Source of the DNA: Mesobacillus jeotgali
Lineage (GTDB): Bacteria; Bacillota; Bacilli; Bacillales; Cytobacillaceae
DNA length: 64,000 nt
Direction: 5' to 3'
NCBI RefSeq assembly: GCF_031759225.1
Contig: NZ_CP134494.1
Coordinates: 4,090,501 to 4,154,500 of the forward strand
The first letter of the stretch is position 1, and each line of letters opens with the position of its first letter. The position numbers and the translations under genes were made by a program. Under the pieces are notes generated by a model that did not search any database, was not told the DNA's origin, and was given only the letters and a program-made list of their open reading frames with translations. Shown piece by piece: positions 1-64,000 of the stretch.

Positions 1-1167
1 TCCCTCCTTCCCAACAAGGTAAACGACATCAGCAAAAGCAGCGGAACAAGCATCAAGATTTCTAACGGCGCTGATGTCCTGGAGGATGATCCGTTCCCCG
101 GCCTCCCTGCGCTGGGCAGCAAGCTGGTATGCTTCCTTTCTTCGTTCATGACTGAAAAGAATGCATGTGACAGGTTCAAATTCACCCAAGTCGCCGAGGC
201 TTTCAAGCAGACGGTCGAGCCTGATCGCGAATCCCGTGGCGCCAGTCGATTTCCCGAATTTCTCGAGCAGTTTGTCATAGCGACCGCCATTGCCGATTGG
301 GAAGCCCACCATTCCTGCGTAAACCTCAAATAGAATGCCCGTATAATAACTCATATGGCTGACAATCGGTAAATCAAATTTAATTCGGTCGCTGCCGCCG
401 AAATCTTCGATGATGTCAAAAAGCAGCTTTAATTCATCAAGCGCCGCCCTGCCTTTTCCGTTTTCTATCAGCTCGGATGCCCTGTCAATCACTTCAGGAC
501 CGCCGCGCAGTTCAAGGAATGCGAGAAGCCTTTGTGAATCGATTGATGACAGTGGCAAACCTTTGACATGCTCGCGATAACCGACATAATTTTTCTCATA
601 TAAAAATTTCGTCAGTTCCCTGGCTCTTTCTTCCGTGCCTAGAATCTGGACGAACAATTCATTGACGAAACCCACATGCCCGACGGAAAGCTGAAACTGT
701 TCCAGTCCAGCTTTTTTCAGCGAGGAAATCGCCAGTGAGATCATCTCGCCATCTGCACTTACCGAGTCGTCGCCAATGCACTCTACACCAATCTGCTCGA
801 ACTCAGCCGGCCGGCCACCTTCCCGCTGCTGGGCGCGGTAGACATTCTCAGAATAAGCCAATCTTAACGGAACCTGATTCTTGAATAATTTAGAAGCCGC
901 AACCCTCGCAATCGGTGCGGTCATATCCGGCCGCAGCACAAGCGTATGCCCCTGCTGGTCCAACAGCTTGAACAGCTGCTGATCAAGGATCGCTGAAGCC
1001 GTGCCAACTGTTTCGTAATATTCGAGCGCCGGTGTCTCGATGAATTGGAAACCCCATTGCTTCATTTCTTTTTGAATGGAGCTTCGGACTTTTTCCTTCG
1101 CTTCATGCAATTCCGGAAGTGTATCCCGCATGCCAAGCGGCTTTTCAAACATGAATAATCTGCTCAT
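1..1167 (-). CDS. hisZ: HisZ, ATP phosphoribosyltransferase regulatory subunit (partial)
   Basis: Reading the minus strand from the ATG at 1167 gives an open frame of 389 codons that runs off the left edge of the window, so the C-terminus is missing. The product starts MSRLFMFEKPLGMRDTLPE and has class II histidyl-tRNA-synthetase-like motifs: the QWGFQFIETPALEYYETVG stretch, LRPDMTAPIARV and GGRYDKLLEKFG. HisZ lacks aminoacylation activity; it pairs with the short form of HisG for the first step of histidine synthesis. A start RBS (AGAGGGTG) lies just upstream. Position next to yvoF and ppaX matches the Bacillus order. HisS is the alternative, but the length to the first motifs and the neighbours favour HisZ. 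Confidence 0.9.
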   Translation of the reverse strand, partial: MSRLFMFEKPLGMRDTLPELHEAKEKVRSSIQKEMKQWGFQFIETPALEYYETVGTASAILDQQLFKLLDQQGHTLVLRPDMTAPIARVAASKLFKNQVPLRLAYSENVYRAQQREGGRPAEFEQIGVECIGDDSVSADGEMISLAISSLKKAGLEQFQLSVGHVGFVNELFVQILGTEERARELTKFLYEKNYVGYREHVKGLPLSSIDSQRLLAFLELRGGPEVIDRASELIENGKGRAALDELKLLFDIIEDFGGSDRIKFDLPIVSHMSYYTGILFEVYAGMVGFPIGNGGRYDKLLEKFGKSTGATGFAIRLDRLLESLGDLGEFEPVTCILFSHERRKEAYQLAAQRREAGERIILQDISAVRNLDACSAAFADVVYLVGKEG

Positions 1168-1360
1168 TGATTTTCACCCTCTTCGTTGCTGGTGCTTAAT
1201 ATATAAATATTCTCAATCCTTTAGTTCGCTAATATGGTAACAAGATGAAGTTATATGTAGTTTATCGTTCATTTTATTATCCGTCAACCATAAGCTGTTC
1301 ATGTTTGCTTTTTAAAATAGAGCTGGTAGAATGGTGGCAAATAAAAAGGGGGCTTGCGCA

Positions 1361-1912
1361 ATGAAAATCCTCTGGGACCTGGACGGTACAATCCTTGATA
1401 CGTGGCCGACACTTGTCGAGGCATTTACGGTTGTGGCAAATAAAGATCTGAAGTATGAAGAAGTCCTGCCTCATTTGAAATATGGGACAGCCTATGAATT
1501 TTACGGTGTCGATAAAAAGAAGGTAACTGAATTCCGCGAGATTGAACGCACTTTGTCCAATGACAGGAAGCCGCTTTTTACATATGTTAAGGATGTGCTT
1601 GCAAGCGCGGATGCAAATGTACTCGTCACGCATCGTAATCGGCGCTCAACAGAAGAGCTGCTGGAACACTGGGATCTCGGGCCATTTTTCGAGGAAGTCA
1701 TATGCCCTGCTGATGACGGCTATTCGCTAAAGCCGGATATCCATGCCTATAAGTACCTGCATGATCGGTATCAATTGGACCTTGCAGTCGGCGATCAGAG
1801 CACCGACCTGATTCCCGCAAGGAAAATCGGAATTCAAACCTGTTCCTTCCGTGAAGCGAATGAGTTTGCAGACAAAACCATCTATTGTTATTCGGAATTT
1901 CCATATAAGTAG
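1361..1912 (+). CDS. HAD-superfamily hydrolase (phosphatase-like)
   Basis: A 183-residue soluble protein. The N-terminal motif MKILWDLDGTILDTWPTL carries the DxDGT nucleophile block of haloacid-dehalogenase phosphatases. LVTHRNRRS fits motif II, and a lysine (SLKPDIHAY) and VGDQSTDLIPARKIG fit motifs III and IV. I place the start at the second ATG because AAAAGGGGG sits eight bases before it; an in-frame ATG at 1331 has no such site. The gene stands alone on the plus strand between divergent hisZ and convergent yvoF. The substrate cannot be told from the sequence; this is a subfamily IA type with a small helical cap. Confidence 0.82.
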   Translation: MKILWDLDGTILDTWPTLVEAFTVVANKDLKYEEVLPHLKYGTAYEFYGVDKKKVTEFREIERTLSNDRKPLFTYVKDVLASADANVLVTHRNRRSTEELLEHWDLGPFFEEVICPADDGYSLKPDIHAYKYLHDRYQLDLAVGDQSTDLIPARKIGIQTCSFREANEFADKTIYCYSEFPYK

Positions 1913-1968
1913 AAGTGAAATGCATAAATTTAATCTAATTAGGAGTTTATTTTTGCAGCAGAGGACTT

Positions 1969-2089
1969 TTATTGGCGAAAAAACATTTTTATTGGCGATT
2001 TACTAATTTTATTGGCGATAATTTGATTTTATTGGCGATAAATAGATGTTTATTGGCGAAAATCAATTTTTATTGGCGACTTGGAAATT
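1969..2089. repeat. Phased short-repeat array, core TTATTGGCGA, 6 copies
   Basis: Six copies of TTATTGGCGA start at 1969, 1989, 2009, 2029, 2050 and 2070, so the period is 20, 20, 20, 21, 20. The cores are identical; the 10-11 bases between them are AT-rich and all different. The array fills most of the gap between the convergent ends of the HAD gene and yvoF. It has no start codon and RBS, and no CRISPR-length repeat. Three similar arrays with other cores occur elsewhere in the window. Function unknown. Confidence 0.9.
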
Positions 2090-2225
2090 TTCGCGGATTT
2101 TTTCCAGTAGCGGATCCTCGTTAATCCAATTTTTCACCGAAGGGCTACAATCTAAAATCTTGCTACTTTGAAAACTAATGGATACGAAAAAAAGCGAAGC
2201 GGAGCAATGTCCGTTTCGCTTTTTG

Positions 2226-2762
2226 TTATTTGGTGCTAGTCCCATAGATCTCATCATCTGCCCAGCGTTCTGCGAGTTCTTCTTTTGTGTAGATCACGCG
2301 CATCGGGTTGCCGCCGACAAAGGCTCCGGCCGGGACGTCTTTGTGTACGAGTGTTCCGGCAGAGACGATGGCGCCGTCACCGATCCTGATGCCTGGCATG
2401 AGGGTGGAATTGGCGCCGATCATGACTTCACTGCCAATTTCAACGTCGCCGAGGCGGTATTCCTTGATCAAATATTCGTGCGCCAGGATCGTCGTGTTAT
2501 AGCCAATGACGGTATTGCGGCCAACAGAGATTTTTTCTGGGAACATGACGTCAAGCATGACCATCAGCGCAAAGGAGGTCTGGTCGCCGACTTTCATTCG
2601 CAGAAAGGTGCGGTACAGCCAGTTTTTCATACCAAGAAACGGCGTGTAGCGCGCCACCTGGATGACGACGAAATTTTTGACGACTTTCCAGAACGGGACG
2701 GTTTTATACACATGCCAGAGTGAGTTTGCTCCTTCTACTCGGTAACGAGTCGTCCTTCTCAT
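2226..2762 (-). CDS. yvoF: YvoF-like hexapeptide-repeat acyltransferase
   Basis: A 178-residue protein of the left-handed beta-helix acyltransferase type. The central part (about residues 70-155) shows hexapeptide repeats such as ISVGRNTVIGYNT, VEIGSEVMIGANSTLM and IRIGDGAIVSAGTLV, ending in the typical VGGNPMRVI block. By family it would move an acetyl (or other acyl) group from CoA to a small hydroxyl or amino acceptor; the acceptor is unknown. The ATG starts one base after the ppaX stop with GGGGTG as RBS, so it is the last gene of the hprK-lgt-yvoD-ppaX-yvoF group, as in B. subtilis. Confidence 0.88.
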   Translation of the reverse strand: MRRTTRYRVEGANSLWHVYKTVPFWKVVKNFVVIQVARYTPFLGMKNWLYRTFLRMKVGDQTSFALMVMLDVMFPEKISVGRNTVIGYNTTILAHEYLIKEYRLGDVEIGSEVMIGANSTLMPGIRIGDGAIVSAGTLVHKDVPAGAFVGGNPMRVIYTKEELAERWADDEIYGTSTK

Positions 2763-2763
2763 T

Positions 2764-3408
2764 TTACACCCCGAGTATTGGCAGGATATCAGCCATATTT
2801 TCCAAGATATAATCTGGCTTGTATTCCTCTAGATGCTTTCTTCCCTTGATGGACCATGCGACACCGACTGTTTTGGTGCCGGCGTTCTTGCCGCCAAGGA
2901 TATCATGATGATTATCACCGACCATGATTGCACGGTCCGGTGAAGAACCAAGCATGTCCAATGCTTTTAAAAGCGGCTCCGGATCCGGCTTCGCTTTTTC
3001 AACGTGATCAAGCGCGACGACAACCTCGAAGAACTCATCCAAACCTGTCAACTTCAAGCCCATCTGGACTACATCAGATAGCTTCGTGGTTACGATTCCA
3101 AGGTGGAAGCCGTTTTCTTTCAGTGTCCGGACTGTTTCGTAAACGCCCTCGAAGCTTTTTACCAGCATATCGTGGTTAGCCAGGTTGTATGTACGATAGG
3201 TTTTGATCATTTCCTCATAGCCTTCGGGATCCATCGGCTCAAATGTTTCCTTAAGCGACGGCCCTAGAAACGGAAGGACATCCTCCCGTTTGTATTGGCC
3301 GGGATAATAGGTTTCCATTGTATGGAGAAATGATGAAATAATCAGTTCGTTCGTATCAATCAAGGTCCCGTCAAGATCGAACAGGACCGTATCTATTTTA
3401 TTGTTCAT
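2764..3408 (-). CDS. ppaX: PpaX, pyrophosphatase of the HPr kinase operon
   Basis: A 214-residue HAD-family enzyme. [16 protein letters not shown] near the N-terminus holds the catalytic aspartates, GIVTTKLS is motif [12 protein letters not shown] carries the lysine and [16 protein letters not shown] is motif IV. In B. subtilis PpaX hydrolyses the pyrophosphate that HprK/P releases when it dephosphorylates Ser46-P of HPr, which pulls that reaction forward. The ATG at 3408 has AAAGGAAG upstream and fits the 216-residue B. subtilis protein; a longer frame to 3459 would overlap yvoD more and lacks an RBS. It overlaps the end of yvoD by 11 bases, which suggests translational coupling. Confidence 0.93.
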
Positions 3409-4342
3409 ATACTGCTTCCTTTCTTTTTGCGATGTCCGCGCGGTTCCAAATGATCGCAACTGTGATTGTCAGTAAGATTGCCACACCAAGTCGGATCAGC
3501 AATAGCGGCAGCACTGGAATTCCAAGCGGAACAAAAATTAAAGTATCTTCAACGACGGCGTGGCAGGCAACGAGGAATATGAATGCCAGCGTGACATCCT
3601 TCTTGCTGACTCCATCTTCCTGGACCGCCTGGATCATCACGCCAGCGCCATATGCAAGCCCGATCAGCAGGCCGGCAGCCATTGTCGTCGATGTGTTCTC
3701 CTTCATGCCGAGCGCTCTTGTTGCAGGTGCCATCCATCTTGAAAAAACGGCAAGCCATTGCTTATCCTTCATGATCTGGACAACGACCATCAGCGGGATG
3801 ACGATGATGGCCAGCTGGAATATGCCGAGCCCCGCCTTCGTGATGCCTTCAAGCAGGATTGCTCCCCATCCTGAAACCTCTTCACTTTTAGCAGGGACCA
3901 TCCCGTATTTCGCGATTTCAGATCCGCCATTCCAAACAAGATTGATGACCACTGCAGATATGAATGCGAGTCCGAGACGGACCAGGACGATAATCCAAAG
4001 CTTGACGCCAACCTTGACGGCTACACTCGATTCAACCAGCATATTATGTGAAAAGCTCAGCATCACCGCAATGATGAAGACTTCTTTTACCGTCAAATCA
4101 AGTGTCAGGATCGCTCCAATCGCCGCGTATAAATTAAGGAAATTCCCGATGACAAGCGGAATTGCCGCATCCCCTGACAATCCGAGCAGCGACATCAGTG
4201 GCGTGATCAGTTTGATTAACCATGGCAGGATCGGGGTGTATTGAAGGATCGACACAATCAAGGTGACGGGAAAGATGACCTTCCCGAGCGCCCAAGTTGT
4301 GTTCAAGCCAACCATCAACCCTCTTTTTAATGTAGAACCCAT
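3398..4342 (-). CDS. yvoD: YvoD, nucleoside-recognition (Gate) domain membrane protein
   Basis: A 314-residue integral membrane protein with about eight hydrophobic helices. It contains two Gate-type halves, each with the inverted signature seen in spore maturation proteins A/B and FeoB membrane parts (for example [18 protein letters not shown] and [22 protein letters not shown]). The substrate is unknown. It lies between lgt and ppaX in the conserved hprK operon order, with RBS GGGAGAG before the ATG. Nothing in the sequence ties it mechanistically to HPr phosphorylation; the shared operon is the only link. Confidence 0.87.
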
Positions 4343-4416
4343 TGAATCATCTCTCCCATTACTTAATGCCTTGATTCATGTATTTGTAAGTTTTCACTTT
4401 TAGTAATCCGAAATTT

Positions 4417-5229
4417 CTAGTTCTCTAAATATCGTACTTTTGAATAACCCTTGACTCTTCTGAAAATCCATAAGCCAATTGCAAAAACAATCAGTGCAAT
4501 TGAAATGGTTTGGGCAATCCTCAATGATTCTGTCAGCATCAGGCTGTCTGTTCGCATTCCTTCAACAAAGAAGCGGCCGATTGAATACCAGATGATATAG
4601 CTGAGGAAAATTTCCCCGCGGCCCAGATTGACTCTGCGCAACGACATCAGCAGGATGAAACCGAGCAGATTCCAGATCGATTCATACAAGAACGTTGGAT
4701 GATAATACGTTCCATTGATGTACATCTGGTTGATGATGAACTCAGGCAGGTGGAGGTTCTCCAAAAATGCCCTAGTCACTTCTCCGCCGTGGGCTTCCTG
4801 GTTCATGAAGTTTCCCCAGCGGCCGATTGCCTGTCCAAGGATGATGCTTGGCGCAGCGATGTCCGCCAGCTTCCAAAACGAAACATTCCGTGCCTTTGTA
4901 AAGAAATACGCAGTGATTACAGATCCAATCAACGCACCATGAATCGCAATGCCGCCATTCCAGACTTTGAAAATTTCACCTGGATACTGTGCGTAATAAT
5001 CCCACTGGAAGATTACGTAGTAAAGCCTTGCTGATAGGATTGCGATCGGGATCGCCCAAAGCATCAGATCCGCAAAAATATCTTTCGGAAGTCCGCGGCG
5101 TTCGCCTTCGCGCATGGCAATCCATAACGCAAGCGCAATTCCAAGTCCGATGATGACACCATACCAGTGCACCTGGATCGGCCCGAGCGAAAAGGCAATC
5201 GGGTCGATCGGCTGAATATTTTTCTCCAT
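4417..5229 (-). CDS. lgt: Lgt, prolipoprotein diacylglyceryl transferase
   Basis: A 270-residue membrane enzyme that moves diacylglycerol from phosphatidylglycerol to the lipobox cysteine of prolipoproteins, the first step of lipoprotein maturation. Family signatures are visible: [15 protein letters not shown] near the N-terminus, [12 protein letters not shown], and the Lgt signature [14 protein letters not shown] at about residues 136-149. Seven hydrophobic segments fit the family. RBS AAAGGGG precedes the ATG. Lipoproteins that would depend on it in this window include PrsA, QoxA, Sco, GerC and the YVTN lipoprotein. A dispersed repeat separates it from hprK upstream. Confidence 0.96.
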
Positions 5230-5249
5230 GTCATTTCCCCTTTATCACA

Positions 5250-5377
5250 AGAAAAGCGCAAGCGCCTTGTCCAGCCCTGACAAGCGCTGGAGGGCCGACC
5301 GGTGAAGTCGTTCTTTGACTTCATGGGGTGGACCGAAGCGACTCGGAGGGCTAGGCGCTGAAGCTAGACAATTCTCG
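5250..5377 (+). repeat. Dispersed hairpin-bearing repeat, copy A
   Basis: The element begins AAGCGCAAGCGCCTTGTCCA and ends GGCGCTGAAGCTAGACA. Inside is a stem-loop TGAAGTC-gttcttt-GACTTCA at about 5303-5323. The same block occurs at about 59155-59320 and 63443-63850 in the same orientation. It lies between lgt and hprK, so it would be transcribed (in reverse) if the operon is read through. It has no coding capacity that I trust. It resembles the non-autonomous dispersed repeats common in Bacillus genomes. Confidence 0.8.
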
Positions 5378-5439
5378 AATTTAATTATATATATACTCAA
5401 ATAATTAAAAAAATCAGTCGTACCAACACTTTGACCGTT

Positions 5440-5461
5440 CTTAATCAAACGTTTGATTAAG
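5440..5461. promoter_or_regulatory. Perfect 22-bp palindrome (half-site CTTAATCAAAC)
   Basis: The half-site CTTAATCAAAC is followed directly by its exact reverse complement, centred on CG. This is the usual form of a LacI- or TetR-type operator. It lies between the hprK stop and the dispersed repeat, upstream of lgt on the minus strand. It is AT-rich and lacks a T-run, so a terminator is unlikely. A 16-bp partial copy is at 21893-21908. The cognate regulator is not identifiable here. Confidence 0.6.
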
Positions 5462-5507
5462 GTTTATTTCGTAAAACTAAGTGTACAGTTGCATTAAATT
5501 TTACTGA

Positions 5508-6443
5508 TTAATGTTCATCATGGTCGCCGTCTTCAATGACATCAGACAGCCTGTTGGTGAATTGCTCTGCTGCATTCACACCCATGCGCTTCAGCCTGAA
5601 GTTCATTGCTGCTACCTCGATGATGACAGCAAGGTTTCGGCCTGGGCGAACCGGGATCGTCAGCTTTGTTATATCAGTGTCGAGAATTTTCAGCTTCTCT
5701 TCATCAAGTCCCAATCTGTCATAAGATTTCTTCTGGTCCCAGATCTCGAGGTCAATGATCAGTGAAATCCGTTTATGTGAACGTACGGCACCAGCACCGA
5801 ACAGCGTCATCACATTGATGATCCCTACGCCGCGGATTTCGAGAAGATGCTCAATCAAATCAGGTGAGTTCCCGACGAGTGTCCCGATATCCTCCTGGCG
5901 GATTTCAACACAATCATCGGCTACGAGACGGTGTCCCCTTTTGACCAATTCCAGCGCTGTTTCACTTTTACCTACACCGCTTTTTCCAGTGATCAGGACG
6001 CCTATTCCATACAAATCGACCAGTACACCGTGGACTGCGGTCGTCGGTGCCAGCTTGCTTTCAAGATAATTTGTCAAGTGACTGGAGAGCCTTGTCGTTT
6101 TTTGCTTTGATCGCAAAAGCGGCACTGATTCTCGTTCTGCTGCCTCGACCAGTTCGGCAGGAACCTCCATGTCTCTCGTGACAATGATGCCCGGTGTAAT
6201 ATCTGTACAAAGCTTTTGCATCCGCTCTTCCCTGTCTCGGGGAGCCAATTTTTCAAAGAAGGTCAGCTCTGTTTTACCGAGAAGCTGCAGGCGCTCTGCA
6301 GGATAATATTCAAAATAGCCAGCGATTTCTAGTCCTGGTCTTGAAATGTCAGTCGTGGTGATTGGACGGTTGATTCCTTCCTCTCCACTTATCAATTCCA
6401 TGTCGAATTTCTTGATGAGGTCTTTCGTACGGACTTTCGGCAA
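5508..6443 (-). CDS. hprK: HprK/P, HPr kinase/phosphorylase
   Basis: A 311-residue bifunctional enzyme that phosphorylates HPr (and Crh) on Ser46 with ATP or PPi and reverses it with Pi. It is the sensor of carbon catabolite repression in Firmicutes. The catalytic histidine block AVHGVLVD is at about 136-143, the P-loop GKSGVGKS at 153-160 and the HprK signature [11 protein letters not shown] at about 202-212. The start codon is TTG, with a strong GGAGG seven bases upstream. It heads the hprK-lgt-yvoD-ppaX-yvoF group and is divergent from the murP operon. Confidence 0.97.
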
Positions 6444-6622
6444 AGAAGTTCCTCCTTTATAAAAGTGTAAATTTCCACATGATCACAATACCTTTTATTT
6501 TAGCACTTTTTCATGAAGAACCAAATATAAGCTGATAAAAAACACCATCCTCGCAGGCAAACTTCCAAATTGGTATTATCCACCCCTTCATATTAATACT
6601 AACTGCTCAATTTTTAAAAAAA

Positions 6623-6656
6623 GGTATAGACAACTATACAGTAAGCTTGTTATCAT
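6623..6656 (+). promoter_or_regulatory. murP promoter with overlapping NagR-type operator
   Basis: GTATAG-ACAA-CTATAC (6624-6639) is a perfect inverted repeat and contains the block GGTATAGACA, which recurs twice in front of nagA. The -35 candidate TAGACA (6627-6632) lies inside it, followed after 18 bp by TATCAT (6651-6656). The nagA promoter has the same arrangement. NagR (YvoA) operators in B. subtilis contain the same GGTATAGA core, so NagR, encoded downstream, is the likely repressor. The promoter assignment is from sequence match only. Confidence 0.75.
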
Positions 6657-6713
6657 CAGTTTGTAAGCGAATTCATTATTTTCTATTAATTAACATTAAG
6701 AGGGGGAAATACC

Positions 6714-8087
6714 ATGCGTAATGAAGAACGCCTGGCAAGGGAAATACTTGCGCAGCTTGGCGGCGCAGATAATATTGCTGATGTTGCCTCGTGCATGACC
6801 CGCCTGCGTGTCAAGCCGGCTGACTACAGCAAAGTCAATCTTGCCGGCATCAAAAAAGTCGATGGCGTGCTCGGTGTCGTTGAAGCAGAAACATTACAGA
6901 TTATCCTTGGACCTGGGATTGTCACTAAAGTAGCGAATGAAGTTTCAGAGATCACCGGCAAGACTGCCAGTTTAGTAGACGAATCCGATCCGGATCCCTT
7001 CGAGGGACTTGCAGGACGTACGAAGGACGAACTCAACAAGAAAAATGCGACTCCGTTCAAGCTTTTCCTAAGAAGGATTGCCAGCATCTTCATTCCGCTG
7101 ATTCCGGCGATTGTCGCATCCGGTTTAATTGCGGGAATCACCAATGTCATCATCCGTTCTGGTGCTGACCCTGAATCGACGCTTATTCAGTTTCTTAACC
7201 TGATCGGCTGGGGTATCTTCAGTTATCTCGGTGTATTTGTCGGTATCAACACGGCTCGTGAATTCGGAGGCTCGCCTGCACTTGGCGGTGCTGCTGGTAT
7301 CCTGATCATCAACCCGGGTCTTGCGAACATCACTTTGTTTGGTGAAGCACTTGTTCCTGGCCGCGGTGGGTTGATCGGCGTCATGCTTGCTGCAGCTTTC
7401 ATTGCATTGCTTGAAAAACGGATCCGTAAATTCGTTCCGTCTTCTTTGGATATTATCATTACTCCTACTCTATCATTATTGATTACTGGTATTGCTACAT
7501 TATTCGTGCTTCAGCCTGTTGGGGGATGGATTTCCGATTTGATCACAAAGGGCTTGCTTGGCCTTCTTGATGTCGGCGGAATCCTTGCAGGACTGGTCCT
7601 TGCCGGAACATTCCTTCCTCTTGTTGTTACAGGTTTGCACCAGGGCTTGACTCCTGTGCATATGGAATTGATCAACACGATTGGTGACGACCCGCTGCTG
7701 CCTATCCTTGCAATGGGTGGTGCAGGCCAGGTTGGTGCGGCATTTGCGATTTACTTTAAAACAAAGAATGAGAGACTTAAAAAGGTCATCAAGGGCGGGC
7801 TTCCAGTTGGTATGCTCGGCATCGGCGAACCGCTTATTTTCGGTGTCACCCTGCCGCTTGGCCGTCCATTCATCACTGCATGTCTAGGGGCAGCAGTCGG
7901 CGGAGCATTCCAGGCATTCTTTAAAATTGCAACGATTGCCATCGGTGTTTCCGGTATCCCGCTTGCCTTCCTAGTTCATACAAATCAAATACTGCTCTAC
8001 TTGCTTGGGCTTCTGCTTGCCTACGTATTCGGGTTCATCTTCACCTGGACGTTTGGCTTTAAAGAAGAAATGGCTAAAGACATCTAA
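6714..8087 (+). CDS. murP: MurP-type PTS transporter, EIIBC of the glucose superfamily
   Basis: A 457-residue PTS permease. The EIIB domain is N-terminal (about 1-80) with the phosphorylated cysteine at residue 27 in ASCMTRLRV. A linker follows, then an EIIC domain of about ten membrane helices, including GIGEPLIFGVTLP. No EIIA domain is present, so a general EIIA-Glc would have to supply phosphate. Followed by mupG and murQ, it is best read as the N-acetylmuramic acid (or MurNAc-GlcNAc) transporter. RBS GAGGGGGAAA precedes the ATG. Sequence alone would also allow another sugar; the context decides. Confidence 0.88.
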   Translation: MRNEERLAREILAQLGGADNIADVASCMTRLRVKPADYSKVNLAGIKKVDGVLGVVEAETLQIILGPGIVTKVANEVSEITGKTASLVDESDPDPFEGLAGRTKDELNKKNATPFKLFLRRIASIFIPLIPAIVASGLIAGITNVIIRSGADPESTLIQFLNLIGWGIFSYLGVFVGINTAREFGGSPALGGAAGILIINPGLANITLFGEALVPGRGGLIGVMLAAAFIALLEKRIRKFVPSSLDIIITPTLSLLITGIATLFVLQPVGGWISDLITKGLLGLLDVGGILAGLVLAGTFLPLVVTGLHQGLTPVHMELINTIGDDPLLPILAMGGAGQVGAAFAIYFKTKNERLKKVIKGGLPVGMLGIGEPLIFGVTLPLGRPFITACLGAAVGGAFQAFFKIATIAIGVSGIPLAFLVHTNQILLYLLGLLLAYVFGFIFTWTFGFKEEMAKDI

Positions 8088-8103
8088 CAGGCAAATACAG
8101 AAA

Positions 8104-8135
8104 AAGGAGGAGAGCAATTTTCCTCCTTTCTTCTT
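8104..8135 (+). terminator. Intra-operon hairpin between murP and mupG
   Basis: AAAGGAGGA pairs with TCCTCCTTT across a short loop and is followed by CTTCTTTT. It could act as a partial terminator that lowers mupG-murQ expression relative to murP, or as an mRNA 3' stabiliser. mupG has its own RBS but no clear promoter between. Confidence 0.5.
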
Positions 8136-8195
8136 TTCTAGTGGCCTTTTCGTTGTTCAATTTTCAAACACACATTTTTGATTGGAGGGATTGCC

Positions 8196-9281
8196 ATGCT
8201 TGGCATTTCCGTATATCTGAAAAAGGATATGATGGATCAAAATGCAGCCTGGATTGAAAAAGCAGCTCAATATGGACTGAACTCCATCTTCACTTCCTTA
8301 CATATACCTGAAGACAATCCTGCTGAGTATAAAGAGCTTTTACAGAAGCTCGGACAACTTGCGAAAAAGCATAGCATGGAGCTGATGGCCGATGTCTCTC
8401 CTCGCTCATTGGATTACCTCGGCCTCGAATGGGAGCAATACGATGAGCTGCTTCAATGGGGGCTATCGGGAATCAGGGCTGATTATGGATTTACAATACA
8501 GCAGATTGTGGAGCTTTCGCATAAAATGAAGATAGGAATCAATGCCAGTACGGTAACGAAAGAGGAACTGCTTGCCTGGAAAGGTGCCGGTTTAAATACC
8601 GGCAACGTCGAAGCATGGCATAATTTTTACCCGCGCCCTGAAACGGGATTGGACAAGGGTTTCCTGATAGAAAGAAATCTAATGTTCCGTTCCTTTGGAA
8701 TTACGACAATGGCTTTCGTCCCTGGGGATAAGGATTTGCGCGGGCCTGTTTTTTCCGGGCTCCCTACCCTTGAAAAACATCGGTGTCAGCTGCCGCACAT
8801 AGCTGCTGCAGAACTGATGGGCTCTTGTTTTACCGATAAGATCTTGATTGGGGATCACTCTGTAACAGACGAACAGCTGGAGTTATTGGCTTTCTTGGGT
8901 AAAAAAATCATCCCGCTGCGGATTGAGCCCGAAAGCCAGGAGCACTCCGAATTAATGAATAGGCCGCTGACGAACCGAATGGACCCTGCCCGCGATGTCA
9001 TTAGGGCGGTTGAATCACGCTCCTTTGCTTCGATAGGAGAAGTAAAGATTCCACCTTCTAATCAGCACGAAAGGCTGCGCGGAACGATTACCATCGACAA
9101 TGAGCTATACGGCCGCTATGCTGGCGAATTGCAAATCGCCGTAAATGACCTGCCACAGGACGAAAAAGTAAATTGCATTGGTAAAGTAGTACATGAAGAC
9201 CTGCCATTGCTTGATGAGATCAAAGCAGGACAAAAATTTCATTTTATTGTGAGGGATGGACATGGAAATAGCAAAGCTTAA
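8196..9281 (+). CDS. mupG: MupG-type 6-phospho-N-acetylmuramidase (DUF871)
   Basis: A 361-residue protein with the DUF871 layout: a TIM-barrel N-terminal part starting [20 protein letters not shown] and a small C-terminal domain. Family members in Staphylococcus split MurNAc-6-P-GlcNAc taken up by MurP into MurNAc-6-P and GlcNAc in the cytoplasm. Placement between murP and murQ matches that operon. GGAGGG lies six bases before the ATG at 8196; an in-frame TTG at 8178 precedes the RBS and is rejected. The last 20 bases overlap murQ, suggesting coupling. Function is inferred from family and operon. Confidence 0.85.
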
Positions 9282-10176
9282 TACAGAACAACAGAACCCG
9301 AAAACAATGAATATTGACTTGATGTCGACAGAGGAAATCATCACCGTTATCAACCAGGAGGACACAATCGTTCCGAATGTGCTCGCAAGGCAGGTTCCGA
9401 ACATTTCGGAAGTCGTCGACAAAATCGTCGCTGCCTTTAAAAACGGCGGCCGACTGATCTATATTGGTGCAGGGACTTCCGGGCGGCTCGGAATCATCGA
9501 TGCTTCCGAATGCCCTCCGACATTCGGAACGGCCCCGGAACTTGTCATCGGGATCATCGCCGGCGGCAAGGAAGCGATGACCGAAGCACTGGAAGGAGTC
9601 GAGGATGACAAAGACCAGGGCCGGGCTGATCTGGTAAACATCAACCTGACACCTGATGATATTGTTGTAGGGATCGCTGCCAGTGGACGCACACCATATA
9701 CGATTGGGGCTTTGGAGTACGCAAAGGAGATTGGAGCAACAACAGTATCCGTGGTCTGCAGCAAGGATTCCGAAATGGAGAAAATCTCCGACCATACCAT
9801 TGCCGCGGTTGTCGGACCTGAAGTGATCACCGGTTCCACAAGGATGAAAGCAGGTACGGCCCAGAAACTGATTTTGAACATGCTGTCAACTGCTTCGATG
9901 ATCAAACTGGGCAAAGTATATGGCAACCTGATGGTCGATGTCCAGATGACGAATGAAAAATTACATAACCGCGCTGTCAATATCGTGAAAATGGCAACCG
10001 GTGCGTCTGACGAGGAAGCTCGAACAGCCATAAAGGAGCAAAACTATCACACGAAAGCGGCCATCCTCCAAATCACGACGGGACTCAGGGGCACTGAGGC
10101 AAAAGAACTTTTGGAAAAACATGAAGGCTATCTGCGCGACGCCATCAGCGATTTTTACGAAAACAACGGCAAATAA
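9262..10176 (+). CDS. murQ: MurQ, N-acetylmuramic acid 6-phosphate etherase
   Basis: A 304-residue SIS-domain enzyme that removes lactate from MurNAc-6-P to give GlcNAc-6-P. The sugar-phosphate block [21 protein letters not shown] is at about 70-90 and the second family block [19 protein letters not shown] at about 190. The C-terminal region has the usual UBA-like helices. The start at 9262 is chosen because GAGGG is six bases upstream; the ATG at 9256 directly abuts that RBS. It overlaps mupG by 20 bases. Its product is the direct substrate of NagA, encoded next. Confidence 0.95.
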
Positions 10177-10178
10177 CC

Positions 10179-10253
10179 TGTCTATACCAAAATCGACTTC
10201 ACCAACACTTGCGTATTGTGGTATAGACAAGCCCTGGCGGGTATTTGTATAAT
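10179..10253 (+). promoter_or_regulatory. nagA promoter with two NagR-type operators
   Basis: The block GGTATAGACA occurs twice: inverted at 10179-10188 (read as TGTCTATACC) and direct at 10220-10229. Their centres are 41 bp apart, about four DNA turns. The direct copy includes the -35 candidate TAGACA (10224-10229); 18 bp further is TATAAT (10248-10253). This is the same design as the murP promoter, so one repressor probably controls both transcription units. Confidence 0.78.
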
Positions 10254-10309
10254 AAGAGTGACAAAGGGTAAAGAAAGAAGAACAGGACACAACTTTCAGG
10301 TGATATAAA

Positions 10310-11479
10310 ATGAAGGATTTATTGCTCATCAATGCCTCTGTGTTAACACAGGTTGGCATGATTGAAAAAGGATTTATTTATATAAAGCACGGGAAGATTG
10401 CCGAAACGGGCCCGATAACCTCCCTCCCCCAACATCAGGCCGAGGTCGTCGAGCTTCCAGCGGGCAGCACGATTGTCCCAGGGTTCATCGATGTGCACAT
10501 TCACGGTGCTGGCGGATCCGATACGATGGATGGAACCATTGAGGCGATCACGACGATGGCGTCAGTTTTGCCTGAGGAAGGCACAACTAGCTTCCTGGCA
10601 ACGACCATCACCCAGGATCAAATGGCCATAATGAAAGCATTGGAAAATGCCGCCAATTATATCAGCCGTCATAACCATCCAGGTAAAGCGGAGGTACTCG
10701 GTCTCCATTTGGAAGGACCCTTCATCAATGAAGCTCGCAAAGGAGCCCAGCCTGCACAGCACATCATTGCACCGGATATCGAGCTGTTCGCGAAAATGCA
10801 GGAGGCTTCCGGAAACAATATCAGGCTAGTGACACTCGCTCCTGAAAAAGAAAATGGCAATCATCTTATTGCCTACCTTGCTGAAAATGGTGTCATAGCC
10901 TCGATTGGCCACTCGGATGCCACATACGCACAGATGGCTGAAGCCGTGAAGGCGGGAGCTACCCATGTGACGCACCTGTTCAACGGCATGCGCGGCATGC
11001 ACCATCGGGATCCAGGTGTCGCCGGTGCAGCTCTCCTTTTTGAAGAGTTGAAGATTGAAATGATTGCAGATGGTATCCATGTCGTTCCCGAAATGCTGGA
11101 TCTATCGATTCGCGCCAAAGGAACAGATGGTGTCATACTAATCACCGACTCAATGAGAGCGAAATGCCTTAAGAATGGCAGCTATGACCTTGGCGGACAG
11201 GAAGTTAGCGTCGCGGACGGAAAAGCGCTTTTAGCTGATGGCACACTGGCCGGCAGTATTTTAAAAATGAAAGATTCATTGCAAAACATGATGGAATTCA
11301 CGGGGATCAGCCTTGAAGAAGCCGTCAAGCTTGCCAGCGAAAACCCTGCCAGGCAGCTGAATATTTTTGACCGAAAAGGAAGTATCGCTCCAGGCAAAGA
11401 CGCTGATCTTGTCGTCCTGGACCATAACCATGAGGTTGCCATGACTTTTTGCCGTGGTGTCGCCAGCTATGACCGTTAA
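10310..11479 (+). CDS. nagA: NagA, N-acetylglucosamine-6-phosphate deacetylase
   Basis: A 389-residue amidohydrolase that converts GlcNAc-6-P to glucosamine-6-P and acetate. Metal-site and substrate motifs are visible: GFIDVHIHGAGG (about 57-68), LHLEGPFINEARKGA, IGHSDATY, THLFNGMRGMHHRDPG and LITDSMRAK with the catalytic aspartate. RBS CAGGTGA precedes the ATG. It is followed after 26 bases by nagB. Controlled by the two-operator promoter immediately upstream. Confidence 0.96.
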   Translation: MKDLLLINASVLTQVGMIEKGFIYIKHGKIAETGPITSLPQHQAEVVELPAGSTIVPGFIDVHIHGAGGSDTMDGTIEAITTMASVLPEEGTTSFLATTITQDQMAIMKALENAANYISRHNHPGKAEVLGLHLEGPFINEARKGAQPAQHIIAPDIELFAKMQEASGNNIRLVTLAPEKENGNHLIAYLAENGVIASIGHSDATYAQMAEAVKAGATHVTHLFNGMRGMHHRDPGVAGAALLFEELKIEMIADGIHVVPEMLDLSIRAKGTDGVILITDSMRAKCLKNGSYDLGGQEVSVADGKALLADGTLAGSILKMKDSLQNMMEFTGISLEEAVKLASENPARQLNIFDRKGSIAPGKDADLVVLDHNHEVAMTFCRGVASYDR

Positions 11480-11505
11480 AAACAGTTATGAAAGGAGTGA
11501 TGACA

Positions 11506-12231
11506 TTGAAACTGATTTCAACTTCAAATTACGAGGAGCTCAGCCAGGAAGCTGCAGAGGAAATCATCTCACGAATCAAGAGGAATCCATCGCTGAACCT
11601 TGGACTTGCTACCGGAAGTACGCCAACCGGCCTCTACCAGGAACTCATCAGGGACCATAAGCAGAACCAGACTTCCTATAAAGATATCAACACATTCAAT
11701 CTGGACGAGTACATTGGCATTCCAAAAAAAGATCATAATAGCTATCACTACTTCATGTGTGAACATTTATTTGAGCACATTGATATCCCACTTGACCAGA
11801 CACATATCCCAGATGGCACAGCGAAGGATCTCGATAAGGAATGCAGGCGCTATGAGCAGTTCATTGAAGAGCATGGCGGCATTGACCTGCAGATCCTCGG
11901 AATCGGGCAGAACGGCCATATTGGTTTTAATGAACCAGGCACTCCCTTTGATAGCAGGACGCATATCATCAATCTGGCAGAAAGCACGCGCAAAGCCAAC
12001 TCAAGATTCTTTGAATCATTGGAGGATGTACCTAAGCAAGCCATCACGATGGGAATCGCCTCGATCATGGACAGCAAAGAAATCTTCCTGCTAGTTTCCG
12101 GCACTTCCAAAGCAGAAGCCCTTGCCCGTTTGATGAATGGAGATGTCAGCGAGCACTTCCCTGCTTCCATCCTTCAAAATCATCGAAATGTAACGATATT
12201 CGCAGATAAAGAAGCGACAGCATTGCTTTAA
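11506..12231 (+). CDS. nagB: NagB, glucosamine-6-phosphate deaminase
   Basis: A 241-residue enzyme of the NagB/RpiA fold that turns glucosamine-6-P into fructose-6-P and ammonia. The phosphate loop LGLATGSTPTGLYQEL is near residue 34, the catalytic aspartate region FNLDEYIG near 66 and the lid/active-site block GIGQNGHIGFNEPGTPF near 130. I choose the TTG at 11506 because AGGAG is eight bases upstream and the protein then begins MKLISTSNYEELSQ, like B. subtilis NagB. ATGs at 11488 and 11500 lie before or too close to the RBS. Confidence 0.94.
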   Translation: MKLISTSNYEELSQEAAEEIISRIKRNPSLNLGLATGSTPTGLYQELIRDHKQNQTSYKDINTFNLDEYIGIPKKDHNSYHYFMCEHLFEHIDIPLDQTHIPDGTAKDLDKECRRYEQFIEEHGGIDLQILGIGQNGHIGFNEPGTPFDSRTHIINLAESTRKANSRFFESLEDVPKQAITMGIASIMDSKEIFLLVSGTSKAEALARLMNGDVSEHFPASILQNHRNVTIFADKEATALL

Positions 12232-12290
12232 AGCTTTTAAGAAATTCAAGCAAAACAGCCGATAAATGCACGCAGTCAGGAGAATGACTT

Positions 12291-13016
12291 ATGATTGATA
12301 AACGTTCACCCATACCTATTTACCATCAGCTCGAGGAATATATCAAAACTCAGATCGACAGCGGCGAACTCCAGCCAGATGAAGCGATTCCTTCTGAACG
12401 CGTCTATGCAGATATGTTCCAGATCAGCAGGATGACCATCAGGCAGGCATTGACGAATCTTGTAAATGACGGATATTTGTACCGACAAAAAGGCAGAGGC
12501 ACATTCGTGAACAAAAAGAAGGTCGAACAACGGCTGCAAGGATTGACAAGTTTCACAGAAGACATGAAAGAACGAGGCTTCACTCCTGGAAGCAAACTCG
12601 TATCCTTTGAAATCATCCCATCCGGACGGGAAATTGCTGAGCGACTCAAACTCAGTGAAAATACTCCGGTATATGAAATCAAGCGTGTCAGGCTTGCAGA
12701 CAATGTGCCGATGGCCCTTGAGACCACCTATCTGCCGGCAAATCTGGTCAAAGGATTGACAGAAGACATCATCAACCAGTCGCTATATCAGTATATCGAA
12801 GAAAAATTGTCACTGACCATCCACGAAGCCACCCAGCAAATCGAAGCGTCCATTGCAAAGGAACAGGAATTACGCCTACTCGAAATCGAAAAAGGCTCCC
12901 CTGTCCTCCTGATTCTCAGGACTTCACATTTGAAAGATGGCACACCATTCGAATTCGTCAAATCTGCCTATCGCGCCGACCGATACAAATTCGTCCACAC
13001 CATGCAGCGTGGCTGA
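12291..13016 (+). CDS. nagR: NagR (YvoA), GntR/HutC-family repressor
   Basis: A 241-residue regulator with an N-terminal winged helix (about 1-75; SERVYADMFQISRMTIRQALTNL is the recognition part) and a C-terminal UTRA effector domain (about 90-235). In B. subtilis NagR represses nag genes and is released by glucosamine-6-P or GlcNAc-6-P. The three GGTATAGACA sites in front of murP and nagA are its probable targets. It is the last gene of the nagA-nagB-nagR unit, with RBS AGGAGAA and a hairpin terminator directly after. No MurR-type regulator is present in the locus. Confidence 0.93.
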   Translation: MIDKRSPIPIYHQLEEYIKTQIDSGELQPDEAIPSERVYADMFQISRMTIRQALTNLVNDGYLYRQKGRGTFVNKKKVEQRLQGLTSFTEDMKERGFTPGSKLVSFEIIPSGREIAERLKLSENTPVYEIKRVRLADNVPMALETTYLPANLVKGLTEDIINQSLYQYIEEKLSLTIHEATQQIEASIAKEQELRLLEIEKGSPVLLILRTSHLKDGTPFEFVKSAYRADRYKFVHTMQRG

Positions 13017-13024
13017 TCATTTAA

Positions 13025-13054
13025 GGAGATCCAATTTGGGTCTCTTTTTATTTT
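13025..13054 (+). terminator. Terminator after nagR
   Basis: GAGATCC-aattt-GGGTCTC forms a seven-pair stem with one G-T pair and is followed by a T-rich tail. It closes the murP-nagR region. Confidence 0.75.
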
Positions 13055-13182
13055 GATGGAAGCCGATTTTTACAGAATGTCGAAAAGGAATACTTATTTC
13101 CACGGAAATAATCGAACCCTTCTGTCGAAATATTTGTCTGACTCGCTTACAATGAGGGTAATACATAGTATAAGGAGTAGAT

Positions 13183-13413
13183 ATGATGCTGAAAAATTTC
13201 CAGATTGATGATCACGCGAAGAATCAGATGACGGACGAAATCAAGAGATATTTTCTTGAAGAGCGCGGAGAGGAACTAGGCGACCTGGCTGCCTTGCTGA
13301 TTCTTGAGTTCGTTGCCGACAAGCTCGCCCCCCACTTTTACAACATCGGAATCCAGGATGCCCATGAATTTATATCGCAGCGGGTTGAGGACATTTTTGA
13401 ATTGAATAAATAA
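13183..13413 (+). CDS. DUF2164-family small protein
   Basis: A 76-residue acidic soluble protein with the family pattern IKRYFLEERGEELGDLAALLILEFVADKLAPHFYN, followed by ISQRVEDIFELNK. Function is unknown. AAGGAG lies five bases before the ATG at 13183 and eight before a second ATG at 13186; either could be used. It stands alone between nagR and the amidase gene. Confidence 0.8.
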   Translation: MMLKNFQIDDHAKNQMTDEIKRYFLEERGEELGDLAALLILEFVADKLAPHFYNIGIQDAHEFISQRVEDIFELNK

Positions 13414-13570
13414 TGGCTGAGATTTCACTTTTTTAAAATTTTGAATGTGTAGTTACAAAAAGAGATTCTTAACACTCTAACCGGCTTTATCTGATGTCAC
13501 TATGTCCTTTTTCGGCCTTTGGTCATATATATACTGATGAGGAAATCTTTTATCGGAAGGTGTGATAATA

Positions 13571-14323
13571 TTGAGAATCATGCTTGATGCTGGGCATGGC
13601 TACAACACCCCGGGTAAGCGAAGTCCTGATGGTATGAGAGAATATGAGTTTAACAGGGCTGTGGCCAATTATGCCAGACAGCTGCTGGCAAACTATAAGA
13701 ATGTCACAGTGTATTTTTCTCATTCTGATCAGCAGGATGTATCATTGAAGGCTAGGACAGATAAGGCAAACAGCCTGAATGTAGATATATTTGTTTCAAT
13801 TCATGCAAATGCTTTTGGCAGCGGCGGCTGGAGCGATGTCGGCGGAATTGAAACATTTATCTATCCATCAAGGCCGCCCGTGGCTTATCAGCTGGGCCAG
13901 AAAATCCAACGTACCCTTGTCGTCTCGACGGGCCTCGAAAACCGTGGTGTGAAAACAGCCGATTTCCATGTCCTGAGGGAAACAAAAATGGACGCCGTGC
14001 TTGTGGAATGCGGATTCATGACAAACCGCGATGAAATTAAACTACTGCGTTCTGAAACTTACCGCAGAACGATTGCGGAAGGCATCGTGAAGGCATTGGC
14101 TGAGCAGTTCAAGCTGCAGCGCAAGGCTATTGCTCCTGCACCTGGTCCGACACCCGCACCGGCCCCAGCGCCAGCTCCGCCACCAGCAAAAGCCCCTGCA
14201 CCAGCTAAAAAAGACGGGCTGTTTAAAGTCCAGGCAGGCGCATTCGAAAATGAGGAAAACGCCAAAGAGCTTGCTGAGCGATTGAGAAAAGCAGGTTTTG
14301 ATGTCTATATTGACAAAGAATAG
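13571..14323 (+). CDS. CwlC-like N-acetylmuramoyl-L-alanine amidase with SPOR domain
   Basis: A 250-residue cell-wall hydrolase. The Amidase_3 domain (about 1-175) shows the zinc site: GHG in MLDAGHGYNTPG, a glutamate in REYEFNRAV, the histidine of FVSIHANAFG and the catalytic VECGFMTN block. A Pro-Ala-rich linker (about 185-205) leads to a C-terminal SPOR repeat (LFKVQAGAFENEENAKELAERL). There is no signal peptide, as in B. subtilis CwlC, which acts in mother-cell lysis. The TTG at 13571 is favoured because AAGGTG is eight bases upstream; a GTG at 13562 is possible. Sporulation control is inferred from the family only. Confidence 0.86.
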   Translation: MRIMLDAGHGYNTPGKRSPDGMREYEFNRAVANYARQLLANYKNVTVYFSHSDQQDVSLKARTDKANSLNVDIFVSIHANAFGSGGWSDVGGIETFIYPSRPPVAYQLGQKIQRTLVVSTGLENRGVKTADFHVLRETKMDAVLVECGFMTNRDEIKLLRSETYRRTIAEGIVKALAEQFKLQRKAIAPAPGPTPAPAPAPAPPPAKAPAPAKKDGLFKVQAGAFENEENAKELAERLRKAGFDVYIDKE

Positions 14324-14359
14324 AGAAAAGGCCGACACTTATGTGCCGGCCTTTTCTCT
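14322..14359. terminator. Bidirectional terminator between the amidase gene and yvlD
   Basis: AGAGAAAAGGCCG pairs with CGGCCTTTTCTCT across a short loop. It overlaps the stop region of the two convergent genes and has T-rich stretches in both directions, so it can end both transcripts. Confidence 0.85.
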
Positions 14360-14714
14360 ACTCTTTTGACTTACTTAAAAACGTGTTCTGGATGATCAAG
14401 TTGGCGATCGACATGATGATGGCAGTGAGCAGCGCCATGCCGAAGCTGGAGATCTCGAATGAACTCCCCATCAAACTATCCGTCAGCATCAGCGTTATGG
14501 CATTGATGACAAACAAGAATAGCCCAAGGCTTAGCACTGTTACAGGGAGCGTTAGCAGAATCAAGATTGGCTTAACGAGAACATTCAGGATCGATAGAAC
14601 GAAGCTTGCTCCCAAAGCGGCACCAAAGCCTGAAAGATAAATATCATCCTCGAAATAGCCAGCAAGAGCCATGAAGAGAACAGCGTTAATGACAATTCCT
14701 AACAGCCATCTCAT
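14358..14714 (-). CDS. yvlD: YvlD, phage-holin-like four-helix membrane protein
   Basis: A 118-residue protein with four hydrophobic segments (about 5-22, 30-50, 55-77, 88-108) and the family block LSILNVLVKPILILLTLPVTVLSLGLF. Function is unknown; the holin name comes only from the domain family. It is the last gene of the yvlA-yvlB-yvlC-yvlD group, starting three bases after yvlC, as in B. subtilis, where the operon belongs to the cell-envelope stress response. Confidence 0.87.
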   Translation of the reverse strand: MRWLLGIVINAVLFMALAGYFEDDIYLSGFGAALGASFVLSILNVLVKPILILLTLPVTVLSLGLFLFVINAITLMLTDSLMGSSFEISSFGMALLTAIIMSIANLIIQNTFLSKSKE

Positions 14715-14717
14715 CTT

Positions 14718-14909
14718 TTAATACCCTTCCCCGTTTGGCAGTACGAACACTAGCACAAGATAAATCATGGCCATGGGAAAAAACGCAGTACTGAACGTCA
14801 AGATTACAAACAGTATACGTACGAGTGCTGCACTCATCCCAAAGGACTCTGCCATGCCTCCGAGCACTCCTGCCAGCATTCGATTTTTCCGTGAGCGGGT
14901 TAATTTCAT
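14718..14909 (-). CDS. yvlC: YvlC, PspC-domain membrane protein
   Basis: A 63-residue protein consisting of a PspC domain: LTRSRKNRMLAGVLGGMAESFGMSAALVRILFV, then one membrane helix to the C-terminus. PspC proteins take part in envelope-stress responses. The start at 14909 has GGAAGGGTG seven bases before; a longer frame to 14933 includes that RBS and is rejected. It lies between yvlB and yvlD. Confidence 0.88.
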   Translation of the reverse strand: MKLTRSRKNRMLAGVLGGMAESFGMSAALVRILFVILTFSTAFFPMAMIYLVLVFVLPNGEGY

Positions 14910-14937
14910 TTCTTTCACCCTTCCTGTTTCCACAAAA

Positions 14938-16044
14938 CTATTGGATTAATTTTTTCACTGCAATGGAGCCGGTTTTTGTATCCGCATAAAGCCTGACAGC
15001 TTTTTGTCCGCTTTCGGCAGGCTTGAAACGCAGGTTCTTCTGGACCATATCGCTTTTCTCTTCAACGACCTGGATGCCGTCGATTTCAATTGTAAAGCCG
15101 CCAAGATTCGATTTCAACTCACCACTGGCCGGCGTTTTCTCTGGCAGGAATACATCGATGCTGCCGGTAGTCGCCTTCACTTCTACGCTTTCGCAATCCT
15201 GATTTTTCACTGTACATGTGACATTGCCATTGAAAGATTGGAGATCGACTTGATCGAAAAAGCCATCCGCTTTGATGGCGCCATTGATCGTTTCAACTTC
15301 AAGCTCCTTGATTGCGCTCCTGGCGACTGTGATTTGTCCATTTGCAGTTTCTGTCTCGAGCTTGCCGCACTCGAGATTCCCAAGCAAGACTTTGCCGTTC
15401 GCAGTTTTTGCGCGGCAGTCCTTTACTGTTAAGTTTTCACCTTCGATGGAGCCATTAAACAGACGAATTCGAACCGTTTCATATTCTTCTTTCGGGATAT
15501 GGATGACCGCATCTACCTTCATCCACTTCTGCTGGACCGAGAAACGGAGCTTCTGGTTTTCAATCGTGAAAATCGCGTCCTCTAAAAACTTCCTGCGTGC
15601 CTCATCCTGGTTTTCGACTCGGTATACTTTTGCGCTGCACTCGATACGTACATCTTTTTGCTCCCATGGCACAACCTTTACAGATCCATTTGCCATATCA
15701 ATATCCACCTGATTCAGATAAGCATCGCCCTGCTGGAAAATATGCGTGATATCGACAGACTGGCCAAAATTTAGATCCAAATCGAAATCCTTTATTTTTT
15801 TGAATGCTGAATCGACAAAGTCCAGCACCTTGTCTTTTACAGAATTGAATTTATAAGTATTGAAGTCTTCCTTCTTGAACTCTTCCTTTTGGCTTTCTTC
15901 AAATTTTACATCCGTTGACAATGCAGTTGATTGGCTTTGCGCGTTACCCTGCTCCATTTGCTCAATCAGGAATAAAGCTTCATCAACCGTCATTTTCCCT
16001 TCCTCAACTAATTTAAGAATCCTTTTACGTTCTTCCTTCATCAT
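14938..16044 (-). CDS. yvlB: YvlB, DUF4097 adhesin-like beta-repeat protein
   Basis: A 368-residue protein. The N-terminus has a short helical SHOCT-like region (KRILKLVEEGKMTVDEALFLIEQME). The rest is a DUF4097 beta-helix with repeated strands such as RIRLFNGSIEGENLTVKD, CRAKTANGKVLLGNLE and ETINGAIKADGFFDQV. B. subtilis YvlB belongs to the same operon; its role in envelope stress is not defined. I take the ATG at 16044 because AGGGGG lies six bases upstream; a TTG at 16059 would precede the RBS. No signal peptide is visible. Confidence 0.85.
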   Translation of the reverse strand: MMKEERKRILKLVEEGKMTVDEALFLIEQMEQGNAQSQSTALSTDVKFEESQKEEFKKEDFNTYKFNSVKDKVLDFVDSAFKKIKDFDLDLNFGQSVDITHIFQQGDAYLNQVDIDMANGSVKVVPWEQKDVRIECSAKVYRVENQDEARRKFLEDAIFTIENQKLRFSVQQKWMKVDAVIHIPKEEYETVRIRLFNGSIEGENLTVKDCRAKTANGKVLLGNLECGKLETETANGQITVARSAIKELEVETINGAIKADGFFDQVDLQSFNGNVTCTVKNQDCESVEVKATTGSIDVFLPEKTPASGELKSNLGGFTIEIDGIQVVEEKSDMVQKNLRFKPAESGQKAVRLYADTKTGSIAVKKLIQ

Positions 16045-16055
16045 TTCCATCCCCC

Positions 16056-16370
16056 TCAATTTATATTAAGCACTTTTATCCCTTTGACCAGATTCCAGAT
16101 CAACACGATCAGACTCAGTATGACCATTAAAATAGCGCTGCTGAACATTAGCAGAGGGAATCCCCCGGTCCCTCCTGTAAAATCGATTATAGCTGCAATC
16201 AAAATAAGCGGCAGCGGAATCAACGGAATAAGATGTGACAGCAGTGCCTTCTTCGCATGAAACTTTACATCCTCATCCTCGGAAGCCAAATAAGCTACAA
16301 GCGGAAACAAAATCCCGGCAAACATAACACTGAAATAGCACAAAGCAGACAGAATCCTTTTCGTATCCAT
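16056..16370 (-). CDS. yvlA: YvlA-like membrane protein (DUF4870)
   Basis: A 104-residue protein with three hydrophobic segments and the family pattern DVKFHAKKALLSHLIPLIPL. Function unknown. The ATG at 16370 is chosen because AAGGAG is nine bases upstream; in-frame starts at 16379 and 16445 are less well supported. It is the first gene of the yvlABCD group. The gap to uvrA upstream contains a phased repeat array and the uvrA terminator, so a separate promoter is expected. Confidence 0.78.
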   Translation of the reverse strand: MDTKRILSALCYFSVMFAGILFPLVAYLASEDEDVKFHAKKALLSHLIPLIPLPLILIAAIIDFTGGTGGFPLLMFSSAILMVILSLIVLIWNLVKGIKVLNIN

Positions 16371-16577
16371 CCTCTTCATCTCCTTAGAAATTAATACGCT
16401 CCGGAATCCTGGAAGTTTCATATCTTTATGAAAATAGTTCGACATATTGTGATTTATCCCTTGTTAAATACGTATATCGGCTAGTGAAACTTGTGTGAAT
16501 GCCTTTTATAGGGGATTTCCTTGTAGATTTCGTTCTGCTTGAGTGGTTTTTGCAGGATATTTCGCTTATTTCTTTAA

Positions 16578-16698
16578 CTGGAAAAATTATTCTCTTACTC
16601 GACATGCTTAATTGCGCGGAAAATCATCGTAATTGCACAAAGATAGGTGATAATTGCATGCTTACCGGCCATAATTGCACGGAAATCATGAATAATTG
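16578..16698. repeat. Phased short-repeat array, core AATTGCAC, with 16-bp leader
   Basis: AATTGC (four of five copies; the fifth is truncated to AATTG) begins at 16610, 16631, 16652, 16673 and 16694: exactly 21 bp each time. The cores are flanked by different 12-13 base fillers. A leader CTGGAAAAATTATTCT starts at 16578, exactly 32 bases before the first core. An array at 45690-45805 has the same leader, distance, core and period. It lies 3' of uvrA. No protein is proposed. Confidence 0.9.
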
Positions 16699-16752
16699 AA
16701 CCGACATCCTAATTTTGGAAAAAAAACAAATTCTTCCCAATACAGCAAAAAA

Positions 16753-16772
16753 CCCTTCCATAATTGGAAGGG
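16753..16772 (-). terminator. uvrA terminator
   Basis: On the minus strand CCCTTCCA-atta-TGGAAGGG is a perfect eight-pair stem followed by TTTTTTGC. It lies 13 bases beyond the uvrA stop codon. Confidence 0.9.
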
Positions 16773-16784
16773 CGAAAAATTCTA

Positions 16785-19664
16785 TTAAGCATTGCTTGTG
16801 CTTTTTTCTTTTTCCTCAATCTGTTCTTTCATCCGCAGCCTATCGCGTTCCAGTACCGGTTTCAGGTATTTGCCGGTATAGGATTCTTCCACTTCGGCAA
16901 TCTTTTCTGGTGTTCCGGTGGCGACGATTGTGCCGCCGCGGTCACCGCCTTCAGGTCCGAGGTCGACGATATAGTCCGCAGCTTTGATGACATCGAGATT
17001 GTGCTCAATCACCAGCACGGTGTCGCCATTTTCAACGAGTCGCTGGAGGACGATAAGCAGGCGCGAAATGTCATCGACATGTAAGCCAGTCGTCGGTTCA
17101 TCCAGGATATACAGCGAACGGCCGGTGGAACGTCGGTGAAGCTCGGATGCCAGCTTGACCCGCTGCGCTTCCCCGCCGGAAAGGGTCGTCGCCGGCTGGC
17201 CGAGAGTGATATAGCCAAGGCCGACATCATAAATCGTCTGCAGCTTGCGGGCGATCTTCGGAATGTTCGCGAAGAATTCCACCGCTGCTTCAACGGTCAT
17301 ATCAAGGATATCGGAAATATTCTTCCCTTTATATTTCACTTCCAATGTCTCGCGGTTGTATCGTTTGCCGTGACAGACTTCGCATGGCACGTACACATCA
17401 GGCAGGAAGTGCATTTCGATCTTGATGATACCGTCGCCTCGGCAGGCTTCACAGCGTCCACCTTTAACGTTGAAGCTGAAGCGGCCTTTCTTATAGCCGC
17501 GGACCTTCGCTTCATTCGTCGAAGCAAAGACATCACGGATATCATCGAACACTCCCGTGTAGGTTGCAGGGTTGGATCTTGGCGTACGTCCGATTGGCGA
17601 CTGGTCAATATCGATGACCTTATCGAGGTGCTCGACACCTTTGATCTCCCTGAACTCGCCTGGCTTGCTTTTTGCACGATGAAGCTGCATCGCCAGTGAT
17701 TTGTGCAGGATTTCATTGATCAGCGTACTTTTACCAGAACCGGAAACACCTGTTACAGCCATGAAGGTTCCAAGCGGGAACTTCACATTGACATTTTTAA
17801 GGTTGTTTTCCTTTGCACCCTTGATTTCGATAAAACGGCCATCCGGCTTTCGGCGCTCAATCGGCAGCGGGATGAACTTTTTACCAGAAAGGTACTTACC
17901 TGTCAGTGAATTCGGATCATCCATGACTTCTGCAGGCGTTCCCTGCGATATGATTTCACCGCCATGTACACCCGCTCCAGGACCGATATCGATCAGATGG
18001 TCCGCTGCAAGCATCGTGTCTTCATCATGCTCGACGACAATCAGCGTATTGCCGATATCGCGCATGTTTTTCAGCGTATCGATCAGTCTGTCATTGTCGC
18101 GCTGATGCAAACCGATGGAAGGCTCATCGAGAATATACAGGACACCCGTGAGTCGAGAGCCAATCTGGGTTGCAAGCCTGATACGCTGTGCTTCTCCGCC
18201 GGAAAGCGTCCCAGCCGACCTGCTCATCGTCAGATAATCCAAACCGACATTGATCAAGAAGCCAAGACGTTCCGTAATCTCGCGGAAAATCATATTAGCA
18301 ATCTTCATTTCTTTTTCCGAAAGCTCAAGACTTTGGAAAAATTGGTGCGCTTCCTCGACCGATAGCGCCGTCACTTCACCGATATGGCGGCCATCCACAA
18401 GAACAGCCAGCGTTTCACGCTTGAGCCTGTAACCTTTACAGGTTGGGCAGGCATGTTCGCCCATATATTTTTCCATCTGCTCACGGATATAATCAGAGCC
18501 TGTTTCCTTATAGCGGCGCTCGATATTTTTCAAGACGCCCTCAAAAACAATATAGTTCTCACGGACCTGGCCCCAGTCATTTTCATAACGGAAATAAATC
18601 CGGTCTTTTTCTGAACCGTAAAGAATCTTGTCCAGCTCATGATCTGGCAGGTCTTTCACCGGTACGTTCATATCGATTCCATAATGATTGCAGACTGCTT
18701 CAAGCAGCTGTGGGTAATACTGTGAGCTTGTTGGTTCCCATGGAGCAATCGCATGCTGCTTCAATGAAAGCTCCTTGTTTGGGACGACCAAATCCACGTC
18801 AACCTCCAGCTTCGCACCGAGCCCGTCACATTCAGGGCAGGCACCAAAAGGGCTGTTGAATGAGAACATGCGGGGCTCTAGCTCGCCAATCGAGAATCCG
18901 CAGATCGGGCAGGCGTGGTTCTCGCTGAACATCAATTCTTCCTCGCCGATCACGTCAATCAGGACATTACCGTCGCCAAGCTTCAGTGCAGCTTCCAAAG
19001 AATCCGCAAGGCGGGCAGCAATTCCCTCCTTGACGACGATCCGGTCGATGACGACTTCAATTGAATGCTTCTTGTTTTTCTCGAGCTCGATTTCGTCTCC
19101 AAGGTCATGCATCTCACCGTCAATACGTACACGGACATAGCCTTGCTTTTTCACATCTTCAAGGACTTTGACATGAGTACCCTTCCTGCCGGAAACAAGC
19201 GGAGCAAGGATCTGCAGCTTTGTCCTTTCGGGATATTCGAGCACGCGGTCAACCATCTGCTCGATTGTTTGTGATGAGATTTCGATATTGTGAACCGGAC
19301 AGGTTGGACGGCCAACCCTGGCGAAAAGCAGTCGTAAATAATCGTAAATCTCGGTCACCGTTCCTACTGTTGAACGGGGATTACGGCTCGTCGTTTTTTG
19401 GTCGATGGAAATCGCCGGAGACAATCCTTCGATCGAGTCAACATCCGGCTTGTCCATTTGACCGAGGAACTGGCGCGCATAGGCAGACAAAGATTCTACA
19501 TAACGGCGCTGTCCCTCAGCATAAATGGTGTCGAATGCAAGCGAGGACTTTCCTGAACCAGAAAGCCCTGTCAGAACAACAAGCTTGTCTCTCGGAATGG
19601 TGACATCTATATTTTTTAAATTATGGGCCCTGGCGCCTTTGACAATCAGTTTATCCATAGCCAT
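16785..19664 (-). CDS. uvrA: UvrA, excinuclease ABC subunit A
   Basis: A 959-residue ABC-type ATPase that finds DNA damage together with UvrB in nucleotide excision repair. Two ATPase modules are visible: first Walker [20 protein letters not shown] near residue 31 and second [17 protein letters not shown] near 640. There are two LSGGEAQR signatures and zinc-binding CxxC pairs ([39 protein letters not shown]). Length is normal. It starts eight bases after uvrB with RBS GGAAGG and so is co-transcribed under the uvrB SOS box. Confidence 0.98.
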
Positions 19665-19671
19665 ATTATCG

Positions 19672-21651
19672 TCATCCTTCCGCTTTTAACTCAAGAATGA
19701 GGTCACGCAGCTCGGCTGCCCGTTCGAAGTTGAGGGCCTTTGCCGCTTCCTTCATTTCTTTTTCCATATTTAAAATCACTTGTTCGCGATCTTTCTTCGT
19801 CAATTTCTTCAGGCCTTCTGCCGGGCTGTACTCTTCCTGCTCCTCGGCAGCAATCGTTGCCCGGATCACATCGCGGATAGCCTTCTGGATCGTCTGCGGC
19901 GTGATGCCATGCTTTTCATTGTATTCTTCCTGGATGGCACGGCGGCGCTTCGTCTCGCTGATCGCCTTTTCCATCGAATCCGTCATTTTGTCTGCATACA
20001 TGATGACATGTCCATTCGAGTTCCTCGCTGCACGGCCGATCGTCTGGATCAGCGACCTTTCGGAACGAAGGAAGCCTTCCTTATCAGCATCGAGAATGGT
20101 GACAAGGGATACCTCTGGTATATCAAGGCCTTCCCTTAACAGGTTGATTCCGATAAGCACATCATATTTTCCAAGTCGCAGCTCGCGGATGATCTCGATG
20201 CGCTCGAGCGTCTTGATCTCAGAGTGCAGGTACTGGACCTTGATGCCGATTTCCTTCAGGTAATCGGTCAGATCCTCGGACATCTTTTTCGTCAAGGTCG
20301 TTACGAGCACGCGCTCATTCCGCTTCGTACGCTCCTGGATTTCACCGATCAGGTCATCAATCTGGCCCTCGATCGGCCTTACATCGATCGTCGGATCAAG
20401 CAGTCCTGTCGGTCGGATGATCTGCTGTACCATTTCCGGCGTATGCTCAAGCTCGTACGGACCTGGAGTTGCCGATACGAAAACCGCCTGTTTGACATGT
20501 TTTTCGAATTCAGCAAATGTCAGCGGGCGATTATCCATCGCTGACGGCAGGCGGAAACCATGATCAACCAGCACTTGTTTACGTGCCTGGTCACCATTAA
20601 ACATTCCCCGTATTTGCGGCAATGTAACATGCGACTCATCGACGACAATCAAAAAGTCATCAGGGAAGTAATCGAGTAATGTATATGGAGTCGCACCAGC
20701 CGGCCTCAACGTCAGGTGACGTGAATAGTTTTCGATGCCGGAGCAGAAGCCCATCTCACGCATCATCTCAAGGTCATATCTTGTCCGCTGCTCGAGCCTT
20801 TGGGCCTCAAGAAGTTTTTCCTCGGCACGAAGCACCTCAAGGCGTTCTTCCAATTCTTTTTCAATGTTCTCGATGGCTACCCTCAATTTTTCTTCGCGGG
20901 TAACGAAGTGAGACGCCGGGAAGATTGCGACATGGTCACGTTCGCCAATGATCTCGCCAGTCAGCGCATCGACCTCACGAATCCGGTCAATCTCATCGCC
21001 AAAAAACTCGACCCTCATGCAGTGTTCATCACGGGATGCCGGAAAAATCTCGACAACATCGCCGCGGACACGGAACGTCCCGCGCTTGAAGTCAATATCA
21101 TTCCGTTCATACTGGATATCCACCAACTTGTGGAGCAGCTTGTTCCGCTCAATATCCATACCTGTCCTGAGTGACACGACCATGTCCCGGTATTCATCTG
21201 GATTACCGAGGCCATAGATACAGGAAACACTGGCAATGATGATGACATCTTTGCGCTCAAATAATGAGGAAGTAGCTGAGTGACGCAGCTTGTCAATTTC
21301 ATCATTGATGCTCGCGTCCTTCTCAATGAACGTATCCGTCTGCGGCACATAAGCCTCTGGCTGATAATAATCATAGTAACTGACGAAATACTCAACCGCA
21401 TTGTTCGGGAAAAATTCCTTGAACTCGCTGTAGAGCTGGCCTGCAAGAGTTTTATTGTGGGCGATGACAAGCGTCGGCTTGTTCACTTCCTTGATCACAT
21501 TAGAAATCGTGAACGTCTTCCCTGTTCCAGTCGCGCCGAGAAGGGTCTGATGCTTCTTGTTATTGCGTATTCCCTGCACCAGTTCTTTAATGGCCGCAGG
21601 CTGGTCCCCCTGCGGAGAATATTTCGAGACTAATTCAAATTGATCCTTCAC
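19672..21651 (-). CDS. uvrB: UvrB, excinuclease ABC subunit B
   Basis: A 659-residue helicase-like protein that receives damaged DNA from UvrA and recruits UvrC. Walker A GATGTGKT is at 39-46, the beta-hairpin region [21 protein letters not shown] begins near 92, and the helicase block [17 protein letters not shown] lies near 540. The C-terminal UVR domain ([22 protein letters not shown]) binds UvrC. The start is GTG at 21651, with AGGAGG seven bases upstream. Expression is probably LexA-controlled through the box at 21829-21842. Confidence 0.98.
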
Positions 21652-21828
21652 AGAAAAGCCTCCTGTAATGTGAAATTTCTAGGCTCTTTTCGTAAACAAT
21701 TCACTTAATGAATTCCATTGATTCAAGAACTATCTCGAAAAGAATCTCATCTATATAAGCCTTACATAGCTGTCAAAAAGTCATATCCTCATTCTACCAC
21801 AAAGAAGGTAAAACAAACCAACAAAAAG

Positions 21829-21842
21829 CGAACAAACATTCG
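21829..21842 (-). promoter_or_regulatory. LexA (SOS/DinR) box upstream of uvrBA
   Basis: CGAACAAACATTCG differs by one base from the Bacillus consensus CGAAC-N4-GTTCG. It lies about 180 bp upstream of the uvrB start and downstream of the csbA terminator, so it serves the uvrBA transcript. The gap 21652-21984 otherwise holds the csbA terminator and a partial palindrome, with no gene. Confidence 0.75.
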
Positions 21843-21892
21843 AATTTTCATCTTAGTTTTTAACAAAATTGTAGTAGCAAGTCGAATGGTCG

Positions 21893-21908
21893 TTAATCAA
21901 ACGTTTGA
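21893..21908. promoter_or_regulatory. Partial copy of the AATCAAACGTTTGATT-type palindrome
   Basis: TTAATCAAACGTTTGA matches 16 central bases of the perfect palindrome at 5440-5461. It lies between the csbA terminator and the SOS box. Possible second binding site of the same unknown regulator. Confidence 0.4.
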
Positions 21909-21944
21909 ATGAATCAGCTTAACCCCTTGTAAAACAAGAAAAAC

Positions 21945-21968
21945 CTGCCGAACAGAATTCGACAGGCT
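21945..21968 (-). terminator. csbA terminator
   Basis: On the minus strand CCTGTCGAA and TTCGGCAGG pair with one mismatch around a short loop, followed by TTTTTCTTG. It lies 17 bases beyond the csbA stop and separates csbA from uvrBA. Confidence 0.75.
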
Positions 21969-21984
21969 TACTTTAAATTTATGA

Positions 21985-22212
21985 CTACTTTTTGTTGCGC
22001 TTCATCATCTGGTTTGCCAGAAAAAAGCCCAGCGTCAATGAAAAAGCATCGATGACAATCAGCAGGAAAGAATCTGTGTACCCTTTATAAACAGAAGCCG
22101 CAATCAAAGCGACCGTCAGCACAAGCGCAAGGATGTGGTTATAGGCAACCCTGGTAAAAAAAACAACCATGAAACCAGGCAGTAACAGTGCGGACAAATA
22201 TTTCAGCACCAA
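21985..22212 (-). CDS. csbA: CsbA, general-stress membrane protein
   Basis: A 75-residue membrane protein with about three hydrophobic helices, matching the size and pattern of B. subtilis CsbA (FTRVAYNHILALVLTVALIAASVYKGYT). In B. subtilis csbA is a sigma-B gene directly upstream of uvrBA, as here. I choose the TTG at 22212 because GAGGTG is nine bases upstream; the longer frame to 22308 would add an unrelated 32-residue head. I did not identify a sigma-B promoter. Confidence 0.82.
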   Translation of the reverse strand: MVLKYLSALLLPGFMVVFFTRVAYNHILALVLTVALIAASVYKGYTDSFLLIVIDAFSLTLGFFLANQMMKRNKK

Positions 22213-22383
22213 TGGATTAAACACCTCATTCAGAGAAATAGCGATAATTTTAAATAACCTATTAAAAATATAACTTTTTTGGCGGCTGGATACAAGAATC
22301 TTCCTCATCTAAGGCTTATCGCGCTTTTATTATATATGAAGCGGCCATCTATTTTACCCGATTCATATAGCAGCATAAAGAAA

Positions 22384-22401
22384 AGCATGCAGGTGCATGC
22401 T
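22384..22401 (-). terminator. Terminator after the YuxH-like gene
   Basis: AGCATGCA and TGCATGCT form a perfect stem at the stop codon of the EAL/HDOD gene and are followed on the minus strand by TTTTCTTT. The loop is very short. Confidence 0.6.
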
Positions 22402-23648
22402 CAATGTAAAGTATTCACTTCACTTAAAACCTTTGTAGCCCACTCACTCGCCTCACCATAGAGCCTGAACAGTTCCTCCATTGTCATTTTGGTAGGATTG
22501 AATGTCAAGTCGAGATCTTCATGAAAAGCGAGTTCGATCTCTTTTAAAAATTGAAGCATCATGTATTCGTCGTTCTTTTCACCCGATAACCCAGCCTTAA
22601 TCTCATTGCTCAGAGGCAGGTCTTCAAGGAGTTCTTCCATCGGATGGTGCAATAAGGAATCCATCAAAGAGAACATTCCGAGAAGGAAGTATTTTGATGC
22701 CAGCACTTCTCTGCCGACCTTCCTGCCGATCAATTCCCCCAGCTTCCCGCGCTTAAGTGACAGTTCAATGATTTCCCGTTCCTTTGAACCGCCTGAGCCT
22801 TTATCTGCTCCTCGGATTGCCAGAACATAAATCCATTTTTTGATTTCATTCAGCCCTAATAGAATGATTGCTTGTTTTATAGAAGAAACCTCATTCCTTG
22901 GCCTGAAAACCGGATTATTGATAAGTCTCAGCAGTTTATAGGAAAGTGAGATATCCTTTTCGATCACATCTTTAATCTTCTCAAGATCGGGCTCAGGACT
23001 GTCGATTTCTTTTAAAATCTGAAAATATGAATGATAGTATGATGGAATATCATAACTGTTCAGGATGACTGGTTTGCTGAAGTAAAACCCCTGAAAGTAG
23101 ACAAAGCCGTCTTCTTTCGCCTCTAAGTATTCTTCAATCGTTTCAACTTTTTCGGCAAGGAACTTAATGTCCCGGTCACTGATAAAACGAATCATTTCCT
23201 GCCTGTCCGCTCGGTTCGTCGAACGGAAATCAATCTTGATGATATCAATATAATCCAATAGCTGGACCGTCAATTCGTTCCACTGCGAAACAAAAAAATC
23301 GTCAAGCGCGATTGTATATCCATGTGCCTTCAGCTCTTTGCAGATTCCCAGAATATCTTCATTAAGTTCTACTGTCTCGAGAATCTCCACGACGATCGAT
23401 AATGGATTAAAATAGGAAGGAACACCTAGTTTCAATAGTTTTTCAGTAAAATTAATAAAACAAGGCTTGCCATTTGATAAGTCTTTGACACCGATATTCA
23501 AAAAACTATTTACAATCACATCTGTTGTGGCCTGGTCCCCATCAGTATGCTGATAATTATTGACCGAGCTGTTCCTATATAATAATTCATAAGCAACAGT
23601 CTTCTCATTCATATCGAATATAGGCTGCCTGGCAACATAAATATCCAT
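22401..23648 (-). CDS. YuxH-like EAL/HDOD-domain protein
   Basis: A 415-residue cytoplasmic signalling protein. The N-terminal EAL-like domain (about 1-200) has degenerate catalytic motifs: ELL at 21-23 in place of EAL, DDFF instead of DDFG and AEKVET instead of AEGVET. C-di-GMP hydrolysis is therefore doubtful. The C-terminal HDOD domain (about 205-400; KLLRLINNPVFRPRNEVSSIKQAIILLGLNEIKKW) is a signalling module lacking the HD metal pair. It resembles B. subtilis YuxH. GGGAGG precedes the ATG at 23648. It is a single-gene unit; partners are unknown. Confidence 0.85.
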   Translation of the reverse strand: MDIYVARQPIFDMNEKTVAYELLYRNSSVNNYQHTDGDQATTDVIVNSFLNIGVKDLSNGKPCFINFTEKLLKLGVPSYFNPLSIVVEILETVELNEDILGICKELKAHGYTIALDDFFVSQWNELTVQLLDYIDIIKIDFRSTNRADRQEMIRFISDRDIKFLAEKVETIEEYLEAKEDGFVYFQGFYFSKPVILNSYDIPSYYHSYFQILKEIDSPEPDLEKIKDVIEKDISLSYKLLRLINNPVFRPRNEVSSIKQAIILLGLNEIKKWIYVLAIRGADKGSGGSKEREIIELSLKRGKLGELIGRKVGREVLASKYFLLGMFSLMDSLLHHPMEELLEDLPLSNEIKAGLSGEKNDEYMMLQFLKEIELAFHEDLDLTFNPTKMTMEELFRLYGEASEWATKVLSEVNTLH

Positions 23649-23785
23649 ATACAATCCTCCCGGGGACATAGAACAAATCTGTAAATATTAAACAGTATTA
23701 TTGTAGGAAAAATATACTATTATTTTACAAGTATTACAAGGGTAAATAGTAATTACCATAAATTGTAGGCTTTTCTAATAGAAGT

Positions 23786-24340
23786 TTATTCAGTGAGGCG
23801 TTTGATTTTCTTTCGGATGGACTCTCGTGTCCGTCCAAGCATCTCAGAGATTTCGGAAAGTGTTTTTCCGCAGCAGTACCATTCCAGGACCTGCTTCTCT
23901 TCATGCGTGGTCCATGCTTTATAATTCGTGGTTTGCCGTGCTATGGTGCGTTCTTTTGTGACCCATTCTGGTTCAGGCGGCAGCGCATCAGGCTCAAGCT
24001 TGGAAAAGTCGATTTTATGCCTGTTTTTTTCTGCCCATGTCCAAAATTCATCTATGTTGATAAACGTAAATCTTTTTTTATTCCGGGTAATCCGCTGATG
24101 ATAGCCCAATTCATGGTTAAGGAGCCACTGCAAAACGGTGTTTCGGTCAACCTTGAGGATTTTAGCCAGTTCGCCAGCGGTCAGCATTCCTGTGCAAGAT
24201 TTCGTATGGGAGAGACCCATTCTGGTGATTTTCACTTCAAGGGCCGTTATACTTCGATTCAGCTTTCGGGCAATGGTCGTTAATGATTGGCTGCCTAGCT
24301 GGTCTTTGATCATTTGTAAATCTTCAGGTGAGTATTTCAT
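23786..24340 (-). CDS. Putative helix-turn-helix DNA-binding protein
   Basis: A 184-residue basic protein with what look like three helix-turn-helix-like parts: an N-terminal part (SPEDLQMIKDQLGSQSLTTIARKLNRSITALEVKITRMGLS), a central excisionase-like helix-turn-helix (LTAGELAKILKVDRNTVLQWLLN) and a C-terminal Myb/SANT-like repeat (WTTHEEKQVLEWYCCGKTLSEISEMLGRTRESIRKKIKRL). Target and role are unknown. The start at 24340 follows GAGGT by four bases; other in-frame starts at 24355 and 24412 are possible. No mobile element adjoins it. Confidence 0.7.
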   Translation of the reverse strand: MKYSPEDLQMIKDQLGSQSLTTIARKLNRSITALEVKITRMGLSHTKSCTGMLTAGELAKILKVDRNTVLQWLLNHELGYHQRITRNKKRFTFINIDEFWTWAEKNRHKIDFSKLEPDALPPEPEWVTKERTIARQTTNYKAWTTHEEKQVLEWYCCGKTLSEISEMLGRTRESIRKKIKRLTE

Positions 24341-24461
24341 CGAGACCTCAACCATCCTTCTATCCAAAATAAAATTTTTACTTGTCTTATTAGACCATAC
24401 CTCCACCCCCAAAAGAATACCAATGATGGTATGTTTATAGATTGAAAATTATCCCAAAAAA

Positions 24462-24494
24462 AGAACAGGCTGGAGTCAGCCTGTTCTCATCTCG
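24462..24494 (-). terminator. Terminator of the permease operon
   Basis: AGAACAGGCTG and CAGCCTGTTCT form an eleven-pair stem with a four-base loop, followed on the minus strand by TTTTTTT. It lies about 75 bases after the stop of the downstream permease gene. Confidence 0.85.
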
Positions 24495-24559
24495 ACTATT
24501 TAAAAAAACATTATAGTAAAGTATCTGGGGGATTACTTTACTCCAATAGTACAAAAGTA

Positions 24560-25489
24560 TTAAACCTCTCTATTCTTCCTCACCATGTCCTTATCCTTGA
24601 AAAAGTCGCTCAAAGCCTTGTTGATCATCGCCACGCTCAGGGCTGTCATGGCGAAAAACAGAATTGGCACATAAACAATCCATTCATAAGCAAGCATGAA
24701 GCGTTTGTTGAGGCCGATCAGCCCAGACCATTCATGGGTAACCGATGATGGTGGACCCTCCCCCGTAATCGTGCCGCCAAACAGGACGAGCATGACGCCA
24801 AGATGCACAAGCAGCGTCAGCACCTGCAAAAACTGCTGGCCGAACATTAGAACCCATTCCTCGTAAAGCTGTGGAAGGACGTGCTTGAAATAGATATGGC
24901 GCTTGCTTCCCCCAAGAGTAATCGCCGATTCAATGAATTCTTCTTTCCACACACTGCGTTTCTGTTGTATCAACTGGACGGTCAAGGATGGCAGAGCGAT
25001 AAGGATGAGAATGATAAACTCATAGACCACCCTGACCCATAAAGGATGATGGAAGCCATGGATTGTATACATGACGACCGTGGCCAGCAGGAAATAGGTA
25101 ATCAGTGTCTGCGGGAAAAAGGATAATGGTTCAGAGACTGCTTTTATCCAATTGAAGATCCGGTTTGGCACCCTGAATAGAAAATAACTCAATACAATTG
25201 ATAAGATCATCCTTAACAAAGCGACGACCAGGACGATGCCTATCGAATATTTCGCTCCTTCGATCACGGTGTGAAGCATATCATAGCCATACATATCCGA
25301 GCCAAACAGAAAGACATCGAACGGCGGGTACGGTGGGGCTTTTTCCAGAGAGCCATCCTCGTTGTAAACGTAAGGAATCTGCCTTATTTTCCCGTCATTC
25401 ACTACGGTGTTCAAAACGCTCAGTGACAGCAGGATAATCAGGAATCCCGCCCCAAATATGAACTTTTTCGTCTTCAGCAATCTGATCAT
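24560..25489 (-). CDS. Oligopeptide-type ABC transporter permease (DppC/OppC-like)
   Basis: A 309-residue protein with an N-terminal anchor helix, an extracellular loop containing LFGSDMYGYDMLHTVIEGAKYSIGI, and five further helices. The cytoplasmic coupling loop (EFIESAITLGGSKRHIYFKHVLPQL) fits the EAA motif of binding-protein-dependent permeases. It overlaps the preceding permease by four bases. No ATPase or solute-binding gene is adjacent, so it must share these from elsewhere, or the pair is a remnant. Substrate unknown. Confidence 0.8.
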   Translation of the reverse strand: MIRLLKTKKFIFGAGFLIILLSLSVLNTVVNDGKIRQIPYVYNEDGSLEKAPPYPPFDVFLFGSDMYGYDMLHTVIEGAKYSIGIVLVVALLRMILSIVLSYFLFRVPNRIFNWIKAVSEPLSFFPQTLITYFLLATVVMYTIHGFHHPLWVRVVYEFIILILIALPSLTVQLIQQKRSVWKEEFIESAITLGGSKRHIYFKHVLPQLYEEWVLMFGQQFLQVLTLLVHLGVMLVLFGGTITGEGPPSSVTHEWSGLIGLNKRFMLAYEWIVYVPILFFAMTALSVAMINKALSDFFKDKDMVRKNREV

Positions 25490-26334
25490 ATCGATAACCT
25501 TCTAAACTCTATTAGTCTGTAAATCAGGAAGAACGGCGTAAAAAACAGGATACAACTGAACACGAACAGCTCGACGGAAACATACACGATATTGAATTTC
25601 ATCAAACCATCAAGATTAAATATGTATTCGACCATGACCAGCGTGGAGAGCATCATCCAGATGATGGTCTTGAAGTGTCCCAGCAGGTCCTGTCTGATAT
25701 TGCGGACCACGTGGACATTCAGCATGTAAAAATAGGACAGGCCTTTTGCTTTAGCCAAAATAATGTACGGCTTATCCAGCTCTTCGAAAATCTTCAGGAC
25801 GATAACCTGCGCCAAAAACAGGAAAATCGGCAAACTCAGGCTGATAAGCGGAAGCAGGACTGCCTGGTTATCGCTTCCGAGAGAGGTTGTCTGAATGAAT
25901 TTGACTCCGAAGGTCTTTAAAAGCCAGATCACTCCAGCCTGCAGCAGGAACATCCAAAGCACATCAGGGATGGAGCGGATAATTTCTATGAAGCTTAAAA
26001 TATAGTCTTTTTTCTTTTCAAAAAAGAGCACAATTAAATAGGACAGCAGGAACGACATGGCTGTAGCCGCAAACAGAGCCATGCCCAATGTCTTCATCGA
26101 ATAGAAGAAACGGTCCATCACCGCCGGCAGCATTTCGTGCTGGCCATCATAAGTCAAATTGCTTAATGTGAAAATTTTAACGGTTAAGTCCTTCACACTG
26201 TTAAAATAGCCCTCCGTGTCAAATGTCAGATTTCTTAAGAGGACGGGAAGGCTTCCAATGACAATGAACAAAAATACCCCTGCTATGTACTGCAAAACAA
26301 GTGTTATGAAGCGCATTGCACTGCTTTTCAACAT
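25486..26334 (-). CDS. Oligopeptide-type ABC transporter permease (DppB/OppB-like)
   Basis: A 282-residue membrane protein with about six helices. The first helix is followed by a long outer loop, and an EAA-type coupling loop is recognisable (PYIILAKAKGLSYFYMLNVHVVRNIRQDL). It forms a two-gene unit with the DppC-like gene, with RBS GAGGGG before the ATG. The sequence is divergent from well-known Dpp/Opp proteins and lacks partner genes in the window. Family assignment rests on topology and the coupling loop. Confidence 0.75.
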   Translation of the reverse strand: MLKSSAMRFITLVLQYIAGVFLFIVIGSLPVLLRNLTFDTEGYFNSVKDLTVKIFTLSNLTYDGQHEMLPAVMDRFFYSMKTLGMALFAATAMSFLLSYLIVLFFEKKKDYILSFIEIIRSIPDVLWMFLLQAGVIWLLKTFGVKFIQTTSLGSDNQAVLLPLISLSLPIFLFLAQVIVLKIFEELDKPYIILAKAKGLSYFYMLNVHVVRNIRQDLLGHFKTIIWMMLSTLVMVEYIFNLDGLMKFNIVYVSVELFVFSCILFFTPFFLIYRLIEFRRLSI

Positions 26335-26365
26335 GACGAATCCCCTCTAACATTAGTCCTTCAAA

Positions 26366-26881
26366 TTATAATTCACTTCTCTTCTCATTTCCAGTTTTTT
26401 CATATATGGTGCTTAAGTGGTAGAAGAGAATAATCATCGTCTGGGAAAGCAGATAGATCGGGAAAGACCAGTGCATTTTATAGCCTTTGTCAAAATGGAA
26501 CAGGCCAACCTTGAGCCCGATCCACTCCAGCAGCATCGAGATCGCCGACCAGATTAGGATGTAGGGAATGATTCTGAGCTTATTGATGTTCCATTTTGCG
26601 TAAAAATAAAGAAAGAAATAGCCATATGGACCATACATGATATAACTCATGAAATCGATGAACTGATATGACGAGTTATCGTTGACGTCATAAAAGTCCC
26701 AGGGCTTTATTGAGAGGGTATGATCGTAAAACAAGCCGATATAGATGCCGAAAATATAGTAACCGACGCTCTCCAGCTTGCTGAAGAGTTTTGGGACGAA
26801 CCATATAGCCAGGTTCATGACGATCATGCTGATGATCACAAACCATTCATTTGCATTGAACGCAGTATCATACACTTTCAT
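26366..26881 (-). CDS. CBO0543-type membrane protein
   Basis: A 171-residue protein with four to five hydrophobic helices. Aromatic-rich loops (YDHTLSIKPWDFYDVND; LFHFDKGYKMHWSFPIYLLSQ) are typical of the CBO0543 family of Firmicutes membrane proteins. Function unknown. It overlaps the upstream membrane-protein gene by four bases (ATGA) in the present sequence and belongs to the minus-strand run ending with the permeases. Confidence 0.72.
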   Translation of the reverse strand: MKVYDTAFNANEWFVIISMIVMNLAIWFVPKLFSKLESVGYYIFGIYIGLFYDHTLSIKPWDFYDVNDNSSYQFIDFMSYIMYGPYGYFFLYFYAKWNINKLRIIPYILIWSAISMLLEWIGLKVGLFHFDKGYKMHWSFPIYLLSQTMIILFYHLSTIYEKTGNEKRSEL

Positions 26882-27351
26882 TTTGGCGACTCTCCAATGT
26901 TTGTAAAAATGTTGCCAGCTTTAAGACACCAACCGCTAAAAGCAGGAAACCGGCATTTTAATAATGCCGTATAGAAAAAATTCCACTTGAGATAGGTCAG
27001 GATATGAAATTGCACAGCCAGCTCATGCGCGGCAAGCAGGACTCCCAGTGAAATCAAGAAAGCTGCCATTTTATAGAATGGCGTTTTGGCACGCACATAA
27101 TAATTCACAAAAAGCACGGTGACCATCGGTGTCAGGATATCCCTGCAAAGAAGCAAACAAATGAACAGCCCATGATCCTCAGTCATTTTAAAAAAATGCC
27201 ATTCCAGCGCCATAAGCGTCACGCACTGGCGCGTAATGATGGCAATCACCATGAATATCAGTGCATTCTGCAGGAAGTTCAGCGGTTTCTGCACATAATA
27301 AGCGAAATGGAGCAGCAAAATGGTTATCGTGATATAAATCGAGAGAGCCAT
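26878..27351 (-). pseudogene. Membrane protein gene with probable C-terminal frameshift
   Basis: A 157-residue frame with four hydrophobic helices up to about residue 130 (ending LKWNFFYTALLK). The last 28 residues as read (KCRFPAFSGWCLKAGNIF and on) look unlike a membrane tail. In the next frame the same DNA encodes AGFLLLAVGVLKLATFLQ followed by TLESRQNESV and a stop, a convincing final helix. Removing one A from the AAAA run (plus-strand tttt at 26956-26959) joins them as TALLNAGFLLLAVGV. Either a real frameshift or a sequence error. Family: partner of CBO0543-type proteins; function unknown. Confidence 0.65.
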
Positions 27352-27641
27352 AGTAACATCCTTATGAAAAAATTCAATTTCTCAACTCTTACTTTGTCCA
27401 TCGTGTAGCATCTTAACCATTTAATTTGAAACAGTCGAGGATTCATTTATGGCGTTGATATTGTTTAATCAGTCCCAACTATTCTAAGTTCTCATGCTGT
27501 GAAGCACGCAGCACTTCTCCACAAAAAATGCATATTTAGCTGGTACAACATAAGAGTGTAAAAAATACTGGGTGAGGTATATGGAATATAGTTAGATCAA
27601 AATCAGGAAAAATAATATAGGCATTAAAGGAGGCGCAAAAA

Positions 27642-29168
27642 TTGAAAAGGATTGTCATATCAGCATTTATTATCCTGGTTTTAATTGTAGCCGGCGGCTG
27701 GTTTTTCATGAGAAGCATGGGCGGTATGGGAGGAAATATGCCCGGCCAGGGTGGTGGCATGATGAAAGGCGGCGGCATGGGAAATGGCGGAATGATGGGC
27801 GGAGGCTCTGATTCTGTTGAGGATATGAAGAATGACTCCATTGAAGAGGGCGTTAAACCTCTGCCGATTCCTCCAATTCTTGAAGATGAGAACCCCGACC
27901 CTGACAAAGCAGAATTCACTCTAGTTGCCCAAAAAGGATCAATGGAATTTTTAGAAGGTAAAGCAACAGATACATTCGGCTACAATGGAGATTACTTAGG
28001 GCCGGTCATTCGGGTAAAGAAGGGTGATGATGTCTCTGTTAAGGTGAAAAATGAGTTGGATGAAGCTACGACGCTCCACTGGCATGGGCTGGAAGTGGAT
28101 GGCGAGAATGATGGCGGGCCGCATACGGGGATCCAGCCGGATACTACATGGAATCCAGAATTTACGATTGAGCAAAACGCTGCGACATTATGGTACCACC
28201 CTCACCTCCTCCATAAAACAGGTGAACATGTATACAAAGGCCTAGCCGGTTTATTTTTAATCGATGACGAAGAAAGCGAAAAGCTGGATTTGCCTGACGA
28301 ATATGGCGTGAATGATATTCCGCTCATAGTCCAGGATAAGCAGCTCGATGAAAATGGCCAGTTTGAATATGATCTGAGTATGCACGATGTAATGATGGGC
28401 CTTCAGGGTGACACCATCATGGTCAACGGAGCCATCAATCCGTATGTCGAGGTTCCGAAAGGCAAGGTTCGCTTCCGGCTGTTGAATGGCTCGAATGCAC
28501 GGATCTACCAATTCGCTTTGAGCAACGGACATGAATTTTACCAGGTTGGGACAGATGGCGGGCTTTTGGAAGAGCCGGTAAAGATGAAAAGCATTGTTTT
28601 GAGTTCTGCTGAGCGCGCGGAACTGATCGTCGATTTTTCCGATTATGAAAAGGGTGAAAGTGTAGAACTGAAGGACCAGGGTATGCCATTCATGAAGTTT
28701 GTTGTGACCGGTGAGGAAAAAGGGCCAGAGGAAATCCCTTCCCAATTGGTTGACATTCCCGACGTCGATGAGTCAATGGCCTCGAGGACGAGGGAGTTTG
28801 TAATGTCAGGAATGGGCCGAAACGTCACCATCAACGGCAAGCAGATGGACATGGACAGGATTGACGAACAGCTCAAGCTCCATGATACAGAGATCTGGGA
28901 AATTTCAAACGAGGGAATGGGAATGATGGGCAATAACATGGGCATGGCCCATCCATTCCACGGACACGGCACCCAATTCCTGATTCTCGACAGGGACGGC
29001 AATCCCCCGCCTGCCAACGAACGAGGCTGGAAGGATACGATTCTGGTTGAGCCAGGAGAGAAAGTGCGGGCAATCGCGACATTCGACCATAAAGGATTAT
29101 TCATGTACCACTGTCATATCCTTGAGCATGAAGACGCCGGGATGATGGGACAGTTTAATGTTGAATAA
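27642..29168 (+). CDS. Secreted or membrane-anchored multicopper oxidase
   Basis: A 508-residue laccase-like enzyme. It has an N-terminal membrane helix (about 3-23), then a Gly/Met-rich stretch (about 24-55, many GGM repeats) as in copper-tolerance oxidases. The three cupredoxin domains carry all copper motifs: HWHGLE, WYHPHLLHKTGEH, HPFHGHGTQF and HCHILEHEDAGMM. It should oxidise Cu(I), Fe(II) or phenols outside the membrane. Start is TTG with AAAGGAGG nine bases upstream. It is a single gene with a terminator after it. The Met-rich segment suggests copper handling rather than a spore-coat role. Confidence 0.9.
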   Translation: MKRIVISAFIILVLIVAGGWFFMRSMGGMGGNMPGQGGGMMKGGGMGNGGMMGGGSDSVEDMKNDSIEEGVKPLPIPPILEDENPDPDKAEFTLVAQKGSMEFLEGKATDTFGYNGDYLGPVIRVKKGDDVSVKVKNELDEATTLHWHGLEVDGENDGGPHTGIQPDTTWNPEFTIEQNAATLWYHPHLLHKTGEHVYKGLAGLFLIDDEESEKLDLPDEYGVNDIPLIVQDKQLDENGQFEYDLSMHDVMMGLQGDTIMVNGAINPYVEVPKGKVRFRLLNGSNARIYQFALSNGHEFYQVGTDGGLLEEPVKMKSIVLSSAERAELIVDFSDYEKGESVELKDQGMPFMKFVVTGEEKGPEEIPSQLVDIPDVDESMASRTREFVMSGMGRNVTINGKQMDMDRIDEQLKLHDTEIWEISNEGMGMMGNNMGMAHPFHGHGTQFLILDRDGNPPPANERGWKDTILVEPGEKVRAIATFDHKGLFMYHCHILEHEDAGMMGQFNVE

Positions 29169-29172
29169 ATGT

Positions 29173-29200
29173 GAGCTCCGTTTTTTACCGGGGCTTTTTT
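29173..29200 (+). terminator. Terminator after the multicopper oxidase gene
   Basis: AGCTCCG pairs with CGGGGCT (one G-T pair) around a T-rich loop and is followed by seven T residues. Confidence 0.75.
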
Positions 29201-29251
29201 TGCGTAAAAATAGCATAAGCCTGGGAGACTTATGCTGGATTTTAAACGAAT

Positions 29252-29878
29252 CTAACTCAAATGTTCCATGAGCTGCTCTTTCCCAACTCGGTTGATAAAT
29301 TTGTGCATTTGCTCTCGCTTTTTCCCGTATTCACTATAGATTTCAATCAGTCTATCTACCTTTTGATAAAGTTCATCGGGCGTCAGCTGTTCAAATAACA
29401 GGGTTCCAGCGGCAGCGTCCTGGCCCTTCGATTTACCACCGGCATACAGATTGTAGCCTTCCTTCACTTTCATAATGCCGATATCGTTGATCAGCGGTTC
29501 ACCGCAGCCAACCGGGCAGCCGGTATAGGCCGGTTTCAGGGTAAAAGGAACAGGTTTGCCGGCAATCCTTTTGTTGAGTTCGATTGCGACCGGCATCCCT
29601 TCCTCCTCCGCTCCTTTGCAAAAATTGCACGTGCGGAGACTTTTCACGAAACTCCCTACTGGATAACAGCTGAGTCCTGCCATTTCAAATTCTGCGATTG
29701 CTTCATCTTTTTGGCTTTCCGGTATTTCAATATACAGCTGCTGAAACGTTGTCAGCTCTAGTTCCTGGTCGTCTTCCAGGTATTTTGCCAGGACTAGCAG
29801 CTGCCTGGCATTTAGCTTGGAGCCGAAATCGATGCCTCCATTAACAGCCAGCTTTATTGTTTTTTCTGTGGCTTCCAC
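29252..29878 (-). CDS. Short nitrite/sulfite-reductase-like (siroheme) protein
   Basis: A 208-residue protein with one ferredoxin-like half domain (about 10-70) and the iron-sulfur/siroheme half domain. Cysteines occur as TCNFCKG (about 93-99) and TGCPVGCGEP (about 128-137), which fit four ligands of a 4Fe-4S cluster. It is less than half the length of NirB or CysI, so a complete siroheme reductase is unlikely; a redox or accessory role is possible. GTG start with GGAGGATGG upstream. Function is not established from sequence. Confidence 0.72.
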   Translation of the reverse strand: MEATEKTIKLAVNGGIDFGSKLNARQLLVLAKYLEDDQELELTTFQQLYIEIPESQKDEAIAEFEMAGLSCYPVGSFVKSLRTCNFCKGAEEEGMPVAIELNKRIAGKPVPFTLKPAYTGCPVGCGEPLINDIGIMKVKEGYNLYAGGKSKGQDAAAGTLLFEQLTPDELYQKVDRLIEIYSEYGKKREQMHKFINRVGKEQLMEHLS

Positions 29879-29979
29879 TTACATTCCATCCTCCTTCACC
29901 CTGGTCATGAGGTAAATTTATTTCCATCATACCTTGAAAAAGTGGAAAATGTGTGGATTTTTTGAAAATGAATATACAG

Positions 29980-31041
29980 TTAGTCCATCACCGTGATTCC
30001 ATTAGGTATTTCTCCAACATCAATTGTATCTACTCGCTTGCTTTCAAGATCAATGATGCTGACTGTGTTATCAAACATATTGGTTACATAGGCAAATTTC
30101 CCGTCACCACTTACTGTCACACCATGCGCCCCATTCCCCGTCAAGATTTCATCGACTACCGTCTTCGTCTCAAGATTAACTATGGACATTGAATTTGATG
30201 GTGTTTCCTCGGTGCCCTGGTTGGCGACATACGCATATTTGCTGTCCGGCCCTATATAGACTTGTGCCGGGCCTGTACCAACTTCTACCTTGACCACTTG
30301 CTTTGTTTCCAGATCAACTATGGCCAGTGAGTTTTCTGAGAAAAGGGTTACCGCCAGGGTCTTCCCGTCCTTGGTTACTCCTGTTGTAACAGGTGTATTG
30401 CCTGTTTTTATTCTTTCTTCTGCGAATGTTTCCAAATTAATCGCACTTACCGTATCCTCACCCATATTAGCGATATAGGCAAATTTGCTGTCCGCAGATA
30501 TTCTGAATCCATGGGGGCCTTTGCCAGTTGGAATGGTTTTGACCACTTCATATGTTCTAGCGTTAATGACCGAAACTGTGTCATCTTCGTTATTCGTAAC
30601 GAGTACGTACTTTCCATCTCCTGTATACACAACATGTGCAGGATGATTGCCTACTTCCACTTCTTTTAAAAGGTCATTTGTATTGGCATCATAGAATAGC
30701 ACTTTTCCTGAAGCTTCGTCTCCGTGGCTACCATGTCCGTGACCGCTCTCCGGAACAAGAGTAGCCGCAACCACTTTGCCGTCAGGCGACAGCTGGATAT
30801 TGTGAACAACTCCATCAGCCTGGATGGTTTCAGTCACTTTATTATCTTTTACATTGATCTTGCTGATTGTCCCGCCCTCATTTGCGGTAAAATAAAATTT
30901 TTCTAAAGTTTGTTCCTGTTTGGCCGCCTTTACTTCCGGCTTCTCCTCAACCTTGGTAGTGGCATCTGTTCCGCACCCCGCCAGAACAATACCTACAGAT
31001 GCAATAACACTCATCAATTTTACGTTTAAACAACTCATCAT
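29980..31041 (-). CDS. YVTN/YncE-type beta-propeller lipoprotein
   Basis: A 353-residue lipoprotein. The lipobox is IVLAGCG, about 20 residues from the start at 31041 (GGAGGGCTC before the ATG). After a charged linker, about seven roughly 42-residue repeats of the type GKYVLVTNNEDDTVSVINARTYEV form a beta-propeller. A His-rich insert (SGHGHGSHGDE) lies in the second repeat and could bind metal. The protein should sit on the outer face of the membrane. Function unknown; related proteins often accompany nitrite or copper redox genes, and here it neighbours a siroheme-type protein and a multicopper oxidase. Confidence 0.82.
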   Translation of the reverse strand: MMSCLNVKLMSVIASVGIVLAGCGTDATTKVEEKPEVKAAKQEQTLEKFYFTANEGGTISKINVKDNKVTETIQADGVVHNIQLSPDGKVVAATLVPESGHGHGSHGDEASGKVLFYDANTNDLLKEVEVGNHPAHVVYTGDGKYVLVTNNEDDTVSVINARTYEVVKTIPTGKGPHGFRISADSKFAYIANMGEDTVSAINLETFAEERIKTGNTPVTTGVTKDGKTLAVTLFSENSLAIVDLETKQVVKVEVGTGPAQVYIGPDSKYAYVANQGTEETPSNSMSIVNLETKTVVDEILTGNGAHGVTVSGDGKFAYVTNMFDNTVSIIDLESKRVDTIDVGEIPNGITVMD

Positions 31042-31228
31042 GAGCCCTCCTTTATGGAAATCTACCGTCATGATAATCCGTTTAATCCCATTGGAAATGT
31101 TAACTTCATCACAAGGTTAAAAATTTCGATGAGAGGTTTTACAACTTAATGAAATCGATAAAATCTGCAAATCTCTGAAGTAAAATTTACTTTTTGTTTT
31201 TGCAGAGTGACAAGATAAAGTAAAATAG

Positions 31229-31289
31229 TTGATTAATTTCTCAGATACGATAAAATGATATCGAGTTTCGTTATTGAATTTCGATATCA
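31229..31289 (+). promoter_or_regulatory. padR promoter and operator
   Basis: TTGATT (31229-31234) and TAAAAT (31251-31256) are spaced by 16 bp. Immediately after the -10 lies an inverted repeat TGATATCGA (31256-31264) and TCGATATCA (31281-31289), perfect over nine bases with 16 bases between. This is a likely autoregulatory operator for the PadR protein encoded 20 bases downstream. Confidence 0.6.
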
Positions 31290-31308
31290 ACGAAAGAAGG
31301 AATTTTTT

Positions 31309-31617
31309 ATGGAGGATAAAGTCCTCAGGAAACTTTTTCTCGGTTTCATTCAGATTCATATTTTGCACCATGCGAAGGAAGAGCCGATTTTTGGGCTGTG
31401 GATGCTTCAGGAGCTTAAGGAACATGGCTATTCCATTAGTGCAGGCACTCTCTACCCGATTCTCCACAGTATGGAATCGGACGGTCTTCTTTTAAAAGAA
31501 GAAAGAAATGTTGAAGGGAAAATCCGGAAATACTACCGAACAACAGATAAAGGCAATAACGTACTTGAGGAAGCCCGGAAAAAGGCTTATGAACTGTTCA
31601 GGGAAATCAAGGATTAA
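31309..31617 (+). CDS. PadR-family transcriptional regulator
   Basis: A 102-residue winged-helix protein: FLGFIQIHILHHAKEEPIFGLWMLQELKEHGYSISAGTLYPILHSMESDGLL is the PadR core, with a basic wing (GKIRKYYRTTDKG) and a short C-terminal dimer helix. AAGGAA precedes the ATG at 31309. It is the first gene of padR-fetA-fetB-chrA. The inverted repeat in its promoter suggests autoregulation of the whole unit. The inducer is unknown; the downstream transporters suggest a metal or oxyanion. Confidence 0.88.
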   Translation: MEDKVLRKLFLGFIQIHILHHAKEEPIFGLWMLQELKEHGYSISAGTLYPILHSMESDGLLLKEERNVEGKIRKYYRTTDKGNNVLEEARKKAYELFREIKD

Positions 31618-31653
31618 GTTTGAGTGAATCAGGATTCATGGGGGGGAAGCTGT

Positions 31654-32289
31654 TTGTTTGAACTTAAGGATGTACAAGTTGACGGTATACTTCATATCGA
31701 TGAGTTGACCATTCCGGCCAATCAATTTACCTGTATCATCGGACCAAGCGGCAGCGGGAAATCAACACTCTTGAGATTACTGAACGATCTGTCGAGCCCG
31801 AATCAGGGAGAAATTCTTTTTAAAAATATATCCATTAGCACTTTGGATCCCCTTCAACTCAGGAGATCCGTCGTCATGGTTTCGCAGTCTCCCGTCATTT
31901 TTGACGGAAGCATTGAAGACAATCTGCAGATTGGCCTTTCTTTTTCCGAAAAAGAGCCGGCTTGTGCCAAGGAAATGAAAGAACTGCTTGAACTGTTTTT
32001 GCTTGATAAACGTCTGGACGAGGATGCGGAGCACCTTTCCGGAGGCGAGAAACAGCGACTTTCCTGGGCAAGGGCAATGCTGCTTGATCCTGAGGTGTTT
32101 TTGCTGGACGAACCGACTTCTGCGCTGGATGAGGAAACGGCAAAAACCGTGCTGATGAGATTCCGTGATTATGTCAGGAGGAAATCCAAATCGGTCATCA
32201 TGATCACCCATTCGAAAGAGCTGGCAGAGCTGGTCGCCGAGAATACGATATATATGTCGCCTTATTCAATCGGTGGGAAGGCGGATTAA
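31654..32289 (+). CDS. fetA: FetA-type ABC transporter ATPase (iron export)
   Basis: A 211-residue ABC ATPase. Walker A is GPSGSGKST (about 30-38), the Q-loop VSQSP, the signature LSGGEKQRLSWARAM and Walker B VFLLDEPTSALD. With the FetB-type permease next to it, it forms a FetAB (YbbLM) exporter; E. coli FetAB helps iron homeostasis under oxidative stress. The TTG start at 31654 follows the GGGGGGGAAG stretch; a GTG at 31624 precedes it. The gap to padR is 36 bases. Confidence 0.86.
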   Translation: MFELKDVQVDGILHIDELTIPANQFTCIIGPSGSGKSTLLRLLNDLSSPNQGEILFKNISISTLDPLQLRRSVVMVSQSPVIFDGSIEDNLQIGLSFSEKEPACAKEMKELLELFLLDKRLDEDAEHLSGGEKQRLSWARAMLLDPEVFLLDEPTSALDEETAKTVLMRFRDYVRRKSKSVIMITHSKELAELVAENTIYMSPYSIGGKAD

Positions 32290-32357
32290 TAAGTCACTTA
32301 TGTTGATCGCCTTCTGATTGTAAGGATGAATTCCTACTCTGAAGGGAGGCTATGCTG

Positions 32358-33152
32358 ATGGAAAACGTAATGGACCTGGCGTTTTGGCAGCTCGCCGCTG
32401 CGTATATTTTCATCCTGATTTTAATCGTAATAGTAAGGGTCCGGGGGATTCCCCGTGAAAAAGAAATCCTGCTGGCTACTGCCCGGATGTCGCTGCAGCT
32501 TATTCTCGTCGGTTATTTGCTGATCTACCTGTTTGATAACCCGAGTCCGTTTTATACCTTGCTGATCATTGCCATCATGCAGATTTTTGCGATTTATAAT
32601 GTCTACAAGCGGACGAAGCATCCGCTCGGCGGGGAGATGAAAAAGCATATTGCCTTCGCGATGGCAATCGGCATCTTGACGAGTCTGTTCTTTTTCATTC
32701 TCGTTGTCCTCAATGTCACTCCATGGTACGAGCCACGCTACTTCATCCCGATTGCTGGGATGATCATCGGCAACTCTATGACAGGTGTGTCCCTTGGCGT
32801 GAACAGTCTGATTTCAGGCTTCGCGGCGAACAAAGCTCAAATTGAGGGCGCTCTGATGCTCGGGGCAACACCGAAGAAGGCGGCAAAGCAAGTGGTCAAC
32901 CAGGCTTTTGACGCTGCGATGCTGCCGACGATTAACTCAATGGTCGGCATGGGGATCATCTTTTTGCCCGGGATGATGACAGGGCAGATTCTCTCTGGGA
33001 CTTCGCCAATCGTAGCGGTAGAATACCAGATCGCCATCATGCTTGGAATCGTCGGAAGTGTATCAATGACGGTGATTCTCTATTTGCAGCTGGCCTATAA
33101 ATCTTTTTTCAATGAGAGATTACAATTAATTATGAAGGAGAATAAGAAATGA
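32358..33152 (+). CDS. fetB: FetB-type ABC permease (UPF0014)
   Basis: A 264-residue membrane protein with about seven helices and family blocks YNVYKRTKHP, IGNSMTGVSLGVNSL, EGALMLGATPKKAAKQ (coupling loop) and GIIFLPGMMTGQILSG. It is the permease half of the FetAB iron exporter. Start at the ATG 32358, eight bases after GGAGG; an upstream ATG at 32352 is too close. The last four bases overlap the chrA start (ATGA), so the two are coupled. Confidence 0.88.
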   Translation: MENVMDLAFWQLAAAYIFILILIVIVRVRGIPREKEILLATARMSLQLILVGYLLIYLFDNPSPFYTLLIIAIMQIFAIYNVYKRTKHPLGGEMKKHIAFAMAIGILTSLFFFILVVLNVTPWYEPRYFIPIAGMIIGNSMTGVSLGVNSLISGFAANKAQIEGALMLGATPKKAAKQVVNQAFDAAMLPTINSMVGMGIIFLPGMMTGQILSGTSPIVAVEYQIAIMLGIVGSVSMTVILYLQLAYKSFFNERLQLIMKENKK

Positions 33153-34342
33153 CAGAGAAAAAAAGAGTTACCTTCCAGTCGCTGCTGGAAATTTTGATGG
33201 TTTCGACAAGGCTTGGCCTGACATCATTCGGCGGACCTGTTGCCCATCTTGGATACTTCCATGAAGAGTATGTCCGCCGCAGAAAGTGGATGGATGAAAA
33301 AAGCTATGCCGATTTGGTGGCATTATGCCAGTTCCTGCCCGGTCCTGCGAGCAGCCAAGTCGGAATCGGCGTTGGCCTGATGCGCGGTGGATTGCTCGGC
33401 GGCCTGTTCGCTTTCCTCGGATTCACTTTGCCCTCGGTTCTGGCATTGATTATTTTCGCCATCATTTTGCAAGGATTTGATGTAGCTGACGCAGGCTGGA
33501 TCCATGGCTTGAAAATCGTTGCGGTTGCCGTCGTTGCCCATGCAATCCTCGGAATGGCGCAGAAACTGACTCCTGACCTGCCTAGGAAGACGATTGCTTT
33601 ATTCGCACTTGCTGCAACGCTGCTATGGCAGACGGCGTTCACGCAAATCGGCGTCATTATCGTCGCTGGATTACTAGGATACATACTTTTTAAATCCCAC
33701 ACCGCCGTAGAGGATGATAGGATGACTTTTTCGCTCTCCAAAAGTGTGGGCTATATCAGCCTTGCATTGTTTTTCGGCTTGTTGATCCTCCTGCCGATTT
33801 TACGTGAAGCGACTTCATTGAACTGGATTGCGATGTTCGACAGCTTTTACCGATCCGGCTCACTCGTGTTTGGCGGCGGTCACGTTGTCCTGCCATTGCT
33901 TGAGCGCGAATTCGTTCCGACAGGCTGGCTGAGCGAAGAAGCCTTCCTGGCAGGATATGGAGCTGCCCAAGCGGTTCCTGGTCCATTGTTTACATTCGCC
34001 GCCTATATCGGCGCAATCATTAACGGCTGGCAGGGCGGCCTGCTCGCGACAGTTGCAATCTTTTTGCCGGCATTCCTGCTGATTCTAGGAACTTTGCCAT
34101 TCTGGGACGCATTAAGGAGAAACAGCAAAATCAGCCGTGCGTTGATGGGCGTCAACGCAGCCGTTGTCGGAATCCTGATTGCCGCGTTCTACCACCCGAT
34201 CTGGACAAGTTCAATCCTTGAGCCTGTTGATTTTGTGTTCGCTGCCGTACTGTTCAGCATGCTCGTGTATTGGAAGCTTGCACCGTGGATTGTTGTTGTC
34301 ACCGGAGCTGTTGGCGGATGGATTTTGTATTTGATTTTTTGA
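33149..34342 (+). CDS. chrA: Chromate efflux transporter ChrA
   Basis: A 397-residue membrane protein with two homologous CHR halves of about six helices each. Signatures occur twice: TSFGGPVAHLGYFHEEYVRRRKW with CQFLPGPASSQVG in the first half, and VFGGGHVVLPLLEREFV with AQAVPGPLFTFAAYIG in the second. ChrA proteins export chromate by proton-linked exchange, although some homologues move other anions. It is coupled to fetB. A hairpin at 34403-34445 could end the operon, but it may instead belong to the following insertion sequence. Confidence 0.9.
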   Translation: MTEKKRVTFQSLLEILMVSTRLGLTSFGGPVAHLGYFHEEYVRRRKWMDEKSYADLVALCQFLPGPASSQVGIGVGLMRGGLLGGLFAFLGFTLPSVLALIIFAIILQGFDVADAGWIHGLKIVAVAVVAHAILGMAQKLTPDLPRKTIALFALAATLLWQTAFTQIGVIIVAGLLGYILFKSHTAVEDDRMTFSLSKSVGYISLALFFGLLILLPILREATSLNWIAMFDSFYRSGSLVFGGGHVVLPLLEREFVPTGWLSEEAFLAGYGAAQAVPGPLFTFAAYIGAIINGWQGGLLATVAIFLPAFLLILGTLPFWDALRRNSKISRALMGVNAAVVGILIAAFYHPIWTSSILEPVDFVFAAVLFSMLVYWKLAPWIVVVTGAVGGWILYLIF

Positions 34343-34402
34343 TTTGTATAACTCTCTTTTGACTGGTTGTTGAATAAGCGTAGATATCCGCTTAAATTGG
34401 AA

Positions 34403-34445
34403 AAGAGGGTGTCCCAAAAGTATAAACTTTTGGGCACCCTCTTTA
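34403..34445. terminator. Strong hairpin, chrA terminator and/or IS end
   Basis: AGAGGGTGTCCCAAAAG and CTTTTGGGCACCCTCT form a long stem with a six-base loop, followed by TTTATTTTT. Its left arm resembles the opposite end of the insertion sequence (see the IS1182-family element). Which role applies cannot be decided from one copy. Confidence 0.65.
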
Positions 34446-34479
34446 TTTTTGAGACTACTTGTAAAAATGGTCCGTTGAT

Positions 34480-34605
34480 TTCCGTTCCAGGCGCTTCGCT
34501 TTCCGCGGGGCTGGCGCTGAGCCTCCTCATCGCTTCGCTCTTGCGGGGTCTCACCTGACCAGCTGCGCCCGCAGGAGTCTACGCGCCTTCCACTCCAATC
34601 AACTC
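34480..34605 (+). repeat. GC-rich dispersed Bacillus repeat (CCGTTCCAGGCGCTTCGCTT)
   Basis: A block running from GTTGATTTCCGTTCCAGG through CGCTTTCCGCGGGGCTGG and GCGGGGTCTCACCTG to ACGCGCCTTCCACTCCAATC. I recognise this as a type of repeat often seen in Bacillaceae intergenic DNA. Only one copy is in this window. It contains several short GC-rich stems and no credible gene. Confidence 0.65.
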
Positions 34606-34703
34606 AGGTTTCTAAATTCATTTTTTGTGCAAAAAAATACAAGAAAAACCTCTTTTGTTATAATTAAGTCACCACAACCAACTATACAAAAGGAGAGATT
34701 TTC

Positions 34704-36257
34704 TTGTATAAAAATTATAACACAAACCAATTGACCCTTCCAATGGACATTCAAGTTTTGATTCCTCAACAGCACCTTGTTCGATTGATTGATTTTGCCG
34801 TCGACCAGATGAACCCCAATATCTTTCTCTCTCTTTATCCTGGTGGAGGACGGCCGCCTTACCATCCTCAAATGATGTTAAAAGTCATTCTTTATGCATA
34901 TGCCAACCGTATTTATTCCTCTCGACAAATCGCGAAACAGCTAACAGAGAATATTATGTTCATGTGGCTCTCCGGCGAACAGAAGCCTGATTTTCGTACC
35001 ATCAACCGTTTCCGTTCCGAACGCATGAAAGATGTCATCTATGAGACGTTCTTTTCCATAGTCGACCTCCTTCGGGAGGAAGGACTTGTGAAGCTAGAAG
35101 ACTATTTCCTGGATGGGACCAAATTGGAGGCAAACGCCAACAAGTATACTTTTGTTTGGAAGAAGTCCACTGAAAAATACGATAAAAAGTTGGACGAGAA
35201 ATTCCGCCAGATTGTCTTTGGGATTGAACAAATCACCAAAGAAGATGAAGAAGCAGAAAGGGAACAAGATTTTCAGGAAAAGCTCGAAGAGACACCCATC
35301 TCTTCTGCAAAAATTGAAGAAACCATTAAAAAGCTGGAAGAGAGACTGGAACAGGATCCAAAAAACAAACCTTTAAAGAAGGCAAAGCGCCAACTGGAAA
35401 AAGACCTTCTACCTCGAAAGCAGAAGTATGAACTTCAGAAACAGACTTTTGGAGAGAGAAACAGCTTTTCTAAGACGGATACCGATGCCACTTTTATGCG
35501 AATGAAAGAGGACCACATGATGAACGGGCAGTTAAAGCCTGGATATAATGTTCAGATTGGAACAGAAAATCAGTTCATCACCAACTTCAGCCTCCATCAA
35601 CGGGCTGGAGATCCTGGATGCATGATTCCCCATCTTGAACTTTTGGAAAAACATAACCGCCCGAAGCCAAAGGCCGTTATTGCCGACTCTGGTTATGGAA
35701 GCGAAGAGAACTATGCACATTGTGAAGAACAGGAAATAGAAGCGTACATTAAATACAATACTTTTGACAAGGAACAGACAAAGGCATGGAAGGAACAAAT
35801 TGGCCGAGTTGAAAATATGGAGTATGACGAAGAGCTAGATGAATGGATTTGTGCAAACGGAAAACGCCTGGTTTTCCAGTATGAGAGTCAAAGAAAGTCC
35901 GACAACGGTTACGATTCCGTGAAGCGCACGTACCGCTGTACCGATTGTATGAACTGTCCATTCCAAACAACCTGTGCCAAAGACAAAGATACAAAGACCG
36001 TACAGGTCTCAGTGAAAAACCAACAACAACGAAAAGAAGTTCGGGAACGATTGGCTGCGGAAGAAGGAAGCCAAAGATACAGGCAGAGAAAAATAGATGT
36101 CGAGCCAGTATTTGGGCAGATTAAACACAATCGAGGGTTTAAAAGATTTGGGTTAAGAGGCCTCTCCAAAAATACCACGGATTGGGGTCTTATTTGCGCT
36201 GCACACAATCTTTTGAAGTGGGCAGCCAACAAGGAAAGCGAACAAAAATTAGGGTAA
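34704..36257 (+). CDS. IS1182-family DDE transposase
   Basis: A 517-residue transposase, full length for the family. The N-terminal DUF772-type DNA-binding part includes GGGRPPYHPQMMLKVILYAYANRIYSSRQIAKQL. The DDE residues fit: D in DYFLDGTKLEANANKYTF (near 137), D in KAVIADSGYGSEENY (near 330) and E in VEPVFGQIKHNRGFKRFGLRG (near 475). A cysteine cluster (CTDCMNCPFQTTC) lies before the last block. Start is TTG after AAAAGGAGAG. No frameshift is seen, so it may be active. Confidence 0.95.
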   Translation: MYKNYNTNQLTLPMDIQVLIPQQHLVRLIDFAVDQMNPNIFLSLYPGGGRPPYHPQMMLKVILYAYANRIYSSRQIAKQLTENIMFMWLSGEQKPDFRTINRFRSERMKDVIYETFFSIVDLLREEGLVKLEDYFLDGTKLEANANKYTFVWKKSTEKYDKKLDEKFRQIVFGIEQITKEDEEAEREQDFQEKLEETPISSAKIEETIKKLEERLEQDPKNKPLKKAKRQLEKDLLPRKQKYELQKQTFGERNSFSKTDTDATFMRMKEDHMMNGQLKPGYNVQIGTENQFITNFSLHQRAGDPGCMIPHLELLEKHNRPKPKAVIADSGYGSEENYAHCEEQEIEAYIKYNTFDKEQTKAWKEQIGRVENMEYDEELDEWICANGKRLVFQYESQRKSDNGYDSVKRTYRCTDCMNCPFQTTCAKDKDTKTVQVSVKNQQQRKEVRERLAAEEGSQRYRQRKIDVEPVFGQIKHNRGFKRFGLRGLSKNTTDWGLICAAHNLLKWAANKESEQKLG

Positions 36258-36510
36258 CTAAGGGGAGGAATATCCCTCTTTCCCTTATAAATCCTCAAAT
36301 CCAAACCCATAAATTGGATAAAAAGTAAAAGAGGCGACTCTCAGGTCGAATTTATTCAACCTTTTGAGTCAGCCTCTTTTTTCCGGTTATTCACTCAAAA
36401 CATATGGATTTCGTCTTATTTTTACCAGATAACCGGAATACCTCCGCTTATTACAGCGTCGTAAGTACCCTCCACATACAATAGCCGGAAATCATCCGCT
36501 TATGGATTAT

Positions 36511-36636
36511 TAATCTCTCAAAGAATCACATTATTCTCTCGAACAAAACGGATAATCTCTCAATAAAACGCCTTATTCTCTCATAAAGGAATCATAATCT
36601 CTCATTAAAGCATAATAATCTCTCATTTATCCATAG
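36511..36636. repeat. Phased short-repeat array, core TAATCTCTC, 6 copies, exact 21-bp period
   Basis: TAATCTCTC or TATTCTCTC begins at 36511, 36532, 36553, 36574, 36595 and 36616, exactly 21 bp apart. The other 12 bases of each unit differ. The array lies between the IS end and the iadA terminator. The two strands contain stops, so it is not a tandem peptide repeat gene. Upstream (36433-36502), a CCGGAA...TCCGCTTA motif occurs twice. Function unknown. Confidence 0.9.
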
Positions 36637-36642
36637 AATGTA

Positions 36643-36682
36643 AAAACTCCCGACCTATGAAGGATCGGCCTGGAGTTTAACA
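36643..36682 (-). terminator. iadA terminator
   Basis: On the minus strand AACTCC...CCGATCCT pairs with AGGTCGG...GAGTT (with a bulge), followed by TTTTTAC, just past the iadA stop codon. Confidence 0.75.
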
Positions 36683-36685
36683 AGT

Positions 36686-37855
36686 CTATTCAAATGTCCC
36701 TTTCACCAACGGAACTCTATTCTCCACCATGACCTGCCCCATCGCAATGACAGTGTCAACCTCAAGATTCTCATCCAGCAGCACCAGGTCTGCGTCACGA
36801 CCTGTTTCAATACGCCCTTTTTGCGATAGCTTTAGAACTGTTGCCGGATTGGCAGTAATGACTCGGATGGCCACTTCGAGCGGAATCCCCTCGGATAAAA
36901 TAGCTTCCTTGACCGCTTCGTACAAAGAGGAAACCTGTCCAGTCTGCAGACCGATCAATTCACCATTTTCATCAAAATCAGGCAGGCTCGCCTGACCGTC
37001 TGAGGTGAAGGTGATCTGCCCGATCTCTACTCCGGCATCAAGCATGCGTTTCAACGCAACGCTGCACTTCACTTCGCCCTCCTCCAGGAACTTCGGGATC
37101 GAACTGGTTGTAAAATCAACCCAGCCGCCTTTTTTCGCATAATCGATTCCTGCCTCGAACAGATGCGGGTTACGATTGATATGGGTCGGGTAAAACTGCC
37201 TGATTGGGATATCCGTAGTCTCCACTACTTCCTCTATCAGCTTCAAATGGTCAAAGCTGTCACCGACATGGACATTGACGATGCCAGCTTTTCCGCCCAG
37301 CATCCCGCCAATCCGCGCTGCCGAAGCGATCTTTGCCAATTCTTCGGCAGTCGGCTGCGAGGAGCGGTGATCGGCAATCGCAATCTCCCCTGCCCCGATG
37401 ATTTTATCGATTAAAATGATATCGTCCTCGATTTTCCCGGTCAGCGTTTTGACCGGGACCTGATAGGAGCCTGTCTGTACATAGGTGGTAATCCCTTCTT
37501 CCTCAAGCGCGCGCGCCTTGGCGATCAAGCTTGACATCGTCCGCGTCGTACCGTCGGTGCCGAGCACACCGACAAGCGTCGTAATCCCGGCAGTCGTTGC
37601 CTGTGTCAGCTGGATCTCCGGCGTCCTCGTTCGGAACCCGCCTTCCCCGCCTCCTCCAATCAGATGGACATGGGAATCGATGAAGCCAGGTACAACCTTT
37701 TTCCCTGTCGCATCTATAACCTGTATTTTCACAAACCCATCAGGAACACTAATTTCATCCTGTATGAATCCAATTTTACGATCAACAAGCAATATATCTT
37801 TTTTTCCAAGGTAATCTGGTGCGTAAACGTCTCCATTTTTGATTAACGTCAGCAT
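36686..37855 (-). CDS. iadA: IadA, isoaspartyl (beta-aspartyl) dipeptidase
   Basis: A 389-residue metallo-amidohydrolase that removes N-terminal isoaspartyl residues from dipeptides, recycling damaged protein. Metal-site motifs are present: PGFIDSHVHLIGGGGEGGF (about 56-74), GVLGTDGTTR, the histidines in VNVHVGDSFDHL and FYPTHINRNPHLF, and the catalytic aspartate in TFTSDGQASLPDFDENG. RBS GGAGGGG precedes the ATG. It is a single-gene unit beside the IS. Confidence 0.92.
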   Translation of the reverse strand: MLTLIKNGDVYAPDYLGKKDILLVDRKIGFIQDEISVPDGFVKIQVIDATGKKVVPGFIDSHVHLIGGGGEGGFRTRTPEIQLTQATTAGITTLVGVLGTDGTTRTMSSLIAKARALEEEGITTYVQTGSYQVPVKTLTGKIEDDIILIDKIIGAGEIAIADHRSSQPTAEELAKIASAARIGGMLGGKAGIVNVHVGDSFDHLKLIEEVVETTDIPIRQFYPTHINRNPHLFEAGIDYAKKGGWVDFTTSSIPKFLEEGEVKCSVALKRMLDAGVEIGQITFTSDGQASLPDFDENGELIGLQTGQVSSLYEAVKEAILSEGIPLEVAIRVITANPATVLKLSQKGRIETGRDADLVLLDENLEVDTVIAMGQVMVENRVPLVKGTFE

Positions 37856-38090
37856 TAAAGTCCCCTCCTAAAATCTTTTTGCCCATTATAAACCAATGGA
37901 TATAGCATTGATACTAATTATGATTAACTCCCTACTAACAAAAGCATGAATTTATCAACGAATTCAGCCCATCATCCCAGTCAATTCGCACTGCCCATAG
38001 CGTCTAACTGCAGCTGATAGTAGGTATGATGTGCATCTAAACACTTTTAGCATATAATAAAAAGCAAAGTGATGGCAGGGAGGCGAATAT

Positions 38091-38474
38091 ATGTGTGGAT
38101 CAAATAAAGCAATCGAGCTCCAGTCATACCATTTTTTAGAATCAATACAGAAGAGCCCAGTGTACACCATTGTACGGGTTGATTTTACCGGCGGTACTTT
38201 TCTTGACTACAATCAGGGGATTTCTTCAAGAGACCAGCTTCAAGACATAAGCAGTCTTCCATTGATTAAAAATCTTATTCTACAAACCGAGGAAGGAAAT
38301 CAATTTATTGTAGAGCCGGATGAGTTGGGGCTGCGATTTGCGGAGGGAGCCCTGGACTACAGACAGTACCTCTCAGCCAGGAAAAAAAGGACCTTGAATA
38401 TGCTTTGCTATACTTCTGGATTCACAATTATACTCACCACCATGGGCTGGACATTTATCAATTACTTTCTATAG
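38091..38474 (+). CDS. Hypothetical protein with C-terminal membrane helix
   Basis: A 127-residue protein I do not recognise. Residues 1-100 are soluble and mixed in charge. A short basic stretch (ARKKR) is followed by one membrane helix (about 103-125) that reaches the C-terminus, so the protein would be tail-anchored. The start is well supported by GGGAGG eight bases before the ATG. It lies just upstream of the T-box leader and is not part of that transcript unless there is read-through. Confidence 0.6.
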   Translation: MCGSNKAIELQSYHFLESIQKSPVYTIVRVDFTGGTFLDYNQGISSRDQLQDISSLPLIKNLILQTEEGNQFIVEPDELGLRFAEGALDYRQYLSARKKRTLNMLCYTSGFTIILTTMGWTFINYFL

Positions 38475-38592
38475 GAACATTTATTGCAAGGCAAGGCCAT
38501 ATCCATATTTGGATAGCCTAAAATCAATATATTTTATATCCTTGACACCCCTTCATTATCACACTATAATTTCAAGTAATATATTTTAATAA

Positions 38593-38877
38593 GTTGAAGC
38601 GTTGAAGAGAGTCTATTAAGCCGGTCTCCCTGTTAATAGAGAATCAGTGGTTGGTGGAAACTGATACAAAGGCCTGGTGAATTTCGTTCTTGGAGCTTTT
38701 CCTTTTAAAAATAGCTGTTTTTCGTGTTGACCGAAAATAGCTCTAAAAAAAGGAACGGTTTTGGCCGTTATCCAGTAACTTGAGCGGGAAGCAGCATGCT
38801 TCCAAATAGGGTGGTACCGCGTGTTCAGCCACGTCCCTATCCAGATTGATGGATAGAGGCGTGGCTTTTTATTTTGC
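38593..38877 (+). promoter_or_regulatory. T-box riboswitch upstream of the sodium symporter
   Basis: The diagnostic T-box AGGGTGGTACCGCG is at 38808-38821, followed by a terminator stem (CCACG...CGTGG, about 38829-38867) and TTTTTATTTT. Upstream is a Stem I region beginning GAAGAGAGT, with AGAGAATCAG...CTGAT and GTGAATTTCGTTCTTGGAGC. By alignment with known leaders the specifier would be TTC (phenylalanine), with moderate certainty. Uncharged tRNA would open the terminator and turn on the transporter gene 53 bases downstream. Confidence 0.92.
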
Positions 38878-38929
38878 CGTAACCTCATTCCTCATCAGCT
38901 GAAATAGAGAGAAAAAGGGAGAATTCAAC

Positions 38930-40267
38930 ATGGAGAGAGAACAATGGTCATCGAAAATCGGATTCATACTGGCCGCTGCAGGGTCAGCGATTGGCATCGG
39001 AGCGATCTGGAAGCTGCCATATGTAACGGGAGTGAGCGGCGGCGGGGCATTTTTCCTGATGTTTATCATATTTTCCTTATTCATCGGGTTGCCCTTATTG
39101 CTTGCGGAGTTTGTCATTGGCCGCAGCACCGGTAAGGAAGCGATTCGCGCCTACCTGGAAATAGCGCCGAAAAGCAAATGGTATTTAATCGGGATACTCG
39201 GTGTTGTCACCAGCTTCGTGCTGCTTAGCTTTTACAGCGTAGTCGGCGGCTGGATCAGCCTTTATTTTATAAAAGGGCTGGCTGGCGGAGTGATTGAAGA
39301 TGGAACAAATTATGGGGACTTGTTTGGACAGACGATCAGCAGTCCATGGAGCGTGCTCGCTGCCCAGGCTGCCTTCCTGTTGATTACGATCATTGTCGTC
39401 GCCAAAGGAGTTCAATCCGGGATTGAAAAAGCAAGCAAAGTCCTGATGCCTGCATTGTTCCTGCTTTTCATCATCCTGATCATCCGCTCACTGACGCTGG
39501 AAAACGCGCTTGATGGCGTGACATTTTTCCTTGCGCCCGATTTTTCAAGCATCACATCGGAAAGCATCCTATTCGCGATGGGACAATCATTTTTCTCCCT
39601 GAGTGTCGGCGTATCCGTTATGGTTACCTACAGCTCATACCTGCCGAAGAAGGGCAGCATTGTCCAGCCGGCCCTATCGGTTGTCGGGATGAACCTATTC
39701 ATTGCACTGCTAGCCGGTCTGGCGATCTTCCCTGCGGTTTTTTCCCTCGGATTTGAACCGGCAGAAGGGCCGGGATTGCTGTTCGTCGTCCTTCCAGCTG
39801 TTTTTGAAAAAATGTTCCTGGGCGAACTGTTCCTGCTGCTGTTCCTGGCCTTATTCCTGTTCGCGACACTGACTTCGGCGTTCTCGATGCTTGAAATTGT
39901 CGTTGCCACACTCGCGAAAGGCGATCCGAAGAAACGCACAAGATTTGCCTGGATTGCCGGCGGTTTGATTTTCCTGCTTGGCATCCCTTCAGCCCTGTCA
40001 TTCGGGACATTGGCGGAAGCGACTGTTTTTGGAAAAAATATCTTCGACACAGCCGATTTCCTTGTCAGCAACATTTTGATGCCGCTAGGAGTCTTGCTGA
40101 TTTCGATTTTCGTACCGTTAAAAATCAAAAAAGAAGTATTGCGGCAGGAGCTGCTGCAGCAATCAAAGGCCGGCAGCTGGCTCTTCAATCTCTGGTACAA
40201 TGTGATGAGATTTGTTGTCCCAGTCGTGATCATCATTGTATTCCTTGATTCACTAGGTATCATTTAA
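38930..40267 (+). CDS. Sodium-dependent transporter, NSS/SNF family, T-box controlled
   Basis: A 445-residue membrane protein with 11-12 helices, of the neurotransmitter:sodium symporter (LeuT-type) family. The N-terminal [27 protein letters not shown] carries the family's sodium/substrate helix, and [14 protein letters not shown] follows. It should import an amino acid with Na+. The T-box leader implies that shortage of one amino acid induces it; the probable TTC specifier points to phenylalanine, consistent with aromatic transport by this family. RBS GGGAG precedes the ATG, and a hairpin terminator follows. Confidence 0.9.
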
Positions 40268-40271
40268 TTAG

Positions 40272-40299
40272 GAAGCTGACAACTGTCAGCTTCTTTTTT
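40272..40299 (+). terminator. Terminator after the sodium symporter gene
   Basis: GAAGCTGACA-ac-TGTCAGCTTC forms a ten-pair stem followed by TTTTTT. Confidence 0.88.
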
Positions 40300-40386
40300 C
40301 ATGCAATCATGAAAACTATCAGCAGTATAATTTTTCCCATTAAAGCAAAACCTTTTGAGTAGATGACTGCATCGGAGGGATTTTTG

Positions 40387-41892
40387 ATGTTTTTCAAGAA
40401 AAAGAAAACCATAGTAAACAAAAGCATGAATCAAAAAAACCTCGACGATAAGGAATTAATCCCTGTAGATCAGGCTGATTTCATCAAAAAAATGAAAGAC
40501 AGCCTTCATAATAGCGCTGATTTAAATACCAAGGAACTTCAGAATGGCTTCACCTTAATGTTCTTTGATACTTTGACAGATAAAAAGATGCTGAATCAAG
40601 ATGTACTCACTCGGCTTGAAGACGCAAATGCTTCTCCAAACGAAGCGCTTAAGCACATTACAGTCTCTAGCACTTCTAAACATAAATATATCGATGATGT
40701 GGTTGACGCGGTTTTAAAAGGAGCTGTCGTGGTCCATTCACCAGGCCACCCTATCGTGATCAGCGCAATGGTCGGTACGCAGGAAAACAGATCATTGACC
40801 CGCCCTGAAAATGAATCACAGGTTTTAGGTCCGCAAATCGCCTTTAATGAGAGTCTGGCGACCAATATATCCCTGATCCGCCGTTATCTCACAAACCCCA
40901 ATCTTTGCAATGAGAGTTTTTCTTTAGGAAAACAAACGCAATCAGGGATTGCGCTTCTTTATATGAAAGGAATTGCGGATGAAGATATGGTGGACCGGAT
41001 GCGGGAGAGAATTCAAACTATCGATGTTGATGGTATACTCGACAGCTCCATGTTGGTGCAGCTGATCGAAGATAATTCGATGGCCATTTTTCCACAGCTG
41101 CTGATGACAGAAAGGCCGGACCGAGCTTGCGCATGGCTGTTGAACGGGAAAATGGTGGTTCTTGTTGATGGCAGTGTCCAGGTAATCGGTGCGCCGCAGA
41201 CCTTTATCGAATTCTTCCAGAGCATGGAGGATGAAAGTGTCAGATGGCAAATTGCGACTTTTCTCAGAGTCTTGAGGGTGTTCTCGATGATAGTTTCAAT
41301 ATTTTTCACGGCGATCTATGTTGCAGCTCTGACTTTCCATTATGAAATTATCCCGCAAACCCTGCTGATTCCGCTTGGCGAGTCAAGATCACGCGTACCC
41401 TTCCCGCCGATTATCGAGGCCTTACTGCTCGAAACCATGATTGAGCTGTTGCGGGAAGCCGGAGCACGGCTGCCGACAAAGGTCGGTCAGACGATGGGTA
41501 TCGTTGGAGGTATTGTCGTCGGGACAGCAGCTGTAGAAGCGGGATTTACAAGCAATATCCTGATCATTATCATCGCCGTGAGCGCCCTTGCTTCGTTTAC
41601 GACACCCAACTATATGATGGGCAACGTAATCAGGGTCCTGCGTTTTCCATTAATCATTTTGGCAGGGTTTTGGGGTTTTTACGGGCTGATGTTCGGCTTT
41701 TGTTTCCTGCTGATCCACCTGCTGCGCCAATCAAGTCTCGGGACTCCATTTTTGGCTCCATTTTATCCACCGAGATTCGCTGATTGGCGCGACAGCATCA
41801 TTCGCCTCCCAATCAAGTGGAACAACATCCGTCCGGAGCAAGCAAGGCCAGTAGACAAGCTGAAACACAATGCATCAAAAACCAAAGAATAA
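40387..41892 (+). CDS. GerA-type spore germination protein, subunit A
   Basis: A 501-residue subunit of a nutrient germinant receptor in the spore inner membrane. A hydrophilic N-terminal domain (about 1-250) contains the family pattern VDGILDSSMLVQLIEDNSMAIFPQLLMTERPDR. Four to five helices follow, with SRSRVPFPPIIEALLLETMIELLREAGARLP. RBS GGAGGG is seven bases before the ATG at 40387. It is the first gene of an A-B-C tricistronic unit. Which germinant it senses cannot be told. Expression in the forespore is expected from the family. Confidence 0.93.
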   Translation: MFFKKKKTIVNKSMNQKNLDDKELIPVDQADFIKKMKDSLHNSADLNTKELQNGFTLMFFDTLTDKKMLNQDVLTRLEDANASPNEALKHITVSSTSKHKYIDDVVDAVLKGAVVVHSPGHPIVISAMVGTQENRSLTRPENESQVLGPQIAFNESLATNISLIRRYLTNPNLCNESFSLGKQTQSGIALLYMKGIADEDMVDRMRERIQTIDVDGILDSSMLVQLIEDNSMAIFPQLLMTERPDRACAWLLNGKMVVLVDGSVQVIGAPQTFIEFFQSMEDESVRWQIATFLRVLRVFSMIVSIFFTAIYVAALTFHYEIIPQTLLIPLGESRSRVPFPPIIEALLLETMIELLREAGARLPTKVGQTMGIVGGIVVGTAAVEAGFTSNILIIIIAVSALASFTTPNYMMGNVIRVLRFPLIILAGFWGFYGLMFGFCFLLIHLLRQSSLGTPFLAPFYPPRFADWRDSIIRLPIKWNNIRPEQARPVDKLKHNASKTKE

Positions 41893-41907
41893 GTTGTGGT
41901 GTTATCA

Positions 41908-43035
41908 ATGAGAGTTCACATCGAGCCTAAGCCCCAAAACATGGTCAATACTTTCCTGCTCTTCTTCGTGATCCATTCTATGCAGCTGGGTGTTGGCATC
42001 CAGGGTTTCCAGCGGATCATCTATATGGAAGCAAGACATGATGCCTGGGTTTCCGTCATTCTCAGTGGGATAGCCACGGCCACCATTGGGTTCTTTATGG
42101 TGAAAACATTAAGTTTGTATGAGAATACAGATCTGTATGGCATCCAATATGACCTCCTGGGAAAATGGCTGGGAAACCTGATCAATATTGTGTTTGTTGT
42201 CTACTTTCTAGGAAGCTTCCACGTCATTGTCCGGAATTATATCGAGGTCATCCAGGCATGGGTCTTCCCAGAAATCCCAAATTGGCTGCTTTCGCTGACC
42301 CTTGTTTATCTTGTTTACTACGGGTTGAATGGCGGGCTGCGGACCGTTGTCGGTGTCAGCTTCTTCAGTGTCGTCCTATCCTTATGGCTGATCCTGCTGC
42401 TCGCTTACCCTTTCCAGTTCACTAATTGGGATTACTTATTTCCCATGTTCGAAGCAAAAATCACTGAAATACTGAGAGGGGCAAAGCAGATGACATTCAC
42501 GGTCATCGGCTTTGAGATTATTTACGTCATCTATCCCTTTTTAAAAGAAAAAGACCGGGTCCACAAATATATGCAGTATGGCCTTGGTTTCACGACCCTC
42601 CTGTACCTTGCGCTAATGGTAGTCTCCCTAGCCTATTTCAGCGGCGGCCAGCTGGAGCGTACAATTTGGGGTACACTATCACTTTTTAAAATTGTCCGCT
42701 TCCCCTTCATTGAACGCTTTGAATACGTGGCAATCACTTTTTGGGTCCTGCTGATCCTGCCAAACCTGATGCTCTATATGTGGGCGGCAACCCGGGGAAT
42801 TTCAAGGATTTTCAATAAAAAAGAACAGAAAGTCAGCTGGATGCTCTTACTATTCGTTTTCTTGACACTGCTTTATCCGCTTACCAGGGCCCAGATTAAT
42901 ATGTTCAATGACTACTTCGCCAGGGGCGCTCTCTATATTGTTTTCGTCTATCCATTATTTCTTTTTGGTGCTGTCCTGATCAAAAAGAAACTTTCACGTA
43001 AAAAGGATGAGGCCAATGAACAAAAAAATCCATAA
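41908..43035 (+). CDS. GerB-type spore germination permease, subunit B
   Basis: A 375-residue integral membrane protein with about ten helices, of the amino acid/polyamine/organocation-like endospore germination permease family. It is thought to bind the germinant. The family pattern NTFLLFFVIHSMQLGVGIQGFQRIIY is at the N-terminus, with FTVIGFEIIYVIYPFL centrally. The ATG at 41908 is chosen; a GTG at 41896 is possible and no strong RBS is seen, so translation may be coupled to the A subunit, which ends 15 bases before. Confidence 0.9.
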   Translation: MRVHIEPKPQNMVNTFLLFFVIHSMQLGVGIQGFQRIIYMEARHDAWVSVILSGIATATIGFFMVKTLSLYENTDLYGIQYDLLGKWLGNLINIVFVVYFLGSFHVIVRNYIEVIQAWVFPEIPNWLLSLTLVYLVYYGLNGGLRTVVGVSFFSVVLSLWLILLLAYPFQFTNWDYLFPMFEAKITEILRGAKQMTFTVIGFEIIYVIYPFLKEKDRVHKYMQYGLGFTTLLYLALMVVSLAYFSGGQLERTIWGTLSLFKIVRFPFIERFEYVAITFWVLLILPNLMLYMWAATRGISRIFNKKEQKVSWMLLLFVFLTLLYPLTRAQINMFNDYFARGALYIVFVYPLFLFGAVLIKKKLSRKKDEANEQKNP

Positions 43036-44140
43036 GCTCATAATAGTCATGCTTGTGATTATCCTTTCTGGCTGTGCAGAACAGAAAACACTTGAAAAGA
43101 TGGGTTTGGTTACCACAGTGGGCTATGATCTCACAGAGGATAAACAAATCCTGTCGACAATGGTACTTCTTCAAATCGATCCGGAGGCTCCGCAAAGCTC
43201 AATCATCCTGGCCGCAAAGTCAGCGACCAGTAAAGGAGCGAGAAATGAGGCGGATTTGAAAAGTCCTAAAAAGCTGGAGTCAGGGCAGCTGCGGGTAGCA
43301 CTCTTCAGTGAAGATGTCGTCCGTTCGGGTCTCATCAATCTGGCAGATACTCTTGCCCGGGATCCCTCCATCAGTGACCTGACCTATCTGGCGGTGGTTG
43401 AAGGAAATGCGAACAAACTCCTTAACCAAAGGAATGAGCAATTTTCAGATATCAGCCAGCTCATTTATAAGGAGCTAGATCAAAACATTAGAGGCGAAAA
43501 AATTCCATCTTCCACTCTTCAGGAGGTCATGCATGATTTTTATGCACCGGGAATCGATCCGATCATGCCTACTTTAAAGGGGGAAGATGGCATAGTTAAA
43601 ATTACCGGCATGGCCTTGGTCAAGAATGATAAAATGGTCGGTAAAATCGACGCAAAAGAATCCTTTTACTTAAAGCTGATCAATGACCGCTACAAGGCAG
43701 GAGCAATAGAAGTGGAGGTCGACAAGCAAGGATTTGATCTGGAAGAGACTCCTGAAGGTCCCGAGAAGCTGGCAGTGGTGATCGATACCATCCACAGCAA
43801 AAGTGACATCAACTTGATCAGCAAGGAAAATCTCCAATTTGAACTGAAAGTCAAATTGAAAACCAGGCTGCTCGAGATCAACCAGGCACTGGACTTAAAA
43901 AACCCTGAATACCTTAAGCAGCTTGAAAAGAAGCTCGGTGAAAAAATCACATCCGATATTGATAATTTAATCAAAAAAGCTCGTGCATTAGGTTCAGATC
44001 CGTTTGGATTCGGTGAGATTTATCGAAAAAGTGTCAGACAGGCCAACTTGACCACTGAAAAATGGCATGGCATGTACCCGGAAAGCAAAGTCGATGTGAA
44101 GGTCGAGTTTGAGATTTTGCGGACTGGAGTGGTGGAATAA
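43016..44140 (+). CDS. GerC-type spore germination lipoprotein, subunit C
   Basis: A 374-residue lipoprotein, third subunit of the germinant receptor. The signal peptide ends in the lipobox LSGC (cysteine near residue 20). The mature part has the GerAC pattern KMGLVTTVGYDLTEDKQI near the N-terminus and a long C-terminal domain (FELKVKLKTRLLEINQ to the end). It overlaps the B subunit by 20 bases, with AAGGATGAGG as RBS. Lgt in this window would lipidate it. A GC-rich hairpin lies after the stop. Confidence 0.92.
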   Translation: MNKKIHKLIIVMLVIILSGCAEQKTLEKMGLVTTVGYDLTEDKQILSTMVLLQIDPEAPQSSIILAAKSATSKGARNEADLKSPKKLESGQLRVALFSEDVVRSGLINLADTLARDPSISDLTYLAVVEGNANKLLNQRNEQFSDISQLIYKELDQNIRGEKIPSSTLQEVMHDFYAPGIDPIMPTLKGEDGIVKITGMALVKNDKMVGKIDAKESFYLKLINDRYKAGAIEVEVDKQGFDLEETPEGPEKLAVVIDTIHSKSDINLISKENLQFELKVKLKTRLLEINQALDLKNPEYLKQLEKKLGEKITSDIDNLIKKARALGSDPFGFGEIYRKSVRQANLTTEKWHGMYPESKVDVKVEFEILRTGVVE

Positions 44141-44147
44141 GCAGAAA

Positions 44148-44176
44148 AGCGGGAGCCCGATGTGATGGCTCCCGCT
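44148..44176 (+). terminator. Hairpin after the gerC-type gene
   Basis: AGCGGGAGCC and GGCTCCCGCT form a ten-pair stem, followed by AAATATTAT rather than a T-run. It probably ends or protects the ger transcript. Convergent with minJ. Confidence 0.6.
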
Positions 44177-44234
44177 AAATATTATGGTATTTCTTAAAGT
44201 TCTAGATTACTGCGCTTCTAATCATCGCAAAATT

Positions 44235-45449
44235 CTAGACAACTGCACTGTCCCACTTCTTCTCATCCTGGACAAAAAGGATGCCAAGCTCATGGTGATC
44301 CCCTTCATATAACGCCCTCTGGACGAAGCGGATCTGTCCATTTGTATCGAGTACCTCCAGCTTGCAATGCGCCCTGTTCCGCGACAGCGCCTCATAGAAG
44401 GTATGTTCATCGTGGACATTCGTGCCGTTCACCTTTGTGACAAGCTCGCCTACACCGAGGGCCATTTTGTCAGCCGGGGATTCAGGCAGGATGCCGAGAA
44501 TCATCACGCCATGGTTCTTTTTCGAAAAATAGAACGGCCTGCTCTCTTCCTGCATCCTTTGCATGAGCGTCAAGGCTTCACGACCGACCATGGCGATCGC
44601 AACAGCTGCAATCGAAGCGATTGGATACCAGTATCCTGCTGCGGCAATCAGCGTAATCTGGATTCCGAGACCCACCACGCGGCTGCCCAGCTGTTGGACC
44701 GCTTCTTTAGGCAGCATCCCCTGGACTTGCTGATGCAAACCGATCGCAAATGGAACAAGAATCAAGGAATATGTATTGTCTCCAAGCGCGAACACTGGCC
44801 ACCACTCGAACGGCAGCGTCAGCACACTGCCCGGCACCAGCATGAATGCCGGCACAACCCACAGGCGTTTTATCTCGTGGACACCAACCGTTTGGCCGCG
44901 CTTGCTTTTCTTCAATTTTGGTGAAGTCCCCTTTTTCCCATTTCGTAAAATCAGGAAGCCTTCGCCAATCGTCAATAAAGCTAACAAAATCGCAATCGAT
45001 GGATAGATTTTCTCATCAAGACTTGAAAATAAGTCGCCAGCTAACGGAAGGTCGATTTGCCTGCCCGACAGGAAAATCAACGCGAAAAACGCAGCTCCGA
45101 CCGTAAATGCAGGTGTAAGCAGCCTGACTCTTGTTATTAGACTCAGCAGCAGAGTCGCTGACGCAACTAAAACAATAGCTGCGAATGGAATCGCAATTCC
45201 CGCTGCTATGATTACGATGGAGATAACGAGCCCAACCAGCAATCCCAGCGGAAATAGCTGCCTAAGCTCAAAATAAGCATCCTCGGCTCTCACCGTGAAG
45301 TTCTTCCTCTCCCGCTTCACGCGCGAAACACCAAGAACCCCCGCTATAATAAAAGAATAATAGAACACAGGGTGAAGCAGAAGCCTGCCCATCCCTTTCA
45401 AAAGTTCAATGAACCAATCCTGTGCCACCCCTATGTCACCAGCCTTCAT
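44235..45449 (-). CDS. minJ: MinJ, membrane PDZ protein of division-site selection
   Basis: A 404-residue membrane protein with six to eight helices and a C-terminal cytoplasmic PDZ domain (about 310-390; GVMILGILPESPADKMALGVGELVTKVNGTNV). In B. subtilis MinJ links DivIVA to MinD and keeps FtsZ from the poles. The N-terminal block IELLKGMGRLLLHPVFYYSFI and VSRVKRERKNF align with MinJ, and the neighbouring ctpB gives the same order as B. subtilis. No clear RBS precedes the ATG; the GTG at 45428 would start like B. subtilis MinJ and is possible. Confidence 0.87.
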   Translation of the reverse strand: MKAGDIGVAQDWFIELLKGMGRLLLHPVFYYSFIIAGVLGVSRVKRERKNFTVRAEDAYFELRQLFPLGLLVGLVISIVIIAAGIAIPFAAIVLVASATLLLSLITRVRLLTPAFTVGAAFFALIFLSGRQIDLPLAGDLFSSLDEKIYPSIAILLALLTIGEGFLILRNGKKGTSPKLKKSKRGQTVGVHEIKRLWVVPAFMLVPGSVLTLPFEWWPVFALGDNTYSLILVPFAIGLHQQVQGMLPKEAVQQLGSRVVGLGIQITLIAAAGYWYPIASIAAVAIAMVGREALTLMQRMQEESRPFYFSKKNHGVMILGILPESPADKMALGVGELVTKVNGTNVHDEHTFYEALSRNRAHCKLEVLDTNGQIRFVQRALYEGDHHELGILFVQDEKKWDSAVV

Positions 45450-45689
45450 AAATTACATGATATTAAGCTTATTCTATCAAATCTGGGTGGTAAAACCTAT
45501 CAATAGTTGAGGAAACTTGATGGGATTTTTTTCTTGTGGAGCTGTTTTAGGGCTGAATCTTGGGATGGGGTCAGGAATTTGAATAATTATAGGCAGATCT
45601 AAGTGTCACTTCGGCAGTCAAGGTACTTCCAAGTATGAAATTCACCCAATTTTGAAGTGAATCCAGAGGGTTTCATTAAAAAAAGGTCG

Positions 45690-45805
45690 CTGGAAAAATT
45701 ATTCTGTAGGTTCAACTCAATAATTGCACGTTCAGCTTTAATAATTGCACTGACATTAGCCATAATTGCACACTCAGACACATTAATTGCACGTTCATCC
45801 AAATA
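45690..45805. repeat. Phased short-repeat array, core AATTGCAC, with the same 16-bp leader
   Basis: AATTGCAC starts at 45722, 45743, 45764 and 45785, exactly 21 bp apart. The leader CTGGAAAAATTATTCT at 45690-45705 is identical to the one at 16578 and lies at the same 32-base distance from the first core. The array lies between ctpB and minJ, 3' of ctpB. The period is a multiple of three, so open frames with peptide repeats such as IIARS appear on both strands; neither has an RBS. The rest of the gap 45450-45689 shows nothing I can assign. Confidence 0.9.
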
Positions 45806-45859
45806 CAAGCCAAAAAAAGCTGCACCCCATTTAACCAATCAAATGAGATACAGCTTCGT

Positions 45860-47314
45860 TTATTGATTCGCCAGCAGCCTTAATGCAGTCTGCAGCTGAA
45901 GGTCGTTTTCTTCTTGTTTCATCGCTTTCCTGGCCGCGTCTTCGAGTGCGGAGGCTGTTTTTGCATCAATGACACCTGTTACAGTCATGTCATTTTTGCG
46001 CTGGAATGCTTTGACGGCGATTTCGGTCATGCCGCTGAAGTATCCATCCGTACGGCCCGGCTCAAACCCGAGCCCAGCAAGGATTTCCTGGGCATTTTTG
46101 ACCTGCTCGTTATTCATGTCCAGCTTAAGCGGTTTTTCAGCCTGGATAGGATGGGTATCATAAAGCGACGGCTGATTGACCTCGACGGTTGGCTCGATGC
46201 CTTTTTTATGGATCCAGTTGCCGTCTGGCGTCAGCCATTTGAACAGCGTCAGCTTGATATTGCTGCCATCCCCCATCGGCACAGCCTGCTGGACTGTACC
46301 CTTGCCGAAGGTCTTTTCGCCAATGACTGGATAGCCGCCTGCTTCCTTCAATGCCCCGGCCAAAATTTCCGATGCGGATGCACTGCCGTCATCTGTCAGC
46401 ACAGCAATAGGATACTGCTTCGCTTTTTCCAGATTGGAGAAGTAGCGAGTCTTATCGCCGCTGCGTTCTTCGATTTGATAGAGCGGCTTCTCCTTGGAAA
46501 TCAACTCTCGTAAAATTTCTTCAACACTGGAAAGCAGCCCGCCAGGATTGCCGCGTACATCGATCAGCAGCGCATCCAGCCCTTCTTTTTCAAAAGCCTT
46601 AAGCTCCTTATTGAACTCTTTGGAGGTATCTTCTGAGAACGAGGTAATCTCCATGTAACCAATCTTCTCTCCGTTCACCTTTTTCATGTCAGCATGGACG
46701 GTAATCTGCGGAATCTCATCGCGAATCACTTTAACCTTCAGTGAATCCTTCAAGCCTTTACGCTCGATTTCCAGCACTACAGGTGTCCCTTTTTTGCCGC
46801 GGATTTTCAAAGTCGCCTCATATAAATCCAATCCCTCGATACTCTCGCCATCGACCGTTAAAATCTGGTCATTTGGCTTCAAACCCGCTTTCTCTGCGGG
46901 GGAATTTTTAAAAGGAGAAACAATCACGATTTTTCCATCGACCGTACTGACTTCAGCACCAATTCCTTCAAAGGACGACTCCAGCGTCTCATTGAATTGT
47001 TTGGCCGTTTCCTTGTCCATGTAGACGGAATACGGATCCTCCAGGGTTGATAGCATCCCCTGGATCGCCCCTTCAACCAGTTTTTCTTCTTCTACCTTTT
47101 CTACGTAACTGTTAAAAATCAAACTGTATGCCTGCTCGACTTTTTCGAGACTGCTTGCATCGCCTGCCTCTGCACCTGCATGATCTTTCAGGGGCACAAT
47201 CTGGCGTTCCAGCACACCTGCCTTGCTTTCGTACCATTGCATGCCGGCGTATGTACTTCCTGCACCAGTCAGCAGCGAGCCCGCCATCAAAATGGCAATC
47301 CACTTACGCTCCAT
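45860..47314 (-). CDS. ctpB: CtpB, S41-family carboxyl-terminal processing protease
   Basis: A 484-residue protease with an N-terminal signal/anchor helix (about 5-25), a PDZ domain (about 95-175; KAGLKPNDQILTVDGESIEG), the S41 core with the catalytic serine in DDGSASASEILAGAL and lysine in GEKTFGKGTVQQAVP, and a C-terminal peptidoglycan-binding domain (about 395-455). B. subtilis CtpB cleaves SpoIVFA/SpoIVFB regulators in the sigma-K checkpoint. The ATG at 47314 is seven bases after AGGAG; a TTG at 47320 abuts the RBS. A possible TATAAT lies at 47379-47384 on the minus strand. Confidence 0.9.
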   Translation of the reverse strand: MERKWIAILMAGSLLTGAGSTYAGMQWYESKAGVLERQIVPLKDHAGAEAGDASSLEKVEQAYSLIFNSYVEKVEEEKLVEGAIQGMLSTLEDPYSVYMDKETAKQFNETLESSFEGIGAEVSTVDGKIVIVSPFKNSPAEKAGLKPNDQILTVDGESIEGLDLYEATLKIRGKKGTPVVLEIERKGLKDSLKVKVIRDEIPQITVHADMKKVNGEKIGYMEITSFSEDTSKEFNKELKAFEKEGLDALLIDVRGNPGGLLSSVEEILRELISKEKPLYQIEERSGDKTRYFSNLEKAKQYPIAVLTDDGSASASEILAGALKEAGGYPVIGEKTFGKGTVQQAVPMGDGSNIKLTLFKWLTPDGNWIHKKGIEPTVEVNQPSLYDTHPIQAEKPLKLDMNNEQVKNAQEILAGLGFEPGRTDGYFSGMTEIAVKAFQRKNDMTVTGVIDAKTASALEDAARKAMKQEENDLQLQTALRLLANQ

Positions 47315-47666
47315 TGCCAAACTCCTCCCTGTTTACCGCATCTACTGCTCCTCTGCCGTAAAAATTTCTATGATTCCCATTATATGACGAACAGGGACAG
47401 GGTATGAAGGATAAATTTAGCAGCTGATTTCGAAAGAGGTATCATCCAGTGGTGATTTGTGCCCGTTTTTTAGTACGAGCCTGAAGATTCAGTTAGCACC
47501 ACAAGAATATCACACCTATCTTTAAAAACATCAAGTTTACATACTCTTCAATCATCGTAAACTTTATCTGGACACCTATCCTTGCATGGCTCCTAGCAAT
47601 GATTTTTTCAGGTGACAATCCTGCGTTATATATTGGATTTATCATGAAAGTTCTAGCTTTAAATTA
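47315..47666. other. Gap between ctpB and a small membrane-protein gene
   Basis: About 350 bases on the upstream side of ctpB. Apart from the possible ctpB -10 (minus strand TATAAT, 47379-47384) I see no gene, hairpin or repeat. Confidence 0.5.
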
Positions 47667-47882
47667 TTAATCTCTAACCCTGGCCTTTTTTATCAAAAAA
47701 TAGCCAATTACATAATATATAAATGCAGACCCAAGTATAAATAGTCTGTACTCAAGCAATTGACCTTTCCCTGCATAATATTCTCCATCAATAACGGATG
47801 TAAGGAACATCCCCCCGAAAACAACCAATCCGATGATAATAAACACTTTCTTGCTGCTGAAGGGTTGGTACTCTTTTGGCAT
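47667..47882 (-). CDS. Small two-helix membrane protein, unknown
   Basis: A 71-residue protein with two hydrophobic segments (about 12-30 and 45-63) and a basic C-terminus (KKARVRD). I do not recognise a family. AGGAGGATG lies five bases before the ATG, which supports expression. It stands alone between ctpB and ctaG, all on the minus strand. Confidence 0.6.
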   Translation of the reverse strand: MPKEYQPFSSKKVFIIIGLVVFGGMFLTSVIDGEYYAGKGQLLEYRLFILGSAFIYYVIGYFLIKKARVRD

Positions 47883-48087
47883 TTTTCATCCTCCTATCCA
47901 TTCTTTATAATTAATGAAAAAAAGCTTGGTATTAAGGCAAATTTGAAATACTCAACCATTTCTACAAATACTGTATCTTGGAGGATTACGTCCTCAACAA
48001 TTAAACTCCTCTGTATCCTAGTAGCTTATAGTGATATATTTTTACGCATTAATTATATACCATTACAGTATAGAACCAAAACAGAGT

Positions 48088-48128
48088 AAGAAAGGCCATC
48101 GTATGAGTACGACGGCCTTTCTTACTTG
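48088..48128. terminator. Long symmetrical hairpin downstream of ctaG
   Basis: AGTAAGAAAGGCC and GGCCTTTCTTACT pair over 13 bases. It lies 110 bases past the ctaG stop on the minus strand and has no gene ending towards it on the plus strand. It is probably the terminator of the ctaG transcript. The remainder of the gap 47883-48237 is AT-rich with no gene. Confidence 0.65.
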
Positions 48129-48237
48129 GGTAGGGACTTATATTAAAAGGGGGTTTGATGTCCTAGCTATTTTAGAATAATATATGATTTTGCAGATATT
48201 ATGCACAAGGCATTACGAATATATTACATTTTTTTAT

Positions 48238-49074
48238 TCACAATTCCCTCAAATTATTCAAATATTGTTCTTCATACTCTTCTAGTTTGTTTTCCAATTC
48301 ATCATTCTTTTGATCCTTTGACCAGGCAAAGAAGATGAAGCCAATGACTGTCCCATATATGATTTCCTGGATGAACTTCATGAATGCGCCACCTGCTTGC
48401 TGGTCATCTAATGGGCCAATTCCAAATAATTGCGGTGCTTGCATATATGAAGTATATAGCAGGTCTTTTGAGAAAATGATTAGCGCACATGCCGGAGTGA
48501 GCAGGATGCCCATCACGCATATATAGGCTATTTTATATAACGGCTTCATCGTTCCCTTGAATTCCGCCGGAGAGACGACTGGCCACCACATAATTAGGGC
48601 CAGGACAAATAAAACAAATGTCGATAAACCCATGAAAAAGGAGTTGGTCATTAAATAATCAAAAATAAATGGAACATGGTAAAAAGAAAAAATTCCATTA
48701 AAAAGCAAAACCGCAATTACGGGTTTGGTTAAGAATCGTATTGAGCTTTGTAATACACCAACCCTGTTCAAAACTTCTCCCAGTTTTCTTTTTGGAAGAC
48801 CATAAAGCAATAACGGCGGAACTGCTAGGTAAATGATCGATTGGATGACCATATGGACAGAAAAAAGATAATGGCCAATACTATATACAGGAGTCCCCAT
48901 TGCTATAGCAAATAAGGCTAATCCAGTGTAGAATGAGCCTTTTTGCTTTTGCGTTAACTCCATTTTAATAGCTTGTTGTTTCCGTTGATAGTAAATGCCA
49001 ACAGCAAAGCACCCAAGCAAAAGCAATATATTCCATTCATAAATAATTCCACTAATCGGGTTATGTTCCATCAT
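48238..49074 (-). CDS. ctaG: CtaG-type cytochrome c oxidase assembly protein (caa3)
   Basis: A 278-residue membrane protein with about seven helices. The conserved histidines lie in GHYLFSVHMVIQSIIYLAVPPLLLYGLP and in the FYHVPFIFD region, as in the Bacillus CtaG family needed for active caa3 oxidase, probably in copper delivery. Here it is separate from a cta operon but lies 3 kb from qoxABCD and 7 kb from sco. RBS AAGGGG is upstream. A 32-residue membrane protein gene ends 33 bases before it and is likely co-transcribed. Confidence 0.88.
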   Translation of the reverse strand: MMEHNPISGIIYEWNILLLLGCFAVGIYYQRKQQAIKMELTQKQKGSFYTGLALFAIAMGTPVYSIGHYLFSVHMVIQSIIYLAVPPLLLYGLPKRKLGEVLNRVGVLQSSIRFLTKPVIAVLLFNGIFSFYHVPFIFDYLMTNSFFMGLSTFVLFVLALIMWWPVVSPAEFKGTMKPLYKIAYICVMGILLTPACALIIFSKDLLYTSYMQAPQLFGIGPLDDQQAGGAFMKFIQEIIYGTVIGFIFFAWSKDQKNDELENKLEEYEEQYLNNLREL

Positions 49075-49107
49075 TACAATTCGATTCCCCTTTGTTTCTG
49101 ATCCAAT

Positions 49108-49206
49108 CTAGCGCTTTCCCTTTTTATATGCTTTATAAAGAAAGATGCCGTAAACAATTGAAAGCGTAATAAGCACGACAATCAGCAGTATAAACATTTG
49201 CATCAT
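49108..49206 (-). CDS. 32-residue single-helix membrane protein upstream of ctaG
   Basis: The frame MMQMFILLIVVLITLSIVYG continues to IFLYKAYKKGKR and a TAG stop. AGGGG lies seven bases before the ATG. One membrane helix (about 4-24) and a strongly basic C-terminal tail follow the positive-inside rule. It resembles the tiny subunits that accompany terminal oxidases, but I cannot assign a family. Its place directly before ctaG suggests a role in oxidase assembly or stability; this is inference. A second ATG at 49203 is also possible. Confidence 0.62.
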   Translation of the reverse strand: MMQMFILLIVVLITLSIVYGIFLYKAYKKGKR

Positions 49207-49387
49207 TTTATCACCCCTTCAGTTTCTACTGTCCAAAACAGGTTCGAGTTTTCATTTTAATTTTGATATAGTGCAGTAGTCAGTTCTCAACTTCCTATTT
49301 TTGGATTTTAGTATAAAAATTATGAAGAAAATAGAAAATGTGCAGTCTTCTATCATACTAGTAATAAACATTCACATTACGACAATA

Positions 49388-49421
49388 AACTCCCTAACCG
49401 GTTAGGATTGGACAGGGAGCT
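49388..49421 (-). terminator. prsA terminator
   Basis: On the minus strand GCTCCCT and AGGGAGT pair around an internal CCTAACCGGTTAGG palindrome, followed by TTATTG. It lies 24 bases past the prsA stop. Confidence 0.6.
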
Positions 49422-49444
49422 GATTGATTATGGCAAGTTTCGGA

Positions 49445-50299
49445 TCAACTATCGGCCAGAATACCTTTCAAGTCTTTGTCCTTCACAACTAATCCAGCAT
49501 CTTTTAGTTCCTTTTGCAAAATATCCTGTGCTTTAGATTGGTCAATTTTCGAAAGTTTCAATTGATATTCTAACTCTTTTGCCATCGCATCTAAGGATTT
49601 CTTTTCTTTTTTATCAGTTAGCTTAATGATGTGGTACCCTAATGAGGACTTAACGGGATCGCTAACTTGTCTTATTTCTAATGAATAAGCTGCTTTCTCG
49701 AACGCAGGATCCATTTTACCAATTCCAAACCAGCCAAGATCCCCTCCTTTTTCTGCTGAAGACTTGTCGGTGGAATATTCTTTTGCTAACTTCTCAAACT
49801 TATCACCATTTGCCAATTTACTTTTAACTTCATTCGCGGTCTTCTCATCCTTTACCAGAATATGTCTTGCTTTGATTTCTGGCTTGTAGGCATCATAGCT
49901 CTTCTTAATTTCCTGATCAGTGACTTTTATATCTTTAATTAGAGCCTTTTCCATTAAGAGTTGACTTTTCAGCACTTCTTTCAACTCATTTTCATCCTTT
50001 ATACCATTTTGCATTAGTACCATTTCAAAGTTTTCACCCGTCTGGTCCTTGATTTCCTTCAATTTTCCACTTACTTCCTTATCACTTACCTTGTATTTGT
50101 TAGCAAGGACTTTTTTATAGACAAGGTCTTGCAATACTTGTTCTCCATATTTACCTTTCATGGATTCGTACAATTCTTCCTTAGTAATATTTCCGGCTTC
50201 TGTTTGTACAATCACCTCGGAGTTTGCGGGACCTGTGGAACAAGCACTTAAACTGATTATTCCTGCAGCCAACGAAATGCCAACTAGTGTTTTCTTCAT
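49445..50299 (-). CDS. prsA: PrsA-type foldase lipoprotein (parvulin prolyl isomerase)
   Basis: A 284-residue lipoprotein. The signal peptide ends in the lipobox LSAC (cysteine at residue 20). A helical N-terminal domain (about 25-135) is followed by the parvulin domain (about 137-230) with the motifs ARHILVKDEKTANEV, STDKSSAEKGGDLGWFG, MDPAFEKAAYSL and SLGYHIIKL. It assists folding of secreted proteins on the outer face of the membrane. Length and layout are normal for Bacillus PrsA. More than one PrsA may exist in the genome. Confidence 0.93.
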   Translation of the reverse strand: MKKTLVGISLAAGIISLSACSTGPANSEVIVQTEAGNITKEELYESMKGKYGEQVLQDLVYKKVLANKYKVSDKEVSGKLKEIKDQTGENFEMVLMQNGIKDENELKEVLKSQLLMEKALIKDIKVTDQEIKKSYDAYKPEIKARHILVKDEKTANEVKSKLANGDKFEKLAKEYSTDKSSAEKGGDLGWFGIGKMDPAFEKAAYSLEIRQVSDPVKSSLGYHIIKLTDKKEKKSLDAMAKELEYQLKLSKIDQSKAQDILQKELKDAGLVVKDKDLKGILADS

Positions 50300-50488
50300 T
50301 TAAATACACCTCTAAGTAGTTTAATAGTTAATGTAAGTTACTGCATGATGATTCGAAAATGAATTACCTTTAATGCTTATATGCTCATATATGCATTATG
50401 TTATACTAATCATTATAGGTCAAGTTGTTTATTGATCTTTTTAAAGCGTTTGAATGATTCAAATCTATAAAAATATCGGGAGGATGTA

Positions 50489-51130
50489 TTGTTGCTCGCT
50501 ACTATTGCTGCAGGCCTGGCACCGGGATTAGCGCTATTATGTTACTTATATTTAAAAGATAGATATGATCAAGAGCCATTATCGGTAGTGGCTAAAGTAT
50601 TCTTTTCAGGTGCCCTGCTAGTTTTCCCGATCATGTTTATTCATTACGTTTTGGATACAGAAGACTTGATACCCAGTTCAATTATTGAATCGTTTATTAC
50701 CGTTGGCTTACTTGAGGAATTTTTCAAATGGTTCATTTTGTACAACATGGTATACAGCCACTTGGCATTTGACAAACCTTATGACGGTATTATATATAGT
50801 TCGGCTGTTTCTCTTGGGTTCGCTTCTGCGGAGAATATCCTTTACCTGTTTGCTAATGGATTGGAACTCGCATATAGCCGTGCACTATTACCCGTTTCAA
50901 GTCATGCAATATTTGGAATTATCATGGGCTACTATTTGGGGAAAGCGAAATTCTCAAGTAGCCCGCCCCTTAGGTGGATAGTCCTGTCCCTGATCATACC
51001 CACACTACTTCATGGAGGATATACATACATCCTTCTTACAGTAGAAGATTGGCTGCTGCCTATTGTCTTTTACATGGCTTTCCTCTGGTTTTTAGGGATT
51101 AGGAAGTTTAGGCTAGCAACATTAGCCTAA
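50489..51130 (+). CDS. prsW: PrsW-type intramembrane protease
   Basis: A 213-residue membrane protein with about seven helices. Family motifs are EEFFKWFILYNMV, DGIIYSSAVSLGFASAENILYL, SSHAIFGIIMGYYLG and PTLLHGGYTY, which match the conserved EExxK, Exx(A)EN and HxxxG blocks of PrsW. B. subtilis PrsW makes the first cut in the anti-sigma factor RsiW and so activates sigma-W. GGGAGG lies five bases before the TTG start; a second TTG follows directly. Neighbouring prsA is divergent. Confidence 0.9.
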   Translation: MLLATIAAGLAPGLALLCYLYLKDRYDQEPLSVVAKVFFSGALLVFPIMFIHYVLDTEDLIPSSIIESFITVGLLEEFFKWFILYNMVYSHLAFDKPYDGIIYSSAVSLGFASAENILYLFANGLELAYSRALLPVSSHAIFGIIMGYYLGKAKFSSSPPLRWIVLSLIIPTLLHGGYTYILLTVEDWLLPIVFYMAFLWFLGIRKFRLATLA

Positions 51131-51158
51131 AAAAATCACCATGTTTATTAGATTAGAA

Positions 51159-51190
51159 AGGCTCCTTCATTACTGAAGGGGCCTATTTTT
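51159..51190 (+). terminator. prsW terminator
   Basis: AGGCTCCTTC and GAAGGGGCCT pair around a six-base loop, followed by ATTTTT. Confidence 0.8.
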
Positions 51191-51340
51191 AATAGAGTAC
51201 ATGTTCAAGACCTTCTAACAAAACATAGTATGTCGGCCGCTTTATAAGTTAATGAATTGCTTGGTTTGAATCGCATTCGTGAACAAATTTGACAATTTAG
51301 TGAATATTTTGAATAATATGTACAAAGGTGGTGAAATGAA

Positions 51341-51577
51341 ATGACGAATGAAAAAATTCTTCAGACAGTTAAATTGCTGGGTGGAACCCTTCTTTGTATT
51401 GGAATATCGACTTTTCTCACAGGTCTTTTCGTAAGTAAAGGCGAAATTCTGGCAGCAATTGGAGCAGGCACGATTGTGGGTGCCGTTTTCATCTTCCTGA
51501 TGGGGATCTTTTTTGTTGCTTCAGGAGAGGTATTGGAAAAAACACAACATAAGAATAAAAAAAGAGCGCCATTTTAG
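51341..51577 (+). CDS. Small two-helix membrane protein, unknown
   Basis: A 78-residue protein with two hydrophobic segments (about 8-28 and 36-60) separated by a Gly-rich turn and ending in a basic tail (HKNKKRAP). I do not recognise a family. AAAGGTGGTGAA is upstream of the ATG. It converges with qoxD; the 21 bases between the stops leave no room for a separate terminator except the GC-rich GGCGCC... turn. Confidence 0.6.
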   Translation: MTNEKILQTVKLLGGTLLCIGISTFLTGLFVSKGEILAAIGAGTIVGAVFIFLMGIFFVASGEVLEKTQHKNKKRAPF

Positions 51578-51598
51578 ACGCCCCGTTGATTAACACAT

Positions 51599-51883
51599 TT
51601 ATTCATAACCCCATATCAGGGTAAGCAATGAACCAAAGATGGTAACTAAAGCAATGAAAACTGCGTAATAAATATTGGTGTAAATGGACGGTTTATCTTC
51701 GCTTTCACCAGCGTGCATAAACACAACCAACTGCACCGCCGCCTGGATGAAGGCTGTCACCAGCAGAATGGACATTCCAATGGTATAAGACAGATCCATG
51801 AAATAAACAGCAAGAGCCACTGCAGTGAGGATTAAAGAAAATACAAACCCCATTACTTGTTTTAAAGGAAATAAATCTTTCAT
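51599..51883 (-). CDS. qoxD: QoxD, quinol oxidase subunit IV
   Basis: A 94-residue protein with three membrane helices and the family pattern VTAFIQAAVQLVVFMHAGE. It is a non-catalytic subunit of the aa3-type menaquinol oxidase and helps assembly. It is the last gene of qoxABCD, starting two bases after qoxC; RBS AAAGGAATG. Confidence 0.94.
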   Translation of the reverse strand: MKDLFPLKQVMGFVFSLILTAVALAVYFMDLSYTIGMSILLVTAFIQAAVQLVVFMHAGESEDKPSIYTNIYYAVFIALVTIFGSLLTLIWGYE

Positions 51884-51885
51884 GT

Positions 51886-52482
51886 TTACATCATTCCTTT
51901 CAAGTAGACGAAGCTGAAGATAAATATCCAGACCACATCTAGGAAGTGCCAGTACAACGAAAATATGAACGATTTATTGGCTGTTTCAGGCGTAAGACCT
52001 CGTTTCTTGATTTGCATAATGATCGCAAGACCCCAGAACAAACCAAACGTTACGTGTGCACCGTGTGTACCCAATGTAGTAAATAACGCAGCTGAAAAAC
52101 CGCTAGTCTGCAGTGTCAGACCTTCATGGATATATTGTACAAATTCATAAATCTCCAAACCTATGAATCCCAGTCCTAGAATAAGAGTAATGATGAAGAA
52201 ATTGATCATCGCTTTTACTCTGCCAATCCTCATAGCATGAATTCCTAAGCCAATTGTGAAACTGCTAGTCAAAAGTAATAGAGTTTGAATAATCAGGGTC
52301 GGAGCTTTAAACACTTCTTCCCCGCTTGGGCCGCTTCCGGTTCGGTCCACTAAAATAAAGTATGCAGCGAAAAGCGTTGCAAACAGGGCTATTTCCGCCC
52401 CCAGGAAAATCCAAAAACCTAAGATTTTCAACCTATTTTCTTCTGTACTATATTCAAGCGGGAGTGATTGATCGATTTTCAT
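51886..52482 (-). CDS. qoxC: QoxC, quinol oxidase subunit III
   Basis: A 198-residue membrane protein with five helices and the subunit III pattern LGFWIFLGAEIALFATLFAAYFILVDRTGSGPSGEEVF and the histidine-containing GTHGAHVTFGLFWG. No metal centre. Part of the aa3 menaquinol oxidase. RBS GGGAGG before the ATG; two bases after the qoxB stop. Confidence 0.96.
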   Translation of the reverse strand: MKIDQSLPLEYSTEENRLKILGFWIFLGAEIALFATLFAAYFILVDRTGSGPSGEEVFKAPTLIIQTLLLLTSSFTIGLGIHAMRIGRVKAMINFFIITLILGLGFIGLEIYEFVQYIHEGLTLQTSGFSAALFTTLGTHGAHVTFGLFWGLAIIMQIKKRGLTPETANKSFIFSLYWHFLDVVWIFIFSFVYLKGMM

Positions 52483-52484
52483 TT

Positions 52485-54428
52485 TCAGATACCTCCCAAT
52501 TTCTTTTCAGTTTCTTTGATTTCCTTAACGGAAATGTAGTGGCCATGGTCCTTCTCGAAAGAACGGTATAACATACAACCAAATATCCCTAATACAGAAA
52601 GAATAGCTAGTGTCCACATGCTGAATACCATCGCGAATCCAAATACAAAGAAGAAAGCACTCAGAACAAAAGGCAACCCACTGTTATTTGGCATATGAAT
52701 CTTCTTGTACTCACCCGGGAACAAGTCATGACCGTTTTTCTTTGCATCCCAGAACGCCTCAGATGAGTTCACATGAGGCACAATCGCAAAATTGTACTCC
52801 GGTACCGGACTGTGAGTAGCCCATTCAAGAGACCTTGCATCCCATGGATCAGATCCGATATTTCGAGGTGCATAGCGAGTGCTGTAATAGATATTGTATA
52901 CAATCAGAGCAAATCCTATGGCGAGACCTATTGCTCCAATAAAGGAAAGTCCATTCCAAATTCCATATCCTGTCGACTCAGAATAGGTATACATGCGACG
53001 CGCTTGTCCGTCAAGACCAGAAATAAACATCGGGAAAAATGTCAAACAGACACTAATCGCGATGAACCAAAACGACCATTTTCCGATGCGTTCATTCAAC
53101 ATGAAACCAAAAATCTTCGGCCACCAGTATGTCATTCCCGCGATCATCGCGAATACTACACCTGGGATGATAACCAGATGGAAATGGGCCACAAGGAACA
53201 TCGTATTATGATACTGGTAATCCGCACTAGCCATGCCAAGCATGACGCCTGTTACTCCACCGATTGTAAAAATCGGGATAAAGCCAAGGGAGTATAACAT
53301 AGGAACCGTAAACCTGATTTTTCCTTTCCACAGTGTAAGAAGCCAGTTAAAGATCTTAACCCCTGTAGGAATTGCAATTGCCATAGTCGTTATCGAAAAA
53401 ATACTATTCACAAGGGCACCCTGTCCCATCGTGAAGAAATGATGGACCCAGACGACAAAGGACAATGCCGAGATCGCCACAATCGAAACGACCATAGACT
53501 TGTATCCATATAGATTTCGGCGGGCGAAAGTCGGAATGATTTCACTGTAGATCCCGAATGCTGGCAGGATTAAAATATAGACCTCTGGATGGCCCCAGAC
53601 CCAGAAAAAGTTGGCCCACAGCATATCCATGCCGCCATTTGTTGTCGTAAAGAAGTTGGTCCCAAATAAACGATCCATTGTTCCCATCGCCAATGCCACT
53701 GTTAATACCGGGAAAGCGAAAACAATTATTACATTGGTAATCAGTGCTGTCCATGTAAACATCGGCATCTTCATTAACTTCATACCTGGCGCTCTCATTT
53801 TTAAAATGGTAACAATGAAGTTAATACCTGTGATTAAAGTACCAAGGCCTGCAATTTGAATTGCAAGCATATAATAGTTTGTTCCTACTGATGGACTGAA
53901 TTCATTTCCAGCGAGAGGGAAATACGATGTCCAGCCTGAATCAGGAGAACCACCTACCACGAAAGAAATGTTAAATAACATCGCTCCCATAAAATATAAC
54001 CAGAAACTTAAAGCGTTCAACCGGGGAAAGGCAACATCACGTGCTCCAATCTGCAAAGGGACCACAAAGTTCATTAAAGCCATGACGAAAGCCATAGCCA
54101 TGAATAAAATCATCACTACTCCGTGTGTCGTAAAAACCTCATTATATTCCTGGGCATTCAGTAATGTATTCTCAGGTATAGCAGTTTGAGCGCGCATCAT
54201 CAAAGCGTCGACCCCGCCTCGGAATAACATCAGCAAAGCGGAAATGAGATACATGATGCCAATGCGTTTGTGGTCAACCGTTGTTAACCATTGCTGCCAC
54301 AGATAGCCCCATTTTCTAAAATAGGTCAGCCCAGCTAAAATAGCTATAATTGTAAGACCAATGGCTACCATCGAAGCGTAAATCGTTGGGCTTGGATTCG
54401 GGACAATAAATCGATCAAAAAATTCCAT
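52485..54428 (-). CDS. qoxB: QoxB, quinol oxidase subunit I
   Basis: A 647-residue heme-copper oxidase subunit with about 14 helices. Ligand blocks are visible: [14 protein letters not shown] for low-spin heme, [20 protein letters not shown] with the CuB histidine and cross-linked tyrosine, WVHHFFTMG for CuB, and [26 protein letters not shown] for both hemes. It reduces oxygen to water and pumps protons in the aa3 menaquinol oxidase. RBS AAAGGAG upstream; 56 bases after qoxA. Confidence 0.97.
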
Positions 54429-54486
54429 ACTCCTGCAACTCCTTTCAAGAAGTTTTAAGTTGTTATACTACCTTACTTATAATCTT

Positions 54487-55416
54487 CTAGTGATTCATAT
54501 CCTCCATATCATTTTGATCCATTTCTCCATCAGGATTTTGTTTTTCATCACCATTATTATCCTTTTGAGTGCTTGCCGCTTCTTTTTTGTGATGGCCCTC
54601 TGGAGGTGGAGAGAAGGATAAATGTGTTCCTGTATAAGTTAATTGACCTAGATGGCTGGGTTTTAACAGTTCATTGAATTTTTCTTCAGTTAATGGTTTA
54701 GCAGTTTTCTTGATCTCTTCTACCCATTTCTCGTATTCAGCCTGCTTCATAGCTGTTACATTAAAGCTTTGCTCTGCGAAACCAGAACCTGTAAAATTCG
54801 CATTCCTTCCGCCGTACTCACCAGGTACGTCTACAGCTAGATTTAACTTATTAACCATATCTGCCATCGCATATTTTTGGCCCCCTAATTGAGGAATCCA
54901 AAAACTAGAAATCGGCCCATATGAATACAGACGGAACTCAATTGGTCTGTTCGTTGGGATAAAAAGATAGTTGACAGTTTCAATATTTTCTTCTGGATAG
55001 CTGAAATGCCATTTCCAATTTGAGGAAGCAGCATATATCACTAATGGTTTCTGATTTTCATAGCCTTCTGGTATCGACTCTACCTCATATGTGGATTTCA
55101 CTGTAATTATTGAAAGAAAAATGACAATTATGATCGGAATCCCTACAAAGATTGATTCAATCACCTTGCTCCCTTCAATATGTGGCGGTTCATAGTTTTC
55201 ACTTTGTCTAGAAGCCCTGTACTTGACTAACATGACGATGAAAAGTACAAAAACCGCAATGACAACGAACGCCATAGTCCAGATTGAAATCATGATTACA
55301 TCTGCAGTTGTACGTGCTTGCGGACCTTTCGGATCAAGAACCATAAGTGGTTCACATCCCGATAGTAAGGTGAAAACACCCAGAATCAACGACAGAATCG
55401 CCCATTTCACTTTCAT
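54487..55416 (-). CDS. qoxA: QoxA, quinol oxidase subunit II (lipoprotein)
   Basis: A 309-residue lipoprotein: signal peptide with lipobox LLSGC, two membrane helices (about 42-65 and 85-105), then a cupredoxin-like outer domain. The CuA ligands of cytochrome c oxidases (CxExC, HxxM) are absent; instead there is SFWIPQLGGQKYAMADMVNKL, so this is a quinol oxidase. The tail is rich in His, Asp, Asn and Met (about 275-309), longer than I expect and possibly metal-binding. RBS AAAGGGG. First gene of qoxABCD; an Fnr-type box lies 73 bp upstream. Confidence 0.95.
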   Translation of the reverse strand: MKVKWAILSLILGVFTLLSGCEPLMVLDPKGPQARTTADVIMISIWTMAFVVIAVFVLFIVMLVKYRASRQSENYEPPHIEGSKVIESIFVGIPIIIVIFLSIITVKSTYEVESIPEGYENQKPLVIYAASSNWKWHFSYPEENIETVNYLFIPTNRPIEFRLYSYGPISSFWIPQLGGQKYAMADMVNKLNLAVDVPGEYGGRNANFTGSGFAEQSFNVTAMKQAEYEKWVEEIKKTAKPLTEEKFNELLKPSHLGQLTYTGTHLSFSPPPEGHHKKEAASTQKDNNGDEKQNPDGEMDQNDMEDMNH

Positions 55417-55488
55417 CGAGTTACCCCTTTCTTTAGTTGATGAGACAGTAGTTAGAATCCATGTCCAATTTATATCGCCTTATTTATG

Positions 55489-55504
55489 TGAATTACATCA
55501 CATA
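55489..55504 (-). promoter_or_regulatory. Fnr/Crp-type box upstream of qoxABCD
   Basis: TGTGA-ATTACA-TCACA matches exactly the TGTGA-N6-TCACA consensus of B. subtilis Fnr. It lies 73 bp upstream of qoxA, in the 489-base gap shared with divergent sco. Anaerobic control of the aa3 oxidase by Fnr is the simple reading. The rest of the gap is AT-rich with no gene; a TTGACT near 55853 may belong to a sco promoter. Confidence 0.68.
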
Positions 55505-55905
55505 GGATAACATTATAAATTGTTTTACAATCTGGAAGCATGAAAGTTAACTTAAGAGAATGAAGCTGCAAATCAAACAAATGATATATGAACACCATAT
55601 ACATAGATTACTTTAAAAAATTTACGATACATGAGCACATATACATACTTGTTTTCCAGAAAGTACGAACAGTTTCTAACACGGTTATAATGTTAACATA
55701 CTCATCCAGCTGATAAATTTCTATTTGTGACAAATTTATGAAGGTTTTTATTTACATTTTTGTATTATTCTTTTCCTTTTACTAACTCCAAAAGAATTAA
55801 ATTAGGAATCTTCACACTTTTATCACAAACAAATGGTAATAATAAAAATATTGACTGTTAATCAATTATGCTATATTTAAATTTTGAATAAAGGGAGATT
55901 AATCA

Positions 55906-56487
55906 ATGCGGAAGACTATAGGTGTGTCCATTGCTTTAATGGTTACGTTAATACTTACAGCTTGCGGGCAAGATATAAAGGATCCTTTGAATTGGGAAAT
56001 AAATGACTTCACTTTCGAAAATCAAAATGGCAAGAAAGTAGGAATGGAGGATTTAAATGGCGAGGTATGGGTAGCAGACTTTATTTTCACTAGCTGTGAA
56101 ACGGTTTGTCCCCCTATGACGGCTAATATGGATATCCTGAATCAGAAGTTGAAAAAGGAAGGAATAAATAACATTAAATTTGTTTCCTTTAGTGTTGATC
56201 CTGATGTTGATACCCCTGATAGAAGAAAAGATTATATGGAGCGGTATGATATCAATCCTGATAAGTGGCACTTTTTATCAGGATACTCTCAGCAAACAAT
56301 CGAAGACTTTGCTTTGAAAAATTTTAAAACTATTGTTAAAAAGCCTGAAAATGACGATCAAGTTATTCATGGCACTTCCTTTTATCTGGTTGATAAAGAT
56401 GGGGTAATCGTAAAAGATTATCCAAGTCTTTCTGATGTTCCCTTCGAACAAATGATTGAGGATATTAAGATTCTATTGAACGAGTAG
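55906..56487 (+). CDS. Sco-type copper chaperone lipoprotein
   Basis: A 193-residue lipoprotein with lipobox LTAC (cysteine at residue 20) and a thioredoxin-like SCO1/SenC domain. The copper ligands are SCETVCPPM (CxxxC) and the histidine in QVIHGTSFYLVDKDG. Sco proteins load copper into the CuA site of cytochrome c oxidase or handle thiol redox. Here it lies beside a quinol oxidase without CuA, so its client is probably another oxidase or CuB. RBS AAAGGGAG precedes the ATG; a terminator follows. Confidence 0.9.
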   Translation: MRKTIGVSIALMVTLILTACGQDIKDPLNWEINDFTFENQNGKKVGMEDLNGEVWVADFIFTSCETVCPPMTANMDILNQKLKKEGINNIKFVSFSVDPDVDTPDRRKDYMERYDINPDKWHFLSGYSQQTIEDFALKNFKTIVKKPENDDQVIHGTSFYLVDKDGVIVKDYPSLSDVPFEQMIEDIKILLNE

Positions 56488-56533
56488 TCATATTTTCAGG
56501 GGAATTGTTGCCGAGTTGGCCAAAACGGCAGAA

Positions 56534-56572
56534 AGAGGGTGACCTGATGGGTTACCCTCTAATAGTTTTTTT
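56534..56572 (+). terminator. sco terminator
   Basis: AGAGGGTGACC and GGTTACCCTCT pair (one G-T) around TGATG, followed by AATAGTTTTTTT. It may also serve the convergent feoB membrane gene. Confidence 0.82.
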
Positions 56573-56590
56573 ACTTGTATATAGGTCATT

Positions 56591-57988
56591 TTATATCCAG
56601 CCAAAATATCTCACAGTTTGGGCAATAAGAAACGTTACACAAAGGGCGATGGCGGTTGGAATGATAAAAGCCATAAATGTCCACTTCTTGCTCTTTGTTT
56701 CTTTATAAATATTAATCAATGTTGTGCCGCAAGGATAGTGTAAAAGAGAAAAAAGCATCATATTCAACGCAGTGAGCCAAGTCCAATTATGATTAATAAA
56801 AATTTGCTTAATATCTTCTATTCCTCCTGCATCAACCAGTTCACCTGTTGATAGATATCCCATAAGAAGGACAGGCAGCACAATTTCATTTGCAGGGAGT
56901 CCGATTATGAATGCCATCAAGATATACCCATCCAAGCCTAACATTTGGCCGAGCGGATCAAGAAATTGGACAATGTGCAATAAAATGCTCGTGCCGTTCA
57001 CATGGATATTTGCCAATATCCATGTCATGACCCCCGCGGGTGCTGCTACTTTAACTGCTCGTTTTAGTACTGCTAGAGAATTGTTCAAAGAAGAACGAAT
57101 GACAGTATCAAATATCTTCGGCTTTCTATAGGGCGGGAGTTCCAATGTATAGTGTGTTGGGACACCACTTAATACAGTTTTTGATAGAATCCAAGAAACA
57201 GAGAATGTTATGATGATCCCAAATAATACAATTCCCACTATGACAGCCGTTGTTATAAAGGATTTGATTCCCCCCGTAAAACCAGCCGCCATAAACAAGG
57301 AGGCCAGCAAGATTAACGTTCCCCATCTCCCATTGCAAGGAACAAAATTATTGGTCAGGATGGCAAGCATCCGTTCCCTCGGTGATTCTATTATTCTTGT
57401 GGACATCATGGCTGCTGCATTACAGCCAAAACCCATCGCCATTGTAAGGGATTGTTTGCCATGTGCTCCAACAGTTTTAAAAAGCCGATCCATGTTAAAT
57501 GCTACTCTAGGAAGATATCCATAGTTCTCGAGAAGTGCGAAAGTAGGAAAAAATATCGCCATCGGAGGCAGCATCACACTGATGACCCATGAAGTTCCCC
57601 GATAAAAGCCCAATACCAATACACCGTATAGCCAATCTGGAGCTTTTACAAGCTTAAATAATACTGTAATATGTCCCTCAAGCCAGCCAAAAAAATCCGC
57701 GAGCATAGAAGAGGGAATATTGGCTCCTGCAATGGTTAAGTAAAATACCGCTCCGAGCATTAGAAGCATGATAGGAAAACCCCAAACAGGAGAAGTAAGC
57801 ACCGAGTCTAATCGCTCCGTTCTTTCGTCATGTTTTGTTTTGCTATATTCAACTCCCGCCTCAATACATCCCCTGCTATTCCGATACAGAGCCTCCACAA
57901 TCTTATCGCGTGTTTTTGAGGATGATAATTTCTCTGCTTGCTCAAGCAGTTCAACGAACATTACTTGTTCAGAGGCTGCTTTTTCCAT
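56591..57988 (-). CDS. FeoB-type membrane (permease) subunit, separate gene
   Basis: A 465-residue protein corresponding to the membrane part of FeoB: a helical N-terminal spacer (about 1-60), then about nine helices with two Gate regions, including GFGCNAAAMMSTRIIESPRERMLAILTNNFVPCNGRWG and PAGVMTWILANIHVNG. It should carry Fe(II) inward together with the GTPase encoded just upstream. The ATG overlaps the GTPase stop by one base (TGATG) and has AAAGGAGGG before it, so it is an independent, coupled gene and not a frameshift product. Confidence 0.88.
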   Translation of the reverse strand: MEKAASEQVMFVELLEQAEKLSSSKTRDKIVEALYRNSRGCIEAGVEYSKTKHDERTERLDSVLTSPVWGFPIMLLMLGAVFYLTIAGANIPSSMLADFFGWLEGHITVLFKLVKAPDWLYGVLVLGFYRGTSWVISVMLPPMAIFFPTFALLENYGYLPRVAFNMDRLFKTVGAHGKQSLTMAMGFGCNAAAMMSTRIIESPRERMLAILTNNFVPCNGRWGTLILLASLFMAAGFTGGIKSFITTAVIVGIVLFGIIITFSVSWILSKTVLSGVPTHYTLELPPYRKPKIFDTVIRSSLNNSLAVLKRAVKVAAPAGVMTWILANIHVNGTSILLHIVQFLDPLGQMLGLDGYILMAFIIGLPANEIVLPVLLMGYLSTGELVDAGGIEDIKQIFINHNWTWLTALNMMLFSLLHYPCGTTLINIYKETKSKKWTFMAFIIPTAIALCVTFLIAQTVRYFGWI

Positions 57989-58683
57989 CAGTTTAATCCC
58001 TCCTTTGATAAATGCCTATCCTTCAGTTCTTCGAGCAACTTTTCATCACCATCCAATAGCCTTAAAGAAAGCCATCTGGCTGGTACATTGTTTCCGAATA
58101 CCTTTTGGACCATCGGTAAAAGGTATTCTAATTTTTGTTCAGTTTCGTCATCATATTGAACTTTTACAGGCGAACAAGGAATGACACCTGTTACTACCCT
58201 TTCAATTGTATCCAACAAAAGCGGCAGTCCTGTTTTATTTCTGGCTGATATTTTAATGACAGGGACCCCAAGGCGTCTCATCAGTATTTTTTCATTAATC
58301 CTGATACCCATTTTCTCAGCCTCATCCATCAAGTTGATGCATACAATGACTTTCTCAGTCAATTCCAGGACCTGCAACGCAAGATTTAAATTGCGCTCGA
58401 GTGCAGTAGCATCCGGTACAACAATCGTCAATTCCGGTTTCTCAAACACTATAAAATTTCGCGCTGTCTCCTCATCAAGTGAATTAGAAAAGAGGGAATA
58501 CGTTCCTGGCAGGTCAATCATGTTGTAGGATTTACCTTTGTGTACGAATGCTCCTTCTTTTATATCCACGGTCTTGCCTGCCCAGTTGCCCGTATGCTGC
58601 TTTAGCCCAGTCAAGGTATTAAACAAAGTACTTTTTCCGGTATTTGGATTTCCTGCTAGTGCAATCCTGATTTGATTGATCAT
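57988..58683 (-). CDS. FeoB-type GTPase subunit, separate gene
   Basis: A 231-residue protein with the small-GTPase domain of FeoB: G1 GNPNTGKST (about 11-19), G3 DLPGTYSL, G4 NLMDEAEK and G5-like ISARNKTG, followed by the GDI helical part (about 170-231). It stops where other FeoB proteins continue into the membrane. With the next gene it totals about 696 residues, the usual FeoB length. It overlaps feoA by four bases. Confidence 0.9.
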   Translation of the reverse strand: MINQIRIALAGNPNTGKSTLFNTLTGLKQHTGNWAGKTVDIKEGAFVHKGKSYNMIDLPGTYSLFSNSLDEETARNFIVFEKPELTIVVPDATALERNLNLALQVLELTEKVIVCINLMDEAEKMGIRINEKILMRRLGVPVIKISARNKTGLPLLLDTIERVVTGVIPCSPVKVQYDDETEQKLEYLLPMVQKVFGNNVPARWLSLRLLDGDEKLLEELKDRHLSKEGLN

Positions 58684-58928
58684 TTCTCGACCAGCTCCCC
58701 TATAATATTGAGACTCTCTTCTTTCCTTAAAGCAACAGATGCACCGCTTACCCGATAAACAACAGGGTCACCTAAAGGACTTCTTCTCACCACCTCGACT
58801 ATTGCTCCTGGTACAAATCCTAAATCCAGTAGCCTTCTCCTCATCGTTCCGTGGATATTGAGACTTAAAATTTTTATAAAATCCCCGATTATGCCATCAT
58901 ACAAACTCAACTTGTTTGTCCGTATCAT
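58680..58928 (-). CDS. feoA: FeoA-type protein
   Basis: An 82-residue SH3-like protein: DFIKILSLNIHGTMRRRLLDLGFVPGAIVEVVRRSPLGDPVVYRVSGASVALRKEE is a complete FeoA domain. It acts in the cytoplasm with FeoB in ferrous iron uptake. RBS GGAGG lies nine bases before the ATG. First gene of feoA - feoB GTPase - feoB permease, downstream of a near-consensus promoter. Confidence 0.92.
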   Translation of the reverse strand: MIRTNKLSLYDGIIGDFIKILSLNIHGTMRRRLLDLGFVPGAIVEVVRRSPLGDPVVYRVSGASVALRKEESLNIIGELVEK

Positions 58929-58983
58929 CTTTTTTTCCTCCTAGCCATAGTTTTTCCCTAGAGAAACATTTCTGGTTTATTTC

Positions 58984-59012
58984 ATTATATGTTCACTTAT
59001 TCATATTGTCAA
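58984..59012 (-). promoter_or_regulatory. Near-perfect sigma-A promoter for feoAB
   Basis: On the minus strand TTGACA (59007-59012) and TATAAT (58984-58989) are spaced by 17 bp. Transcription would start about 50 bases before feoA. A fully consensus promoter suggests control by a repressor such as Fur, but I see no convincing Fur box. Confidence 0.75.
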
Positions 59013-59154
59013 AATGATTGTAGGAAAGTTTTTTAGCATTTAGGTGTATGCGTGGCTATACAGTATGAATATTGCAAATGCCTTAGTCAGTCTGGACATT
59101 GCCTCGAGACACATATTGTTACCCACTACGATATTATTAAATAGTTCTATGCAA

Positions 59155-59320
59155 TAAGAAAAGCGCAAGCGCCTCGACCAGGCCTGACGGTGAAGTCGTT
59201 CTTTGACTTCATTGGCAGGACCGAAGCGTCTCGAGCTGCTCAAAGCTAACGCTTCTCGCAAGATACTCGAGGAAGCATACTCTTGGATGAAAACTGGCTA
59301 GGCGCTGGAGCTAGACACTA
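59155..59320 (+). repeat. Dispersed hairpin-bearing repeat, copy B
   Basis: Begins AAGCGCAAGCGCCTCGACCA, contains the stem-loop TGAAGTC-gttcttt-GACTTCA (about 59191) and ends GGCGCTGGAGCTAGACAC. Its second half (GTCTCGAGCTGCTCAAAGCT to GGATGAAAACTGGC) recurs almost unchanged in copy C at 63750-63840 but is missing from copy A. It lies between the feoA promoter and the group II intron. Confidence 0.8.
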
Positions 59321-59352
59321 ATCTGAGTGTAATAAGTTTATACTTTCTTATA

Positions 59353-61237
59353 ATCGAGTAGGAGGGGGTGACTAACCCCCGACCTCTCACACCACCGTAC
59401 GTACCGTTCGGTATACGGCGGTTCAATTAAGTGTGACGTAGAAATTCATATCTTTGATATAGACTTTTGAGCCCTCGATGACTCCAATAAGAGTTATCGA
59501 GGGTTTTGTGTAAGATTGGACTTGAGGCAATTCTCCAAAATTTCTTTCTGGAATTTCCCCATTCGTATGCCTTTTGGTCTGGAACGCCAAGACTTTTGAG
59601 TTTTCTTACTCTTGTCTTCGGGTTCTTCCATTGTTTCCATTCAATCATACGGAGTCTTCTTCTAATCCACTCATCAAATTCTTTGAATTTACTTGGTGTA
59701 TCAGCTAATGCAAAATATCCACACCATCCCGTTAGAAATTGATTCAATTTCTCAATTCTAACTTCCATGGGGATTGGTTTAGAACGGGATGTTAACTTTC
59801 GTATTTTAGCTTTTAGCCTTTTAACACTTTCGTTGGCTATTCGAACCTTCGGTTTCTTATTAACCGTAAAGCTAAAGCCAAGGAATTTTCGTTTCCACGG
59901 GCGGTCAACCGCTGATTTCCCTCTGTTTACTTTGAGCTTTAATTTCTGCTCAATGAAGCATGTAATGGAGTTCATTACTCGTTCTCCAGCTTTCTTCGAT
60001 TTCATGTAAATATTACAATCATCGGCGTATCGGACAAACTTGTGACCTCTCCTTTCTAGTTCTTTATCAAGCTTATCCAAAAGTATATTCGAAAGAAGAG
60101 GGCTCAGGGGACCTCCTTGTGGTGTTCCTTCTTCTGCATCGTAGACTACACCATTTATCATGATTCCTGCTTGGAGATATTTTCGAATTAGCTTCAAGAC
60201 CAATCGGTCTTGGATTCTGCTTGCCAATATCCCCATCAGCTTGTCATGATTCACTTTGTCAAAGAACTTCTCCAAGTCCATGTCAATCACCCATCTGTAA
60301 CCTTCACTTATATATCCCCTTGCTTTACGTACAGCGTCATGGCCTCTTCGGCTTGGCCTAAACCCATAACTATGTTCCGAGAAGGTTGGGTCAAAAAGCG
60401 GAGTTAAAACTTGGGCGATTGCCTGTTGGATGAAACGATCTATCACGGTAGGTATTCCAAGTAACCTTACTCCACCGTTCGGTTTCGGGATTTCGACTCG
60501 ACGTACTGGGTTAGGTTGATAGGTACCTTTCCTTAAAGAATCACAAAGGGTGTCCCAGTTCTCATAGAGATGTCTTCGTAGGGATTTTACGGACATTCCA
60601 TCTATGCCGTGACTCCCTTTGTTCTTCTCCACACGTTTAAGTGCTTCTATTAAGTTTTCCCGTGATAGAATCAGATTCATTAACATGTGATATTTCCTTT
60701 CGACGTGAACGTAGAAATCTAATTATGTTATTCCTGCTCCACCCTCATGAAGTCCCCTGTGGATTCACCACTTCCTCCTTCAAGTAAGTCCTTTCGGATT
60801 GTCTGCTTCTACACAGGAATTGTATGCCTAGTTCTCGTTCTTCCTAATTGTTCAGTCCTTCCCTTACCGTCTCGAGCCGGTAAAGTACTATGACCTCTGC
60901 TGACTTCTGATTGTTCAGCTATCTATTGCTAGATAGGTTACCAAGTGTACTTGGCTTTCCAATCAGACCTCCCCGGGTAAGAGTACAGTCTTTCCCTCCA
61001 TCTATCTGCTTCATTTACTCTGTACCACCTTCGGCAGTAAGGACTTTGTTTTGTTCTGCAAACTCATCCAATGGTACCTAGCCTTATATGAAGTTCGTGT
61101 TCCTCAGACCGGAGGTTTGCCGCTCGCTTCCTTCAGATTCCGCGTCACCGCGGACACCCTTGCGTTAAGCTAACCACTACTACTGCCTTCATGGCTCGGG
61201 ACTTACACCCTATAGACTGCACCCATGCCGGGCGCAC
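59353..61237 (-). mobile_element. Group IIC intron, inserted behind a terminator
   Basis: On the minus strand the ribozyme starts GTGCGCCCGGCATGGG at 61237 and ends at about 59353. Domain V is visible as CCGTATACCGAACGGTACGTACGG (given in two overlapping parts: CCGTATACCGAACGG, GAACGGTACGTACGG), then domain VI with GGGGGTTAGTCACCCCC and CCTACTCGAT. The reverse transcriptase lies in domain IV. The insertion is eight bases beyond the hairpin terminator of the arsR gene, the target preferred by class C introns. About 1.88 kb. Confidence 0.88.
59427..60686 (-). CDS. ltrA: Group II intron reverse transcriptase/maturase
   Basis: A 419-residue protein. Reverse-transcriptase blocks run from about 30 to 270: GIDGMSVKSL, SYGFRPSRRGHDAV, the catalytic YADDCNIYMKS (near 225) and GTPQGGPLSPLLSNILLDKLD. 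A maturase (X) domain follows (LNQFLTGWCGYFALADTPSKF), and there is no HNH endonuclease domain, typical of class C. It splices the intron RNA and copies it into DNA. RBS GAAAGGAAA before the ATG. The frame is intact. Confidence 0.96.
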   Translation of the reverse strand: MLMNLILSRENLIEALKRVEKNKGSHGIDGMSVKSLRRHLYENWDTLCDSLRKGTYQPNPVRRVEIPKPNGGVRLLGIPTVIDRFIQQAIAQVLTPLFDPTFSEHSYGFRPSRRGHDAVRKARGYISEGYRWVIDMDLEKFFDKVNHDKLMGILASRIQDRLVLKLIRKYLQAGIMINGVVYDAEEGTPQGGPLSPLLSNILLDKLDKELERRGHKFVRYADDCNIYMKSKKAGERVMNSITCFIEQKLKLKVNRGKSAVDRPWKRKFLGFSFTVNKKPKVRIANESVKRLKAKIRKLTSRSKPIPMEVRIEKLNQFLTGWCGYFALADTPSKFKEFDEWIRRRLRMIEWKQWKNPKTRVRKLKSLGVPDQKAYEWGNSRKKFWRIASSPILHKTLDNSYWSHRGLKSLYQRYEFLRHT

Positions 61238-61245
61238 AAACAAAA

Positions 61246-61275
61246 AAGCTTGCAGGAGGCTCTGCAAGCTTAAAG
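61246..61275 (-). terminator. arsR terminator, target of the group II intron
   Basis: AAGCTTGCAG and CTGCAAGCTT form a perfect ten-pair stem around a six-base loop, followed on the minus strand by TTTTGTTT and then the intron start. It lies ten bases past the arsR stop. Confidence 0.92.
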
Positions 61276-61284
61276 TTTCTAGTA

Positions 61285-61620
61285 TTAATGATGTCTGGCA
61301 TGGTCAATTATTTGTTTCAGGACACCCATTACGTGTTCATCATCGCACGAATATATCATGGAAGTACCTTCTCTTCTGTACTTTACTAATCTTAAATTTT
61401 TCAGGAATCGTAACTGATGAGAAACAGTGGATTGGAGCATCTCCAGTTGTACAGCAATTTCGTTGACTGATTTTTGTCCTTTTGATAACAGGTGCAGGAT
61501 CTTGATCCTAGTAGGGTCAGATAACGCTTTAAAAGTTTGCGATACTATAAACAGCGTCTCTTCATCCAAAGTGTTTTCAAGATTCACCATATCAACTGGT
61601 TCATGTTCTGATTTCTTCAA
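61285..61620 (-). CDS. ArsR/SmtB-family metal sensor, CzrA-like
   Basis: A 111-residue winged-helix repressor: [57 protein letters not shown] is the DNA-binding core. The C-terminal helix [19 protein letters not shown] has D, H, H and H at the spacing of the alpha-5 Zn/Co site of CzrA (DxH then HxxH eleven residues on). It should release DNA when zinc or cobalt is in excess. I choose TTG 61620, six bases after GAGGTG; a GTG at 61629 overlaps that RBS. Its likely targets are the adjacent ZIP/CDF genes. Confidence 0.88.
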
Positions 61621-61693
61621 TTCGTTCACCTCAAGGTTTTATAAGGTTCATTATATCACAGCATGGCCAGCTATTCGAAGTCAATTTAACTGC

Positions 61694-62488
61694 CTACCAG
61701 ATTGATATCACCATGATCATCAACTTTATTGAACCAAGTGCAATAGCTAATATGAATAGCAATCTTGAAATTGAAACGGTCCCAATACTTTTCCAGAAAA
61801 TTTCGTATAAAGCTATATAACTTATAGTCCCTATTGCCGCTCCTATTACCAGTGTATAAAACTTAAGCGGGACGACAGGAATAGTTTGACCTGCAAAGAT
61901 TGTGAAACCGACGCCAAAAGACAAAATGGCACAGGAAATCCAGAAGATGGTGGACCTTAGTTTATTTTGGAGGATGGCTCCCATTAATATTACTCCTTCT
62001 GGAATATGATGAAGCACTACGGCTATCGTTAAATAAAAATTGTCGACTTCTTCATTTAAGAAGCTTAAACCAAGTGCAAACCCTGTGGGTATACTATGGG
62101 TATACAGCGCCAAAAATAAAAGGATGAAGGCTGACCACCCCGTCTGGGCTTTGTGATTGAATTGGCGAAAAAAACGGTCAATTGTCAAGATGAGCAAAAC
62201 ACCTGAAGAAATCCCTATAAAAACCCCTAATGGATCTAATCGAACCAGCGCTTCTGGAATTAAGTCGAATGTGATTAAGCCTAATAAAAGACCGCCACAG
62301 AATAAATGTATAGATTGATGATTCATATTCCATTTCTTATTAATGAAAAATGTCATGTATCCCCCAAACAGGAGGCCCAGGAAAACGATCCATGCTAATA
62401 TGGCACTTACACTTGCAGGTTGCAATCCATCCTCACACCTTCCGGCCAAAACTTCTTTAAGATGTATATTCAATTTTTCAATGGACAT
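61694..62488 (-). CDS. ZIP-family metal transporter
   Basis: A 264-residue membrane protein with about eight helices. Helix IV contains LYTHSIPTGFALGLSF and helix V VVLHHIPEGVILMGAIL, the metal-binding histidines and glutamate of ZIP transporters; a His-rich inner loop is absent. ZIP proteins bring Zn, Fe or Mn into the cytoplasm. No RBS precedes the ATG at 62488; a TTG at 62425 follows GAGG by five bases and would give a 243-residue protein, which I think at least as likely. Divergent from the CDF gene. Confidence 0.85.
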   Translation of the reverse strand: MSIEKLNIHLKEVLAGRCEDGLQPASVSAILAWIVFLGLLFGGYMTFFINKKWNMNHQSIHLFCGGLLLGLITFDLIPEALVRLDPLGVFIGISSGVLLILTIDRFFRQFNHKAQTGWSAFILLFLALYTHSIPTGFALGLSFLNEEVDNFYLTIAVVLHHIPEGVILMGAILQNKLRSTIFWISCAILSFGVGFTIFAGQTIPVVPLKFYTLVIGAAIGTISYIALYEIFWKSIGTVSISRLLFILAIALGSIKLMIMVISIW

Positions 62489-62577
62489 GCTGATTGATTT
62501 GTTGATTAAAATGGCATTTCCAGTTTTAGCGAAGGCAAGGAGGGAAAAGAGAAGTAAAAAAAGGAGCAGGACAGCTT

Positions 62578-63438
62578 ATGGGTAAAAACAAACACAAAAG
62601 TATGGGAGTTGCCTTTTTTCTAAATCTTTCATTCACGATTATAGAAATTATAGGAGGAATCTTGACAGGAAGTATCGCCATCATTTCTGACGCGATACAC
62701 GATTTGGGTGATTCAATCTCCCTTGGGATGTCATGGTACCTCGAACGGAAGGCTAGTAGGAAACCCAGCGATAAATACACCTTTGGATATAAGAGATTAT
62801 CCTTGATGGGGTCATTGCTGAATGCAGCAGTCCTTATTTTCGGATCCCTCTATGTATTGATTGAGGCTGGAAAAAGGCTATTTGAACCTGTGTCTCCAAA
62901 CTCTCAGGGAATGTTTTGGCTTGCGATTCTTGGTATAGCGGTAAATGGATATGCAGCGTATCGTATAAAAAAAGGGGAAAGTGGAATGAACCAGAAAATG
63001 CTCTCATGGCATTTATTAGAGGATTTACTCGGGTGGATTGCAGTCTTAGTGGTCAGTATCATCATGCAATTCAAAGAAATTCCTATCTTAGACCCTCTTC
63101 TTTCCATTGGGATCACTCTCTTTGTACTTTACCATGTAATTAAAAATCTCAAGAAAACACTTGTCATCTTGATGGATGCGGTCCCTCAGGAAGTTAATCT
63201 CAAAGACATGAAGGATCAGTTCCTGAATCTAGAATATGTTATGGATATTCATAATTTACACTATTGGTCCCTTGACGGTAAGTCGAGTGCATTCTCCACC
63301 CACCTTATCGTCCAAGAAAAATTGGAAAATGGACAGGAAGAAGTAATTAGGAATAAAATCAGGCAAATCTTGAAGAATAATGATGAAGGTATTGACTTCA
63401 TTTCGATTCAGGTCGAACGTGGACGAAAAACATGCTAA
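62578..63438 (+). CDS. Cation diffusion facilitator (CzcD/ZitB-type efflux)
   Basis: A 286-residue protein with six helices and a cytoplasmic C-terminal domain (about 205-286). The metal site is formed by D38, H41 and D45 in ISDAIHDLGD (helix II) and by H and D in SWHLLEDLLGW (helix V). CDF proteins export Zn, Co or Cd by proton exchange. The C-terminal part includes VMDIHNLHYWSLDGK. AGGAG lies upstream of the ATG. It is divergent from the ZIP gene and near the czrA-like regulator, which probably represses it. Confidence 0.92.
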   Translation: MGKNKHKSMGVAFFLNLSFTIIEIIGGILTGSIAIISDAIHDLGDSISLGMSWYLERKASRKPSDKYTFGYKRLSLMGSLLNAAVLIFGSLYVLIEAGKRLFEPVSPNSQGMFWLAILGIAVNGYAAYRIKKGESGMNQKMLSWHLLEDLLGWIAVLVVSIIMQFKEIPILDPLLSIGITLFVLYHVIKNLKKTLVILMDAVPQEVNLKDMKDQFLNLEYVMDIHNLHYWSLDGKSSAFSTHLIVQEKLENGQEEVIRNKIRQILKNNDEGIDFISIQVERGRKTC

Positions 63439-63442
63439 GAAT

Positions 63443-63850
63443 AAGAAAATCGCAAGCGCCTTGGTCAGCCCCGACAAGGGTTGGAGGGCCGACCGGTGAA
63501 GTCGTTCTTTGACTTCATTGGGCGGACCAAACTCTAAAAGCGAAGGCGACTGCCCAACTCCGACAAGCGCTGGAGGCCTGACAGTGAAGTCGCTCTTTTA
63601 CTTCATTGGCAGGACCAAAAACGAAAAGTATAGCCGACTGTCCAGAAACGCAGAAACTGGAGACTCCGGCCCTGCCGGCGGAGTTGAAGTTTCGGAGTTT
63701 CTAGGAGGCGACACTAGACAAGCGTCTCGAGGAGTTAGGAGCCGCAGCTAGACAAGCGTCTCGAGCTGCTCAAAGCTAACGCTTCTCGCAAAATACTCGC
63801 GGATGCACATTCTTGGATGAAAACCGGCTAGGCGCTGGAGCTGGCCAATT
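63443..63850 (+). repeat. Dispersed hairpin-bearing repeat, copy C (duplicated inside)
   Basis: The block AATCGCAAGCGCCTTGGTCA, TGAAGTC-gttcttt-GACTTCA (about 63497) is followed by a second partial unit with TGAAGTCgctcttttacTTCA (about 63582). A further part shares about 90 bases with copy B, ending GGCTAGGCGCTGGAGCTGGCC. This is the longest of the three copies and is composite. An open frame across it is not credible as a gene. Confidence 0.78.
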
Positions 63851-63886
63851 CTCTAAGTTGAAATGCTATAAATTCTGATATTATTT

Positions 63887-63938
63887 AAAAAACAGGAAGA
63901 CTACCAGGGATTTTCCCTAGGGTAGTCTTCCTGTTTTT
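63887..63938. terminator. Long bidirectional terminator hairpin
   Basis: AAAACAGGAAGACTACC pairs with GGTAGTCTTCCTGTTTT around a GGGATTTTCCCT inner stem; T-runs occur on both sides. It probably ends the next minus-strand gene, whose stop may be at 63946, and any transcript coming from the CDF gene. Confidence 0.85.
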
Positions 63939-63945
63939 ATGACCT

Positions 63946-64000
63946 TTAGTTACAAGCCCCATGCTGACTAGGACAACCAAATTCCAATTTCTCCGTTTGG
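63946..64000 (-). CDS. Possible C-terminal end of a minus-strand gene
   Basis: Reading the minus strand from the window edge, one frame gives QTEKLEFGCPSQHGACN and a TAA at 63946-63948, directly before the terminator hairpin. The two cysteines and the terminator placement suggest a real gene end, but only 17 codons are visible and another frame ends at 63968. No family can be named. Confidence 0.35.
   Translation of the reverse strand, partial: QTEKLEFGCPSQHGACN

Follow-up and report, generated by a model that had tools for sequence, protein, structure and literature searches.

Non-coding tandem repeats of constant size and variable sequence are known from many Bacillus genomes, without an explanation for either their two sizes or the freedom of their sequence. 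According to the available text of Subirana and Messeguer (2021; PMC8161180), the units are 20-21 or 52 nt long and carry short conserved words; 20-21 nt corresponds to two helical turns and 52 nt is left without explanation, and a polymerizing nucleoid protein or small RNAs are considered. Should the two sizes share one helical AT/GC alternation irrespective of the word, this would turn into a directly testable problem of DNA mechanics, and the question then raised is which protein wraps the array DNA and whether gene ends are insulated or relaxed by it. In E. coli, the accessible portions of a Topo-Seq study describe a DNA gyrase motif of about 130 bp with phased G/C variation of about 10 bp, which is read through bendability; gyrase collects downstream of transcribed units and in BIME-2 elements, and its attraction to downstream regions is given there as not hard-wired in the E. 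coli sequence (PMC6379681). A preprint, in the part available, links a wrap of about 48 bp to deformability (PMC12393610). The BIME-2/REP elements of enterobacteria are dispersed, extragenic, located beside gene ends and linked to gyrase (PMC6379681 and general knowledge).

The array considered here lies in a window of 64,000 nucleotides from Mesobacillus jeotgali, positions 4090501-4154500 of the 4.63-Mb chromosome; coordinates below are those of the window (Table 1). Among named records, the closest relatives of its iadA product come from Mesobacillus and from Bacillus without species assignment. Six TAWTCTCTC cores start at 36511, 36532, 36553, 36574, 36595, and 36616, with all five spacings exactly 21 bp, as the initial annotation had stated. 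Each unit consists of the 9-bp core (TAATCTCTC in four of six units, TATTCTCTC in two) and 12 bp of variable filler. The array is located between an IS1182 family transposase gene and iadA, 253 and 62 bp from them, and the stop codons inside it mark it as non-coding, in agreement with the annotation; a coding repeat is rejected on that ground. Constant and variable parts at a fixed period also characterize CRISPR arrays, which have repeats of roughly 23-50 bp and unique spacers and are found beside cas genes; the 21-bp unit differs in being too short (core 9 bp, filler 12 bp), in forming many arrays per genome, and in having filler that keeps an AT/GC phase. The window contains four arrays with three cores in total, starting at 1968, 16609, 36511, and 45721, each past the stop of a minus-strand gene; this bears out the annotation's count of four arrays on the 3' side of genes. 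Between the IS1182 gene and the array at 36511, a piece of a dispersed repeat shows sub-matches shifted by about 51 bp and recurs at many places in relatives. The IS1182 gene is inserted between a chromate transporter gene and the array, in this genome only among the iadA flanks read by eye.

Table 1. Coordinates of the arrays in the window and of the features adjoining the array behind iadA.
Feature	Position	Strand	Details
Array, six units, period 20/21	1968-2079	-	core TTTATTGGCGA on +; behind minus-strand ORF 2226-2762
Array, five units at 21 bp	16609-16713	-	core TAATTGC; behind uvrA (16785-19664, minus)
IS1182 family transposase gene	34704-36257		
Piece of another dispersed repeat, between IS1182 gene and array	36378-36508	.	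many matches in relatives
Array, six units at 21 bp	36511-36636	-	core TAWTCTCTC on +; GAGAGATTA / GAGAGAATA on -, the iadA direction
Gene-side edge of the six-unit 21-bp array	36626-36633	-	TGGATAAA on minus strand; by eye
Terminator-like hairpin of iadA, between stop codon and array	36640-36679	-	sequence and hairpin scan
iadA, beta-aspartyl peptidase; 3' end adjoins array	36686-37855	-	TIGR01975, 570 bits (cut-off 331)
Array, four units at 21 bp	45721-45804	-	core TAATTGCAC; behind S41 peptidase gene (45860-47320, minus)

Judged by the available text of PMC8161180, the array belongs to the published 20-21-nt repeat class, and the earlier remark that it was unlike any listed repeat class does not stand. 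The detection rule given there asks for four or more 20-21-nt repeats, of which 60% or more are equal in length (+/-1), and here six units are separated by five spacings of 21 bp; a location outside protein-coding genes is found in the gap between iadA and the IS1182 gene, with stops inside the array; and one genome contains several equal-sized families of different sequence, built on short conserved words and represented by TTTATTGGCGA, TAATTGCAC, TAWTCTCTC, and others in 864 kb, alongside the 52-nt class. This agreement leaves no reason to define a new class. The families in that text are species-specific with exceptions in close relatives, whereas those described here are common to a genus (TAWTCTCTC pairs are found in 12 of 21 genus genomes); the class assignment is kept because the paper describes species-specificity without making it a detection criterion and allows exceptions. 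The same text, as far as available, contains nothing on helical AT/GC alternation in the units, gene-end placement, or replacement of the word at one site. What is added here is the AT/GC alternation in both sizes, the 3'-end preference of the 21-bp arrays, and the change of word behind iadA with the site kept.

Detection of such arrays is clearly separated from chance. A column-conservation scan recovers three arrays in the window and none in any of 20 Markov-resampled windows. The second detector, applied to 864 kb of this genome, returns 21 candidate arrays of period 19-22, two of them doubtful (one in a 2050-aa ORF, one irregularly spaced), and 14 of period 50-53; for period 19-22 each of three shuffles gives none, and six control period ranges (14-17, 23-26, 27-30, 31-34, 35-38, and 60-63) give 0 or 1 each. 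Chance, which the initial annotation had proposed to check by shuffling, is thereby set aside. In 60 kb of intergenic DNA from this genome, 8-mers match themselves most strongly at four sets of lags (20-21, 41-42, 52-54, and 104-107); a few more lags show a smaller excess (e.g., 59, 63, 111, and 122). A best-lag scan, with the threshold chosen so that 7 of 1284 shuffled gaps pass, identifies a self-similar array in 90 of 642 intergenic gaps from this genome, G016, and G018; the best lag is 20-21 or 40-42 in 50 of these gaps, 51-53 in 29, and another value in 11, and repeat units of three and four turns are rare.

The two-turn period is not always 21 bp. It is exact in the array behind iadA, but among the matches listed TTTATTGGCG arrays mix 20- and 21-bp spacings and TTTATAGCGA pairs are nearly all at 20 bp; the annotated placement of all cores on one face of the helix accordingly applies to the exact 21-bp array and fails for families at 20 bp. 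Genus-wide, by eye and among the matches listed, the filler type of TTTATTGGCG arrays tracks the spacing: the GGCGGTTTTCACAA or GGCGGAGTTCACAA unit type is mostly 21 bp long, and the GGCGAAAAT or GGCGATAAT unit type mostly 20 bp.

The factor common to the families is the helical phase of AT and GC content. When A+T content is folded on the unit and decomposed into harmonics (null, positions shuffled in 1000 rounds), the second harmonic (10.5 bp) is strongest in 28 of 40 21-class arrays and its share averages 0.315 over all 40 (shuffled 0.100, sd 0.014, highest of 1000 rounds 0.157); the fifth harmonic (10.4 bp) is strongest in 8 of 21 52-class arrays, with a mean share of 0.116 (shuffled 0.039, sd 0.008, maximum 0.075). 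The 40 arrays are drawn from 42, the rows left out being TTGTATAC and CCTGGTTT, the latter excluded from composition tests as an array inside the 2050-aa ORF. Counted by word group, the share is 0.29 in 16 groups of the 21-class (shuffled 0.101, sd 0.021) and 0.134 in 5 groups of the 52-class (shuffled 0.038, sd 0.011); the independent words are fewer than 16, because some groups are the two strands of one word (e.g., GTGCAATT and TAATTGCA). Arrays from other genera, a set that omits the irregularly spaced L266 and L279 and is unfiltered for coding status, give 0.304 against 0.100 shuffled for the 21-class (14 arrays) and 0.108 against 0.039 for the 52-class (6 arrays), the latter share lying below the maximum reached in 1000 shuffles (0.137). 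The same folding applied to intergenic DNA free of arrays yields 0.132 (21) and 0.063 (52), and to coding DNA 0.085 and 0.042. In whole-array spectra the highest peak within 6-16 bp falls at 9.8-10.9 bp in 37 of 40 21-class and 16 of 21 52-class arrays, the former count being weaker than the harmonic test because only two harmonics of a 21-bp unit fall in that range; for the array behind iadA the peak is at 10.4 bp (p < 0.005 of 200 shuffles). Since AT/GC alternates every 10.2-10.5 bp in both classes, the 21- and 52-bp sizes look like two and five helical turns of one pattern.

The filler, which the initial annotation had taken as variable, is so in its letters but is not free, as its AT/GC content holds the helical phase. 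Comparison of A+T phase in columns of less than 75% identity with that of the conserved columns, at two cycles per unit, yields z values above zero in 22 of the 28 arrays that offer enough units and filler, their mean over the 28 being 1.12 (s.e. 0.23); for the array behind iadA z = 3.3. Decay of an old tandem duplication in the absence of selection, to which a few arrays with near-identical fillers as in young duplications would conform (24582, in this genome), would blur core and filler alike, whereas the core stays and the filler keeps its AT/GC phase; the clustering of repeat sizes at two values, and the presence of unrelated words of the same period at the same site in relatives, likewise oppose it and make this origin scarcely credible.

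The site behind iadA illustrates how word and phase are separated. Up to 420 bp behind iadA was read in 19 of 20 genus loci (L045 gave no match), and a 21-bp-type array, recognized by sequence and best lag, is found in 17 of them, 15 being flagged by the detector at three or more copies; of the two others, G011 is cut by a contig end and G008 has a 33-bp repeat. Three sets of words occupy the site: GAGAGATTA or GGGAGATTA in three loci (this genome, G003, and G004), GTGGTCGATA mixed with CCGCCGATA-like units in thirteen, and CAACGGGGAATAA and AACCGTGAAAAA in one (G002). An AT/GC peak at 9.9-10.4 bp beats shuffles in 17 of 18 loci (p <= 0.02 each; G011 left out), the exception being G008 (peak 11.5 bp, p = 0.55), and against 292 control windows without arrays, 24% of which themselves peak at 10-10.9 bp, 16 of the 18 loci rank above the 95th percentile. 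Because the species are related, the independent cases are the word sets and not the 17 loci. Immediately beyond iadA, arrays are likewise present in four Rossellomorea loci (L056, L061, L074, and L091) and, in the 52-bp form, in one Neobacillus locus (L071). A 33-bp tandem repeat with a GGAACCTGG-like word, outside both usual sizes, stands behind iadA in two genomes (L044 and L064).

Persistence extends to other orthologous sites. Among 17 arrays in 464 kb, eight have anchors in both G016 and G018, and an array is held at seven of eight sites in G016 and eight of eight in G018, with two of the G016 sites seen only by eye in alignments and one G018 site only in the reading of iadA flanks. The word differs at several such sites (TAATTGCAC versus TAATCACTAC, GAGAGATT versus GTAGTGATT); site and period persist while the word changes. 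The earlier suggestion that spacing and core appear to be under selection fits G003 and G004, which keep both at the same site, but other relatives keep site and period and often not the core.

These observations bear on whether the word is an operator, each family having its own sequence-specific polymerizing binder, with two-turn spacing that lets subunits touch, a block to read-through RNA polymerase or an anchor for the nucleoid as the outcome, and AT/GC phasing as a secondary feature. Within an array the letters of the core hardly change although those of the filler do, the same words (TTTATTGGCG, TTTATAGCGA, and TAWTCTCTC) recur in many arrays and species, and the authors of PMC8161180, in the text available, likewise propose a polymerizing protein. 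We nevertheless regard an operator array as rather unlikely, for species differ freely in the word that a given site carries and yet retain its AT/GC phase, and several word families per genome would require several binders. Across 21 genus genomes TTTATTGGCG is present in at least 20, TTTATAGCGA in at least 18, and TAWTCTCTC in 12; a genome-wide concerted change from TTTATTGGCG to TTTATAGCGA, as expected of a co-evolving binder, was dropped as an idea, since most genus genomes hold both words and the ratios differ.

Copying offers a second account of recurrent words, in which a REP/MITE-like element without host function is tolerated past gene ends as signal-free DNA and owes its fixed size to the copying process. 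Copies of the TAATTGC family have a common outer edge, CTGGAAAAATTATTCTCT; an array follows 21 of 25 matches to this edge, which is present in 19 of 29 arrays, and the opposite edge is present in 10 of 29 (one place counted twice). TTGGA-type edges are also seen by eye in other families. Common edges in the TAATTGC family hint at copying as units, and the avoidance of divergent gaps described below fits tolerance, yet the occupation of sites across species (some by eye) speaks against such an element, as do the orthologous-site comparisons, in which no empty site with element ends was found. The REP (Y1) transposase PF01797 gains no support as mobilizer: it is matched in 12 of 13 genomes searched, and its presence does not appear to track arrays, there being none in G048, the source of the array-bearing L065, and this genome has only three near-equal copies. 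A host-neutral copying element is, in our judgment, improbable.

The 21-bp arrays favor gene 3' ends, above all between convergent genes. Among 40 21-class arrays in gaps, 13 are convergent (6.2 expected by length, p = 0.007) and one is divergent (9.6 expected, p = 0.0003), so that the 3'-end enrichment the initial annotation had suggested looking for is present; the 52-class shows no gene-end bias (19 of 21 arrays in gaps counted). By the best-lag scan, convergent gaps contain an array most often (28 of 88), ahead of co-directional (50 of 407) and divergent ones (12 of 147; convergent versus divergent, p = 9e-6; convergent versus co-directional, p = 3e-5). In co-directional gaps 21-class arrays are a median 72.5 bp from the upstream stop and 264 bp from the next start, and 19 of 26 are nearer the upstream gene; genes were called by a simple codon-usage ORF caller that missed at least one gene. 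Terminator-like hairpins often lie between the stop and the array (hairpin scan; by eye).

For the 21-bp class a structured RNA is unlikely. In 36 of its arrays folding is indistinguishable on average from that of shuffled sequence (mean z -0.12 on one strand and -0.14 on the other), 2 of 36 falling below z -2 on a strand; they are direct repeats without RNA folding, and in this they differ from REPs, which are palindromic. The 52-class folds better than shuffles (mean z -1.5 and -1.8), with 9 of 18 arrays below -2 on a strand. Inverted word pairs, such as CTGTC...GACAG, are contained in 52-bp units of this chromosome (e.g., L014 and L009). An Rfam scan of the window finds no family at the array behind iadA; elsewhere in the window it finds group II intron domains (two matches, 60855-61154, minus) and a T-box leader (38593-38841, plus). 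As these are its only matches and the 21-class lacks folding, an RNA element was rejected. A transcribed and processed small RNA, one of the roles first proposed, could draw on the better folding of the 52-class and on the 52-nt repeats of B. coagulans, which are present in RNA-seq according to the available text of PMC8625621; since those repeats are of the 52-nt size, they have no bearing on the 21-bp class. Without folding in that class, with terminator-like hairpins often standing between gene and array, and with no Rfam family at the array in the window scan, we hold a small RNA to be very unlikely.

The likeliest reading of the sequence is probably one already among the roles first listed, a phased protein-binding or topology site. 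The array is a short non-coding element that directly follows the terminator of a gene, and it would act as DNA and not as structured RNA. Every second helical turn brings its word back, and roughly every turn, filler included, brings one alternation of AT-rich and GC-rich patches; it is phasing of this kind that allows DNA to be wrapped around a protein or bent along its surface. A protein that wraps or bends DNA may occupy the array and, once bound, isolate or relax the region in which transcription ends, particularly where two genes converge. Phasing, placement, and persistence of site and period through changes of word are properties of the arrays themselves, from which we infer the protein and its topological role. 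DNA gyrase is the leading candidate, with HU or a polymerizing binder also possible, because the E. coli motif of about 130 bp has phased G/C variation of about 10 bp and gyrase collects downstream of transcribed units (PMC6379681, available text); the array behind iadA has its 10.4-bp peak over 126 bp. The E. coli motif differs in that two periodic arms flank a central part of 36 bp and tandem words are absent. A protein-bound, wrappable element behind gene ends, with gyrase as first candidate, is thus put forward tentatively, at somewhat short of an even chance. More ambitiously, 20-21 and 52 nt may be the two-turn and five-turn solutions of a single AT/GC alternation of about 10.4 bp, used in exchangeable DNA-wrapping cassettes behind gene ends whose word can be replaced while site, phase, and size persist; these would be topological landing pads for gyrase or a nucleoid protein and a Firmicute counterpart of BIME-2, which we consider conceivable though decidedly less than probable.

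Several findings count against wrapping. Words are conserved far more exactly than bendability needs, a sign that copying or a sequence-specific factor is also at work; in families with a 20-bp period the cores leave a common face, given 10.5 bp per turn; and array-free intergenic DNA has a little of the signal, G008 lacks a 10-bp peak, and the 52-class lacks gene-end bias. Nor is iadA obviously strongly expressed. For gyrase, attraction to downstream regions is given as not hard-wired in the E. coli sequence (PMC6379681, available text). Intrinsic curvature was rejected as an explanation. Predicted from wedge parameters, it is raised overall in the 21-class (10.8 versus 7.0 degrees per turn in other intergenic DNA, p = 7e-9) and reaches 15.4 degrees per turn in the array behind iadA (p = 0.005), and in the 52-class it is not clearly above other intergenic DNA (p = 0.07); at the iadA site it is not reliably raised, static curvature beating shuffles (p < 0.05) at only 3 of 18 loci. 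Because so few iadA loci do so, wrapping is preferred over static bending.

A strict rule for the orientation of the word with respect to its co-directional neighbor gene was also considered and rejected; polarity is a tendency only, seen in 19 of 26 arrays (p = 0.03) or 18 of 25 without the irregular TTGTATAC array, under a definition made after the data were seen. Three of the seven exceptions are one orthologous site at which a minus-strand gene escaped the ORF caller because TGA occurs in its frame (as observed in this genome), and two are another single orthologous site. A gene of that description lies outside the window, at L126:11570-11845 (minus; about 4002070-4002345 of the chromosome), and encodes a HesB-like protein whose codon 32 is TGA, read in the context GFG-U-GGP; with C at the TGA it scores 65.2 bits against TIGR01911 (HesB-like), just below the cut-off of 66.35, and it is probably a selenoprotein of the kind that a standard ORF caller misses.
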